Shown here piece by piece: positions 1 to 50,634 of a DNA stretch of 50,634 nucleotides. This DNA is from Armatimonadota bacterium (GTDB lineage: Bacteria; Armatimonadota; Chthonomonadetes; Chthonomonadales; CAJBBX01). A program made the translations under genes and the position numbers. Below the pieces are notes generated by a model that saw only the letters and a program-made list of their open reading frames with translations, was not told where the DNA came from and made no database searches. Where the stretch lies: contig JAPLCQ010000105.1 of NCBI GenBank assembly GCA_026392115.1, forward strand, positions 1 to 50,634, read 5' to 3'. The first letter of the stretch is position 1. Each line of letters begins with the position of its first letter.

Positions 1-1
1 C

Positions 2-406
2 TGTCTGAACCATTATTTCTTCATCGGCTATCTTATCTCGATAGCTATCTTCGGGCTGTACGAGGCCATCTTCATGGACAACGCGGGCGGCGCGTGGGAC
101 AACGCGAAGAAGCTGGTTGAGACGGAGCTGAACATGAAGGGCACCGAACTCCATGCCGCCAGCGTCGTGGGCGATACCGTCGGCGATCCTTTCAAGGATA
201 CCTCGTCGGTGGCGATGAACCCGATCATCAAGTTCACCACGCTGTTCGGCCTTCTCGCAGTCGAGCTGGCCCAGCAGATGTCCACCATGAACCGGCACAT
301 CGCAGCGGCCGTGCTCTTCGCCGTCATGGTCGTATTCGTCTACCGCTCGTTCTACTGCATGCGGATCAACTCGGGCAGGCCCGAGCCGGTCCACGCCGCC
401 AAGTAG
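2..406 (+). CDS. hppA: Membrane-bound ion-translocating pyrophosphatase, C-terminal part
   Basis: This is the C-terminal ~134 residues of a membrane pyrophosphatase, which couples PPi hydrolysis to H+ or Na+ pumping across the inner membrane; the frame is open to the window edge. The family's conserved C-terminal acidic loop is clear: MDNAGGAWDNAKK, then GDTVGDPFKDTSS, residues that in this family bind Mg-PPi. A hydrophobic helix follows each side (FFIGYLISIAIFGLYEAIF and a final AAAVLFAVMVVFVY). The K+-dependence determinant lies upstream of the window, so the ion and K+ subtype cannot be told. The gene ends 25 nt before a strong hairpin and converges with yjbQ. Confidence 0.93.
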   Translation, partial: CLNHYFFIGYLISIAIFGLYEAIFMDNAGGAWDNAKKLVETELNMKGTELHAASVVGDTVGDPFKDTSSVAMNPIIKFTTLFGLLAVELAQQMSTMNRHIAAAVLFAVMVVFVYRSFYCMRINSGRPEPVHAAK

Positions 407-430
407 CAACGGCGTCCAGCCAAGCCAGGA

Positions 431-471
431 CGCCCGCCGTCGGCCTCCCTCTACGGGGCCGGCGGCGGGCG
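431..471. terminator. Bidirectional terminator hairpin between hppA and yjbQ
   Basis: A 15-bp GC-rich inverted repeat (431-445 with 457-471, one G-T wobble, 11-nt loop) lies between the convergent hppA and yjbQ stop codons. There is no clear U-tract, so termination efficiency is inferred from position and stem strength. Confidence 0.7.
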
Positions 472-497
472 TCTGCGCGCTTGGCGAGGGTTGCGCT

Positions 498-929
498 CTA
501 CTCGCCCATCACGGTGATGACGAGGGTGCGCGTGCGCGAATGGACGTCGCACTCCACCAGGAAGAGCTGCTGCCACGCACCCAGCACCGGCTCGCCGGCA
601 CGAACCGGCACGGTCACGCTGCTGCCCAGCATCGTCGCCTGCACGTGTGAGTGGCCGTTGCCGTCCTGCCACGCCTGCTCGTGGGCGTAGTCGAGGCCGG
701 GCGGGAAGAGGCGATCCAGCGCCATGGGTAGGTCCCGGGCCAGGCCCGGTTCGAACTCGATCAGGCCCACCGACGCGGTGCTTCCCACGTTGAAGACATG
801 GGCCAGGCCCGCCCGGATGCCGGACTGCCGCACGGCCTCCCGCAGCGCGTCGGTGAGGTCCAGCATGTCGCCGTGGCCCCGCGTCGCCAGCGTGACATCC
901 TTCTGAAAGACCATTCCAGCCTCCTTCAC
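498..929 (-). CDS. yjbQ: YjbQ/UPF0047 family protein (secondary thiamine-phosphate synthase type)
   Basis: A 143-residue protein of the YjbQ/UPF0047 fold; members have weak thiamine-phosphate synthase activity but an uncertain physiological role. The family signatures are visible: HVFNVGSTASVGLIEFEPG in the first half, then AWQDGNGHSHVQATMLGSS with its metal-binding histidines, and LGAWQQLFLVECD before a C-terminal VITVMGE. Length is normal for the family. The ATG overlaps the stop of the upstream FGGY kinase by 4 nt (ATGA), so it is probably the last gene of the mutase-kinase operon. Its role beside sugar genes is not evident. Confidence 0.92.
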   Translation of the reverse strand: MKEAGMVFQKDVTLATRGHGDMLDLTDALREAVRQSGIRAGLAHVFNVGSTASVGLIEFEPGLARDLPMALDRLFPPGLDYAHEQAWQDGNGHSHVQATMLGSSVTVPVRAGEPVLGAWQQLFLVECDVHSRTRTLVITVMGE

Positions 930-2410
930 TCGGTATCAGGCCGAGCGGTGATCCAACCTCGGGCCGTCAGGGCGGCGAGCCATCGGTCGTAGGACGAATC
1001 GAACGCCTCTCGGACCTCGGGGCGCGGCTCCCACTCCATCTCAACTACCGTCATGCGGCGTGCGGCTTCCCGCACCGGCGCGTCGAGTACGTGTGCAGCC
1101 GCCAGCACGGCGCAGCCCATGGCGGCTCCGGGCGATGCGGTTCGTAGGACAGGCAGCCCGATGGCGTCGGCGCGGATTTGCGCCCACTCGTCCGATGCGG
1201 CGCCGCCCCCGGTGGTGAAGACCCGCTGCGGCCTCTCACAGCCAAGGCGTCGCAGCCGCTCCAGGGCCAACCGTTCGGTGAAACCCATGGCAGTCAGCGT
1301 CGCCGTGTACATGTCGCGTACGTCATCGGCCCGCCCATCGATGAAGCCGACCGCCTCCGGCGCGCGAAACGGAAAGCGCTCGCCCGGTGCGTCGAGAGCG
1401 TAGGCGCAGAGGTCCGTCGGCGCCCGTCGTAGCGCCTCGCGGTTCCAAGCGTCTCGGTCGATGCCCGGGTATTTCGCGTCGATGGCCCTGCAGCCCGTGT
1501 TTGCCGCGCCGCCGGGCATCCAGATGCCGTCAGGATGGGGGTGGCAGTAGACCACGCCATCGGGATCGCGAACGAACTCGCTTGAGAGCCCCTTGAGCAC
1601 GAGCGTGCTACCAAGGACGCTGTTCCATTCGCCCTGTACCGCGGCGCCGGACGAGAACTGCTCCGCGCAGCCGTCCGTGGCGCCGAGCAGGACCAGTGTG
1701 TCGATGCTCAGGCCCGTGGCCGCGGCGGCTTCCGGTCGAACCCGGCCCACGGGAGCGCCGGCGCGGCGGACCTCGGGGAGCCTCTCCGGCGCGATGCCGG
1801 CGTCCGCGATGAAACCAGGCCATGCGCCGGCAGCGGCGTCGTAGCCTGTTTTGAGGGCGTTGTTGGCGTCCGTGACGCCAGCCAAGCCGGTCAACCATGC
1901 CACGATCACGTCGGCGGCGTGGGCGACATAGGCGGTCCGTTCCCAGACACCAGCGGCGTGTCGGGCTAGCCAGAGGGCCTTGGGCAGGCCGTAGGAGGCG
2001 CCGAACTGCACCCCGGTTCGTCGGCAGAAGTCGGCGCCCGCCTCGTTCAATGCCTGGGCCTCTGACCGGGAGCGCTGGTCGCTGTACATGATCGCCGGTG
2101 TCAGCGGACGGCCTGAAGCGTCGACCGGTATGATCGTGCCGGAGGTGGAGTCTGCCGCTAGGGCGACCACGTCTTTCGGGCCGAGCCCCTGAAGGCTCAG
2201 CTGCGCCCAGATGTCGCTCAGCGCGGCCGCCAGCGCCTCGAACCAGCGCTGGCACTCCTGTTCGAACCGGCCATCCGGGCCCGGCCGCGTTTCGGTATCG
2301 GTGAAGGCCTTGCCTGCGCGGGCCGCAATCACGCCGGCGGGCGAAGCGGCCACGACGCGCACGCCCTGCGTGCCGACATCCATGCCGAGTACCAGTTGCT
2401 CACGCTTCAT
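926..2410 (-). CDS. FGGY-family carbohydrate kinase, D-ribulokinase-like
   Basis: A 494-residue ATP-dependent sugar kinase of the FGGY family. The N-terminal phosphate-binding motif LGMDVGTQGVRVV, the substrate-site segment DSTSGTIIPVD, and the C-terminal adenosine motif FTTGGGAASDEWAQIRAD are all present. The closest pattern I recognise is the cyanobacterial/plant D-ribulose kinase (SePSK/XK-1) subgroup, from DANNALKTGYD and GATDGCAEQFSSGA; the substrate is inferred only from that. The open frame extends upstream, but ATG at 2410 has AGGAG eight bases before it and gives an ATGA overlap with the mutase gene. Xylulokinase is the main alternative. Confidence 0.88.
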   Translation of the reverse strand: MKREQLVLGMDVGTQGVRVVAASPAGVIAARAGKAFTDTETRPGPDGRFEQECQRWFEALAAALSDIWAQLSLQGLGPKDVVALAADSTSGTIIPVDASGRPLTPAIMYSDQRSRSEAQALNEAGADFCRRTGVQFGASYGLPKALWLARHAAGVWERTAYVAHAADVIVAWLTGLAGVTDANNALKTGYDAAAGAWPGFIADAGIAPERLPEVRRAGAPVGRVRPEAAAATGLSIDTLVLLGATDGCAEQFSSGAAVQGEWNSVLGSTLVLKGLSSEFVRDPDGVVYCHPHPDGIWMPGGAANTGCRAIDAKYPGIDRDAWNREALRRAPTDLCAYALDAPGERFPFRAPEAVGFIDGRADDVRDMYTATLTAMGFTERLALERLRRLGCERPQRVFTTGGGAASDEWAQIRADAIGLPVLRTASPGAAMGCAVLAAAHVLDAPVREAARRMTVVEMEWEPRPEVREAFDSSYDRWLAALTARGWITARPDTE

Positions 2411-3744
2411 AGATGGCTCCTGAGGGCAGGCCAGATGTCGGCGAAGTCGGTCTGTACCTGTCGCAGCTCCTCCTCCGACCGACCCTCGAACCGAGCCGTG
2501 AGCACCGGCTCGGTCACCGACATGCGAACGAGGCCCCAGCCGTGCTCCGCCTCGGCCCGCACGCCGTCCGCCCGCGAGATCTGGTATCGGGCGCACAGAC
2601 GCTCCGCCAGGCCATCGAGCACGTCCGTCGCGTCGCGTCCCGAGGCGACGGGAACGCGAAGCTCCGGGCCGGTGGCGTAGGTGGGCAAGTGGGCGAGCAT
2701 CGTCGAGAGCGGGCCGCGGTCCGCGACGAGCCTGGCCATGCGCGCGGCGGCCACCAGACCATCGTCGCCACCTACCTCGTAGAAGAAGTGGTGGCCCGAC
2801 AGCTCGCCGGCATAGGGCGCCCGACGCCTGATCATCGTGGTCTTGATGAAGGCGTAACCCGAACGCTCAGCGACCGGTTCGCCTCCGCAACGCAGGACCT
2901 CGTCCGGCACGAGACGTGAGCATTTCTGGTCGTAGACGATGGCGGCGCCGGGGCTCGACGCGAGAGCGTCGGCCACGAACAGGGCGATGGCCCGGTCGGG
3001 CGCCAGCGGTTCGCCGCGCTCGTCCACGAAGGCGGCACGGTCACCGTCGCCGTCGAACGCGATGCCCAGGTCGGCCTCGGTGGCCCTCACCGCTTGTGAG
3101 AGCGGCTCCAAGGCGCCGGGCGTGCCCGGGTTGGGGCCGCGGCCGGGGAAGCCGGGATCGATGTCGATAAAGAGGGGCGTCACGTCGTGGCCAAGCGCCT
3201 GCAACGCTTCCACCGCCGGTGCGCCCATGACGCCGTTGCCGCCGTCCACCACCAGGCGGAGGGGGCGGCACGGCGGCTCCACGGAGCAACGCGACCCGAT
3301 GTAGCGGCTGAGAACCCCCGTCGCAGTGACGCTGCCGCCGGTTCGCTCGCATCTGGCGGAGGTCTCCATGGACCTGCGCAGCAAACCCATCTCCTCCTCG
3401 GTGAGAGGCATTTCGCCGAGGACGATCTTGAAGCCGTTGTCATCCGGTGGGTTATGGGAGGCCGTCACCATGACGCCGGGCACGACGCCCAGATCGTGCC
3501 GAGCGAAGTTGAAGGCTGGCGTGGGAACGGTACCCAGGTCCAGCACGCGCAATCCGCCCTGAGCCATGGCTGATGCAACTGAAGCTCGCAGGCCCGGCGT
3601 CGAGAGGCGCCCATCGCCTCCGACGACGATCAGTGAGCCGGGAGGCAGCAGGACCGCCAGCGCATGCCCCAGCGCCTCGGCGTGCTGAGGCAGCAGCTCT
3701 GTGCCGAACCGGCCGCGGATATCGCAAGCCTTGTAGATACTCAC
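2407..3744 (-). CDS. Phosphomannomutase/phosphoglucomutase
   Basis: A 445-residue alpha-D-phosphohexomutase that interconverts sugar 1- and 6-phosphates. The four expected elements occur in order: N-terminal KACDIRGRFG, the catalytic phosphoserine loop TASHNPPDDNGFK, the metal loop FDGDGDRAAFVD, and the sugar-binding loop GELSGHHFF. The C-terminal phosphate-binding segment is around RFEGRSEEE. Length matches bacterial PMM/PGM (about 450). It starts at GTG with a weak Shine-Dalgarno, 6 nt after the URO-D-like gene, and overlaps the downstream kinase by 4 nt. Whether mannose or glucose is preferred cannot be read from sequence. Confidence 0.93.
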   Translation of the reverse strand: MSIYKACDIRGRFGTELLPQHAEALGHALAVLLPPGSLIVVGGDGRLSTPGLRASVASAMAQGGLRVLDLGTVPTPAFNFARHDLGVVPGVMVTASHNPPDDNGFKIVLGEMPLTEEEMGLLRRSMETSARCERTGGSVTATGVLSRYIGSRCSVEPPCRPLRLVVDGGNGVMGAPAVEALQALGHDVTPLFIDIDPGFPGRGPNPGTPGALEPLSQAVRATEADLGIAFDGDGDRAAFVDERGEPLAPDRAIALFVADALASSPGAAIVYDQKCSRLVPDEVLRCGGEPVAERSGYAFIKTTMIRRRAPYAGELSGHHFFYEVGGDDGLVAAARMARLVADRGPLSTMLAHLPTYATGPELRVPVASGRDATDVLDGLAERLCARYQISRADGVRAEAEHGWGLVRMSVTEPVLTARFEGRSEEELRQVQTDFADIWPALRSHL

Positions 3745-3750
3745 TCCGCG

Positions 3751-4851
3751 CTAGCCGTGGGCCCAGTTGCGGCTCTCGTCCAGCATCGTCAGGTAGGCGT
3801 CCACCGGGATGTAGTTGGCGACGCTGTTACCGGTGCCCATGCAGTAGCCGCCTCCCGGCATACAGAGGTCCAGCGTCCTCCTTACGCGCTTGCGTATCAT
3901 CTGCTGATCGGCAACGCAGAGGAAGTCCACATCGATGCCGCCGAGCAGGGCGATCCGGGCGCCGTAGCCGGCCTTCACCTGGGTGACATCCTCGATGGTG
4001 TCCTCGAAGCTATGCTTGGCGTCGATCTTCACGTCGTCGATCAGGTCGTCCATAATGTCTCGCAGGTTGCCGCAGGAGTGGAGCAGGTAGGGGCGGCCAG
4101 CGGCGTGCGACATCTCGGACATCAGCTTGTGTCCTGGAAGCACGAACCGGCGCATGTCGGCCGGCGAGATGAGCAGGCCCGAGCGGAACCCGAAGTCATC
4201 GCTGCCCCAAGCCATCTTGACGCAGTCGAACTGCAAGATCGTCGCCAGCGCGGCTTTGTAGATGTCATTCATGCGGTCGGCGATGGCCTGCACAAGATCG
4301 CGTTGGTCGAAGAGGGCATAGCAGAGGGTCTCATAGCCCATGAGCCACGTCAGGTGCTCCGCGAAATGCGCGAAACCGCCTCCCGCGATCACGCACATGC
4401 CGTCGGGCAGGTTCTTCTCGCACCACTCCAGGGCGCGGGTGGTCGCCTTGGCGGGATCGGGCCAGGGATAGGCCTCGAACTCGTTCCAGTTGGTGATGGG
4501 ACCCGTGTGCTCGTCGATGTAGGAGCGCCCGCCCGCGCGGCCCAGCGAGGCAGTATCGTCCGTGGTGCCGCGGTTCATCGGCCAGTCGAGGCCCTCCACG
4601 CCGCACCGAACAAAGTCGTATCCCAGGCCGCGCTGGATCGCCACTTCGCGCTGTAAGCCGTAGTCCGGCGCGGACAGGTCGATGCCGGCGCAGAGGTCCA
4701 GGCGGTCGACCACGGCGTCCTTTATCTCGGGGTCAAGGAAGAGCTCGATATAGTGGACCCGATCCGGGGCGCCTTGCCGCAGGATGCATTGCTTCAGTCC
4801 CTCCCAGTCGGGCTGAACGGGGCGCAGCGAGGTGATGGGGATAAGGCTCAT
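3751..4851 (-). CDS. Uroporphyrinogen decarboxylase-fold (URO-D) protein, methyltransferase-like
   Basis: A 366-residue URO-D superfamily TIM barrel. It is unlikely to be true HemE: the N-terminal arginine motif of HemE is absent, while the C-terminal half has HSCGN, RIALLGGIDVDFL and GGGYCMGTGNSV, as in the MtaA/CmuA-like branch. There the His and Cys can bind Zn for methyl transfer from corrinoids. Members of this branch sit in carbohydrate clusters of many environmental bacteria with unknown substrates. GGAGG lies ten bases before the ATG. It is the first of four tightly packed genes (mutase, FGGY kinase, yjbQ follow). Substrate unknown. Confidence 0.8.
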   Translation of the reverse strand: MSLIPITSLRPVQPDWEGLKQCILRQGAPDRVHYIELFLDPEIKDAVVDRLDLCAGIDLSAPDYGLQREVAIQRGLGYDFVRCGVEGLDWPMNRGTTDDTASLGRAGGRSYIDEHTGPITNWNEFEAYPWPDPAKATTRALEWCEKNLPDGMCVIAGGGFAHFAEHLTWLMGYETLCYALFDQRDLVQAIADRMNDIYKAALATILQFDCVKMAWGSDDFGFRSGLLISPADMRRFVLPGHKLMSEMSHAAGRPYLLHSCGNLRDIMDDLIDDVKIDAKHSFEDTIEDVTQVKAGYGARIALLGGIDVDFLCVADQQMIRKRVRRTLDLCMPGGGYCMGTGNSVANYIPVDAYLTMLDESRNWAHG

Positions 4852-4914
4852 GGTGGCGTCCTCCGCAAGGCGTGGTTGGCAGAGGGTTCGCTACGGAGGC
4901 CGCGGACTCCTGCG

Positions 4915-7461
4915 TCAGGCCATGCTCTGCGGGTCGATATCGACGATCAGCGCTCGACGCAGTCCGGAGGAGACCGTGGTCATGGCGCGCGCCACCACCT
5001 CGGAGATGTCGCACTCGGGCGGCGTGCGCAGCAGGGCGTGCCAACGGTATAGCGTGTTGAGCTTGGCGAGCGGCGCGGGCGCCGGCCCCAGCACTTCGGC
5101 TTCCGACGGCGCCGCGTCGCGGAGTGCGCCTGCGACCGCTTCGGCGCCCGACTGCGCGGCGGCCTCGCCCTTGTCCTGGCAGACAAGGTTGGCCAGGCGG
5201 CTGAAGGGCGGGTAGAGCAACTCTCGGCGCGCTTCGATCTCGCCGCCGTAGAACGCCGCGTAGTCATGCCGTGCGGCCGCTTGAACGGCGGTATGCTCGG
5301 GCGCGAATGTCTGGATCAGCACCTCGCCCGATGTCGTCCCCCTTCCGGCTCGGCCAGCGACCTGTGCGAGCAGTTGGAAGGTGCGTTCCGAGGCGCGGAA
5401 GTCCGGCACGTGGAGTGTGGTGTCCGCGTTGATGACGCCCACGAGTGTGACGCCGGGGAAGTCGAGGCCCTTCGCCACCATCTGTGTGCCGATGAGGATG
5501 TCCGCCTCCCCGGAGCGGAAGCGGCCAAGAATCTCGGCATGCGCCCCCTTGCGGCCCGTGGTATCGCGGTCCATGCGGGCCACCGAAGCCGCTGGAAAGA
5601 GGCGCTGAATCTCCTCCTCCACGCGCTCGGTGCCGACGCCGAAGCCCTTCAGCGACGCTCCCCGGCACTCCGGGCAGAGCACAGGCAGACGCTCGCCATG
5701 GTCGCAATGGTGGCATCGAAGGCGCTGTGCGCCGGCGTGGTAGGTCATGGCCACGGCGCAGTTGGGGCAGCCCGGCACATGGCCGCAATCCCGGCAAAGC
5801 AGAAACGGCGAGTATCCGCGACGGTTCAGGAAGAGGATGGTCTGCTCGCCGCGAGTGAGGCGCGCTCCGATGCCATCCGTGAGATCCGGCGAGAAGAGCG
5901 TCCTCTGAGCCCGCAGGGCGGAGCGCATATCTACCACGCGGACCTCGGGCATGGCGCGGTCGCCGACGCGGGTCTGCATCTCCAGGAGCGTGAAGCGTCC
6001 GCCCTGTGCCGCGTAGTAGGTCTCAACGCTGGGGGTGGCGCTGCCCAGAATGAGCCGGGCGCCGGCTTCGCCTGCCCGGACCTCTGCTACGTCGCGGGCA
6101 TGGTACCGGGGCGCCTTGTCCTGCTTGTATGAGCTTTCGTGCTCCTCGTCGACGATCACCAGGCCGAGGTCGTTCACGGGCGCAAAGACCGCGGAGCGGG
6201 CCCCGACTGCGATGCGCGCCTCGCCGCTCTCCAGCCGGCGCCACTCGTCGTGCCATTCACCGGGCGTGAGTGCGCTGTGGAGGATGGCCACTTCGTCGCC
6301 GAACCTGGCCGTGAAGACGTGTAGGGCCTGGGCGGTCAGTGCGATTTCCGGTAGCAGGACCACGGAACCACGACCGCGCTCCAGACCCCGGGCGATGGCG
6401 TCCAGATAGACCTCCGTCTTGCCGCTGGCCGTGACGCCGTGCAGGAGGAAACGTCGGTGGCCGCCGTCGTCCGCCAGGGCCCGACAGGCATCGGTCTGCG
6501 ACGCCGTTAGGGCCGGGGCCGTGTTGCGCCCCTCGGAGGCGCCTCCGGGAGCCCGACGCACCGAGACGGTGGTGCGGAGCAGGGCGCCTCGTTCGGCCAT
6601 GGACCGGACGACGGCTGGCGTAGACCCGGCCATCTCAGCCAGCGTACGGGCGTCCAGCCATGGATCGGCATCCTGCGCCGCCTGGCGCGCGGCATCGAGA
6701 ACGCGGCGCATGGCGGGACCCAGGCGCGCCGAGCCGGGGGTCCAGTCGGGGGCCATGGCGTACTTCCCGAGTGTCTTGGCCTTGGCCGCAGGTCCGACAA
6801 GGCGGTATTCGCGGACCACGGCGCCTACATGGACCAGGGACGCCATCGCCGCGTCATAGCAGGCAGGGGGCGCCGATCTCCTCAACTCGGCGTCGGAGAG
6901 CGCACCTTCAGCCTGATCCATGGCGTCCAGCAGCCGTTCGACGGCATCGAGGATCGAGGCGTCCTGCGTGCGGGCAGCTCCGAGGAGGCGCATGTCGCTA
7001 CGATCCCACACAAGGCGGTAGACGCGCCGCGTCGCGCTCACCACCAGGTGCGGGGCGACACAGCTGATAGCCGAGCCGAGGTCTGTAAGCCATCGATGTG
7101 AGATTGCGCGGGCCAGGGCAATCCTGTCCGGAGTCAAGACGCACGAATCGGGGGCGGTGGCCATGATGCACATGAGGCGCTCGACCGGGGGATCCTGGGC
7201 GCCGATGCCTCGGACGCCCAGCACGTAGCCCACGCTCTCCCCGCGACCGAACGGGACATGGACACAGACGCCCACGGCGAGTTCGGCGACCATTCCCTGA
7301 GGCACGCGGTACGTGTAGGTAGGAAGCAGGCCCTGGGCGTCCGTGAGGACGGAGACATCGGCGACGACAACGTGATCGGGGCTGGGAGCAGGCAAGGGGC
7401 ACGTCCGTGACGAATTGGTAGTCAGTGTTGTACCCGATCCATTGCTGGGCACGGCGCTCAA
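4915..7461 (-). CDS. priA: Primosomal protein N' (PriA helicase)
   Basis: An 848-residue 3'-to-5' superfamily 2 helicase for replication restart. The N-terminal 3'BD-type domain begins near residue 31 (VVVADVSVL). Walker A GVTASGKT is at about 342-349 and the DEEH box at about 438-441. Next comes the diagnostic eight-cysteine zinc module (LCRDCG, GCPNCA, RCHHCD, LCPECR), then the helicase C domain with QVAGRAGRG. The longest frame starts at TTG 7461 with a poor Shine-Dalgarno; an internal TTG about 22 codons downstream is an alternative, so the start is uncertain. It is 63 nt upstream of the URO-D-like gene and may be cotranscribed. Confidence 0.96.
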   Translation of the reverse strand: MSAVPSNGSGTTLTTNSSRTCPLPAPSPDHVVVADVSVLTDAQGLLPTYTYRVPQGMVAELAVGVCVHVPFGRGESVGYVLGVRGIGAQDPPVERLMCIMATAPDSCVLTPDRIALARAISHRWLTDLGSAISCVAPHLVVSATRRVYRLVWDRSDMRLLGAARTQDASILDAVERLLDAMDQAEGALSDAELRRSAPPACYDAAMASLVHVGAVVREYRLVGPAAKAKTLGKYAMAPDWTPGSARLGPAMRRVLDAARQAAQDADPWLDARTLAEMAGSTPAVVRSMAERGALLRTTVSVRRAPGGASEGRNTAPALTASQTDACRALADDGGHRRFLLHGVTASGKTEVYLDAIARGLERGRGSVVLLPEIALTAQALHVFTARFGDEVAILHSALTPGEWHDEWRRLESGEARIAVGARSAVFAPVNDLGLVIVDEEHESSYKQDKAPRYHARDVAEVRAGEAGARLILGSATPSVETYYAAQGGRFTLLEMQTRVGDRAMPEVRVVDMRSALRAQRTLFSPDLTDGIGARLTRGEQTILFLNRRGYSPFLLCRDCGHVPGCPNCAVAMTYHAGAQRLRCHHCDHGERLPVLCPECRGASLKGFGVGTERVEEEIQRLFPAASVARMDRDTTGRKGAHAEILGRFRSGEADILIGTQMVAKGLDFPGVTLVGVINADTTLHVPDFRASERTFQLLAQVAGRAGRGTTSGEVLIQTFAPEHTAVQAAARHDYAAFYGGEIEARRELLYPPFSRLANLVCQDKGEAAAQSGAEAVAGALRDAAPSEAEVLGPAPAPLAKLNTLYRWHALLRTPPECDISEVVARAMTTVSSGLRRALIVDIDPQSMA

Positions 7462-7511
7462 GTTGCCGCACTCATCCCGCGCGGATGTGCGCCGCGATGG
7501 CCCGCCGGGCG

Positions 7512-7541
7512 TTGGTATTCGCGGCAGCTTTGGGCTATAAT
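7512..7541 (+). promoter_or_regulatory. Sigma-70-type promoter of tRNA-Val
   Basis: TTGGTA (7512-7517), an 18-bp spacer and a perfect TATAAT (7536-7541), ending 10 nt before the tRNA 5' end. Confidence 0.75.
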
Positions 7542-7551
7542 CTACGGGCGC

Positions 7552-7626
7552 GGGCGGTTAGCTCAGGGGTAGAGCGCTTCGTTGACACCGAAGAGGTCAC
7601 TGGTTCAAATCCAGTACTGCCCACCA
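7552..7626 (+). tRNA. tRNA-Val (anticodon GAC), CCA encoded
   Basis: A complete cloverleaf. The acceptor stem is GGGCGGT with ACTGCCC, the D-arm is GCTC/GAGC, the anticodon stem CTTCG/CGAAG holds loop TTGACAC, and the T-arm is ACTGG/CCAGT with TTCAAAT. The anticodon GAC reads GUC/GUU valine codons. The discriminator A (7623) is followed by a genomically encoded CCA (7624-7626). Confidence 0.97.
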
Positions 7627-7645
7627 CTCCAGTTGAAACGGCGTT

Positions 7646-7663
7646 GACCTGCCACGGCAGGTC
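7646..7663 (+). terminator. Candidate terminator of tRNA-Val
   Basis: An inverted repeat GACCTGCC/GGCAGGTC lies 20 nt after the tRNA, forming a 6-8 bp stem, with a pyrimidine-rich tail (GTTCTCTCC) downstream. A plausible intrinsic terminator, but the T-run is imperfect. Confidence 0.5.
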
Positions 7664-7732
7664 GCCAGTTCTCTCCATACGATCCACTGCCGATAGCTTC
7701 AGGTGCATCGCACCCTGTGGAGGCCTGCCAAC

Positions 7733-7981
7733 GTGGAAGAGGGGAGAGGGGCTTCGTCCCCCAAGCGCCACCATCACCATGGCGACCGACGCCGCGGATT
7801 AGCTCCATGCACCAGTTGTGGGCGCCTCATTGATCGCCGGTGGCGGCGCTGTCCTCTCTGTGGTACCGCCGGGGCATTCAGCGCGCAGCAACGGAAGCTC
7901 GTCACGGCGGCCATTCTGCTGGCCATCCCGCTGTGCATATTCGCGCTGGGCTACCTGCTGGTCTCGCTGATTCAGCAGTAG
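7733..7981 (+). CDS. Small membrane-anchored zinc-ribbon protein
   Basis: Unrecognised 82-residue protein. It has a His4 stretch near residue 13, a zinc ribbon with Cys pairs CTSC (26-29) and CPLC (40-43) ten residues apart, then one hydrophobic helix (about 56-79) ending in QQ. This looks like a cytoplasmic zinc ribbon tethered to the membrane. GTG at 7733 was chosen because GGAGG (7719-7723) stands nine bases before it; GTG at 7703 is an alternative. It lies between tRNA-Val and the convergent purM, 16 nt away. The Cys pattern and the helix argue for a real gene; function unknown. Confidence 0.6.
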   Translation: MEEGRGASSPKRHHHHGDRRRGLAPCTSCGRLIDRRWRRCPLCGTAGAFSAQQRKLVTAAILLAIPLCIFALGYLLVSLIQQ

Positions 7982-7997
7982 GGGCTTCCGCCGACGC

Positions 7998-9038
7998 CTA
8001 CAAGATGTCCACCTCGTGGACGCCGCGGAACACGTCGCCGATGATCCCCGCCGTTTCGCCCGCGCTGGTCAGCTCCGTCACGATCTCAGACGCCTGTAGC
8101 CTATCGGCGATGATGATGTAGCCGATCCCCATGTTGAACGTGCGGTACATCTCCGGGTCCGGCACGGCCCCCAGTTCCTGGATCAGTTGGAAGATGGGAG
8201 GAACGACCCAGAGCCGTCGATCCAGCGTCACGGAGCAGTCGCTGGGAAGGATGCGCGGGATGTTGTCGTAGAAGCCGCCACCCGTAATGTGCGCCATGCC
8301 GCGGATATCGAACTTGCCGAGGAGCGGGAGAATGGGAGCCGCATAGCACCGGTGCGGGTCCAACAGCACGTCACCCACTGAGCGCCCGGCCAGCTGCGCA
8401 GGCGTGCTGTCCGGAACCAGGCCGGCACAAGTGAAGAGGATATGCCGGGCCAGCGAGTAGCCGTTCGTGTGCAGGCCGGACGACGCCAGCCCAATGACGG
8501 CGTCGCCCGGTTCGACGCGGGAACCGTCAACCACGCTGTTGCGATCGACCATGCCGACGATGCAACCTGCGAGGTCGTACTCGCCGTCGTTGTAGACGCC
8601 GGGCATCTCAGCGGTCTCGCCGCCAAGCAACGCGCAGCCGGCCGCGCGGCACCCTTCGGAAAGCCCACGCACGACATCCACGACGACATCGGGCTCCAGC
8701 TTGCCTGTGGCGAAGTAGTCCAGGAAGAAGAGCGGCCGGGCGCCCTGCACCAGTATGTCGTTGGCGCAGTGCGAGACGAGGTCGGCGCCGACGGTATGGT
8801 GGCGCGCCATGGACTGCGCCACCTTCACCTTTGTTCCAACGCCGTCAATGCTGGAGACCAGCACGGGATCCGTGTACGCCGTCCACGGCGGCGCAAAGAC
8901 GCCCCCAAAGGAGCCCACATCCGTCAGCACGCCCGGTGTGAAAGTCGTGCGCACATGCTCCCGCATACGGAGAACAGCGCTGTTCATAGCGTCGATATCG
9001 ACACCGGCGTCACGGTAGGTTATGGACTCATCGGGCAT
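7998..9038 (-). CDS. purM: Phosphoribosylformylglycinamidine cyclo-ligase (AIR synthetase)
   Basis: A 346-residue PurM, catalysing ATP-dependent ring closure of FGAM to AIR, step five of purine synthesis. Family landmarks are present: TYRDAGVDIDA at the N-terminus, GVFAPPW, the dimer/ATP strand LVSSIDGVGTKVKVA, LLGGETAEMPGVY, and HITGGGFYDNIPRILP. The length is typical. It is the last gene of a minus-strand cluster that begins purL-purF, separated from them by an ABC exporter and a hypothetical gene. It starts at ATG 9038, 48 nt after the preceding stop. Confidence 0.97.
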   Translation of the reverse strand: MPDESITYRDAGVDIDAMNSAVLRMREHVRTTFTPGVLTDVGSFGGVFAPPWTAYTDPVLVSSIDGVGTKVKVAQSMARHHTVGADLVSHCANDILVQGARPLFFLDYFATGKLEPDVVVDVVRGLSEGCRAAGCALLGGETAEMPGVYNDGEYDLAGCIVGMVDRNSVVDGSRVEPGDAVIGLASSGLHTNGYSLARHILFTCAGLVPDSTPAQLAGRSVGDVLLDPHRCYAAPILPLLGKFDIRGMAHITGGGFYDNIPRILPSDCSVTLDRRLWVVPPIFQLIQELGAVPDPEMYRTFNMGIGYIIIADRLQASEIVTELTSAGETAGIIGDVFRGVHEVDIL

Positions 9039-9086
9039 GGTGGGCGTGTCCCTTCGTGGCGTCGGGCGGCTCCGCAGGTGCGTAGG

Positions 9087-9830
9087 CTAGGCCGCTCCGG
9101 GCGAATACTGGCGAAACGTGATGCCGGAACCAAGGTTACCCTCGAAGCGGCCCACGACGTTTGCACCGCGCGTTACTGTACCCGTTACGCTACCCGACAC
9201 GTCGATGCGCAGCCGGCCGACGTTGCCCCGGTTGTCCGAGACATTGGCCGTACCGTGCACCTGCGTGCGCGGCCCCGTCACCTGGATCAGGTTCGACGTG
9301 AACTCGAGATCGGACTCGATGCTGGCGACATAACCGTTCTCAAATCGGATCGAGACGGTATCCGGCGTGCGCATGTTGACCTTCGGCCCCGCGAACTTCG
9401 AGGAGATCAGTCGCCGGCTGCCGCTGACGCGAGCCACTCCCGGCGCGTCCATCTCGAACTGCCACCGAGGCTCCGGCTCCGGCGCCGTCGTGATGACGCT
9501 CGCCTGTCCCACCCCTTTGTGCGCCTTCACCTTGCGTTCAAACCCAACGCTGTCGACCGTTGGAGGACCGGCGATGCCCGCGGCCGACTGGTGCGCCACG
9601 TTGATCAGGTACGCGGTGCACGCGGCCAGGGCCGCCTCGCTCTCGTCCTCGGTGTAGCCGGCCGCAATGTCCAGTTGCTGGCTGTCCAGCAGAGCCTCAC
9701 CCAGCCGCTCTGCCGCGTTGATCCTCTTGCTGCCCACGTAGCGGGCGCCCGCCGTGGCTACCGCTGCGCCGCCTGCGGCCACTGCCGCCACGGCCAGCCG
9801 CCTGAGAACGCTACCTAGTATCGCTGCCAT
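9087..9830 (-). CDS. Hypothetical exported or membrane-anchored protein
   Basis: Unrecognised 247-residue protein. An N-terminal hydrophobic alanine-rich segment (about residues 12-32) looks like a signal sequence or single membrane anchor. The next ~90 residues are polar and probably helical. From about residue 125 the sequence turns beta-rich, with alternating strands (VNMRTPDTVSIRF, TSNLIQVTGPRTQVHG, LRIDVSGSVTGTVT), as in adhesin-like or LptA/OstA-like beta structures; no family is claimed. GGAGG lies seven bases before ATG 9830. It sits between an ABC permease and purM on the same strand. Confidence 0.7.
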   Translation of the reverse strand: MAAILGSVLRRLAVAAVAAGGAAVATAGARYVGSKRINAAERLGEALLDSQQLDIAAGYTEDESEAALAACTAYLINVAHQSAAGIAGPPTVDSVGFERKVKAHKGVGQASVITTAPEPEPRWQFEMDAPGVARVSGSRRLISSKFAGPKVNMRTPDTVSIRFENGYVASIESDLEFTSNLIQVTGPRTQVHGTANVSDNRGNVGRLRIDVSGSVTGTVTRGANVVGRFEGNLGSGITFRQYSPGAA

Positions 9831-9843
9831 CGTGATGCCTCCA

Positions 9844-9878
9844 TGTCCGTCGACCGAAACGTATCCGATAGACGGACA
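9844..9878 (-). terminator. Weak inverted repeat after the ABC permease gene
   Basis: TGTCCGTC (9844-9851) pairs with GACGGACA (9871-9878) across a 19-nt loop, between the permease stop (9913) and the next start (9830). It could be an intrinsic terminator or mRNA processing hairpin; there is no T-run. Confidence 0.3.
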
Positions 9879-9912
9879 GGCCCCACCATCGGTTTCCTAC
9901 GCTCGCGGGCGC

Positions 9913-11262
9913 CTACAGGTCGCGCCTGCGGAACCAGACCATGGCCAGGAGGGCCGCCAGCGCCGATGGGCAACCGAACCCCAGCAGGTACTTCCAGACG
10001 GCAACCTGAGCGTGCGTGAGGGCACTGCCCTTGGGGCGCATTTCCACGCCGGTTGCGCTTCGGACGTTGGTCATCGTGACCCGTACGGGCGACTCGCGGT
10101 CCAACGCCAGTCCGGCCAGCAGGACTTGCCGCGTCTTGGGTCGGTAGATCGCCTGCCGCACGGCGAGGGTCTTGCCGGGCGGTGACTCGACCAGGTAGTT
10201 GGCGGCGACGTCTGCCTCGTCCGGATCGAGTTCGGTGTTCATGTCCAGGCGAATGCTCGTATCGGTGAGCGTGCAATCCATGATGGCCGGCGCGGGCCCC
10301 TTCCTCAGCGGTTTGGCGCCTGTGGCCTTTTTGGCCGGTTCTGAGCCCTGGACGACTACACGGCTGACTTCGGAGGCGGCGCTGAGCGGTGAGCCGCCCT
10401 TGTCGCGGATGCCTCGCAGTGTGACCGTGACGTTGGCGCCTTCCTTCAGAGTGAGGCCACCCAGGATGGCGGAGTTGGCGGTCGCATCGTAGGTCACCGC
10501 TGAAGCGGGGGCCAGTGCGCCGTCGGGCGCCTCCAGCGAGTAGCTCTCCGGGGCCTCCACGGCGGCAGGGTCCATCTTCTTCGAGAAGTAGACCGTGAGG
10601 GAGCGGGTGTCGGCGGTCACCTGCACAACCTGCGGGGCGTTGAGGTCCTTGAGCATCAGCGGTAGGTTGCGGGCAAGGCTTGCCGGCGCCAGATAGTCCG
10701 CGCCCAGGAACGCGAAGATTGGCGACGCGACGTACCAGAGCAGGAAGACGCCGATCACGGCGAAGACGGTGTTGTTCGATGCCACGCTGAACGCTACGCC
10801 CAGCGTGACGAGCAGGACCAGCGCAAGGGCCACGACGCCGAGCCCGGTCAGGATGGTCGCAGGCGTCATATCGTTGGCCGCGTAGCGCCAGCAGACCAGC
10901 GCCGCGGTGCCCCCAAAGAGTGCGTAGACGGCCAGCACGGTACCCATGCGCGACAGGAGCTTGGCGCCGATGTACTGGGTACGTGTGCAGGCCCGGCTCA
11001 GGATGCCGTCGGTCACCATGTCCGACTCGGCCGAAACGGAGCCTGCGCTCAGGAAGATGACGAAGGTGCTCCAGACGAACAGGAAGCCCTGGAGGCTCAT
11101 GGAGAGCACCAGCGAGGCTGGTATGGCGCCGCTGCGGCCACTGGCAAGGGCGCCCGACAGCGTCAGCAGTTCGCTGACGGCCAGTGCGATGAGCCAGCCC
11201 CGAAAGACCCAGGTGCGTCCGAGAGAGCTGAGGTCAGCTTTGCACAGCGCCGACAGCGCCAT
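9913..11262 (-). CDS. ABC-2-type exporter permease with two embedded Ig-like domains
   Basis: A 449-residue permease paired with the ATPase gene just upstream. Five or six hydrophobic helices fill residues 20-190 (for example RGWLIALAVSELLTLSGALA, 141-158 and 166-186), and one helix ends the protein (about 422-443, then FRRRDL). Between them lies a ~230-residue soluble insert. Its two halves (about 209-304 and 325-410) each read like SbsA/Big_5 Ig-like domains, with LTVYFSKKMDPA...YSLEAPDG and IRLDMNTELDP...NYLVESPPG, both followed by L...V.VT. The insert should be extracytoplasmic. ATG 11262 overlaps the ATPase stop by 29 nt. The substrate is unknown. Confidence 0.82.
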   Translation of the reverse strand: MALSALCKADLSSLGRTWVFRGWLIALAVSELLTLSGALASGRSGAIPASLVLSMSLQGFLFVWSTFVIFLSAGSVSAESDMVTDGILSRACTRTQYIGAKLLSRMGTVLAVYALFGGTAALVCWRYAANDMTPATILTGLGVVALALVLLVTLGVAFSVASNNTVFAVIGVFLLWYVASPIFAFLGADYLAPASLARNLPLMLKDLNAPQVVQVTADTRSLTVYFSKKMDPAAVEAPESYSLEAPDGALAPASAVTYDATANSAILGGLTLKEGANVTVTLRGIRDKGGSPLSAASEVSRVVVQGSEPAKKATGAKPLRKGPAPAIMDCTLTDTSIRLDMNTELDPDEADVAANYLVESPPGKTLAVRQAIYRPKTRQVLLAGLALDRESPVRVTMTNVRSATGVEMRPKGSALTHAQVAVWKYLLGFGCPSALAALLAMVWFRRRDL

Positions 11263-12250
11263 CACCTGCCGGCGCCATCTCGCTGTAGGCCCTTGAGAAC
11301 CCATTGGCTTGGTCAGCCTCCAGTAGCTGTAGGAAGGCGTCTTCCGTCTGTGCCCGGGCGGACGTGACGGAGAGGACCTCGAGCTCGTGCCGTGTGGCCA
11401 GCGCGAGCAGCGACGCCAGCGGCTCGGCGAGCGTGGCGTCGGGATCAAGGGCCACCGAGACCCACGCACCCGTGCGCTGGACCGCCCGCACAGGTCCCAG
11501 CACGCGCGCTTCGGCCTCCCACGACGCGAGCTGGGCCTCGGGGCCGTCAAGCTCGACTTCGATCGTGTTCCGTCCGATCGTGCGCTTCAGGTCCGCCACC
11601 GATCCGCAGTAGATCACCTTGCCGTCGTGCATGATGCCCACGTGGTCGCAAACGCGGTCAATATCGGACAGGATGTGCGACGAGACGATGATCGTCTTCT
11701 CGAGCCCGAGTTCGCGAATAAGGTCCAGCGTGTACTTCCGAGCCGCGGGATCCAGGCCGGCTGTCGGCTCATCCCAGATCAGCAGCTCGGGGTCGTTCAT
11801 CAGCGCGGCGGCGATGCCGAGACGCGTCGTCATGCCCGTGGAGAGCGTCTTGATGGGCTGCGCCGCAGCGCCGAGAAGATCCACCGCACGGAGCAGGGCC
11901 GCCAGTCGCGGCTTGCGAAGACCGGAGTCCATGCCGAAAAGCTGCCCCACGAGGTCGAGGTAGCCGATAGGCGTCAGGGTCGGCGGGAACTTCGGGTTGG
12001 TGGGCAGGTACCCGATGCGCTGTCGGACGTTGGCGGCGTTCGGGGTGACACGTTCGCCGAAGAGGGTCACGGAACCCGCAGTGGGCAACTGCAGGCCCAT
12101 GACGAGTTTCAGCATCGTCGTCTTGCCGGCGCCGTTGGGACCCAGCAAGCCGAACACCCAGCCTGGCTCAACGGCCAGGTTGACGCCGTTCACCGCGATG
12201 AGCCGGTTGTTGTAAATCTTGGTCAGGTTGCTTGTCTGAAGGAGTGCCAC
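11234..12250 (-). CDS. ABC exporter ATP-binding protein
   Basis: A 338-residue ATPase of the ABC-2/CcmA type, acting in the cytoplasm with the Ig-domain permease encoded next. Walker A is GPNGAGKT, the signature LSTGMTTRLGIA, Walker B LLIWDEPTAGLDP, and the switch histidine SSHILSD. About 80 residues after the nucleotide domain are variable, as in this family. The open frame extends to 12328 inside purF, but GTG 12250 begins just after the purF stop, with GAGG upstream, and its product starts at the usual LQTSNLTKIY strand. It lies 17 nt behind purF, so cotranscription with purine genes is likely. Confidence 0.92.
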   Translation of the reverse strand: MALLQTSNLTKIYNNRLIAVNGVNLAVEPGWVFGLLGPNGAGKTTMLKLVMGLQLPTAGSVTLFGERVTPNAANVRQRIGYLPTNPKFPPTLTPIGYLDLVGQLFGMDSGLRKPRLAALLRAVDLLGAAAQPIKTLSTGMTTRLGIAAALMNDPELLIWDEPTAGLDPAARKYTLDLIRELGLEKTIIVSSHILSDIDRVCDHVGIMHDGKVIYCGSVADLKRTIGRNTIEVELDGPEAQLASWEAEARVLGPVRAVQRTGAWVSVALDPDATLAEPLASLLALATRHELEVLSVTSARAQTEDAFLQLLEADQANGFSRAYSEMAPAGDGAVGAVQS

Positions 12251-12267
12251 GTGGGCCGCCTCGCTTT

Positions 12268-13749
12268 TCAGGCCGGGAGCGCGGGAAGGTGGTCGATCGG
12301 GTCGCCGCCCTCCGGTGATGGCTCGCACGCGTCCTCCAACATCATCTTGCTGATTCGAACGTGCTCCGGGATGTCGATCGGGTACTTGCCGTCGAAGCAG
12401 GCTCGGCAGAAGCTGTTCTTGTGCATGCCGATTCCTCTGACGACCCCCTCGAGCGAGAGGTAACCCAGCGACGTGGCGCCGATCATCCGTCGGATGTCCT
12501 CGACGGAGTGCTTGTGGGCCACGAGTTCATCTTGGTCGGCCATGTCGATCCCGTAGTAGCAGGGGTACTTCACGGGTGGCGAACTGATGCGGACGTGGAC
12601 CTCCTTGGCTCCGGCGTCGAAGAGCATTCGGACCAGCTTGCCCGTGGTGTTGCCGCGCACAATCGAGTCGTCCACCATGACCACGCGCCGACCGTCCAGC
12701 ACATCGCGTAGCGGCGTGTACTTGAGCTTGGCGCCTAGCTCGCGCATGCGCTGGTCGGGCTGAATGAAGGTGCGCTGGATGTAGCGGTTCTTCACCACGC
12801 CTTCGCTGTAGGGCAGGCGGGCCGCTTCGGCGTAACCCAGAGCAGCGGGAATGGCCGAGTCGGGGATGGGCATGACGATCTGCGCGCCCGGCGCCGGGTG
12901 CTCGCGCGCCAACTCCTGTCCCATGCGGCGGCGGGCCTGATGCAGCGTACGGTCGAAAATCCGGCTGTCGGGTCGGGCGAAATAGATGAACTCGAAGATG
13001 CAGGTGGCGTGGCGGGCCGTGGGCACGACCTGTGACTCGACCACGCCCTTGTCGTCGATGGAGACCATTTCGCCCGGCTCGATCTCACGGACGAACTGGG
13101 CGCCGGTGACGTTGAGCGCACAGGTCTCCGAGGCGACCGCGTAGGCCGATGGGCCGATCCGTCCCAGCGACAGGGGCCGGATGCCGTGGGGGTCGCGTAC
13201 CGCGATGAGCCGGTCCTTGGTGAGTACCACCAGCGAGTAGGCGCCCGAGACCCGGCCCATCATGGTCCGAATGGCGTCCTCGATGGAGCCTGTCCAGCAC
13301 TCGGCCAGAATACGCGCGATGACCTCGCTGTCGTTGGTCGTATCGAACTGCGTTCCCTCGTTGGTCATCTTGTCGCGGAGGGCTTGCGTGTTGACCAGGT
13401 TGCCGTTGTGGGCAACCGCAATCTGTCCGGCGGGCGCCGTGAGCAGGATCGGCTGGGCATTGCGAACGACGGCGGAACCCATGGTCGAGTAGCGCGTGTG
13501 GCCGATGGCGATGTGACAGGGGCGGAAGCGCTTGAGGCGGCGCTCGTCGAAGACCTGCGTGACGAGACCCATCTCTTTGTGAACCCGAACGGTGGCGTCG
13601 TCGGCTACAGCGATGCCGGCGCTCTCCTGTCCACGGTGCTGCAGGGCGAAAAGACCGAAGTACGTGGTGCGGGCGACGTCCTCGCCGCGGCCAAACACGC
13701 CGAAGACGCCGCACTCATCGTGCACGCCGTCCTGTCGCCACGAATCCAT
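12268..13749 (-). CDS. purF: Amidophosphoribosyltransferase
   Basis: A 493-residue PurF, the committed step of purine synthesis (PRPP plus glutamine to phosphoribosylamine). Cys13 in DECGVFGV is the glutaminase nucleophile, so a 12-residue propeptide is probably removed. The PRPP loop is VVMVDDSIVRGNTT. The four cysteines that ligate a 4Fe-4S cluster in the Bacillus enzyme all appear conserved: ATCIFEFIYF, KYPCYYGIDM and the pair in FCRACFDGKYP. This is therefore the Fe-S, AMP/GMP-feedback type. It starts 2 nt after the purL stop. Confidence 0.97.
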   Translation of the reverse strand: MDSWRQDGVHDECGVFGVFGRGEDVARTTYFGLFALQHRGQESAGIAVADDATVRVHKEMGLVTQVFDERRLKRFRPCHIAIGHTRYSTMGSAVVRNAQPILLTAPAGQIAVAHNGNLVNTQALRDKMTNEGTQFDTTNDSEVIARILAECWTGSIEDAIRTMMGRVSGAYSLVVLTKDRLIAVRDPHGIRPLSLGRIGPSAYAVASETCALNVTGAQFVREIEPGEMVSIDDKGVVESQVVPTARHATCIFEFIYFARPDSRIFDRTLHQARRRMGQELAREHPAPGAQIVMPIPDSAIPAALGYAEAARLPYSEGVVKNRYIQRTFIQPDQRMRELGAKLKYTPLRDVLDGRRVVMVDDSIVRGNTTGKLVRMLFDAGAKEVHVRISSPPVKYPCYYGIDMADQDELVAHKHSVEDIRRMIGATSLGYLSLEGVVRGIGMHKNSFCRACFDGKYPIDIPEHVRISKMMLEDACEPSPEGGDPIDHLPALPA

Positions 13750-13751
13750 GC

Positions 13752-16007
<2,256 letters not shown>

Positions 16008-16060
16008 CTCAAGACTCCTTGTGGCGCGCGAAATCGCTTCAACCAGGACGAATCCGAACT

Positions 16061-16084
16061 GCCGCGGGACCAGTCTCCCGCGGC
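16061..16084 (-). terminator. Hairpin between murJ and purL
   Basis: A perfect 9-bp stem GCCGCGGGA/TCCCGCGGC with a 6-nt loop, 47 nt after murJ and 54 nt before the purL start, all on the minus strand. Probably terminates anmK-murJ; no T-run follows, so a leader structure for purL is also possible. Confidence 0.5.
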
Positions 16085-16130
16085 ATGCGAGTCAGGAGTA
16101 TACCGCAGCCTTTGCCGCCGGGGCCGGTCG

Positions 16131-17771
16131 TCAGGCCTTAGCGGCGCCGCCGCGCCGGCCGCGTCGAGCGCGGAGCATGCGCAGGATCTGGCTGGTTTCA
16201 TCCATCCTCAGGGCAAAGGCCGCACCAAGATAGACGCCGACGAAGACGCCTCCGCCCGCCAACAACCTGAGCAAGGCGCCGAGTTTCACCGCGGCAAGGC
16301 CGGCGCCGATCGCGGGCACGAGATCGAGCAGTCGTAGGGCGCCCCAGCCGGCGAAGCCCGCCGCCGCGCTGGCCGCGCAGATCAGCGCGGCCGACCTGAC
16401 GATGCCTGCCGCGCCGATGCCCGACAGCCGGCGCGAAAGGACCGTACCCATGGCCAGCATGTGCACCGTAGCGGCTACCGTGGTGGCCAGCGGCAGGCCG
16501 ACGATTCCCAGGTGGAGGCCGTTCATGAAGAAGAGGTTCGTCGGGATGAAGATGAGCGTCACCACCGTGCCCACGACCACGGGCGTCACCGTGTCCTGCA
16601 GGGCGTAGAACCCGCGGCTCAGCACTCCTTGCGCCGCCCAGGCGAACAGGCCGATGGAGTAGTAGGTGAGCGCGACAACCACCATATCTGTGTCGGTCTG
16701 GCGGAAAACGCCGTGCTGCAACCAGAGCGCAATGGCCGGATGGGCCAGCAGCACAAGGCCCACCGAACTGGGGATCGTCAGGAACAGCACGAACCTCATG
16801 CCCTGGTTCACCGTGCTGCGCATGCCGCCGAAGTCCTTGCGGGCGGCCTGCGCTGCCATGGTGGGGAAGATGGCGATGGCCAGCGCTTGCCCAAAGATGC
16901 CCAGCGGGGCCTGCATCAACAAGGCGCCGCGCTGAAGCGCCGAAACGGGGCCTTGCCCCAGCGATGAGGCGAATATCTTGTTGAACAGCATGCTCACCTG
17001 CGGCAGGGCGATGCCGAAGATCACGGGGAGCATCAGCTTCCACACGCGCATCACGTCTGGGTCGCGCCACGCCAGCGAGGGCGTGAAGCGCATGCCGAGT
17101 CGGCGCACGCCGATCAACTGGATCACGAAGTTGCCGATGATCGCGCCGCCCAGTGCGCCCCAGCAGAGGCCCTCGGGTCCCAGCGCCGATCCCAGCGCCA
17201 TGCCGCCGACGATAATACCGATATTGTAGATGTTGGGGCCTAACGAGGGAACAAGGAACTTGCCGTGCGCCTGCTGCGCGCCCATCATCAGTCCGCCAAG
17301 AAAGAAGCAGAGCTGGGCCGGCAGCACGATCCGCGTCAGGCGAACCGTTTCGGGGATCAGCTTCGGCGCGAATCCATAGCTTGTGAGCCGTACCAACTGG
17401 GAGGCCAACAGCTCGCCGGCGACCACCACGACGGAGACCACGAGGAACATCACGCAGGCCACCGTGCTGAAGATGCGCCACGCTTCATGCCGCCGGCCCA
17501 GCGTGATCTTCTCGGTGAAGACGGGGATGAATGCGGAGGAGAGCGCTCCGCCGGCAATGAGGTAGAAGAGCAGGTCGGGAACGTTGAACGCGGCGTAATA
17601 GACGTCGGAGCCCGCGCCCTGGCCGAACTTGCCGGAAATGATGGCGTCGCGCACGAAGCCGAGGACGCGGCTCGCGAACATGGACACCATCATGACGGCG
17701 GCGGCGCCCGCCATGCGCCTGCTGGTGTCGTTGCGGCCCGATTGCTGGGCGGCCTCGGTAGTCTCGCTCAT
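16131..17771 (-). CDS. murJ: Lipid II flippase MurJ (MviN)
   Basis: A 546-residue polytopic membrane protein of the MOP superfamily that flips lipid II across the cytoplasmic membrane. The N-terminus carries the family pattern MMVSMFASRVLGFVRDAIIS followed by FGQG and FNVPDLLFYLIAGGALSSAFIPVF. About 14 hydrophobic helices follow, and the tail is arginine-rich (MLRARRGRRGG). Size is usual for MurJ. It begins 12 nt after the anmK stop, so a peptidoglycan pair is encoded together. Confidence 0.95.
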   Translation of the reverse strand: MSETTEAAQQSGRNDTSRRMAGAAAVMMVSMFASRVLGFVRDAIISGKFGQGAGSDVYYAAFNVPDLLFYLIAGGALSSAFIPVFTEKITLGRRHEAWRIFSTVACVMFLVVSVVVVAGELLASQLVRLTSYGFAPKLIPETVRLTRIVLPAQLCFFLGGLMMGAQQAHGKFLVPSLGPNIYNIGIIVGGMALGSALGPEGLCWGALGGAIIGNFVIQLIGVRRLGMRFTPSLAWRDPDVMRVWKLMLPVIFGIALPQVSMLFNKIFASSLGQGPVSALQRGALLMQAPLGIFGQALAIAIFPTMAAQAARKDFGGMRSTVNQGMRFVLFLTIPSSVGLVLLAHPAIALWLQHGVFRQTDTDMVVVALTYYSIGLFAWAAQGVLSRGFYALQDTVTPVVVGTVVTLIFIPTNLFFMNGLHLGIVGLPLATTVAATVHMLAMGTVLSRRLSGIGAAGIVRSAALICAASAAAGFAGWGALRLLDLVPAIGAGLAAVKLGALLRLLAGGGVFVGVYLGAAFALRMDETSQILRMLRARRGRRGGAAKA

Positions 17772-17783
17772 ACTGCGGGAAGT

Positions 17784-18980
17784 CTACCAGATGGGTCGGC
17801 GTGCGCCGGGCGTGACGCTGCCCAGAATGGCCGGTCCCGAGGCCCCGGTAGCGGTGGGGACATTCCCCGGCAGGCCCCAAAGCGTCAGTGCGCCCAGCAC
17901 GGCGAATGCCGCAGCCTCCTTCGTCGACGCGTCGATACCCAGGGCGTCGGACGTGGTCACGACTGAGGTGTCGAGGTTCCTGCGCAAGCACGCCATCAGG
18001 CTCGGGTTTCGGGCGCCCCCGCCGCAGGCAACCACCTGCGCCCCGGCGCCGAAGCCGGGCAACCAACGCCGGTAGGCATCGGCGATACTCCGGGCCGTCA
18101 GCTCCGTGAGGGTCGCGACAAGATCGGGCCCGAGGATCCCAAGCGACGCGCTCAGCGGAAGCACGGCCCGCCGTAAGTACGCCGCGCCGAAGGCCTCGCG
18201 GCCCGTGCTCTTTGGCGGCGGCGTTGCATAGAACGGCATCGCCTCGATGAGCCGGCGCACCATGGCCTCGCTCGGCCGCCCGGCGGCGGCGAGGCGGCCA
18301 TCCATGTCGAAAGCCTGGTCGCCGGCAGACACGTGCTGCGCGGCCGCATCGATCAGCATGTTGCCCGGCCCCGTGTCGAACGCCACGATGTCACCGACCG
18401 TCCCGCCACGCCGCAGCCAGGTCACGTTGCCGATCCCGCCAATGTTCTGGACGGCCCGATCAACATGGTCCGCGCTCATGGTGAGCCAGTCGACCATGGG
18501 CACCAGGGGCGCGCCCTGACCGCCGAGCGCCATATCGGCCGAACGGAAGTCGGAGACCACGGTGCAGCCGGTCGCGGCGGCGATCAGCGCCGGGTTGCCG
18601 AGTTGCAGCGTGCCGCGGCAGGTCTGGCCGCCAAATGCCACGGGCTCCGGCTGGTGCCAGACCGTCTGGCCGTGGCTTCCGATGACGTTCACGTCGGCCA
18701 AGTCCACGCCTGCGTCGGCGCAGAGGTCGACCGCCGCCTGTCCGAATGCGTGGCCAAGGGCCTGATGCAGGGCGCAGAGCCGGTCGGCGCCGTAGTCGCC
18801 TCGAACGCATGCGGCCAGAATCTCGGAGCGCAGTGCGGGAGGATGGGGGACGGACCGTGCGGCCAGGACATCCAGCGGAGCGCCGCGACGGAGCCGTACC
18901 CGGACCAGTGCGGCGTCGATTCCGTCGGCGGATGTGCCCGACATGAGCCCTATCGCCAGGACCGAGCCGTTACCGCTCAT
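17784..18980 (-). CDS. anmK: Anhydro-N-acetylmuramic acid kinase
   Basis: A 398-residue AnmK, which hydrolyses and phosphorylates 1,6-anhydroMurNAc to MurNAc-6-phosphate in cell-wall recycling. The ATP-binding opening IGLMSGTSADGIDAALV, the catalytic segment IGSHGQTVWHQPE, QNIGGIGNVTWL, DTGPGNMLID and the C-terminal ACGGGARNPSLM are all present. Length fits the family (about 370-400). It starts at ATG 18980, divergent from the fmdB-type gene, and is followed by murJ. Confidence 0.96.
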   Translation of the reverse strand: MSGNGSVLAIGLMSGTSADGIDAALVRVRLRRGAPLDVLAARSVPHPPALRSEILAACVRGDYGADRLCALHQALGHAFGQAAVDLCADAGVDLADVNVIGSHGQTVWHQPEPVAFGGQTCRGTLQLGNPALIAAATGCTVVSDFRSADMALGGQGAPLVPMVDWLTMSADHVDRAVQNIGGIGNVTWLRRGGTVGDIVAFDTGPGNMLIDAAAQHVSAGDQAFDMDGRLAAAGRPSEAMVRRLIEAMPFYATPPPKSTGREAFGAAYLRRAVLPLSASLGILGPDLVATLTELTARSIADAYRRWLPGFGAGAQVVACGGGARNPSLMACLRRNLDTSVVTTSDALGIDASTKEAAAFAVLGALTLWGLPGNVPTATGASGPAILGSVTPGARRPIW

Positions 18981-19032
18981 GCGAGAGCAAGGCCTCAGAG
19001 CGGACCGACGGGAACCCGGGCGGGGTGTGGTC

Positions 19033-19041
19033 TGCTATAAT
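19033..19041 (+). promoter_or_regulatory. Extended -10 promoter of the fmdB-type gene
   Basis: TGCTATAAT is an extended -10 element with perfect TATAAT at 19036-19041, 37 nt before the GTG start; no good -35 lies upstream, which fits an extended -10 promoter. Confidence 0.6.
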
Positions 19042-19078
19042 CCTGTGATTCAGCAATCCAGTTGGTGAGGTGATAGCC

Positions 19079-19378
19079 GTGCCAGTGTATGGGTACGAGT
19101 GTACGCGCTGCAAGGCCACGTTCGAGGTCACGCAGCGCATGTCGGACGCTCCGTTGACCGAGCATGATGATTGCGGCGGCGCCCTGCGGAAGCTCGTCTT
19201 CCCTGTGGGTATCGCGTTCAAGGGCTCCGGTTTCCATGTGAACGATTATGCCCGGAAGAGCAGCACCGTTGCGGGCAAGTCCGAGCCCGAAAAGGCTCCG
19301 GCGGCGGCTCCCGCCAGTACGGAGACCCCGGCAGCTTCCACGCCGGCGCCGTCCACTCCGGCCAAGGCCGCCGAGTAG
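19079..19378 (+). CDS. FmdB-family zinc-ribbon protein
   Basis: A 99-residue small zinc-ribbon protein of the FmdB/CxxC family; the cellular role of the family is unproven (putative regulatory). It opens VPVYGYECTRCKATFEV and has the diagnostic LVFPVGIAFKGSGFHVNDY near residue 45. The second metal knuckle reads EHDDCGG where most relatives have CPxCGG, so one Cys is replaced by His or lost. The C-terminal third is a low-complexity Ala/Pro/Thr/Lys tail. GTG 19079 is preferred over GTG 19070 because GAGGTGA precedes it at good spacing and the product starts at the family N-terminus. Confidence 0.9.
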   Translation: MPVYGYECTRCKATFEVTQRMSDAPLTEHDDCGGALRKLVFPVGIAFKGSGFHVNDYARKSSTVAGKSEPEKAPAAAPASTETPAASTPAPSTPAKAAE

Positions 19379-19400
19379 GAGCTGATCCGGTGGCGCAATC

Positions 19401-19431
19401 AGAACGGGACGCCTCCGTGGCGTCCCGTTCT
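19401..19431 (+). terminator. Intrinsic-type terminator after the fmdB-type gene
   Basis: A perfect 13-bp stem (19401-19413 with 19419-19431) and a 5-nt loop, 22 nt after the stop codon; the 3' arm ends CCCGTTCT. Confidence 0.8.
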
Positions 19432-19671
19432 ACTGTGACTGGTCTGCGCTGGATGCCCGGCGCCGACTTCAGGGGATCACGTCTCCGCGCAACCTACCGC
19501 GGGCGGGGTGGCTCCGGTCCGGTCCCGCTCGGCCACGACCGCGCCGGGGCGGCAGGCCGCATCGTGGAAACACTCACCCATGACATGCAACGGCGCCGGC
19601 GCCGGTAGCCCTTAATGCTCTACCGTTCAGCCGGCGCCGCGGCGCGCCCATACCGAGCCGGGGCGCAGGCG

Positions 19672-19696
19672 AGGCTGACTGAGTGCACATCAGCCT
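19672..19696 (-). terminator. Weak hairpin after the DUF5679-type gene
   Basis: AGGCTGA/TCAGCCT, a 7-bp stem with an 11-nt loop, 21 nt after the stop of the minus-strand small gene. Stem is modest and no T-run follows. Confidence 0.35.
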
Positions 19697-19717
19697 GGCG
19701 CGCCCGAGACAGCCTCA

Positions 19718-19855
19718 CTACTTGCCGATCTTGAACATCTTGGTCCCGCAGGTGGCGCAGGTACCGGTGGTCGCGGGCTTGCCGTTCTTCATCGTGATGC
19801 TGGTGGGATCCTTCATTTCCTTCTTGGCCTTGCACTTGACGCAATAGGCTTCCAT
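19718..19855 (-). CDS. DUF5679-type 45-residue zinc-ribbon protein
   Basis: A 45-residue protein beginning MEAYCVKCKAKKEMKD and ending CATCGTKMFKIGK. Two CxxC pairs (Cys5/8 and Cys33/36) would bind one zinc, with a Lys-rich body between. It matches the pattern I know as DUF5679, small basic zinc ribbons of Chloroflexota and Armatimonadota-like genomes, function unknown. GGAGAGG stands about eight bases before the ATG. The basic charge suggests nucleic-acid or ribosome contact, which is inference. It is monocistronic, transcribed away from sigH. Confidence 0.88.
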   Translation of the reverse strand: MEAYCVKCKAKKEMKDPTSITMKNGKPATTGTCATCGTKMFKIGK

Positions 19856-20253
19856 ACGTGATCCTCTCCGTCCGAGATGGACTTGTGATTGCTGACATCA
19901 GGTTCGATGTGCGTCAGGCGGTTCCTGTGTGCACCGTCGCACGAGCCCTGCGCCTCGGCCCGACCGGGCGAGATCACAACCAGGCTGTCATCAGGTTACC
20001 CCGTGAAACACGTGAGAGCGATGCGTGGTTAGGTTCTCCGCGCGCCCATGGTTCACCTTCGTGGATTGGCCTGGGTTTGGCATAAGGCTTGTGGGGGCGC
20101 CGAGACCGCCCTGCGGCGTTGCCCACGTGTTGCGAAGCGATGCACGGCTCAAGTATAATGACCCGCAACGACGGCCCGGCGACTTTCGGGCGGCGGACCA
20201 ATGGCGGTCTCGCGTAGCTCTCACCGGTCGACAATGCGAATACGGAGATCCGT
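19856..20253. other. Divergent intergenic region between the DUF5679-type gene and sigH
   Basis: About 400 nt with no supported coding frame. It holds the sigH promoter at 20130-20159 and the Shine-Dalgarno GGAG at 20244-20247; the remainder shows no repeat or structure I can defend. Confidence 0.5.
20130..20159 (+). promoter_or_regulatory. Sigma-70-type promoter of sigH
   Basis: TTGCGA (20130-20135), an 18-bp spacer and a perfect TATAAT (20154-20159), giving a leader of roughly 90 nt before the sigH GTG. Confidence 0.7.
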
Positions 20254-20937
20254 GTGGACCTTGACCTGCAGCAGCAACTCAGACCCGCGCACTCCCGTTA
20301 CCTCGATATGTCGGATCGCGAGATCGTCGCCAGGGCCCAGCGCGGTGAAGAGCTTGCTGCGGAGTACCTGCTCTACAAGTATCGGAACCTGGTGCGGACG
20401 AAGGTCAAGTCCTACTTCCTTGTCGGTGCCGAGAAGGAAGACCTCCTCCAGGTCGGGATGATCGGCCTGTGGCAAGCGGTGGTCGATTTCAGCTGCGAGC
20501 GCGCCATCTCCTTCCCTGCCTTCGCAAAGGTCTGCATCCAACGGCACATCATCACCGCGATCAAGACCGCCACGCGCCAGAAGCAGATGCCGCTCAACAC
20601 GTCGCTTCCGTTGGAGACCTCCTCCGACGACAGCGGTCCCGATTGGTCCCTTGCCGATGTCCTGTGCTCCACCAGCTCGCCGGACCCGGAGGGGATCGTC
20701 CTCCAGGTCGAGGACACGCGCAGACTGCACCAGATGCTTCAGCATATGCTCAGCGACTTCGAGTGGCGGGTGCTCGCCGGGTATCAGATCGGTAAGTCCT
20801 ATCGCGAGATCGCCGTGGAGCTTCAGTGCAAGACGAAGTCCGTTGATAATGCCCTGGCCAGAATCAAGCGCAAGGTCTCGTGCGTGCCCCTTGGCCTCGC
20901 CAACCTTAGCGAGTTGCTGGTTAACCACGCCAGGTAA
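20254..20937 (+). CDS. sigH: RNA polymerase sigma factor of the SigH (Spo0H) type
   Basis: A 227-residue sigma-70 family factor. Region 2 is clearly SigH-like: YLLYKYRNLVRTKVKSYF, GAEKEDLLQVGMIGLWQAV, and IQRHIITAIKTATRQKQMPL, the last strikingly close to Bacillus SigH. Region 4 at the C-terminus (LSDFEWRVLAGYQIGKSYREIA) ends in a basic helix. There is no region 1 or long region 3, so it is an alternative, not housekeeping, factor. It starts at GTG with GGAG six bases upstream. No anti-sigma gene is adjacent. In non-sporulating phyla its regulon is unknown. Confidence 0.92.
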   Translation: MDLDLQQQLRPAHSRYLDMSDREIVARAQRGEELAAEYLLYKYRNLVRTKVKSYFLVGAEKEDLLQVGMIGLWQAVVDFSCERAISFPAFAKVCIQRHIITAIKTATRQKQMPLNTSLPLETSSDDSGPDWSLADVLCSTSSPDPEGIVLQVEDTRRLHQMLQHMLSDFEWRVLAGYQIGKSYREIAVELQCKTKSVDNALARIKRKVSCVPLGLANLSELLVNHAR

Positions 20938-20969
20938 GCCTGGCTCAACGATAACCGATGTGGCGAGAG

Positions 20970-20993
20970 CGCCCCGCCCTTAGCGGCGGGGCG
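20970..20993 (+). terminator. Terminator hairpin after sigH
   Basis: A perfect 9-bp stem CGCCCCGCC/GGCGGGGCG with a 6-nt loop, 32 nt after the sigH stop and 24 nt before the M42 peptidase start. Confidence 0.65.
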
Positions 20994-21016
20994 TACGACT
21001 GTGAGAGGGGGAGTAG

Positions 21017-22087
21017 ATGTCAGATATCAACTTCGGGCTGTTGAAGCGGCTCTGCGAGACGCCTGGGATTCCCGGGCGCGAGGAGCCGATCCGCCGCCTG
21101 GTGGCTGACGCCATGCGACCGCTGGTGAGTGAGATCACCGTCGATGCGTTGGGCAACGTCATCGGTCGGCGTCCGGGCCGCTCCTCCTGCCGCGTCATGC
21201 TTGCCGCGCATATGGACGAGATCGGCTTCATGGTGAAGCACATCGATGACAAGGGCTTCGTACGCATCCTGCCCATGGGTGGCTGGGACCCGCGCAACGT
21301 CGTGTCGCAGCGCGTCTATGTCCACACCAAGTCCGGCGAGAGCCTCCTCGGCGCGATCATGCCCGGCGCGAAGCCGATTCACATGCAGAAGCCCGAAGAC
21401 GCCAACAAGCCGCCGTCCATCGACGAGTTGTTTGTCGACCTGGGCCTGCCCGCCGATGAGGTCAAGGCCCGCCTCGAGATCGGTGACCCGGTGACCATGG
21501 CGCGCACGGCCGAGATCGTCGGTGGCAACGTGATGAGCAAGACGCTGGACGCCCGCGTGGCCGTTTTCGTCATGCTCGAGGCCCTTCGCGCAGTCGGCGA
21601 CCACGAGGCCGAGGTGCTCGCCGTGGCCACCACGCAGGAAGAGGTCGGCACGCGCGGCGCCCTGGTTGCCGCGCACGACCTGCAGCCGACGGTCGGTGTG
21701 GCGATCGACACCACGTTGGCCAATGACTACCCCGGCCCGGCCGACTACGACGCCGTCACGCGACTCGGAAGCGGCGTGGGCATCAAGATCCTTGATTCGT
21801 CGCTGATCTGTAACCCGCAGTTGGTCCGCCACTTCCGCGACCTGGCCGAAGCGAACAACATCAGCCACCAGATGGAAATCCTGCCCAGGGGCGGCACGGA
21901 CGCCGGCGCGATCCAGCGTTCGCGCGGACCGGTCCCGAGCATCACCCTCTCCATCCCGTCGCGGTACGTCCATACGGTGAACGAGATGGCCAGCCTGAAG
22001 GACATCGAGGCCGCCATCCAACTGCTGACCGTCTACCTGCAGCATGCGCACGAGGGCAGGTATGGCTACGAGGCGGACCTGGACTGA
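21017..22087 (+). CDS. M42-family metallo-aminopeptidase
   Basis: A 356-residue M42 peptidase, a co-catalytic dinuclear metal aminopeptidase that forms large tetrahedral complexes in the cytosol. Metal and catalytic motifs are visible: LAAHMDEIGFM (His and Asp), SKTLDARVAVFVML (bridging Asp), ATTQEEVGTRGA (catalytic Glu pair), and the late PSRYVHTVNE histidine. Family length is about 350. A strong purine-rich Shine-Dalgarno (GAGAGGGGGAG) precedes ATG 21017. Peptide specificity (glutamyl, leucyl or other) cannot be read from sequence. gpsA follows 19 nt later. Confidence 0.95.
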   Translation: MSDINFGLLKRLCETPGIPGREEPIRRLVADAMRPLVSEITVDALGNVIGRRPGRSSCRVMLAAHMDEIGFMVKHIDDKGFVRILPMGGWDPRNVVSQRVYVHTKSGESLLGAIMPGAKPIHMQKPEDANKPPSIDELFVDLGLPADEVKARLEIGDPVTMARTAEIVGGNVMSKTLDARVAVFVMLEALRAVGDHEAEVLAVATTQEEVGTRGALVAAHDLQPTVGVAIDTTLANDYPGPADYDAVTRLGSGVGIKILDSSLICNPQLVRHFRDLAEANNISHQMEILPRGGTDAGAIQRSRGPVPSITLSIPSRYVHTVNEMASLKDIEAAIQLLTVYLQHAHEGRYGYEADLD

Positions 22088-22106
22088 TGATCGCGGACGG
22101 GCGCCC

Positions 22107-23120
22107 ATGAGCCGGGTGACGATCCTCGGCGCAGGAAGCTGGGGCACCGCCCTGGCCTCGATCCTGCAGCCTCGCCACGCGGTGACGCTCTGGTCTCGCG
22201 ATGCCGACCTGGCCGATGCCATCGCCGGGGATCGCCAGAACCGCCGTTACCTGCCGGGCGTCGACCTCTGGCCATCCGTCGCGGCCCTGTCGGACCTGGG
22301 CCGCGCCCTTGCCGGGTCTGAGGCGGTGGTGTTCGCCATTCCCAGCGCCGGGATGGAGGATGTCTGCCGTCTGGCCGCTCCGCTGATCGCGCGGGACGCC
22401 CTCCTCGTCAGCGCTTCCAAGGGCCTGACCGAGGAGGGCGGCCTCCGCATGTCGCAGGTGATCGGGCGCGCCCTCGACGGCGCTTGGGCCACCGAAGGCT
22501 CATCGCGCCGCGTGGCCGTGATCTCCGGACCGAATCTGGCCATGGAAGTCGCCATGGGGCACCCGTCCGCCACAGTCGCGGCCTGCCAGGCGCCCGAACT
22601 GGCAGAGCGGAGCCGCGCGCTCTTTATGGGGCCCGCGTTCCGTGTCTACTCGTCGGACGACGTGGTGGGCGTGGAGCTTGCAGGGGCCATGAAGAATGTC
22701 ATCGCCATCGGTTGCGGGATTTGTGAGGGGCGGGGCTACGGGGACAACACGCGGGCCGCGCTCATGACGCGAGGGCTCGCCGAGATCACGCGGCTGGGGC
22801 TGGCGCTCGGGGCCAAACAGAGCACTTTTCTAGGCCTTGCGGGCGTGGGCGACCTGATCGCCACCGGCGGCAGCAGGCTGTCACGGAACTATCGGGTCGG
22901 CGTCGGACTCGGTCGTGGGCGGGCTCTGGCGGAGGTGCTGGCCGACATCGGTCAGGTCGCCGAGGGCGTGCCGACGACGCGGGCCATGTGGCGTCTGGCG
23001 GGCAGCATGGGCGCGGAGATGCCCATCACGCGCTCCATGTACGGTCTGCTGTTCGAGGAGATGGCGGTTGACCACGCCGTCGGGGAACTCATGCTGAGGC
23101 CGCCCAGGGCCGAAAGCTAG
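22107..23120 (+). CDS. gpsA: NAD(P)H-dependent glycerol-3-phosphate dehydrogenase
   Basis: A 337-residue GpsA, which reduces dihydroxyacetone phosphate to sn-glycerol-3-phosphate for phospholipid synthesis. The Rossmann loop is ILGAGSWGTALA at the N-terminus. SKGLTEEG, SGPNLAMEVAMG, GAMKNVIAIGCGICEG (with the catalytic Lys) and the late TRGLAEITRLG and GVGDLIATGGS follow. ATG 22107 is chosen because it places the Rossmann strand at the N-terminus; the longer frame overlaps the peptidase gene. Its TAG and the TAG of the convergent small gene share the palindrome CTAG. Confidence 0.96.
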   Translation: MSRVTILGAGSWGTALASILQPRHAVTLWSRDADLADAIAGDRQNRRYLPGVDLWPSVAALSDLGRALAGSEAVVFAIPSAGMEDVCRLAAPLIARDALLVSASKGLTEEGGLRMSQVIGRALDGAWATEGSSRRVAVISGPNLAMEVAMGHPSATVAACQAPELAERSRALFMGPAFRVYSSDDVVGVELAGAMKNVIAIGCGICEGRGYGDNTRAALMTRGLAEITRLGLALGAKQSTFLGLAGVGDLIATGGSRLSRNYRVGVGLGRGRALAEVLADIGQVAEGVPTTRAMWRLAGSMGAEMPITRSMYGLLFEEMAVDHAVGELMLRPPRAES

Positions 23121-23425
23121 GGCGTCGGTCCTGGGCGACCGCTTCGGTCGCCCGAGAGCAGCAACTGGACGCCCTTACCGGCTACCATCGAGCCGCACAG
23201 GCAGGCCAGCAGCAGGATCGCCAGCCGCGTGAGTAGGCGCACGAAGGCGGCGCCCAGCGCCATGGCGGAGGCTGCCGATGCGCCGCCGGCGTCGGGAATG
23301 CCCGCCTTTGGGTCGGCGAGCATCCCAAAGGCGATGTGCAGCACAATGCCGATCACCCCGAGGCCGATCAGGAACGCAAGTACGCCCAGCGTCTGCTGCG
23401 CTCGACCGGGGCCGGAGCCTGCCAT
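23117..23425 (-). CDS. Small two-helix membrane protein of the Ni/Co transporter operon
   Basis: A 102-residue protein with two hydrophobic segments (about 13-35 and 65-85), a short loop rich in Ala/Gly between them, and an Arg/Pro tail. The family is not recognised. Its ATG overlaps the cbiO stop (TGATG), so it is probably translated with the transporter and may be an accessory subunit, which is inference. It converges on gpsA with a shared CTAG. Confidence 0.68.
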   Translation of the reverse strand: MAGSGPGRAQQTLGVLAFLIGLGVIGIVLHIAFGMLADPKAGIPDAGGASAASAMALGAAFVRLLTRLAILLLACLCGSMVAGKGVQLLLSGDRSGRPGPTP

Positions 23426-24261
23426 CAGCTTCCATCCTCGCCATGCGTGTGAACCCCCGCGTGCGTATGCGGGTGCGCATGGCTGTCATCGTCGTGAGCG
23501 TGCGTATGGGTGTGGATCAAGTTTGCGCGCTCCAGCAAGTCCAGATCGGTAAGCACCGCCCTGGCCGGCCCATCGGCCACCAGCCCGATTCCCGAACCCA
23601 GCACGATGGCTCGGTCCCCGACCTCAGCGGCCAGATGGAGGCTGTGCGTGGCGGCCACGATGGTCTTGCCCGCCGCAGCCAGCTGATGCATCATATCGAT
23701 CAGCCAGCTTTCGCTCTTCGGATCGAGCCCGGTCGTCGGCTCATCCATCAGTATGACACCAGGGTTCACCGCCAGCGTGCAGGCCAGGGCGACCCTTCGC
23801 TTTTCGCCGCCCGACAGGCGGAACGGCGCCCGATCAAGCAGCCGCTCGATGTCGAACGACGCGGCAAGTTCGTGCGCGCGACGGCGCGCCTCGTCAGCGG
23901 CCAGCCCCAGATGCAGGGGGCCGAACATCAGCTCCTCCTCCACTGTGGGTGAGAAGAGCTGGGCGTCGGCGTCCTGGAAGACGAAGCCGACGCGGCTGCG
24001 GAACCAGCGCGACAGGGCTGTGTCACGCAGCAGGTCGGGGGAGACCTCGCGCCCGAACGCGCGGATGTGTCCCGCAGTCGGCGCCATCAGTACATCCATC
24101 AAGCGCAGCAGAGTGGACTTGCCGGCCCCGTTGGCGCCCAGCAGCATGACCGTTTCGCCGCGCCCGATCTCGAACGACACCCGGCTCAGCGCGGCGGGCC
24201 CCTGGGCGTAGGCATACGACACACCATCAAGGCTGAAGGCCGGCTCGTTGGGCGCCGTCAC
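23425..24261 (-). CDS. cbiO: Energy-coupling factor ATPase CbiO with His-rich tail
   Basis: A 278-residue cobalt/nickel ECF ATPase. Walker A GANGAGKST is at about 42-50, followed by Q-loop FVFQDADAQLF, signature LSGGEKRRVALA, Walker B ILMDEPTTGLDP and the switch ATHSL. The last ~30 residues form a His-rich tail (NLIHTHTHAH, then more His/Asp/Ala; 10 His in all) that would bind metal. GTG 24261 gives a 4-nt GTGA overlap with the fused permease gene; an upstream frame of ~120 codons is a shadow of it. It acts at the cytoplasmic face with the CbiMQ protein. Confidence 0.93.
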   Translation of the reverse strand: MTAPNEPAFSLDGVSYAYAQGPAALSRVSFEIGRGETVMLLGANGAGKSTLLRLMDVLMAPTAGHIRAFGREVSPDLLRDTALSRWFRSRVGFVFQDADAQLFSPTVEEELMFGPLHLGLAADEARRRAHELAASFDIERLLDRAPFRLSGGEKRRVALACTLAVNPGVILMDEPTTGLDPKSESWLIDMMHQLAAAGKTIVAATHSLHLAAEVGDRAIVLGSGIGLVADGPARAVLTDLDLLERANLIHTHTHAHDDDSHAHPHTHAGVHTHGEDGS

Positions 24262-26192
24262 GTCCGCGCTCCCAGCAACATCGAGGCTGCGGTTGCGCCG
24301 CCGATGCCGGCAAGCCAGGCCCAGTCCGCCGGGGCCAGGAGTAGCCGATCCCCGGTGACGAACTCGCCTCGCCACCCGCGCGATACCATGGCGGAATGGA
24401 TGTCGTCGGTCAGCTTGAGCGACTTCCAGATGAGCACGGCCGCCACGGCGCCCAGGTACTGCCTGCCTTTGCCCGGAGGGGTGGCTCCTGGCGTCCGACT
24501 TCGGCGCGCAATGAGCATCTCGTGCAAGGTGGCGAGGATCACAGCCGTGTAGCGGTAGGTCATCTCCAGCACCACGGTCAGCGACCGCGGGGCGCCCAGC
24601 GCTCCGAGGCCCCGCAGCAGGAGCTGCCATCGCGTGCAGGAGACGACCACGGAGACGCTAACGAGGCAGAGCAACACGCGCGTGGTCGCCAGCGCCACGT
24701 AGCTCAGGCCGTGCGCCGTGATCGACAGATAGGGATCGCTGACCAAGACCAGCAGGGGCTCCGCATGCTGGTCCAAGCTGAAGGCGGCGGGAAGGATGCC
24801 GGCCGCGCTGAACATGGCCGTGCCCACGCCGGCGCGCGCCCAGATTCGCAGCGGCGGCGCACCGGAGAGGAGGCTGAGGGCGAGCACCAGGACCGCCATC
24901 GCGGCGATGGAGGCCCATGACGCGGCGCAGGCGCACCCAACCAGCAGTAGGCCCAGACCGATGACCTTGGACCGCGGGTCCAGAGCCTGGATCGGTCCGG
25001 GTAGGCGCGACCACTCCTCGAGGCGGAGCGAGTCTGCCCCGGCGCCTGAGATGCCCGTCAGCGACCGCTCTACGAAGTCGGCGCCGCGCCGCCGCTCGAC
25101 CATGGGCGGATCGTCTTCGCCCTGGTCAACCAGGAGCCAGTCCGGTAGCTTGCCTGTGCAGGGCCCGTTGCCGCCCGGCCGGGTCGGACCGTCCCGTCCA
25201 GCCGGAGTCCGTCGGCGCCTCAGCGATGCGGTAATGGCCAATCCAAGGAGTACGGCCACCGCGCCGCCCAGAAGGGCCGAGGCGATGTACGCCCCGGCGC
25301 CCCGCTCGGAGTTGTAGTCCGGCAGCAGGTTGAAGCCCTTCCAGCCATGCTCCTCCGCGGTCGAGTACAGACGCGGCGTGTAGCCGGCCATCTTGCTCAG
25401 GGTTGCCTTGTCCCACTCGCCCCACGCCTCCCCGGTGGCGAGAAGGCCGAGCGGCGCCAGCGCTACGAGCAGCGCCAATGCCACCCATCCCGGCTTCAGG
25501 TTCACTCGAGAGCCGGCGTCGGTCGATCCTTCGTCGCCGACCAAGCCGCCGGCCTGGGCGAACCGGAGCGCGAATGCCGTGATCGCACCCTCAACCAGGC
25601 CCACCACCGCCAGATGGGGGATCATCAGCGCTGGTACGGTGACGCGCAAGTCGAAGGGGAAGTAGAGGGCGCGGCCCGCCGCGTCGTGGCTCACGGCGGG
25701 CTGGATGCCGAGGACGGTGGCCGTCAGCAGGGCCGCGAGGTTGGCGCCGAGGTAGCCCGCCACGAAGGCCGCAACGGCGCGCCGCCGTGTGGAGCATCGC
25801 CCCGCCGCGATGGCGCGGTAAGCGGCGTAGCCCATCAGCGGCATGGCGAACGCCATGGTGAAGCTGTTCGCGCCCCATGCAAGCACGCCGCCGTCGCCGA
25901 AGAAGAGGGCCTGCACGAGCAACGCCACGCTGGCCGCCATGATGGCCGCCCACGGCCCCAGCAGGATCGCCACCATCACCGAGCCCACCGGGTGTGCGGT
26001 GGTGCCGCCGATCACGGGGACGTTGAACATCTGGAGCACGAAGCAGAAGGCCGAGGCCATGGCGAGGAATGGGGCCCGGCGCGTGTCGAGATCCAGCCGT
26101 AGCCGCCTGGCCGAATACCACCAGGCAGGCGCCATCGCCGCGCCAGCTGCGGCGCACGTGGCTGGGCTGATCATCGCGTCAGGGATGTGCAT
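24258..26192 (-). CDS. cbiMQ: Fused cobalt/nickel ECF transporter protein (CbiM - CbiN/PDGLE-like - CbiQ)
   Basis: A 644-residue fusion. Residues 1-215 are CbiM/NikM: the protein begins MHIPD, the N-terminal Met-His that coordinates the metal, and His67 in GGTTAHPVG matches the third ligand known in NikM. Residues about 230-325 hold two helices and a periplasmic loop ending YNSERGAGAYIASALLG, like PDGLE/CbiN modules. Residues about 395-644 are CbiQ: LDPRSKVIGLGLLLVG, then helices and a coupling segment MVSRGWRGEF. AGGAG lies eight bases before the ATG. In most genomes these are separate subunits. Whether Co or Ni is carried is not decided. Confidence 0.92.
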   Translation of the reverse strand: MHIPDAMISPATCAAAGAAMAPAWWYSARRLRLDLDTRRAPFLAMASAFCFVLQMFNVPVIGGTTAHPVGSVMVAILLGPWAAIMAASVALLVQALFFGDGGVLAWGANSFTMAFAMPLMGYAAYRAIAAGRCSTRRRAVAAFVAGYLGANLAALLTATVLGIQPAVSHDAAGRALYFPFDLRVTVPALMIPHLAVVGLVEGAITAFALRFAQAGGLVGDEGSTDAGSRVNLKPGWVALALLVALAPLGLLATGEAWGEWDKATLSKMAGYTPRLYSTAEEHGWKGFNLLPDYNSERGAGAYIASALLGGAVAVLLGLAITASLRRRRTPAGRDGPTRPGGNGPCTGKLPDWLLVDQGEDDPPMVERRRGADFVERSLTGISGAGADSLRLEEWSRLPGPIQALDPRSKVIGLGLLLVGCACAASWASIAAMAVLVLALSLLSGAPPLRIWARAGVGTAMFSAAGILPAAFSLDQHAEPLLVLVSDPYLSITAHGLSYVALATTRVLLCLVSVSVVVSCTRWQLLLRGLGALGAPRSLTVVLEMTYRYTAVILATLHEMLIARRSRTPGATPPGKGRQYLGAVAAVLIWKSLKLTDDIHSAMVSRGWRGEFVTGDRLLLAPADWAWLAGIGGATAASMLLGART

Positions 26193-26214
26193 TCACCGGC
26201 TCCTGCTCAACCAC

Positions 26215-28518
26215 TTAGCCTTGCGCGTGCTTGGTTCGGGCAATGATGTGCTCCTGCATCTCGCGGTCGAGAAGGCGGAACTGCTGGCTGAATCCCGATA
26301 CCCGCACACAGAGGTTCGCGTATCGGCCCGGGTCCTCCTGCGCGGCCCGCAACGTTTCGGCGCTGACGACATTGAACTGCAGCTGACCCACCCGCATACG
26401 GACCGCCGCCATCAGCAGGTCGACGAACGCATCAATGCCGCCCGACTCGAGCAAGGCCGGGTCCAGCTCCAGGATCGCCGAGCTGCTGGCCGCCACTCGG
26501 TGGTGCGGCAGCGCCGCCAACGACCGGACCACGGCGGTCAGTCCGTGCGTATCCCGGCCCTGTCCCGGAGACACGCTGTAGGCCAGGGGCTCTCCGGCGC
26601 GGCGACCATCGGGTGTGGCGCCGGTGGCGCGCCCCATGGGCAGCATGAGCGTGAATGTGAACAGGTGGGTGAAGAACCGCCCGCCTCGAACGGTCTGGTG
26701 TCCGTCCAACACGTCGCAGTACATGTCCACGAGCCGAGCGGCCATCGCGTCAGGCTCCGCGTCGTCATTGCCGTACCGCGCGCACCGCATCATCCGGCCG
26801 CGCAACGCTTCATGGCCCTCGAAGTCCGCACCCAACGCCGCCAGAATCTCGTCGGCCGTGGCCGAGCCATCGACGTACAGCACCTGGTTGAGGGCGGCCA
26901 GGCTGTCGGCCGCGTTGGGCACTCCCATGGCTGCGCTGGAGTGGTAGTTGTACCGTGCGCCGCCCTCTATGATGTCCATCCCGCGCCCGATGCAATCGTC
27001 CGTCAAAATGGAGAGGTAGGGTAGCCGGTACTGCGCTTGGTGCGCCGTCTCGGCCGAGTTGGACCCGTACACCGACCACGCCGCGAAGTGCTCGAGCTGC
27101 CGCCTGAATGCCGCCACCAAGCCGTCCATGCAGGAGCACTGGCGCAGGTCCGGTCCCACGGGGCCGACCTGGCGGCCGTCCCGCGGGTCGCGGCCTCCAT
27201 GGAGCGTGAGCTCCAGCACGCGCGCCAGGTTGATCCAGTGGCTGACAGCGTGCGGCGACGCCTTGCCGGGCACCGTGATCTCGATGCAGCCGATGGCGGC
27301 GTACCCTTGCGCATCCTCGATCGGGACGCCGTGATCGACCAGCGCCGGAACCAGCGCCTCGTCGTTGAAGAAGAACGGGATGCCGCCGCCTCGGGCTACC
27401 AGCTCCACGCATCGAGTGACAAAGGGCCTCGGCGATCCGTTGTGCAGGCGGGCGGAGAGGCACCGCACGAAATCCATCGCCTCGGTCACATCCAGCACCA
27501 GGTAGCTCAGCGGGTTCACCGCGTCGGAGCCGTCGGTTCGCCGGCCGCCCACCATCATCTGCTGCACGTCATAGGGCATGTAGAGCTTGAGCCAGAGCTC
27601 GGCAAGCAGGTCGGATGCTTCGGCGCGCGTTGTGCGCCCGGCTGCAAGGTCGGCCTCCAGGTAGGGCCACAGAATCTGGTCGATGCGTCCGATCCCGTTG
27701 GCGTTGACGCCGTCCTCCCAGACGGTGACCATATGCGCGAACCAGAGCGACTGAACGGCCTCGGCGAAGGTGTGCGCCGGCTGCGCGGGCACCCGCTCGC
27801 AGGTATCGGCCATGGTCTGTAGGCGCGTTCGCGTTGCTTCGTCGCGCGCGTCCGCCGCCTGGGCGCGTAGGGCCGCGGCATGTCGGACACCCAACCCCAG
27901 CGCGGCATCGGCCACGGCGCGGAACGCCCAGAGGGTGGCCCGACGCTGCGGCGCTTGCGGATCGGTCGGGGCCTGAGCCGCGAGACCGGCATCGATCCGG
28001 CTGATGATTCCGGTGAAGCCCTCGGAGAGTACCCGGCTGTAGTCGCGGATGCTGTGGTTCAGGTCCGTGCCCCAGACCTGCACGATGGCGCGGTCCTGGG
28101 CTTCCCGAAGCTCGGGCGGCCAACCGGCTACCGCGGCCAGCGACTGCCACGCGAAGGGCTGCGAAGCAACCCAGCCGCGCATCTCGTCAACTGCTTCGGC
28201 GGGCAGTCCGGCGGCAAGCGCCCGTTCGACCACGTCTCCGCCAAGATGCGAACGGAAGCCGACATTACTGTGGTCGCCGCCATGCTCACCGGCCAGCGAG
28301 GCCTCGCCGCTGAGCCCCAGCGGAATCTCACGGATCACGGCCGCCAGTGATCGCCCAAATCGCTCGGGCAACGAGGCCCCTTCGGCGTTGACCCATTCAC
28401 GGAGGAAGTGGTAATCCCGCCACGAGGTCAGGAGCGGCTGCGTCGGGGAATCCATCCGACGCTGTCGAAGCGCGGCCAGACGGGATGACAGCCGGAAGCG
28501 GTCGGCACTCTGCGGCAT
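26215..28518 (-). CDS. Glycyl radical enzyme (pyruvate formate-lyase family)
   Basis: A 767-residue glycyl radical enzyme. The thiyl cysteine is Cys411 in IGCIEITVPGK, with the adjacent acid Glu413; the radical glycine is Gly742 in RVSGFSQQF near the C-terminus. The single Cys followed by x-Glu places it with the dehydratase/lyase branch (glycerol dehydratase, HPAD, CutC-like) rather than PFL proper, which uses a Cys-Cys pair. The substrate is unknown. GGGAGGTG precedes the ATG by a few bases. No activase gene is in the window. The Ni/Co permease gene starts 22 nt after it, so the two may be cotranscribed. Confidence 0.93.
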   Translation of the reverse strand: MPQSADRFRLSSRLAALRQRRMDSPTQPLLTSWRDYHFLREWVNAEGASLPERFGRSLAAVIREIPLGLSGEASLAGEHGGDHSNVGFRSHLGGDVVERALAAGLPAEAVDEMRGWVASQPFAWQSLAAVAGWPPELREAQDRAIVQVWGTDLNHSIRDYSRVLSEGFTGIISRIDAGLAAQAPTDPQAPQRRATLWAFRAVADAALGLGVRHAAALRAQAADARDEATRTRLQTMADTCERVPAQPAHTFAEAVQSLWFAHMVTVWEDGVNANGIGRIDQILWPYLEADLAAGRTTRAEASDLLAELWLKLYMPYDVQQMMVGGRRTDGSDAVNPLSYLVLDVTEAMDFVRCLSARLHNGSPRPFVTRCVELVARGGGIPFFFNDEALVPALVDHGVPIEDAQGYAAIGCIEITVPGKASPHAVSHWINLARVLELTLHGGRDPRDGRQVGPVGPDLRQCSCMDGLVAAFRRQLEHFAAWSVYGSNSAETAHQAQYRLPYLSILTDDCIGRGMDIIEGGARYNYHSSAAMGVPNAADSLAALNQVLYVDGSATADEILAALGADFEGHEALRGRMMRCARYGNDDAEPDAMAARLVDMYCDVLDGHQTVRGGRFFTHLFTFTLMLPMGRATGATPDGRRAGEPLAYSVSPGQGRDTHGLTAVVRSLAALPHHRVAASSSAILELDPALLESGGIDAFVDLLMAAVRMRVGQLQFNVVSAETLRAAQEDPGRYANLCVRVSGFSQQFRLLDREMQEHIIARTKHAQG

Positions 28519-28622
28519 TGCTTTCACCTCCCAATGGACGCCCTTAGGATACTCCCTGCGCGCTTTCCCGGAGAGATGCTTGTCGATTGCGCCGGGAACT
28601 CGGCTCTCAGGCGGCGCGAAAC

Positions 28623-28651
28623 TCGACACGAATATCGATGCGTGGTAGACT
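28623..28651 (+). promoter_or_regulatory. Candidate promoter of the 122-residue hypothetical gene
   Basis: TCGACA (28623-28628), a 17-bp spacer and TAGACT (28646-28651), ending 37 nt before the GTG start; each hexamer departs from consensus. Confidence 0.45.
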
Positions 28652-28688
28652 GACCGCGTAAGGCGATTCTGCAATGGAGGGTATACAC

Positions 28689-29057
28689 GTGTCAGGATTT
28701 TCCATTGAGGAGATGAAGGCGGCCAACTGGCGGCTTCAGTTCACCGTGACGATGACCGACGAGTTCGCTTCGCTGGCCAAGCTGCTCACGGATGATGACC
28801 CCAGGAACGCCGTGCTCGAGCATGCTCGTCAGTGCTCGGACGTCGTGGTGCGACTGGGCGGACTGGCTCCGGTTGTCCCGATCAGGCCGGAGTACCATCG
28901 CGGCATGACCGACGCGGTGCCCATCGCGAAAATGGACGGCAGCGGATCCATCCTCTGCAACCGCCGCGGCCGGCCGAACCGGGAAGCGCGCGACTATATG
29001 CTGGCCGAGAACGCCCAGATCGATTGGACGCAGAGCCGGTTCGTCAAGAAGGGCTAG
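28689..29057 (+). CDS. Hypothetical protein, 122 residues
   Basis: Unrecognised soluble protein. It has no signal peptide or membrane helix. The first half looks helical (EEMKAANWRLQFTVTMTD; NAVLEHARQCSDVVVRLGG); the second half is polar and basic, with KMDGSGSILCNRRGRPNRE, and ends VKKG. GTG 28689 is chosen because GGAGGG lies exactly seven bases upstream; the ATG at 28674 overlaps that ribosome-binding site. It is transcribed away from the glycyl radical enzyme gene and precedes a BMP-type importer after a terminator hairpin. Function unknown. Confidence 0.72.
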   Translation: MSGFSIEEMKAANWRLQFTVTMTDEFASLAKLLTDDDPRNAVLEHARQCSDVVVRLGGLAPVVPIRPEYHRGMTDAVPIAKMDGSGSILCNRRGRPNREARDYMLAENAQIDWTQSRFVKKG

Positions 29058-29177
29058 CTCAGTCTAGCGCACGGAACTGAGGACGGTCTGCCGGGCCGGT
29101 TTCGGCAGAGCGATGGTTTGTCCGCGCCGATGCCGGATGCGGCAGGTTGGCGGGCGGCGTTTTGCACCCGTATGGTG

Positions 29178-29205
29178 GCCCGGGCGTACTGGTTGACGCC
29201 CGGGC
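29178..29205 (+). terminator. Intrinsic terminator upstream of the BMP-type ABC genes
   Basis: A perfect 10-bp stem GCCCGGGCGT/ACGCCCGGGC with an 8-nt loop, followed by GTTTCGTT. It would end transcription of the upstream hypothetical gene, and its 3' arm overlaps a -35-like hexamer. Confidence 0.7.
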
Positions 29206-29222
29206 GTTTCGTTCGCCATACT
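29193..29222 (+). promoter_or_regulatory. Candidate promoter of the BMP-type ABC operon
   Basis: TTGACG (29193-29198), an 18-bp spacer and CATACT (29217-29222). The predicted start would be within 2-5 nt of the ATG at 29232, implying leaderless or nearly leaderless mRNA, consistent with no visible Shine-Dalgarno. Confidence 0.45.
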
Positions 29223-29231
29223 GCACTCGAT

Positions 29232-30767
29232 ATGCGCTCCGATACTCCCCCTGCTGTGCGAATGCAGAGCATCACCAAGCGGTATCCCGGCGGCGTGGTG
29301 GCTAACGACGCCGTCTCTCTCACCGTCCTGCCCGGTACGGCCCACGCCGTCGTCGGTGAGAACGGCGCTGGGAAGTCCACCCTTATGGGTGTTCTCTACG
29401 GCTCCATTCGACCCGACTCGGGTTCCATCGAGGTCAGCGGCTCGCCGGTCACCCTTAGACGCCCCGCCGACGCGATCCGGCATGGCATCGGCCTCGTGAC
29501 GCAGCACACCACCATGATCCCGGCCCTCACGGCGCTTGACAACGTGCTTCTCGGCTTCGAGCCGAGCCGTCTGGGCGTTCTGGATCGGCGCATGGGCCGC
29601 AACCGCGTCGAGGAGTTGTCCGCACAAGCCGGCATCGAAGTCGATTGGGGCGCATCCGCCGACGCCCTCTCCGTTGCCGCTCTACAGAAGGCCGAAATCG
29701 TCAAGGCGCTCTACCGCGGCGCTCGCGTTCTGATCTTGGACGAGCCGACCGCCACGCTTGCCCCTGCCGAAGCCGACCGGCTCTTCGCCGTAGTACACGG
29801 TGTTGTCGCTTCCGGCGCATCGGTGCTCTTCATCACCCACAAGCTTCGCGAGGTGCTGGACCATAGCGACCATGTAACGGTCCTTCGCGGCGGCGCCAAG
29901 GCCGGTGATCGGGTCACAGCGGAGACCTGCGCCGATGAGCTGGTCTCACTGATGCTTGGCTCTGATCGATCGGTGGCGCATTCGGTCGAGGCCACGCCGG
30001 AAGCGTCACGCCGGTCCGAGCTTGCCCTACAGGTCAGCTCGCTCACCGTGCGCGGCCGCGGCGGGCGCCCGGCGGTTCACTCCGCCGATCTGTCGGTGCG
30101 CGCAGGAGAGGTGCTCGGCGTGGCAGGCGTCGACGGAAGCGGTCAGCGTGAACTGGCTGAGGCCGTCGTCGGCCTCCGATCCGCGGTATCCGGTTCCGTT
30201 ACGCTCTGCGGCGAGGACGTGACCGCGCGCTCCGTGGCGTCTCGCGCTGCTGCGGGCCTCGCCTATGTGCCGGAGGACCGCCACCGCGAGGGTCTCATCC
30301 TGGACTTCGACCTCTCTGAGAACTTGCTGCTCGGACGTCACCGCGACGCGTCCGCGGGCGGGGGGCGGTTCCTCCAGCGGCGCCGAGTGTTGGCCGACGC
30401 AGCACGGCTGTTGACGGAGGGCGGCGTAGTGTCCGCGGGCGCAACGGCGCCGGCGTCTTCGTTGTCGGGTGGGAACCAGCAAAAGGTGGTGGTGGCGCGC
30501 GCCCTGGCCCGTCGACCTCGCGCCCTGGTCGCCATGCAGCCCACGCGCGGGCTCGACGTGGGCGCCTCTGCGGCGGTCTACGACGCGATTCGTGCGCGCA
30601 CGGCCGCGGGGATGGGAGTGTTGCTCTTCTCGCTCGACCTGGACGAACTGCGCGAAGTGTCCGATCGCATCGCGGTGATGTACAACGGCCGCATTGCCGG
30701 CGTACTGGATCGCGACGACGCTGCGATGGATCAACTGGGCAAGCTGATGACCGAGGGGCGGCCATGA
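29232..30767 (+). CDS. BMP-type (nucleoside/simple-sugar) ABC importer, double ATPase
   Basis: A 511-residue protein with two fused nucleotide-binding domains, as in RbsA- and YufO/NupO-type importers. The first domain has Walker A VGENGAGKST (about 41-50), Walker B LILDEPTATLAP and a degenerate signature LSVAALQKAE. The second has the usual altered P-loop VDGSGQRELAEAVVG, the signature LSGGNQQKVVVARAL and PTRGLDVGA. ATG 29232 begins just before the first strand and is nearest the promoter; the frame is open upstream to 29118, but over a hairpin. The next permease overlaps by ATGA. The likely substrate is a purine nucleoside or similar, from family knowledge. Confidence 0.92.
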   Translation: MRSDTPPAVRMQSITKRYPGGVVANDAVSLTVLPGTAHAVVGENGAGKSTLMGVLYGSIRPDSGSIEVSGSPVTLRRPADAIRHGIGLVTQHTTMIPALTALDNVLLGFEPSRLGVLDRRMGRNRVEELSAQAGIEVDWGASADALSVAALQKAEIVKALYRGARVLILDEPTATLAPAEADRLFAVVHGVVASGASVLFITHKLREVLDHSDHVTVLRGGAKAGDRVTAETCADELVSLMLGSDRSVAHSVEATPEASRRSELALQVSSLTVRGRGGRPAVHSADLSVRAGEVLGVAGVDGSGQRELAEAVVGLRSAVSGSVTLCGEDVTARSVASRAAAGLAYVPEDRHREGLILDFDLSENLLLGRHRDASAGGGRFLQRRRVLADAARLLTEGGVVSAGATAPASSLSGGNQQKVVVARALARRPRALVAMQPTRGLDVGASAAVYDAIRARTAAGMGVLLFSLDLDELREVSDRIAVMYNGRIAGVLDRDDAAMDQLGKLMTEGRP

Positions 30768-31780
30768 TCCTGCGGCGCCTCGCCCCTGCCGTCCAGCCTC
30801 TGCTCTCCGTGGCAGGCGCCTTCGTCGTCGCGGGAGTCGTCGTATGGGCCTGCGGCGGCAGTCCGCTTGAGGCGCTGAGCGCGTTGTTGCAGGGCTCGTG
30901 CGGATCGTCGACGGGTCTCCTGCGTACGCTCTCCAAGGCCACGCCGCTGCTCCTGAGCGGGTTGGCGGTGGCGGTAGCGCTTCGGGCGGGGCTCTTCAAC
31001 ATCGGCGCCGAGGGGCAGTTGATCCTGGGAGCGCTGGCGGCGGCCTGGGCGGGCCATGCGTTCACCGGGCTTCCCGCCTGGGTCCACATTCCGATCTGTC
31101 TGGCCGCCGGCGTGGTCGTGGGCGCTGTCTGGGCGGCGATCCCCGGCGCCTTGCGCGCCTGGCGGGGGTCGCATGAGGTTATCGTGACCATCATGCTCAA
31201 CTACCTCGCCATCCAGCTCGCCCACTTCCTGGTTAACGGGGCCATGAAGGACCCCGTCAGCATGGCTCCGGCCACCTCAATGGTCGAGCCGTCGGCCCGG
31301 CTTTGGGCGGCCGCGGACGGCAGCAACTTCTCGGCGGGCTTCGGGCTGGCGCTGCTCGCCGCCGTGGGGGTGGCCGTGCTGTTGCGGCACACGGCGTTGG
31401 GTTTTGAGATCCGCGCCGTCGGGCTGGGCGCCGATGCCGCCCGGGTGGCCGGCGTCAACGTGGGTCGAACGATGATCTCAGCCATGGCCATTTCAGGCGG
31501 ACTGGCCGGACTGGCCGGCGCGATCGAGGTGCTGGGCGTCCATCGCCGCTACCTCGACGCGTTCTCGCCGGGCTACGGCTTCGACAGCATCGCCGTGGCT
31601 CTGCTCGGCGGCGGCAACCCGGTGGGTGTGACACTCTCGTCGCTCCTCTTCGGCGGCCTCAGCGCAGGCGCCACCCACATGGAGGCTTGGACCCACGTTC
31701 CCCGGCAGATCGCGGGCATCGTGCAGGGCGTGGTGATCTTCTCCGCGGGCGCCCGGTACCTGAAGGGGCGGCGGCGGTGA
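30764..31780 (+). CDS. BMP-type ABC importer permease 1
   Basis: A 338-residue polytopic permease of the BPD_transp_2 family (RbsC/YufP branch). Family markers are LFNIGAEGQLILGALAAAW, AIPGALRAWRGSHEVIVTIMLNYLAIQL and SAMAISGGLAGLAGAIEVLG, the last the coupling-helix region. About nine or ten hydrophobic helices are visible. It overlaps the ATPase gene by 4 nt (ATGA) and the next permease by GTGA, so the three should be made together. Confidence 0.93.
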   Translation: MILRRLAPAVQPLLSVAGAFVVAGVVVWACGGSPLEALSALLQGSCGSSTGLLRTLSKATPLLLSGLAVAVALRAGLFNIGAEGQLILGALAAAWAGHAFTGLPAWVHIPICLAAGVVVGAVWAAIPGALRAWRGSHEVIVTIMLNYLAIQLAHFLVNGAMKDPVSMAPATSMVEPSARLWAAADGSNFSAGFGLALLAAVGVAVLLRHTALGFEIRAVGLGADAARVAGVNVGRTMISAMAISGGLAGLAGAIEVLGVHRRYLDAFSPGYGFDSIAVALLGGGNPVGVTLSSLLFGGLSAGATHMEAWTHVPRQIAGIVQGVVIFSAGARYLKGRRR

Positions 31781-32646
31781 GCGGTCCCGAGCTCGCCGGA
31801 TTCCTCCTTCCGTTGGGCGTCTCGGCTCTTCGGCAGGCCACGCCGCTCGTCCTGGCCGGCCTGGGCGGCATCTGTTCCGAGCGCGTGGGGATCGTGAACA
31901 TCGCGCTGGAGGGCATGATGCTGGCCGGGGCGTTCTCGGGCCTCGTCGCCGGCCGTCTGGCAGGTCCCTTGGTCGGCGTGACGGTGGCCGTGACGGTGGG
32001 GATGCTGGTGGGGCTCACACATCTCTGGGCTACGCGCAAGCTGCGGTTGAACCATATCGTCAGCGGAGTCGCGATCAACCTCCTCGCCCTCCACTCCACC
32101 ACGTTCCTGCTTCGGCGGCTCTTCAATCAGGCGGACCCGCCGGTTGAGGCCCGCATCCAGACCATGCTCCCCACGGCGCTCTTCACGGGCCTCGCCCTGG
32201 CGCTGGTGGTGGTGTTCCACCTGCTTCTCTACTACACGCCGCTGGGCTTGCGCGTGAGGGCGGTGGGCGAGAGCGAGGCCGATACCCGCATGGCGGGGAT
32301 CGACACGGCCCGCGTGAAGATGATGGGTCTGGCGGCATCCGGCGTGTTGGCCGGGCTGGCCGGGGCCTACCTCTCGCTGGCGCAGGTGGGGCGGTTCAGC
32401 GACGACATGGTGAGCGGGCGCGGCTTCATCGCGCTGGCGGCAGTGGTCTGCGGACGCTGGACGCCTCTGGGGATGGCCGCCGCGGCGCTAGCTTTCGGCG
32501 CATTTGACGCGCTCCAGTTCCAACTGCAGGGCAGCGTCGCACTGCCGGGCGAGCTGCTGCGGAGCATCCCTTACATCGCCACGGTCGTAGCAGCCATGGC
32601 GCTCAGGCCCCGCCCGCCCGCCGATCTGGGCCGTCAGGAGGAGTAG
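31777..32646 (+). CDS. BMP-type ABC importer permease 2
   Basis: A 289-residue permease of the same family (YufQ branch). Markers are ATPLVLAGLGGICSERVGIVNIALEGMMLAGAF near the N-terminus and TARVKMMGLAASGVLAGLAGAYLSL around residue 185. GTG 31777 overlaps the previous stop (GTGA); the longer upstream frame would lie inside permease 1. It is the last gene of the run, and no BMP-family binding protein gene lies beside it. The convergent exporter gene ends 9 nt away. Confidence 0.93.
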   Translation: MSGPELAGFLLPLGVSALRQATPLVLAGLGGICSERVGIVNIALEGMMLAGAFSGLVAGRLAGPLVGVTVAVTVGMLVGLTHLWATRKLRLNHIVSGVAINLLALHSTTFLLRRLFNQADPPVEARIQTMLPTALFTGLALALVVVFHLLLYYTPLGLRVRAVGESEADTRMAGIDTARVKMMGLAASGVLAGLAGAYLSLAQVGRFSDDMVSGRGFIALAAVVCGRWTPLGMAAAALAFGAFDALQFQLQGSVALPGELLRSIPYIATVVAAMALRPRPPADLGRQEE

Positions 32647-32655
32647 GCCGCGCCG

Positions 32656-33471
32656 CTACGATCCTGTCGAGGCGTAACGACGCTCGCCGAGCTTCCAGAT
32701 CCGCAAGCACGCCGCCAGGAAGGGCGCCCCTACGCAGGGAGCCAGCCAGTTGAGCGGCGCGGGAAGCCCGCTGAGATCCGGGCGCGACAAGAGCGCGGCC
32801 AGGGGCACGTAGTTGATCGCAGCCAGCGGCACCGCCACCGTGAAGAAGAGCCGAAACCAGGGCCGGTAGATCGTCAGCGGGTACTGGGCCATCTGGTTGC
32901 CTCCGTAGGTGACGATGTTCACCACCTCCAGCGACTCGATGGTCCAGAACGCCAGCGTCGCCTGCAGCACGAAGAGCCCGGCGAAGATGCAGGCGCCGCC
33001 CACGACGCAGATTGCCAGTAACGCCACGCGCGCCGCGTCCCATTGGATGCCCACACCCATGCAGCCCCAGACGAGGATGGCGGCGCCCTGCGCCAGCCTC
33101 CCTACTCGCATGATCTGCACGTCGTGGGCCGCGAGCTGGAACGCCGTGGGCAGTGGCCGCAGCAACAGGCGGTCGAAGTCGCCCGTGCGGACCATGCCGG
33201 GGAAGACGTCGAAACCCCGGGCGCCGGCTTCGGCCAACGCGAAGGCCACGTTGCTGATGCCGTACAGCACCGCGACCTCCGATAGCCGCCACCCCGGCAA
33301 CGAACCGAACCGCGCGTAGAGCGCCCATATCGCGCCGAACTCGGCCAGCGTGGCCACCAGCTGCGAGGCCGAGTAGAGCGCAAACGAGGCCCTGTACTGC
33401 CACTGCGACCGCACGGAGGCGGCGGCCAGGCGGCCATAGATGCGTGCATGCCGCCGCACGGATCGGATCAT
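32656..33471 (-). CDS. ABC-2-type exporter permease (COG3694-like)
   Basis: A 271-residue membrane protein with about six helices and the family pattern YRASFALYSASQLVATLAEFGAIW, then GMVRTGDFDRLLLRPLPTAFQ and AQYPLTIYRPWFRLFFTVAVPLAAINYVP. In other genomes this partners a COG4587 permease and a COG4586 ATPase, both encoded here upstream. ATG 33471 is preferred (GAGGCGG nine bases before it) over TTG 33489. Here it comes after the secreted 983-residue protein, 10 nt behind the latter's stop codon plus a short untranslated stretch. The transported molecule is unknown. Confidence 0.85.
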   Translation of the reverse strand: MIRSVRRHARIYGRLAAASVRSQWQYRASFALYSASQLVATLAEFGAIWALYARFGSLPGWRLSEVAVLYGISNVAFALAEAGARGFDVFPGMVRTGDFDRLLLRPLPTAFQLAAHDVQIMRVGRLAQGAAILVWGCMGVGIQWDAARVALLAICVVGGACIFAGLFVLQATLAFWTIESLEVVNIVTYGGNQMAQYPLTIYRPWFRLFFTVAVPLAAINYVPLAALLSRPDLSGLPAPLNWLAPCVGAPFLAACLRIWKLGERRYASTGS

Positions 33472-33499
33472 CCCGGCGCCGCCTCGCAAGCCTTGCGCT

Positions 33500-36451
33500 C
33501 TACGGCTGCGGCGTCACGTAGAGCCACCGACCCACCGCCTCCGGCCCGACCGTGATGGCTAGCGAGCCCGCGTTCCGTTCGCACTTCACCTCGGCGCCGC
33601 GGCTACCCGGTCTCGCGCCCTCCGCATGGACCTTCACAGAGGCCGGGAGGCCCACATCCGGGATGCGAACCACGCCCTGTCCGTAGACCATGGCCTGCAG
33701 CACGGCACCGCCGGGCACGCGCCGCGCGTCCGGCACGGGCGCCCATGCCAGCTGGCCGATCGGGGCGTCGGCGTAGACGGTGGTCTTGCCGTCGACCGTG
33801 ATTGCGTTGGCCTGGCTTCCCGCAAAGGCGATCAGGTTGCCCGCGCCGTCCACCCGGAAGCACATGGAGCCCTTCCCCTTGTAGGTCACGGTATGGCCGT
33901 TGACGGCGGCGCTGTTCAGCTCCAATGTGTCGTCCGGCAGCGTGATCGTAGCCATGGCAGCCTTGTCGCGCTCCTCGTTCCTGGCGAAGCCTCCCTCCCA
34001 CTGCTCCTCGACCGTCCGCAGGTGGGGAGCTGCGGCCACGGCGCCGTTGGGGAACCGGCAGAAGAGGTAGGGCGTCGTGCGCGAGAGCGTCTCGGTGTTG
34101 CCCTTGCCGTCGTAGGCCCCCAGCGTGGCCAGGATATCGTAAAGCGTGCGCTCCTCGCGTCCCAGGCTCGCCGACTGGTCGTCACGCGGCCGGAAGCCCA
34201 GCGCCAAGCACAGACCGCCGCCCGGCAAGGTGCGCCGGACGCCGATGATGCGGCCTCGGCAGCGCGCCACGGGCTCGGATCCGGTCGCCGGCTCCAGCGG
34301 GTAGATACGGTCGACCAGCATATCGGTCAGGATGGTCTGCGGCGCCACCTGTTTGAGGCTGCCCTCGAAGGCTACCTGCCGTCCCGGCGCGATGACGCCG
34401 AGGTTGTGGCCGGGCTTGGTGGTCGCGCCGAACAGCTCGGACCATGCGGCAAGCGCGGGTTCGCCTTCGGCCGTGAGCGTCGGCGGCGGGCCGCACCAGA
34501 TCACACGGCCTCCGGCCCTGGCCAGTTCACCCATCATGGCCAGCAGCCTGGCGCTGGGCAGCGGTTCGAACTGCGCCATCAGCGTGGTGAACCGGCGGCC
34601 CGCCAGCACGATGGCCCCTCCCTCCACCTTTCCGAGCTCCACCAGCTTGGCCTGTGTGATCAGGTTGGCATAGCCGTACTGCGTCATCCACGACCCAAAG
34701 CGCTCCTCGGTCGCCACCAGGTCCAGCGGGTAGAGCATGAGCACGGAGACGTCGCGGTGCTGCATCTCCTGCACCATGCCGAAGAGCGGCGAGCCCGCCG
34801 CGCCGTAGACGTTCACCAGGTCCATGCGCCGGGCGTTGATGGCGTTGGGCATTCCCCAGTGTGCGCCGTAGGAGTAGGGGACCTCGTTGATGATGCCGGT
34901 GGAGCATGCCAGCGCCAGGCCGACGTAGTTGCGGTCGAGCCAGCCGCACTCGGCGTGGTCGTTGCCGTTGCCGGTGAGGAACTCTCCCCATTTGAAGTAG
35001 TCGTGGCAGGCGGACGCGGCCTGATGCACGGTGTTGGACCAGACGAAGTTCGGCGTGTACTCATAGGCCTGGCTGAACATGTTCTCGCCGTAGGCCCGCC
35101 AGTTGTCGATGGTCGGGCTCTCGGCCCAGGTAGCATGGGCGCGGGACTCGAGTTTGTGGCCCATGCGCGCCTCGGCGTGGCGCTTAGCCGCCGCGAAGAG
35201 CTCCACCACGCCGTCCTGCAGCAGGCGGTAGTAGCGCGACCGGAACAGCTCGGTGCGGCGGGCATCGTCCGGCGTGGCGCCCATGACGTGCGAGATTCGT
35301 TCGCCGGCCGTCAGGTCGTTGGCCTGGTCCTCCTGCCCGTAGGCGAAGAAGACCATGTACTTGGCCAGGTCGGCGTACTCGGCGCCGTACTTCTGCGCAA
35401 AGGTCCGCGAGAGGCCCGGCGACACGTAGCGCATGGCGAACTGGCCGTGGTCATGGTGCCCGAAATAGTTCCAGTCCTGCTGGATGTGCATCTCGTCGGA
35501 GTAGAGCGCGTTGAGCTTCACTCCGGCATCGGCGTACTTGTCGATCAGCTTCTTCAGGTAGGGGAGCGCCTTCGGGCTCAGGTAGTCCATTTCTGGCGTC
35601 TTGTACTGCTGCACCACCAGCACGCGCTCCAGGCCGCCCACGTCGGTGCGCCCCTTGCCGAAGACGCGGATCTGCACCGCCGACTTGCCCTCGGCCTCCT
35701 TCTCCATAAGCTCCACCGACGCGGTGTCGGTGATCTCGCGGATGCCTTTCGGGTCCACGGCGCGGTACGGAGTGCCGTTGATGGGCGCCTCATGGAAGGC
35801 GAAGACGCGGACGCCGGCGTCGGCGATCTTGAACGGTCCCTTGTTGTTGACCCAGATGCGCTGCTGCCAGAGCTGCACGCTGTACTTGCCCGTGGCCGCG
35901 TCGCGTCGGCCTTCGCGGTAGTGCATCCAGACGCCCTGCTCGCCGGTGGCCCGTGTATAGGCCTTGCCGATCTCCAGCGGCGTGAGAAGGCTCAGCTCCA
36001 GGCCCAGGCCGTACTGCTCGGCGAACCGGCCGATCTTGGCGATGCGCTGTACGTACTCGTCCATGTCCGGCATCAGGTTGCGCGGACCCGACTGGCCCGG
36101 CCGGTACTGGCTGAAGAAGTGGTCGAACGCAATGATGAGCGTCCGCTGGCCCGCGGCCTTGGCACGCTCGCACACCTGCCGGAGGCTGGCCTCCTCTTTC
36201 TGGAAGGTGAGCGTCAGGTTGAGCGCCTTGTCGGGATCTTCCAGCGCCTCGAACTCCTTGTCGCTGACGAGGATGATGCACGCCCTGCCGAGCTGGAAGC
36301 TCCAGGCGCCGGGGTACGAGACCAGTTCGCCCTTGTACACGTTCTCTGGGACGTCTTGCTTCACTGAGGTCTTCTCCTGTGCGTCGGCTGGGCCCGCGGC
36401 CATCCAGACGGCGGAGGCCAGAAGGGCGGCAAACGTTGACCAAGATCGCAT
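33500..36451 (-). CDS. Large secreted glycoside hydrolase-like protein
   Basis: A 983-residue exported protein. Signal peptide residues 1-24 end with a PADA|Q cleavage site. The region to about residue 530 looks like an (alpha/beta)8 barrel of the GH-A/GH42-like kind, with LIIAFDHFFS, LNALYSDEMHIQQDW (Asp319-Glu320, possible acid/base) and FVWSNTVHQAASACHDYF. The next part has a GATase-like/Rossmann segment (MGELARAGGRVIWCGPPP) as in GH42 trimerisation domains, then a beta-rich C-terminal domain. No family is certain and the catalytic residues are inferred. GAGGAG precedes the ATG. It lies between two permease genes of an ABC exporter. Confidence 0.6.
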   Translation of the reverse strand: MRSWSTFAALLASAVWMAAGPADAQEKTSVKQDVPENVYKGELVSYPGAWSFQLGRACIILVSDKEFEALEDPDKALNLTLTFQKEEASLRQVCERAKAAGQRTLIIAFDHFFSQYRPGQSGPRNLMPDMDEYVQRIAKIGRFAEQYGLGLELSLLTPLEIGKAYTRATGEQGVWMHYREGRRDAATGKYSVQLWQQRIWVNNKGPFKIADAGVRVFAFHEAPINGTPYRAVDPKGIREITDTASVELMEKEAEGKSAVQIRVFGKGRTDVGGLERVLVVQQYKTPEMDYLSPKALPYLKKLIDKYADAGVKLNALYSDEMHIQQDWNYFGHHDHGQFAMRYVSPGLSRTFAQKYGAEYADLAKYMVFFAYGQEDQANDLTAGERISHVMGATPDDARRTELFRSRYYRLLQDGVVELFAAAKRHAEARMGHKLESRAHATWAESPTIDNWRAYGENMFSQAYEYTPNFVWSNTVHQAASACHDYFKWGEFLTGNGNDHAECGWLDRNYVGLALACSTGIINEVPYSYGAHWGMPNAINARRMDLVNVYGAAGSPLFGMVQEMQHRDVSVLMLYPLDLVATEERFGSWMTQYGYANLITQAKLVELGKVEGGAIVLAGRRFTTLMAQFEPLPSARLLAMMGELARAGGRVIWCGPPPTLTAEGEPALAAWSELFGATTKPGHNLGVIAPGRQVAFEGSLKQVAPQTILTDMLVDRIYPLEPATGSEPVARCRGRIIGVRRTLPGGGLCLALGFRPRDDQSASLGREERTLYDILATLGAYDGKGNTETLSRTTPYLFCRFPNGAVAAAPHLRTVEEQWEGGFARNEERDKAAMATITLPDDTLELNSAAVNGHTVTYKGKGSMCFRVDGAGNLIAFAGSQANAITVDGKTTVYADAPIGQLAWAPVPDARRVPGGAVLQAMVYGQGVVRIPDVGLPASVKVHAEGARPGSRGAEVKCERNAGSLAITVGPEAVGRWLYVTPQP

Positions 36452-36518
36452 CGGGTCCGTCTCCTCACATGCGGCGTTCGACGTAGGCTTCGGCGCGGAC
36501 CGCCCGGTTTCCTGCGGA

Positions 36519-37263
36519 TCAGCCGCCCATGACGGTAAGCCGCCGCATGCCTCGGTTCACCATGGATCGCCCGAGCGCCACCAGAACCACCGTCCAGACC
36601 GACTGGTGCAGGAGGACGAGCCAGGCGCCCTCGGGGGCGATGTTGCCCGAGTAGAGCCGGAAGGGCAGGTCGACGATGCCGCTGAAGGGCAAGAGGACCA
36701 CCGCTCGACCGAGCCAGTCGGGCAGCAGCGCCAGGGGAGCGATGTTGCCAGAGAGGCTGAGCGCTACGGCTGCCAACAGGCGCGACGCGCCGTCGCCCGA
36801 GATGGTCCAGAGCGCCGAGGCCGTGAGGATCACCGTGAGCGCGCAGGCCAGCAGCAGCGCCAGGAGCATCGATGCGGAGAACCACGCGAACGAGGCCGCG
36901 CTCGCCGGGCCGGGCATGCCGAAGAGCAGCAGGGCGGCGGCCAGTAGCGGCACGCATCGGAGCAGCGTGGGGGCGGTCCGCATGGCCAGCGCCCGGGCGA
37001 ACCAGAGCGAGTAGAGGTCGATGGGCCGCGCCAGCTCGTAGGCCACGGAACCCGTGCGGACCTGGTCGCGCACGTCGGCGTCCACGTTCCATGGGAACAT
37101 GGCCAGGAAGGCCTGCCCCAGCCAGGGCCCGGTAGAAGGCCTCGAGGATCATGAGACGCAGGAAGCCCCAGGCCACCTGCGTGGCGAGACCGGCCGCCGC
37201 CGCGGCGCGGTACTGCAGCAGCAGGCGGCACCGCGTGCGAAGCACTGCCAGGTAGGGGCGCAT
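36519..37263 (-). pseudogene. ABC-2-type exporter permease (COG4587-like), frameshifted
   Basis: The first 46 codons from ATG 37263 encode a good COG4587 N-terminus (YLAVLRTRCRLLLQYRAAA to MILEAFYRA). The frame then fails: continuing gives an Arg/Pro-rich nonsense tail. From 37124 the +1-shifted frame gives the expected WLGQAFLAMFPWNVDADV, the loop RTGSVAYELARPIDLYSLW and the remaining helices, to a stop at 36519. Relatives normally have some 15-18 residues between these parts, so a short deletion that is not a multiple of three has occurred, or the assembly dropped bases. The ATG overlaps the ATPase stop (TGATG). Confidence 0.82.
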
Positions 37264-38243
37264 CAGGGCGCGTCGCGGTAGACCTGCGCCACCACTTCCT
37301 CGATGGGCCGGTCCGCCACCGTGAGGTCGCGAATGGGGAAGGCCGACGCGGCCCGTGCGATCAGCTCGTGCGTGGCTACCTGCTCGGGGTCGTACTCCAG
37401 CCAGAGCCGGTCGCCCTCGCGGCGGACCAACTCGGCTCCCTCCAGCTCCGCGTTGGCCACGCCGGCAGCCAGGTCGATCATCAACGTGCGCCTGGCGCTG
37501 CTCATGCGGCGGAGGTCGTCGATGGCGCCGTCAAGCAGCAGCGAACCGTCCGCGATGAGCAGGACGCGCCGGCAGAGGTCTTCGATATCGTCCATGTCAT
37601 GGGTGGTGAGTAGGACCGTGAGGCCCCGCTCGGCGGACCAGTCTCGGATCGCCTCGCGCAGGGCGAGCTTGGAGACGGCGTCGAGGCCGATGGTCGGCTC
37701 GTCCAGGAAGAGGATGCTGGGTCGGTGCAGCAGCGCCGCGGCCAGATCGCACCGCATCCTCAGTCCGAGGCTCAGCTGCCGCACCGGCGAGTCGAGGACC
37801 TCGGCCAGGTGGAACCGCTCCACCACGTCGGCCAGCGTCTCGTCGTAGTCGCGGCGGGCGACACCATAGATCTCGCGAAGCAGGGCGAAGGAGTCGATGA
37901 CGGGCAGGTCCCACCAGAGCTGCGTCCGTTGCCCGAAGACCACGCCGATGTGGCGGACGTGCGCGATGCGGTCGGCCCATGGGGTGCGTCCCAGCACGGT
38001 GGCCTCGCCGCCGTCGGGGTTCATGATGCCCGCGATGATCTTGATCGCCGTGGACTTGCCCGCGCCGTTGGGCCCGATACAGCCGACGATCTGGCCCGCC
38101 TCGATGTCGAACGTGATGCCCTTCAGGGCTTCGACGGTGCGGGTGCGGCGGTGGAGGAGGTCCCTCAGGGCGCCGAAGGGGCCACTGGACCGCAGCGGTG
38201 CGCGGAAGCTCTTGCGGAGGCCGCGGACCTCAATCTGCGCCAC
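37263..38243 (-). CDS. ABC exporter ATPase (COG4586-like)
   Basis: A 326-residue ATPase. Walker A IGPNGAGKST, the subfamily marker VVFGQRTQLWWDLPV, signature QLSLGLRMRCDLAAALL, Walker B ILFLDEPTIGLD and the switch THDMDDIE are present. The GQRTQLWWDLP phrase is typical of the COG4586 group that pairs with COG4587 and COG3694 permeases, both present downstream, one of them broken. It starts at GTG with no strong Shine-Dalgarno, 12 nt after the anti-sigma-like gene, so it may depend on translation of that gene. Confidence 0.93.
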   Translation of the reverse strand: MAQIEVRGLRKSFRAPLRSSGPFGALRDLLHRRTRTVEALKGITFDIEAGQIVGCIGPNGAGKSTAIKIIAGIMNPDGGEATVLGRTPWADRIAHVRHIGVVFGQRTQLWWDLPVIDSFALLREIYGVARRDYDETLADVVERFHLAEVLDSPVRQLSLGLRMRCDLAAALLHRPSILFLDEPTIGLDAVSKLALREAIRDWSAERGLTVLLTTHDMDDIEDLCRRVLLIADGSLLLDGAIDDLRRMSSARRTLMIDLAAGVANAELEGAELVRREGDRLWLEYDPEQVATHELIARAASAFPIRDLTVADRPIEEVVAQVYRDAP

Positions 38244-38255
38244 GGTCGGCCCGCG

Positions 38256-39179
38256 CTAGAAGCGGCTGCGGACGAGCGACACCGTGGCCTCGCGGCGGCC
38301 GTCGTGCCCGGTTTCCCATGTGTCGGGTAGCGGCTCCATGGCGGCTCGCGAGGATCGGATCGACGCCAGAGTGGCGACCACGCCGTCGGCCAGTCCGCTG
38401 GACTGCGCCGCCGACAGCACCACCACGGGTGCGGCAGTGGCCCGAGGCTCCGATGGCATTTCGTCGGACTCAAGCCACTCATCATCAGTGAGCATGGCCT
38501 GCGGCTCCGTGTCGGCTCGGCGTTCGGCGGCGGGCTGCGCCGTGGCCACGGTGCGCAACGCCGCGGGTTCGACCGGATCGGCGCTCAGCGTTGCGGTCGT
38601 CGGCCACCGGAGGACGGCGTAGGAGACGGCGGGGCGACGGGCGCGGGTAGGCGCCTCGCGGACGTCGGCGAGCTCCGTGCGTTCGACAGTGGAGCGAACC
38701 GGCTGCTCGGCGAAGGCCGTGGCGGAGACGGGGCGCACGACAGGCGCCGCGGCCGGCTCGGCGGACGCCACGGATGCCTGCACGGCGGGTTGCGTCAGAC
38801 GGCGCCAGAGCGCGATCATCGGGTGCGGCCGGGAGATGAACGATGCGTCCAGCCATGCGGACCCGGGTTTGTGGGCCACGACCAGCGTGAGCGCCGCCGC
38901 GCAGGCGCCGCACGCACCGGCCAGCGCGATGCGGCGATGCACGGCCCGGCGTCGGCGACCGTCTACCGTGGCGCTGAGGATGGCGCCGCGAAGCCCCGGA
39001 GGGACCGCCGGCTCCACCTCGTCCTGCTCGTTGGAGGCGATCCAGACGGCCATCTGGAGCGCCTGCCTGCACTGCGAACACCGCTCCAGATGCTGGTGCG
39101 CCGCGGCCAGCTCGTCGGCGGACGACCCCGCGGCGAGGAGCGCGGCCAGGGTGCGGTTTTGGTGCTTGCAGCGTTCCAT
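38256..39179 (-). CDS. Anti-sigma-factor-like protein with zinc-finger motif
   Basis: A 307-residue probable inner-membrane protein. The N-terminus has a zinc-binding anti-sigma-type motif, His30-x3-Cys34-x2-Cys37 in HQHLERCSQC. After a basic stretch (RRRRAVHRR) comes one hydrophobic helix, about residues 84-102. The rest, about 200 residues, is Ala/Pro/Glu/Arg-rich and of low complexity, likely extracytoplasmic. No ECF sigma gene is adjacent, unlike normal pairs. ATG 39179 begins the finger domain; the longer frame overlaps dapB. It lies between dapB (98 nt) and the exporter ATPase (12 nt). Confidence 0.7.
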   Translation of the reverse strand: MERCKHQNRTLAALLAAGSSADELAAAHQHLERCSQCRQALQMAVWIASNEQDEVEPAVPPGLRGAILSATVDGRRRRAVHRRIALAGACGACAAALTLVVAHKPGSAWLDASFISRPHPMIALWRRLTQPAVQASVASAEPAAAPVVRPVSATAFAEQPVRSTVERTELADVREAPTRARRPAVSYAVLRWPTTATLSADPVEPAALRTVATAQPAAERRADTEPQAMLTDDEWLESDEMPSEPRATAAPVVVLSAAQSSGLADGVVATLASIRSSRAAMEPLPDTWETGHDGRREATVSLVRSRF

Positions 39180-39277
39180 GGTCGAAGATCCTGAAGGTCG
39201 CCGGGGTGTTGCCCTCGTGCGCCAACTACATAGATGCGCCCCGGCGGCTCTTCGTTCCCGGTCAACCGGCAAGAGGC

Positions 39278-40099
39278 CTAAGCCGGGCTCCCCTGACCCA
39301 CCATGACATGCTCGAGGCCTACTCGGAGGCCCCGCACCGCGCCGATCCGTCGGATTGCCAGCACGACGCCTGGCATGAACGAGCGCCGGTCGATGCTGTC
39401 GTGCCGGATCGAGAGCGTCTGCCCCAGGGCGCCGAAGAGCACCTCCTGATGCGCCACCAGGCCGGGCAGGCGGATGCTGTGTACCGGCACGCCGTCGGGG
39501 CTCGCGCCGCGCGCGCCGGGCGACTTCTCGATCTGCCCTTCCGGCATGGGCAGTTGGCCGGTGCGGACCCGTGCGATGCGCGCCGCCGTCTCCATGGCGG
39601 TCCCGGAGGGGGAGTCGAGCTTCCTCTCGTGGTGGAGTTCGATCACCTCCACGTCGGGCATGTACCGCGCCGCCTCTTCGGCGAAGCGCATCATGAGCAC
39701 GGCTCCGATGGCGAAGTTGGGGGCCACCAGCAGTCCCAGCCCGGCCTCCTCGGCCACCGCGCCCAGCCGGTCGCGCTCGGCGGGATCGATGCCCGTGGAC
39801 CCGACCACGGCGCGGCACCCCTGCCGCAGGGCGGCCTCGATGTTGCCCACCGCCGACCGGGCCGGTGAGAACTCCACCAGCACATCGGCGCGTCCCGCCA
39901 GCCGTGCCTCGCCGACCGATCCCGCCACCGCGACGCCCAGCGAACCGATGCCCGCGAGCTCCCCGATGTCGGACCCGCTCGCCGCGGGGTCGATGGCCGC
40001 GACCAGCGCCAGGCCCTCGGCCTCGTGTACGGCTCGCACGACCTCCAGGCCCATGCGGCCCGCGGCTCCCGATACGGCGACTCGGATCTCCTGGCTCAT
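39278..40099 (-). CDS. dapB: 4-hydroxy-tetrahydrodipicolinate reductase
   Basis: A 273-residue DapB, the NAD(P)H-dependent step of the lysine/diaminopimelate pathway. The N-terminal dinucleotide loop VSGAAGRMG, VLVEFSPARS, STGIDPAERDRL, and the catalytic ELHHERKLDSPSGTA (His-His and Lys) are present, and the C-terminus has SIRLPGLVAHQEVLFG. Length is normal. ATG 40099 overlaps the M16 protease stop by 4 nt (ATGA), so the two are translated together. Confidence 0.96.
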   Translation of the reverse strand: MSQEIRVAVSGAAGRMGLEVVRAVHEAEGLALVAAIDPAASGSDIGELAGIGSLGVAVAGSVGEARLAGRADVLVEFSPARSAVGNIEAALRQGCRAVVGSTGIDPAERDRLGAVAEEAGLGLLVAPNFAIGAVLMMRFAEEAARYMPDVEVIELHHERKLDSPSGTAMETAARIARVRTGQLPMPEGQIEKSPGARGASPDGVPVHSIRLPGLVAHQEVLFGALGQTLSIRHDSIDRRSFMPGVVLAIRRIGAVRGLRVGLEHVMVGQGSPA

Positions 40100-41358
40100 G
40101 CTGCCTCCTCGGCCGCCGCGAGCCTTGCGAAGGGCCCGATGGCGGTGGTGGTGAGGCCGTCCGGATCCAGTCCGGCGGCGGCGACCTGCTGCACGTCGTC
40201 CAGCGTCACGGCGTTGATGCGCTTGGCGAATTCGTCCAACGAGGGCACGTAACCAAAGCTCAGGATCGACTTGCCCAGCCGCATCATGCGGGCGCTCATT
40301 CCCTCGAGGCCCAGGATCAGCGAGCCGCGCACCTGGTTCTTGGCCTTCGCCACCTCGTCCGGCGTGAGGCCCTCCCGCCGCACCTTGGCCAGCTCCGCGT
40401 GGACCAGCTCCAGCACCTGGTCGTAGGTATCGGGGCTGGTTCCGCCATAGACGGTGAAGTAGCCGCAGTCCTGGAAGACGGTCAGGTAGGAGCCGATGGA
40501 GTAGGCCAGCCCGCGCTTCTCCCGGATTTCCTGGAATAGGCGCGAGCTCATGTTGCCGCCCAGCACCATGTCGAGGATGGTGAGCGGGAAGCGGCGGACG
40601 TCGTGCTGTCCGGCGCCGTCGCCGCCAAGGCAGAAGTGGACCTGCTCCGTGCGCTTCCGTACGCTCTTGCTCAGTCGCGAGACGTGCGGCGGCTTGCGGT
40701 TCTTCCGCTTGGAGGCTCCCGCGTGGCCGCCCAGCATCTGCGACGCCAGCTCCACGATCCGCTCGTGCGGCACGTTGCCGGCCGCCGCCACCACCATCCG
40801 GTCCGGCGTGTAGTTCTCGGCCAGGTAGGCGCGCACGGCCGCGTCGTCCAGCTCGGCCACGGTCCGCGCCGTGCCCAGCACCGGCCGGCCCAGCGGGTGC
40901 CGCTTCCATAGCGTCTGCGTGAAGACATCGTGGATGATGTCGTCCGGCGTGTCCTCGTAGCGCTTGATCTCCTCGAGCACCACGTTGCGCTCCAGCGCCA
41001 GTTCGTCGGGGTCGAGCCTGGACGCCAGGAGCATGTCGCTCAGCACGTCCATGGCGACCTCGGCGTCCTCGGCCAGCGACTTCACGTAGAAGCAGGTGCA
41101 CTCCTTATCCGTGAAGGCGTTCAGCGACCCCCCGCGCGACTCGATGGCCTCGGCGATCTGCTGCGCGTTGCGCTTCTCCGTGCCCTTGAAGAGCATATGC
41201 TCGATGAAGTGCGAGATCCCCCGAACGCCGGCGGGCTCGTCCACCGATCCGGCATCCACCCAGAGCCCCAGCGAGAGGCTCTGCACGTGCGACGCGGTTT
41301 CCGATACGACCCGGACGCCGTTGGGAAGGGTGCTGAGTTGTATGGCCTCAGAGGGCAT
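40096..41358 (-). CDS. M16-family zinc protease (processing peptidase type)
   Basis: A 420-residue M16B peptidase. The inverted zinc motif HFIEH is at residues 50-54, with the distal Glu in LERNVVLEEIKRYEDTPDD; the C-terminal half has MVLGGNMSSRLFQEIREKRGLAYSIGS, the family arginine-tyrosine pair. Relatives such as YmxG of Bacillus often neighbour dapB or dpa genes, which is also seen here with dapB. AAGGA lies before ATG 41358; the longer open frame runs back through the tRNA and is not used. Confidence 0.94.
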   Translation of the reverse strand: MPSEAIQLSTLPNGVRVVSETASHVQSLSLGLWVDAGSVDEPAGVRGISHFIEHMLFKGTEKRNAQQIAEAIESRGGSLNAFTDKECTCFYVKSLAEDAEVAMDVLSDMLLASRLDPDELALERNVVLEEIKRYEDTPDDIIHDVFTQTLWKRHPLGRPVLGTARTVAELDDAAVRAYLAENYTPDRMVVAAAGNVPHERIVELASQMLGGHAGASKRKNRKPPHVSRLSKSVRKRTEQVHFCLGGDGAGQHDVRRFPLTILDMVLGGNMSSRLFQEIREKRGLAYSIGSYLTVFQDCGYFTVYGGTSPDTYDQVLELVHAELAKVRREGLTPDEVAKAKNQVRGSLILGLEGMSARMMRLGKSILSFGYVPSLDEFAKRINAVTLDDVQQVAAAGLDPDGLTTTAIGPFARLAAAEEAA

Positions 41359-41396
41359 GGATGGTCCTTTGGCTGCCGGGAGGCAGCGAACAGAAA

Positions 41397-41424
41397 GCGG
41401 CCTCGGCATCGGAGCCGAGGCCGC
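41397..41424 (-). terminator. Intrinsic terminator of tRNA-Gly
   Basis: A perfect 11-bp stem (41397-41407 with 41414-41424), 6-nt loop, followed on the minus strand by TTTCTGTT. It lies 5 nt after the encoded CCA of the tRNA and just upstream of the M16 protease gene. Confidence 0.88.
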
Positions 41425-41429
41425 ATGAA

Positions 41430-41504
41430 TGGAGCGGGAAACGGGACTCGAACCCGCGACCCTCTGCTTGGGAAGCAGATGCTCTACCACTGAGCTATTC
41501 CCGC
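41430..41504 (-). tRNA. tRNA-Gly (anticodon CCC), CCA encoded
   Basis: Complete cloverleaf on the minus strand. The acceptor is GCGGGAA/TTCCCGC, the D-arm GCTC/GAGC, the anticodon stem TCTGC/GCAGA with loop TTCCCAA, and the T-arm CGGG/CCCG with TTCGAGT. The anticodon CCC reads GGG. Discriminator T (plus-strand A at 41433) is followed by genomic CCA (41432-41430). Confidence 0.97.
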
Positions 41505-41808
41505 ACGAGCAGTTCCTCTTCCCGTTGATCGGTACCGCCCCCAGCATGCAGGGCAGAAGAACTGCCTCCAGTATATCCTCCGGACATCCCTCAGGTCAAG
41601 GAACGGTCTGGGTGGCGCTGTCGTTGGGGGGCGTGCCTGGGGCGGCTCTCTTGGTGGATCGCCCGGGGCGCGGGGTAGGCCTGGTCGGGGACGAACGTCT
41701 TAGTTGTGTGGAACGCTCGGAACGGAATTGCCTCTTGGGTTTCGCGCTTGCCCTATGGGCCGCCTCAAAGACACGCGCCGCCTGCCGCGCGTCACTGCGA
41801 GGCCGGTC
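41505..41808. other. Intergenic region between tRNA-Gly and the helicase fragment
   Basis: About 300 nt. It holds the tRNA-Gly promoter at 41570-41599. From 41600 to 41808 I see GC-rich sequence with no supported gene, clear hairpin or repeat. Confidence 0.5.
41570..41599 (-). promoter_or_regulatory. Sigma-70-type promoter of tRNA-Gly
   Basis: On the minus strand TTGACC (41599-41594), an 18-bp spacer and TATACT (41575-41570), 66 nt upstream of the tRNA 5' end. Confidence 0.75.
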
Positions 41809-43446
41809 CTACTCCCTTGCGACCACCGTGTCGTAGAGCCCGTAGTGGGTCAGGCCTGCGTGGCTGTCGATGCCCGTGTACCGGAGCGATGCGTCCTCGT
41901 AGCGGCGGAAGGCGAAGACGGCCTGGTTCATCTGCTCGGTGTTGAAGACGCGAAGTTGCACGAGCAGATGGAAGTCCCGCACCGTCAGGCCGGTGACCGC
42001 GTGGAACAGGTCCGGCTCCAGCCTGGTGATGACGTCCTGCAGCGTGTTCTCGCGGAAGTCGGTCAGGTACATGAACGCGGGGATCCGCGTCGCGAACTTG
42101 ATGAGCTTCTCCTGGACCTGCTTGCGCTTGGATTTGAACTCCTTTTCCTCTTCCGTCAGTTCGCGCTTCTGGTCTTTCGTTAACCCTTCGTTCTTCGCCT
42201 TCTTCTTCAGCTCCTTGACTTTATCGCTCTTGTTGATGATGGTCTCGATGATGTTGTCGCCCAGCGTCCGCCAGCCCTCGATGCGCCCGACGGCGGCCAT
42301 GGCATCGGCATTCTCCATGATGCGCCGCAGGGTGTCGTTGTCGACGTTGACGAGCAGCGCGCTCTCCCACTTGCGAGAGAGCAGCGTGGCGGAGGTGCCC
42401 GACATGGCGATATCCAGGATGCCGCCCGCGTCGATCTGCGTCATGTTCGCGCCGTCATAGGCTAGCACGGGCAGGAACGAGACGAGGTCGCGAACCGCCG
42501 TCTCCGGGTTCGGCTCGTTGGGCGATAGGCCGATGCCGTACTCCGACAACTGCCGCAACGCCCGCGTGGGCGCGAAGTCGAAGACGAAGCAGGTCGGCTT
42601 CAGCACCTCTTCGGCGTTCGGATCGTCGCCGTTGGGGTTCCTGATGGACCAGGGCGACTGCACCCGGAACGCGGCCTGGAAGTAGGTCTCCGGCGACTTG
42701 AGGTTGCGCAGCATTAAGATCGACGACCACTGCGGCACCGTGACGCCCGTGGTCAGCTTCCCGCAGGAGAGCGTGATGGTCTTGGTCTCGAAGCCGCCCC
42801 CGATGGCCTTGCGCACCGGCGGCAGCGCCTCCAACCCGATGCCTGCGGAGGCGCCGGCGGCAACCACCACCTGGTAGGCGTGCCAGAAGTTGTTGTGCCG
42901 CTCGGCAAGCAGGTGCGCCATGGCGTGACAGGCCGCCACGTTGGGCAGGAACCACAGTGAGTGCTGCAGGTAGGGCAGCAGCCGCACGTCCGAGTAGGGG
43001 AACGGCGGCCGCGTGCCCGTCACCAGGCTCTCAACGGCCCTTGGCGCATACTGGCCCCGGATGATGTCGAGCCACTTCTGCACGTCGTCGGCGTGCCTGA
43101 ACCGCGCCGCCGGTCCTGCGCCCTTGGCCTCGAAGAAGGCGTTCAGATCGAACTCATCAAACTCACCGGCGCTCGCAATCGCCAGCAGCTCATCCGGCAT
43201 CTGGTAGGTCAGCAGCCGCATCTGCGGCAACGCGCCGTAGGGGTTCGGCTGGTCGGGGTGCTCGTCGGCGTAGTTCTCTTTCGCGCGCTGCTCGTCGGTG
43301 TAGGTCCAGTTGTAGATTTGCTCCTCGATGAACTCGCCCGTTGCCAGCGCGCGGAAGGGCGTGCCGGAGAGGTAGAGGTACGCTCGCGTCGTGATGGGGA
43401 GGAACAGGGCGTCGCGCTCGGAGAGCAAGCTAAGGTCGTCGTTCAC
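41809..43446 (-). pseudogene. R-M helicase/nuclease, C-terminal fragment
   Basis: A frame of 545 residues carrying the C-terminal half of a superfamily 2 restriction helicase. It begins in mid-domain: shortly after its start it has motif III-like YLYLSGTPFRAL, then FIEEQIYNWTYTDEQRAK. Later come motif V/VI segments (LSCGKLTTGVTVPQW and TYFQAAFRVQSPW) and a charged coiled-coil-like stretch near residues 410-455. It may be started by the GTG at 43446, which overlaps the N-part stop as GTGA. The motif II (DExH) region expected just before is absent, so even a coupled pair would lack ATPase chemistry. Confidence 0.82.
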
Positions 43447-44069
43447 GCCCACCCGTCGAAGTCGACATGCGACTCCAGGTCGGTCTGCCAGGCATCCTCG
43501 ACGGCGGGCTTGAAGGTGACGACGAGGATGCGCATGGCCCCCAGCGCCCTCGCCAGTTGGTAGGCGGCGAAGGTCTTGCCGAAGCGCATCTTCGCGTTCC
43601 ATAGGAAGCGCGGGACCGCCGCCTTGTCCTCGGCCCACCGCGACCGGTAGTAGGCGCGGGTCTGCTCCACGGCCTCGGCCTGTTCGTGGCGCATGGCGAA
43701 CGCGGCATGGTGCGTGCCGCCGAACCGCCGACCCGTACGAAGCTCGGTGAGCACGGTCCGCACGTCGTCGGCCGTGCAGCGCATCCACTCCAGTTCGGCG
43801 TTCTCGAGTCCCTTCCGCGCCAGCGCCGCGCGCACGTCGTGGTCGCTGAAGAGTGTGCCGTCCTCGCGCTCGGCCGGCTCGTCCAGCACGATCGTGTACC
43901 GCTTGATGGCCGCGGTCTTCAGCTGCTCGGCGACCCTCTGCCGCACGTCGCGGGTGGTCTGGCCCACCTTCAGGAGACCCGAATGCGCCTCATCGCCGAT
44001 GGAGTAGGCGTAGATGCGGGGGCGAGCTTCCGGCCGCGGCGCCAGGATATCGTCGATGGGTTTAGGCAT
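43443..44069 (-). pseudogene. R-M helicase/nuclease, N-terminal fragment (T5orf172/GIY-YIG-like)
   Basis: The first 208 residues of the same enzyme. A T5orf172/GIY-YIG-like nuclease domain spans about 18-70 (IYAYSIGDEAHSGLLKVGQTT), then a Q-motif-like RHEQAEAVEQT and the helicase motif I KMRFGKT at about 160-166 followed by ILVVTF. The protein stops at HVDFDGWA; intact relatives continue with ~60-90 residues including the DExH motif before SGTPFRA, here missing. So a deletion with frameshift has removed motif II. The ATG overlaps the methyltransferase stop by 8 nt, keeping the operon order. Confidence 0.82.
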
Positions 44070-45681
44070 CAGCTGGGTCCATGGGTCGTATTAAAGTCTC
44101 AATATAGGCGATTTCATTGCTATCAAGGCCATACTTGGCGTAGAGATCCTCATCAGTCCACGCCTTGGAGAAGTCCTGGATAGGAACGAACGAGTAGGCT
44201 GAGCGCGCCAGGTCCTGCGCCGATGATCGAGCAATCAGCAGGAATCTGAATAATCGTGTTGTGACATACGAAAAACAATTCCTAGCCGTGACCTCATCAT
44301 CATATGTCCCCAGTAGGATATAGGTTTCTGTTACCGCCGATCCTGGAGGCAGGACACCCGATCTAGACAGCACTTTTCGCTGACCATTCTTGTCCATTTG
44401 TCCGGCATGTTCCGATGACGATTTTGACGTGAACACCTTCCATTGATCGATCAAGTCCCGGCCGATAGTGACATCTGCTCGTGGCATCCACGCACGGCCG
44501 CCGCTCTGTAGCACCAGGATGTCCTCTGGCGAGCTACTCTTCGATGTTCCCCTATAAAACGTCCGCAGACCGAACGGTTTCTGAGAGCTCACCTGCCTAT
44601 CGAAGCGCTTCTCGGGCGGAAGCGCTAGGGTCTGGCCCCCCGTCTCCACTTGCATCACCTTGCGCAGAATGGGAATTGCGCCGCTGTGTCTGATGAATAC
44701 GTCTGCGCCTGGCTCAAGCAGTGGGCGTACACACTGCGAGACCGTCATTTCGCCGTCGTATTCCACTACGCAGCACTCGCCTGGATTATCGCGATTCCAC
44801 AGGAAATAACATATACCTCCTGCTACATCAACGGATTGAAATACATGGCGACTATCCGCATAGTCAACGATATGGCGCAAGCGCGAATCCGCCAGCATGT
44901 CTTGACGGAACTCATCCAAACCTCGACCACCGAAGAGCCAGCGCGATGGGATCACCATTGTCAGGAAGCGCGGGTCCAGCGATTGGGCCTGCCTGACGAA
45001 CTGATGGTAGATCGGCACCGCGCTCGCGCCGAATCCGCCATCGTCCAGTTGGTAGGGTGGGTTGCCGATGATCACGTCAAACTGCATATCGCCCCCAAAG
45101 AGCTCGGCCACGCGAGCCCGGACATTGTCAGTGTGGATGAACGCGTATGCGTGCGACTCGAGTGTCTCGCCACGGTCAAGGGTCCTCTGGCTTGCACCAC
45201 AGTGGGCGCACCTACCTCCATCCCAGGCATGCTCAGTGCGTTGGTACCAGACGTTGCCGTCGTCGGTAGCGAACCCCCGTGCGACGGAGTGCTCTCCTTG
45301 GGCGTGTTTGGAGCAGTAGAGGCTCCGGCGCGCCAGCAGGCTCGTCATCCGCGTGATGCCGATGCCGAAGACCTGCTGGGTGAGGATGTGGCCGACGCGC
45401 TCCTCTAGGCTCGGCATGGCGGCGGCCAGCCCGTGCGTGAGGCGGCCCGTGATCTCCCGGAGGAAGACGCCGGACTTGGCGCATGGGTCGAGGAAACGGA
45501 CCGATCTGTCGGCCCAGAGGTCGGCCCCGCCATGGTCGGCGGCCCAGGCGTCGGCCAGCGTATCGAGCATTCGGTTGGCGAACTCCGGCGGCGTGAAGAC
45601 CTCGTCGTTGGAGAGGTTCGCGATGCAGGTCAGCACGTCCGGGTTGCGGCCGCGCAGAGCAAAGCTGGACTGGGTGGTCAT
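44062..45681 (-). CDS. Eco57I-type adenine-specific DNA methyltransferase
   Basis: A 539-residue N6-adenine DNA methyltransferase. The SAM motif I is FLDPCAKSGVFL (about 64-74) and the catalytic motif IV NPPY at 207-210. Between them an insert with Cys123, His126 and the pair Cys158/Cys161 looks like a zinc site. The C-terminal 250 residues, probably the target-recognition part, are encoded by visibly AT-richer DNA (about 44.08-44.9 kb), a sign of transfer or of a fast-evolving specificity domain. GGGAGGG is six bases before the ATG. Its helicase partner is encoded next and is broken. Confidence 0.9.
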   Translation of the reverse strand: MTTQSSFALRGRNPDVLTCIANLSNDEVFTPPEFANRMLDTLADAWAADHGGADLWADRSVRFLDPCAKSGVFLREITGRLTHGLAAAMPSLEERVGHILTQQVFGIGITRMTSLLARRSLYCSKHAQGEHSVARGFATDDGNVWYQRTEHAWDGGRCAHCGASQRTLDRGETLESHAYAFIHTDNVRARVAELFGGDMQFDVIIGNPPYQLDDGGFGASAVPIYHQFVRQAQSLDPRFLTMVIPSRWLFGGRGLDEFRQDMLADSRLRHIVDYADSRHVFQSVDVAGGICYFLWNRDNPGECCVVEYDGEMTVSQCVRPLLEPGADVFIRHSGAIPILRKVMQVETGGQTLALPPEKRFDRQVSSQKPFGLRTFYRGTSKSSSPEDILVLQSGGRAWMPRADVTIGRDLIDQWKVFTSKSSSEHAGQMDKNGQRKVLSRSGVLPPGSAVTETYILLGTYDDEVTARNCFSYVTTRLFRFLLIARSSAQDLARSAYSFVPIQDFSKAWTDEDLYAKYGLDSNEIAYIETLIRPMDPADA

Positions 45682-45717
45682 GGGTTCCCTCCCTGGGCGG
45701 TGGCGGCGCGAACGTCA

Positions 45718-45743
45718 GGGCGGGTTTGAATCCCGCCCCTACG
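45718..45743 (+). repeat. REP palindrome, copy 1 (contains RAYT stop codon)
   Basis: GGGCGGGTTTGA-type REP with the complementary arm CCCGCCCCTACG; the minus-strand TAG of the RAYT gene (45741-45739) is inside its right arm. Confidence 0.9.
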
Positions 45744-45983
45744 AGGATGGTGCCCAGTTGATTGGGTTGTCATGGTCGAACTGCCATCGTATTGGATTGT
45801 CCATGATGTATTCGCGAATTCGATTGAGCGAGTCCTCATCGCGAATGATATGTTCGTAGTAGTTGCGTTGCCACACTGGCGTACCGGGGCTGTTCATCTG
45901 CTGGTTGATGCTGCGGGACGAATATGTCTTGAAGGCGCGAACGATCTCCGGGAGCCCATGCCGGGGCGGCTCGCCAGCGGGCC

Positions 45984-46008
45984 GGGCGGGTTTGAAACGC
46001 GCCCCTAC
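45984..46008 (+). repeat. REP palindrome, copy 2 (inside RAYT coding sequence)
   Basis: Same element with one mismatch in the stem (GCGCCCC). It encodes RAYT residues 114-122 (VGARFKPAR) in frame. Confidence 0.9.
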
Positions 46009-46057
46009 CACCCCGTTACCCTCATCGTGGCCTGAGCCAATAGCCTGGTCTACCACC

Positions 46058-46082
46058 GTAGGGGCGGGTTTCAAACCCGCCC
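46058..46082 (-). repeat. REP palindrome, copy 3 (inverted, inside RAYT coding sequence)
   Basis: GTAGGGGCGGG with arm CCCGCCC in the opposite orientation to copy 2, 49 nt away, forming a BIME-like pair. It encodes RAYT residues 89-97 (RAGLKPAPT) in frame. Confidence 0.9.
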
Positions 46083-46371
46083 TCGGCATAATAATGCAAT
46101 GCACATGGTTTGGCATAACCGTAAACGCATCCAATGTCACATGCGGATAGTGTTCTGGCAGGCAACGCCAGGTCGTCTCCGCGCATGCACCGGCCTCGGT
46201 GGGCTCCATATGGCCATTGACCACGTCGCCGAACAGGCACGCGCGATCCTGTGCACAGATCGTGACGAAGTACGCCCCGGCCTGCGTGTAGTCGTAGTCG
46301 CTCAGGCGGATCGACCGGCGACGGTGGTCGTCGCCTGGGTAGATCATGAGGTCCCCTTTCGCATGCCGTTC

Positions 46372-46396
46372 GTAGGGGCTGGTTTCAAACCCGCCC
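46372..46396 (-). repeat. REP palindrome, copy 4
   Basis: GTAGGGGCTGG with arm AAACCCGCCC; one base change in the left arm. It ends 25 nt upstream of the RAYT start. Confidence 0.85.
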
Positions 46397-46456
46397 GCCG
46401 GGAATGTACCCGCCGCGCAGTCGCACACACACCATCCGGGGCAATCCCGACGGCCC

Positions 46457-46482
46457 GGGCGGGTTTGAAACACGCCCCTACG
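46457..46482 (+). repeat. REP palindrome, copy 5
   Basis: GGGCGGGTTTGAAAC with arm ACGCCCCTACG, same orientation as copies 1, 2 and 6; 30 nt from copy 6. Confidence 0.88.
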
Positions 46483-46512
46483 CGACACCAGCCTCGGCAT
46501 CGCGAACGGCCC

Positions 46513-46537
46513 GGGCGGGTTTGAAACCCGCCCCTAC
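46513..46537 (+). repeat. REP palindrome, copy 6 (contains methyltransferase stop codon)
   Basis: GGGCGGGTTTGAAAC with a perfect arm CCCGCCCCTAC; the minus-strand TAG of the small methyltransferase gene (46536-46534) lies in its right arm. Confidence 0.9.
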
Positions 46538-47178
46538 AGCTCGCCTGCCAGCTCGGCCACCGTCACCGGAGGGTACTCCTTGACCGGCGTGAAGAGCTCG
46601 TGCCTGCCATGGTCGGCGAAGAGCGAGTCCTGGGCGCTGTAGGCCGACGAGTGGGTGAGGTTATCGAGGCGGAAGTCGCGGCGCTGGAAGCGGCCTCTGC
46701 CCAGGTAGCCCCACTCGGCGAAGGTGATGGGCAGGCCGTCGGCGGTTTGCATCTTCAGGGCGTCACCGTGCACCAGGTTCAGCGACAGCACGGCGGCGGC
46801 GGCGCGGTGGAGGGTGTCGGCTTCGTCCAGATCCAGGTACTCGGCCAGCGCCTCAAGCACGTTGGCCCGGCACTCGGCGATATTGTCGGGCAGCAGCTCG
46901 ATGCCGTAGACGCACATCACGGCGAGGAGGGCGTAGTGCCGCCGCTCGAAGTCGGACCGGCCATAGCGCAGTTCGACGGCAGCCAGCTTGCGCCGGAGGA
47001 TCGGCACGAGGAAGTTGCCGCTGCCGCAGGCGGGCTCCAGGAAGCGCGAGTCGATCCGCTGCGTCTCGTCCTTTACTAGGTCGAGCATAGCCTCGACCAT
47101 CCACGCCGGGGTGAAGACCTCGCCGTGGTCGGCGACCCGCTTCTTGGACTTGACATAGTTCGTGGGCGCTTCGCTCAG
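46534..47178 (-). CDS. Small SAM-dependent DNA methyltransferase of the R-M locus
   Basis: About 214 residues of an N6-adenine-type methyltransferase core. Motif X-like GEVFTPAWMVEAMLDLV and motif I FLEPACGSGNFLVPI are clear, then ERRHYALLAVMCVYGIELL and LVHGDALKM; there is no NPPY motif, which is normal in the short family I recall beside Eco57I-type partners. The start is uncertain: AGGAG lies before a CTG codon at 47178 (given here), while TTG 47208 is the nearest standard start. The stop TAG lies inside a REP. It is the first gene of the locus, cut off from its partner by the RAYT. Confidence 0.72.
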   Translation of the reverse strand: MSEAPTNYVKSKKRVADHGEVFTPAWMVEAMLDLVKDETQRIDSRFLEPACGSGNFLVPILRRKLAAVELRYGRSDFERRHYALLAVMCVYGIELLPDNIAECRANVLEALAEYLDLDEADTLHRAAAAVLSLNLVHGDALKMQTADGLPITFAEWGYLGRGRFQRRDFRLDNLTHSSAYSAQDSLFADHGRHELFTPVKEYPPVTVAELAGEL

Positions 47179-47208
47179 GGCCGCTTCTCCTGCTGCAAGA
47201 CCGGGCAA

Positions 47209-47683
47209 GGCCGGGACGCCGCTCAGTTTCAAGCAGATAGTACCCGCGCGGGCGATGTGGCTTGTCGCCACGCTTGTGGCAACCCCGCGGCAGGTCGGTG
47301 TGTGCCGTGTTGGTGAGCGGGTCCACACCGGCGCACGGACGGACACGGACCCCGGGACGGCTACGCGTTGACGGGGTTGACCGAGGTGGGCTTGGGCGGC
47401 GCCTGGCAGGCTGGGCAGCGGGTTGGGATGCGGGCTTGGCAGATGCCGCAGTGGGCGTAGGAGGGCGGCGCTGTGGACGCTGGCGTGGGGGCGTCGCTCC
47501 CGGGAGCGTGTCGGATTGCTCCACCAGGCTCCTACAGACGGCACGCACATTATGGTCTGTCCATGCGCTCCGACTGGGCACTATCAGGCCGCTACAGACG
47601 CTTGTGGCGGACGCGTCGGGCGGTCTGGTACCCTATGGCCCGACCGGAACCGCTTCGAGGCCGGCACTAAGTGGAGGCGCGTT
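47209..47683. other. Intergenic region between the R-M locus and the aminotransferase gene
   Basis: About 475 nt. It contains a minus-strand zinc-ribbon-like frame at 47361-47531 without a start codon, and the GGAGG (47673-47677) for the aminotransferase. Both large open frames crossing it are low-quality shadows. Confidence 0.5.
47361..47531 (-). pseudogene. Possible zinc-ribbon gene remnant
   Basis: A 56-codon frame with no ATG, GTG or TTG, ending in YAHCGICQARIPTRCPACQ, a clean CxxC-x7-CxxC zinc ribbon, then a short Pro/Thr tail to TAG. An Ala/Pro/Thr linker precedes it. This is likely the C-terminal end of a decayed or truncated gene; chance cannot be excluded. Confidence 0.35.
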
Positions 47684-48997
47684 GTGGATAGCCGGCAGAT
47701 GCTCGAGGAGCTTGGAAGGTACGTGGTGGCGGACCCGTACCCGTTCGTACTGGACCTGGAGCGCTCCTCCGGCATGTGGCTGGCCACGCGGGACGGCCGT
47801 CGGCTCTTCGACTGGGCGGGCTACTATGGGGCGAAGCTGATCGGCCACAACCACCCGGCCCTCTATGCGCCCGACTACCTGCACCGGCTGGCCGTCGCGG
47901 CCAACAACAAGATCGCCAATCCCGACTTTCTCACGGGCGAGTGCCTCGACTACTACCGCCTGATCCACTCCCTTGCCCCGCACCGCATGCGCAACGACCG
48001 CCTGGAGGTCTACGTCGTGAACTCCGGCGCCGAGGCCGTGGAGAACATGCTGAAGTACATGATCAACCTCCACGTGCAGCAGCACGGCGGCAACGCGCGG
48101 CGCTTCATCTACTTCGATCAGGCGTTCCACGGCCGGACGGTCTTCGCGCTGAACGTGACGGACCTGCGCCACTCGCCCGTCATCACACGCGACTTCCGCG
48201 GGCTGGCCGACGGCAACACTCAGATAGCGTTCCCGGCAGTCAACGCCGACGCGCCCGCCGCCGAGAACGACCGCAGGACCGATGAGGCGCTAGCTGCGGT
48301 GGAGGCGGCGCTTAGATCTGATCCGGGGGGCATCGCGGGCATCGTGGTGGAGCCGCTCCAGGGCGCGGGAGGCCACCGCATGGCCCAGCCCCGCTTCTTC
48401 CAGGAACTGAGCCGCCTGGCCCATTCGCATGGCGTCGGCCTCGGCTTCGACGAGGTGCAGACCGCCGGTGGGCAGACGGGCACGGTCTTCGCCATCGACC
48501 AACTGGACCTGCCGTACCCGCCCTCCGCCGTCGCCACCGCGAAGAAGATGGCATGCGGCGTGGTCTACATGCTCTATCCCATGGACGACCACGGGGTGCT
48601 CGACTCCACCTGGGGCGGCAGCCTGGCCGACATGGTCCGGTTCGTGCGGGAATGGTCGATCGTGCAGGAGGAGCGCCTCCTGGAGCAGGTCCCTGCCAAG
48701 AGCGAGGCCATGGTGCGGATGCTGCACTGCTGCGCCGCGGCAGTTCCCGGCATGGTTCGCGATATCCGCGGCATGGGCCTCTACCAGGGCTTCAGCATGC
48801 CGGCGGCCGCGCCCACTCAGGCGCTGGTTGACGACGCCCTGACCACCGAGGAGCTGCTCCTTCTGAAGGCCGGGCCCACATCGGTCCGGCTCAGGCCCAA
48901 CCTGAGCGTCACACTGGAAGAGATCGACCTCCTGGGCGAGAAGCTGACCCGCTGCTTGCGGCGGGTGGCCGGCACGCGGCAGGGGATGGAGGCCTAA
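47684..48997 (+). CDS. lat: L-lysine 6-transaminase-like class III aminotransferase
   Basis: A 437-residue PLP enzyme of fold type I. The N-terminal ADPYPFVLDLERSSGMWL and GYYGAKLIGHNHPAL resemble Lat (lysine to alpha-aminoadipate semialdehyde) more than ornithine or GABA aminotransferases. VNSGAEAVENMLKY, FHGRTVFALNVT, VEPLQGAGG, FDEVQTAGGQTG (Asp256) and the Schiff-base Lys in ATAKKMACG (287/288) follow. GTG 47684 is chosen for GGAGG six bases upstream. The xseA gene begins 1 nt after its stop, so the three may be one operon; lysine catabolism with xseAB is a coincidental pairing. Confidence 0.82.
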   Translation: MDSRQMLEELGRYVVADPYPFVLDLERSSGMWLATRDGRRLFDWAGYYGAKLIGHNHPALYAPDYLHRLAVAANNKIANPDFLTGECLDYYRLIHSLAPHRMRNDRLEVYVVNSGAEAVENMLKYMINLHVQQHGGNARRFIYFDQAFHGRTVFALNVTDLRHSPVITRDFRGLADGNTQIAFPAVNADAPAAENDRRTDEALAAVEAALRSDPGGIAGIVVEPLQGAGGHRMAQPRFFQELSRLAHSHGVGLGFDEVQTAGGQTGTVFAIDQLDLPYPPSAVATAKKMACGVVYMLYPMDDHGVLDSTWGGSLADMVRFVREWSIVQEERLLEQVPAKSEAMVRMLHCCAAAVPGMVRDIRGMGLYQGFSMPAAAPTQALVDDALTTEELLLLKAGPTSVRLRPNLSVTLEEIDLLGEKLTRCLRRVAGTRQGMEA

Positions 48998-48998
48998 C

Positions 48999-50405
48999 GT
49001 GGCGACTGCCAACCACATGACGCTCTCTCAGCTCAACAAGCTAATCCGGGCCACTATCGCCGAATGGATGTCGGACGCCGGTGACATCTGGGTCCTGGCC
49101 GAACTGGCCGAGTGCCGCCAGCATACCAGCGGCCACTGGTACCTGAACCTGGTGGAGAAGAAGGCCGATTCGGTGGTCGCGTCGCTCAGCGCCGTCATCT
49201 GGTCGCGCGAGTCCGGTACGGTGAACGACTTCGTGCGCGCGACCGGTCAGCGCCTGGCTCCGGGCATGGCGGTCCTGATGCGGGGGCGCGTCGACTTCCA
49301 CGAGCGGTTCGGCCTGAAGCTGATCATCAGCGAACTCGATGCCACCTACACGCTGGGCGAGATGGCGCGCAAGCGGCAGGAGGTCATCGAGCGCCTTCGC
49401 CGCGAGGGCATCCTGGGCCGAAACGGGTCGCTGGACATGCCGGTCGCGCCGCAGCGCGTGGCGGTGATCTCATCGGGGCAGGCGGCGGGTTACGGCGACC
49501 TGATGAGGCACCTGACGGGCAACCCGCACGGCTTCGTCTTCCACACAACGCTCTTTGAGGCCGCCATGCAGGGGGACGGCGCCGAGCAGTCGGTCGCCGA
49601 CGCGCTGGTCCGGGTGAGCCGCCGCGCGGCCTCCTTCGATGTGGCGGTGGTGATCCGCGGCGGAGGCTCGCAGATCGACCTGAACTGCTTCGATGGGTAC
49701 GCCGTCGCGGCGGCGATCTGCGCGTGCCCGGTCCCGGTGATCACGGGGATCGGGCATGATCGCGACGAGTCGGTGGCCGACATGGCGGCGCATACGCGAG
49801 CCAAGACGCCCACGGACGCGGCGCAAATGCTGGTGGCGCGGATCCACGAGTTCGAGCAGGAGGTGGACGCGGCGATCAGCCGCGCGGCCAAGCTCGCCGC
49901 ATCGAGCCTGAACGGCGACCGGGTGGAGCTGACAGGGGTGTCGGGGCGCTTTGCCACAGCGCCGACGCGGCTGTTGTCGGCATGGTCGGCCCGCGTGGCG
50001 TCCGGTACGGCCGCGTTCGCGTCGGATGCGTCGAGGCACCTCCGGACCGGGGCGGTGGCGCTGGACCAGTCGATCCGCGGCCTGAGCCGGGCGCCCACAT
50101 TGCGGCTTGCCGTTCTGGAGGCCAAGCTGGCCCCCGTGGCCGAGGGGCTTGCGTCACGAAGCAAGCGGCGCCTGCAGTCCGAGGCCGAGCGGCTCGGAGC
50201 CGGCGAGCGCAACCTGAGCATCATGGACCCGGCCAACGTGCTCAAGCGCGGCTTCAGCATCACGCGGTACCGGGGCGCGGCGGTGACCGATCCAGCCGCG
50301 CTGCGGCACGGCGCCACACTTGAGACCGAGCTCTACAGGGGCACGGTTCGCAGCAAGATCGTCAAAGCGGAGGTAGACCGTGGACAAGGCGTCCTTGACC
50401 TATGA
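48999..50405 (+). CDS. xseA: Exodeoxyribonuclease VII large subunit
   Basis: A 468-residue XseA, which with XseB degrades single-stranded DNA to oligonucleotides. The N-terminal OB-fold domain (about 1-110) ends with GMAVLMRGRVDFHERFGLKLIISE; the catalytic domain has RVAVISSGQAAGYGDLM, VVIRGGGSQIDLNCFDGYAVA and ITGIGHDRDESVADM AAHTR segments, followed by a helical arm with DPANVLKRGFSITR near the end. GTG 48999 has GGAGG six bases before it. It overlaps xseB by 26 nt. Confidence 0.95.
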   Translation: MATANHMTLSQLNKLIRATIAEWMSDAGDIWVLAELAECRQHTSGHWYLNLVEKKADSVVASLSAVIWSRESGTVNDFVRATGQRLAPGMAVLMRGRVDFHERFGLKLIISELDATYTLGEMARKRQEVIERLRREGILGRNGSLDMPVAPQRVAVISSGQAAGYGDLMRHLTGNPHGFVFHTTLFEAAMQGDGAEQSVADALVRVSRRAASFDVAVVIRGGGSQIDLNCFDGYAVAAAICACPVPVITGIGHDRDESVADMAAHTRAKTPTDAAQMLVARIHEFEQEVDAAISRAAKLAASSLNGDRVELTGVSGRFATAPTRLLSAWSARVASGTAAFASDASRHLRTGAVALDQSIRGLSRAPTLRLAVLEAKLAPVAEGLASRSKRRLQSEAERLGAGERNLSIMDPANVLKRGFSITRYRGAAVTDPAALRHGATLETELYRGTVRSKIVKAEVDRGQGVLDL

Positions 50406-50634
50406 GGCGGCTCTGGGCCGGCTGGAGCAGATCGTCGGGCAGTTGGAGGGCGGGGAGATCGGTGTCGATGCTCTCACCGCGGCGGTGAAGGAGGGCGTCG
50501 AACTGGTGACCTTCTGTCGCCGCCGCTTGCGCACGGCGCAGCAAGAGGTGGAGCGGGCTCTGCAGGGGCTGACCGAGGGCGCCCAGGGCGGGGCAAGCGG
50601 GGATGTGGGCGAAGAGGGACTCGAACCCCCGACA
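50380..50634 (+). CDS. xseB: Exodeoxyribonuclease VII small subunit, 3' end outside the window
   Basis: At least 85 residues. YEAALGRLEQIVGQLEGGEIGVDALTAAVKEGVELVTFCRRRL is the XseB helical signature in order, though relatives usually stop near 75-85 residues. GTG 50380 has GGAGG six bases upstream. The frame continues without a stop to the window edge. Its last residues (GEEGLEPPT) are the antisense translation of a tRNA 3' half, so the real or inherited stop lies beyond the tRNA. Confidence 0.88.
   Translation, partial: MDKASLTYEAALGRLEQIVGQLEGGEIGVDALTAAVKEGVELVTFCRRRLRTAQQEVERALQGLTEGAQGGASGDVGEEGLEPPT
50606..50634 (-). tRNA. tRNA, 3' end only (isotype undetermined)
   Basis: The minus strand reads a T-arm GGGGG-TTCGAGT-CCCTC and acceptor 3' strand TTCGCCC with discriminator A at 50606; no CCA is encoded. 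The anticodon lies beyond the window. Confidence 0.8.

What the first reader, a model, noticed from the sequence alone, without database searches (positions are those of the whole stretch)
32656..38243. Large secreted glycosidase-like gene nested inside an ABC exporter operon
The ATPase and COG4587 permease precede, and the COG3694 permease follows, a 983-residue exported protein gene. The exporter genes are normally contiguous, so either the protein is a substrate/partner, or the module was interrupted.
Basis: partly seen in the sequence, partly recalled or inferred. Interest (0 to 1): 0.5.

Follow-up and report, generated by a model that had tools for sequence, protein, structure and literature searches.

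The report
Secreted glycosidase gene inside exporter operon
In one genus of a little-studied bacterial phylum, a gene for a secreted, probably sugar-cleaving enzyme lies inside a three-gene efflux pump operon; most relatives keep the two apart, so the pairing looks like local gene reshuffling, but the enzyme belongs to a widespread family that the protein libraries searched do not name.

Summary
The arrangement is real. On the minus strand lie an ABC ATPase (37263-38243), an ABC-2 permease (36519-37263), a 983-residue signal-bearing protein "GHsec" (33500-36451) and a second ABC-2 permease (32656-33471). The order is kept in all three held members of the genus, under purifying selection. It is not a general partnership. 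The exporter is of the PF06182 / ethyl-viologen-exporter type. Among 35 Armatimonadota genomes with a close homologue of the second permease, 23 have the two permeases adjacent; only this genus has GHsec between them. GHsec occurs in 25 of 61 genomes (own included), independently of the exporter (Fisher p 0.79); 78 of 80 named loci show no such permease in the flanks held. Against this, one other genus keeps GHsec near an orphan second permease, so the linkage may be older than the genus. The GHsec model resembles GH42/GH35/GH164-type enzymes, with no Pfam, NCBIfam or PDB sequence match. Best reading: a derived insertion of a self-standing secreted glycosidase gene. The arrangement is ordinary; the unnamed enzyme family is the part worth keeping.

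The parts
37263..38243 (-). ABC ATPase of the exporter (326 aa, GTG start)
   Evidence: PF00005 1.7e-25; 96% and 94% identical in two congeners
36519..37263 (-).
   Evidence: PF06182 on the 3' part, 2.1e-12; intact 262-aa gene in G001 and G002
33500..36451 (-). GHsec: 983-aa protein with Sec-like N-terminus, glycoside-hydrolase-like fold; putative catalytic E320 and E501; GAGGAG motif upstream of the ATG
32656..33471 (-).
   Evidence: PF06182 5.1e-47; 96% and 92% identical in two congeners
38256..39203 (-). Gene just upstream of the ATPase, 12 bp away, same strand; a gene lies at the same place in both congeners; no Pfam hit

Best explanation
A three-gene efflux operon of the PF06182 / ethyl-viologen-exporter type (ATPase, permease, permease) was opened between its two permease genes by a GHsec gene in an ancestor within this Chthonomonadales family. 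All three held species of the genus keep it; one other genus of the family keeps GHsec near an orphan copy of the second permease. GHsec is probably co-transcribed with the exporter but works on its own: it is exported by Sec through its signal peptide and acts as a glycoside hydrolase outside the cytoplasm, with a (beta/alpha)8 barrel of the clan GH-A type, E320 (end of barrel strand 4) as likely acid/base and E501 (after strand 7) as likely nucleophile. The exporter expels a small molecule. Shown: order, conservation, lack of general linkage, fold match of the predicted model. Inferred: co-transcription, export route, hydrolase activity, catalytic residues, direction of the change, the exporter's substrate class.
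For: Order conserved in 3 of 3 held genus members. Permeases adjacent in 23 of 35 genomes with a close second-permease homologue, in some with overlapping genes: the likely ancestral state. GHsec present in 25 of 61 genomes, close exporter in 23, both in 10, Fisher p 0.79. Of 80 named GHsec loci (the best 80 of 177) only the two congeners carry PF06182 permease homologues at over 60 bits; 58 of the 80 have at least 2 kb upstream and 1 kb downstream. In a clustering of flanking ORFs (L063 left out) no family appears in more than 7 loci. Model pLDDT 88.5, pTM 0.89; best VIA matches Z 15.1 (5gsl, 'Glycoside hydrolase A'), 14.9 (5xb7, GH42), 14.2 (7oms, GH164) over 512-599 residues. D319, E320, D498 and E501 are invariant in 58 of 58 aligned sequences (57 of the 80 loci plus the window).
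Against: In G007, another genus of the family, GHsec lies one gene upstream of the second permease, and the second-permease tree groups G007 with this genus (96/90; G007 is flagged there as a long branch): an old functional tie is not excluded. The GHsec tree neither shows nor rejects that grouping (p-AU 0.463). Foldseek's global superpositions are poor (query TM-scores 0.30-0.38, rmsd 8.5-15 A). The catalytic residues were assigned from strand order in the model, not from a superposition; E160 and D110 are also invariant. Folding the barrel alone gave a poorer model (pLDDT 77.1). No activity is known. With the first permease broken, the exporter may not work in this genome.
Confidence: 0.7

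Rival explanations
1. Functional pair: GHsec outside the cell releases a toxic aglycone from glycosides, and the co-expressed exporter protects the cell by expelling what leaks in.
For: Short gaps and conserved order in the genus; GHsec near the second permease in a second genus of the family; the exporter type includes a system assigned to ethyl viologen export in passages seen.
Against: Chance-level co-occurrence; no linkage in 78 of 80 GHsec loci in the flanks held; the exporter is broken or lacks parts in two of the genomes that keep the linkage; carbohydrate enzymes also flank control exporters (3 of 20 against 7 of 22, p 0.28).
Confidence: 0.1
2. The exporter secretes GHsec (substrate).
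For: Same operon only.
Against: GHsec has a Sec-like N-terminus, and relatives have Sec- or Tat-like ones (Sec by eye, Tat by a motif); 15 of 25 carriers among 61 genomes have no close exporter; the described member of this exporter type moves a small molecule.
Confidence: 0.02
3. GHsec is a non-catalytic, glycosidase-derived binding protein.
For: No sequence-level match to any named glycoside hydrolase family.
Against: Invariant acidic and aromatic residues at the predicted barrel strands in 58 sequences; dN/dS 0.076-0.095 within the genus.
Confidence: 0.13

Closest known systems
Ethyl viologen exporter family (TC 3.A.1.141, EvrABC)
   Same: One ATPase and two PF06182 ABC-2 permeases encoded close together; family named in passages of PMC3924187, PMC5417439 (there 'DUF990 family') and PMC12997750. 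That PF06182 was formerly DUF990 is recalled.
   Different: A 2.95-kb secreted-enzyme gene lies between the two permeases; the first permease is broken in this copy; substrate unknown.
GH42 beta-galactosidases / GH35-type exo-beta-glucosaminidases (family number recalled) / GH164 beta-mannosidases
   Same: The predicted model aligns over 512-605 residues at Z 12-15.
   Different: 10-14% identity in those alignments; no Pfam GH hit; the profile search of PDB sequences gives only E 0.31 to 5gsl; a long beta insertion (about residues 173-285) in the barrel.
Other intercalated exporter operons in Armatimonadota (genera g17 and g32)
   Same: Foreign genes between the same two permease genes: a GDSL-type hydrolase in G022, a histone-deacetylase-family gene and others in G042 and G066.
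   Different: Different genes in each lineage, some secreted, some not.

Membership tests
Ethyl viologen exporter type ABC system (3.A.1.141) | Two PF06182 permeases and an ABC ATPase encoded together | tested here: met
   (first permease by its 3' part); link of PF06182 to this TC family partly recalled
Ethyl viologen exporter type ABC system (3.A.1.141) | The two permease genes adjacent (usual, not defining) | tested here: not met
   GHsec lies between them in this genus; adjacent in 23 of 35 related loci
Ethyl viologen exporter type ABC system (3.A.1.141) | Both permeases intact (needed for function, not defining) | tested here: not met
   first permease frameshifted in the window; intact in G001 and G002
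Ethyl viologen exporter type ABC system (3.A.1.141) | Efflux of viologens or similar compounds | not testable with these tools
   -
Clan GH-A glycoside hydrolases (GH42/GH35/GH164-like) | (beta/alpha)8 barrel with the accompanying domains of these enzymes | tested here: met
   (Z up to 15.1), on a predicted model; Foldseek global TM-scores are low
Clan GH-A glycoside hydrolases (GH42/GH35/GH164-like) | Catalytic Glu after barrel strand 4 and Glu at strand 7 | tested here: inconclusive
   E320 and E501 invariant in 58 of 58 and at those strands by my numbering of the model's strands; no superposition done; the clan rule is recalled
GH42 (Pfam PF02449) | Pfam profile match | tested here: not met
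   0 families for P0001 at E up to 0.01; no GH42 match among 10 diverse relatives at E up to 1
GH42 / any GH family | Hydrolysis of a glycoside | not testable with these tools
   -

The most novel reading that the evidence does not exclude
GHsec founds an unnamed clan GH-A family, strongly conserved (49-66% identity outside the genus among the 80 best loci) under eleven phylum names in the record titles; in this bacterial family it has been tied to an efflux permease, so that extracellular release of a harmful aglycone and its expulsion are run by one operon.
Probability: 0.07. Interest if true: 0.5.

Novelty: new member of a known kind. Interest (0 to 1): 0.28.

Why it matters
The gene order by itself is lineage-specific reshuffling and should not be used to infer that the exporter handles proteins or glycans. 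The useful outcome is the enzyme: a family of about 980 residues with secretion signals in most members, found in record titles naming Armatimonadota, Hydrogenedentota, Omnitrophota, Acidobacteriota, Verrucomicrobiota, Planctomycetota and others, with invariant putative active-site residues and no name in Pfam or NCBIfam. If active, it would be a common glycan-degrading activity that current annotation misses in uncultured environmental bacteria.

Tried and rejected
Substrate-of-exporter and obligate-partner readings were rejected on co-occurrence (Fisher p 0.79) and context.

A broader idea, that PF06182 exporters in this phylum attract carbohydrate-active genes, was tested. Genera with one next to or inside the operon, on either strand: g1 (GHsec), g17 (GDSL hydrolase in G022 and G025, GxGYxYP protein in G025), g18 (GH42-like protein in G027; its homologue in G026 only reached a sub-threshold GH14 hit), g38 (GH2 in G243), g26 (GH32 in G036), g15 (GH106 in G019), g39 (GHL10 in G050): 7 of 22 genera. 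Paralogous exporters, used as control, had one in 3 of 20 loci (SASA and a sub-threshold GH99 hit in G022, GHL10 in G047, GH42 in G055). Fisher p 0.28. Limits: grouping and GH calls were made by hand; on both sides only chosen neighbours were scanned with Pfam (10 in the control), so both counts are lower bounds. Idea dropped.

Folding the barrel alone (residues 36-566) gave a worse model (pLDDT 77.1) and was not searched further. Paper searches for the exporter by COG number and by Synechocystis locus tags found nothing; that these tags belong to the Evr proteins is recalled. No CAZy library was at hand, so an existing CAZy family for GHsec is not excluded. The foldseek 'viral' library was not used. 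VIA lists only what Foldseek ranked first, so families missing there are not excluded.

Full report
What is there. The window is contig C99 of a 5.72-Mb, 181-contig genome. On the minus strand run an ABC ATPase (37263-38243), a PF06182 permease (36519-37263), a 983-residue protein with a Sec-like N-terminus, here GHsec (33500-36451), and a second PF06182 permease (32656-33471). ATPase and first permease overlap in TGATG; the next gaps are 67 and 28 nt, and GHsec has a GAGGAG motif ahead of its ATG. GHsec has one match in the genome, itself.

The first permease has no continuous frame here: a clean 44-bp deletion near 37125 shifts it. Intact copies exist in both congeners. Downstream of the deletion the window copy differs from G001 by 9 synonymous and 1 non-synonymous changes, so the break is very young or an assembly error. 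dN/dS within the genus: ATPase 0.085-0.099, GHsec 0.076-0.095, second permease 0.089-0.128, first permease 0.085 between G001 and G002.

Does the arrangement recur? In the genus, yes: 3 of 3 held genomes. Beyond it, 35 of 291 Armatimonadota genomes (own genus included) have a second-permease homologue at E at most 1e-50. Read at their loci: the two permeases are adjacent in 23. The ATPase is visible beside them in 20 of those (in G050 cut by the contig end); in G036 a GH32 gene sits where it would be, and in G065 and G243 the contig ends. They are intercalated in 6: G000, G001, G002 with GHsec, G022 with a GDSL hydrolase, G042 and G066 with other genes including a histone-deacetylase-like gene (tested by Pfam in G042 only). 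G025 is probably like G022, but two contig ends fall there. They lie apart on the contigs held in 4 (G007, G023, G026, G027; some of these contigs are short), and G069 is cut by a contig end. So adjacency is the majority state, and this junction was opened more than once with different genes.

Is GHsec tied to the exporter? Among 61 genomes, own included, GHsec is found in 25 (in G006, G026 and G033 in pieces), the close exporter in 23, both in 10; Fisher p 0.79. Of 80 GHsec loci kept from 177 found in genome contigs, only the two congeners have PF06182 permease homologues at over 60 bits; 58 of 80 have at least 2 kb upstream and 1 kb downstream. In a clustering of flanking ORFs no family appears in more than 7 loci (L063 left out). 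One result runs the other way: in G007, another genus of the family, GHsec (66% identical) is followed by an alanine-racemase/D-serine-dehydratase-like gene and then the second permease. The permease tree groups G007 with this genus (96/90, G007 flagged as a long branch); the GHsec trees neither show nor reject that (p-AU 0.463). G007 has only a 45% fragment of the first permease elsewhere, with a stop, and no close ATPase (best 43%). So the neighbourhood is probably older than the genus, and it outlived the exporter's other parts there.

What GHsec is. No Pfam, NCBIfam or PDB sequence match; 10 diverse relatives give no accepted family, only five sub-threshold hits in all, at E up to 1; a 58-sequence profile reaches only E 0.31 in the PDB. 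The AlphaFold2 model is good (pLDDT 88.5, pTM 0.89). Foldseek's best hits are GH42 enzymes, a rhamnosidase, 'glycoside hydrolase B' and a phosphorylase at E 5.9e-14 to about 2e-12, with low global TM-scores (0.30-0.38 by query). VIA gives Z 15.1 (5gsl), 14.9 (5xb7, GH42) and 14.2 (7oms, GH164) over 512-599 residues. E320 at the end of barrel strand 4 and E501 after strand 7 (my numbering) are invariant in 58 of 58 (57 of 80 loci, chosen for length and spread, plus the window), matching the acid/base and nucleophile places of clan GH-A (recalled rule, no superposition). Relatives carry Sec-like N-termini, or a Tat-like motif in 10 of 58; a few predicted starts lack either. GHsec therefore most likely leaves the cell by Sec and cleaves a glycoside; substrate unknown.

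What the exporter is. PF06182 permeases with an ATPase whose best NCBIfam hit is drrA, below its cut-off, fit the ethyl viologen exporter class (3.A.1.141; passages of PMC3924187, PMC5417439 and PMC12997750 seen; that PF06182 was formerly DUF990 is recalled). In the Bacillus cereus passage the ATPase and a membrane component bear consecutive locus numbers. A small-molecule substrate is inferred.

Chance background. Carbohydrate genes are common in this phylum: Fervidibacter sacchari has 117 putative GH enzymes (starts of the abstracts of PMC11079163 and PMC12485897 in the listings). They lie next to the exporter in 7 of 22 genera but also next to paralogous exporters in 3 of 20 control loci (p 0.28; chosen neighbours only, both counts lower bounds). 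No attraction can be claimed.

Verdict. The interrupted-module half of the interpretation fits; the substrate half does not; a partner role is unlikely but not excluded within this one bacterial family. The lasting point is an unnamed, strongly conserved, cross-phylum family of secreted glycosidase-like proteins.

Noticed in passing
window 36519-37263 (-): The first exporter permease carries a 44-bp frameshifting deletion, absent from both congeners; real or an assembly error is undecided.
   Followed up: partly
L165 (G007 contig C36) 5767-6105 and L143 11338-12123: G007 keeps an intact second permease near GHsec while the first permease is a fragment elsewhere and no close ATPase is found: an orphan exporter subunit.
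   Followed up: partly
L147 7802-15053 and L189 782-5900: In genus g32 the same exporter operon is opened by a histone-deacetylase-family gene, plus an 858-aa secreted-looking protein without Pfam match in G042, or DUF418 and (by eye) TetR-like genes in G066.
   Followed up: partly
L149 7210-8499 and L166 106-1251: Genus g17 has a secreted-looking GDSL-type hydrolase after the first permease, between the two permeases in G022.
   Followed up: partly
window 29118-32646 (+): An importer-type ABC operon (ATPase with two ABC stretches and two BPD_transp_2 permeases) converges on the exporter operon with 9 bp between the genes.
   Followed up: no
window 26215-28674 (-): Glycyl-radical enzyme of the pyruvate-formate-lyase-like family that reaches no listed NCBIfam cut-off.
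   Followed up: no
window 41430-41504 (-): tRNA-Gly gene inside the over-extended 5' end of the M16 peptidase ORF 40096-41547.
   Followed up: no
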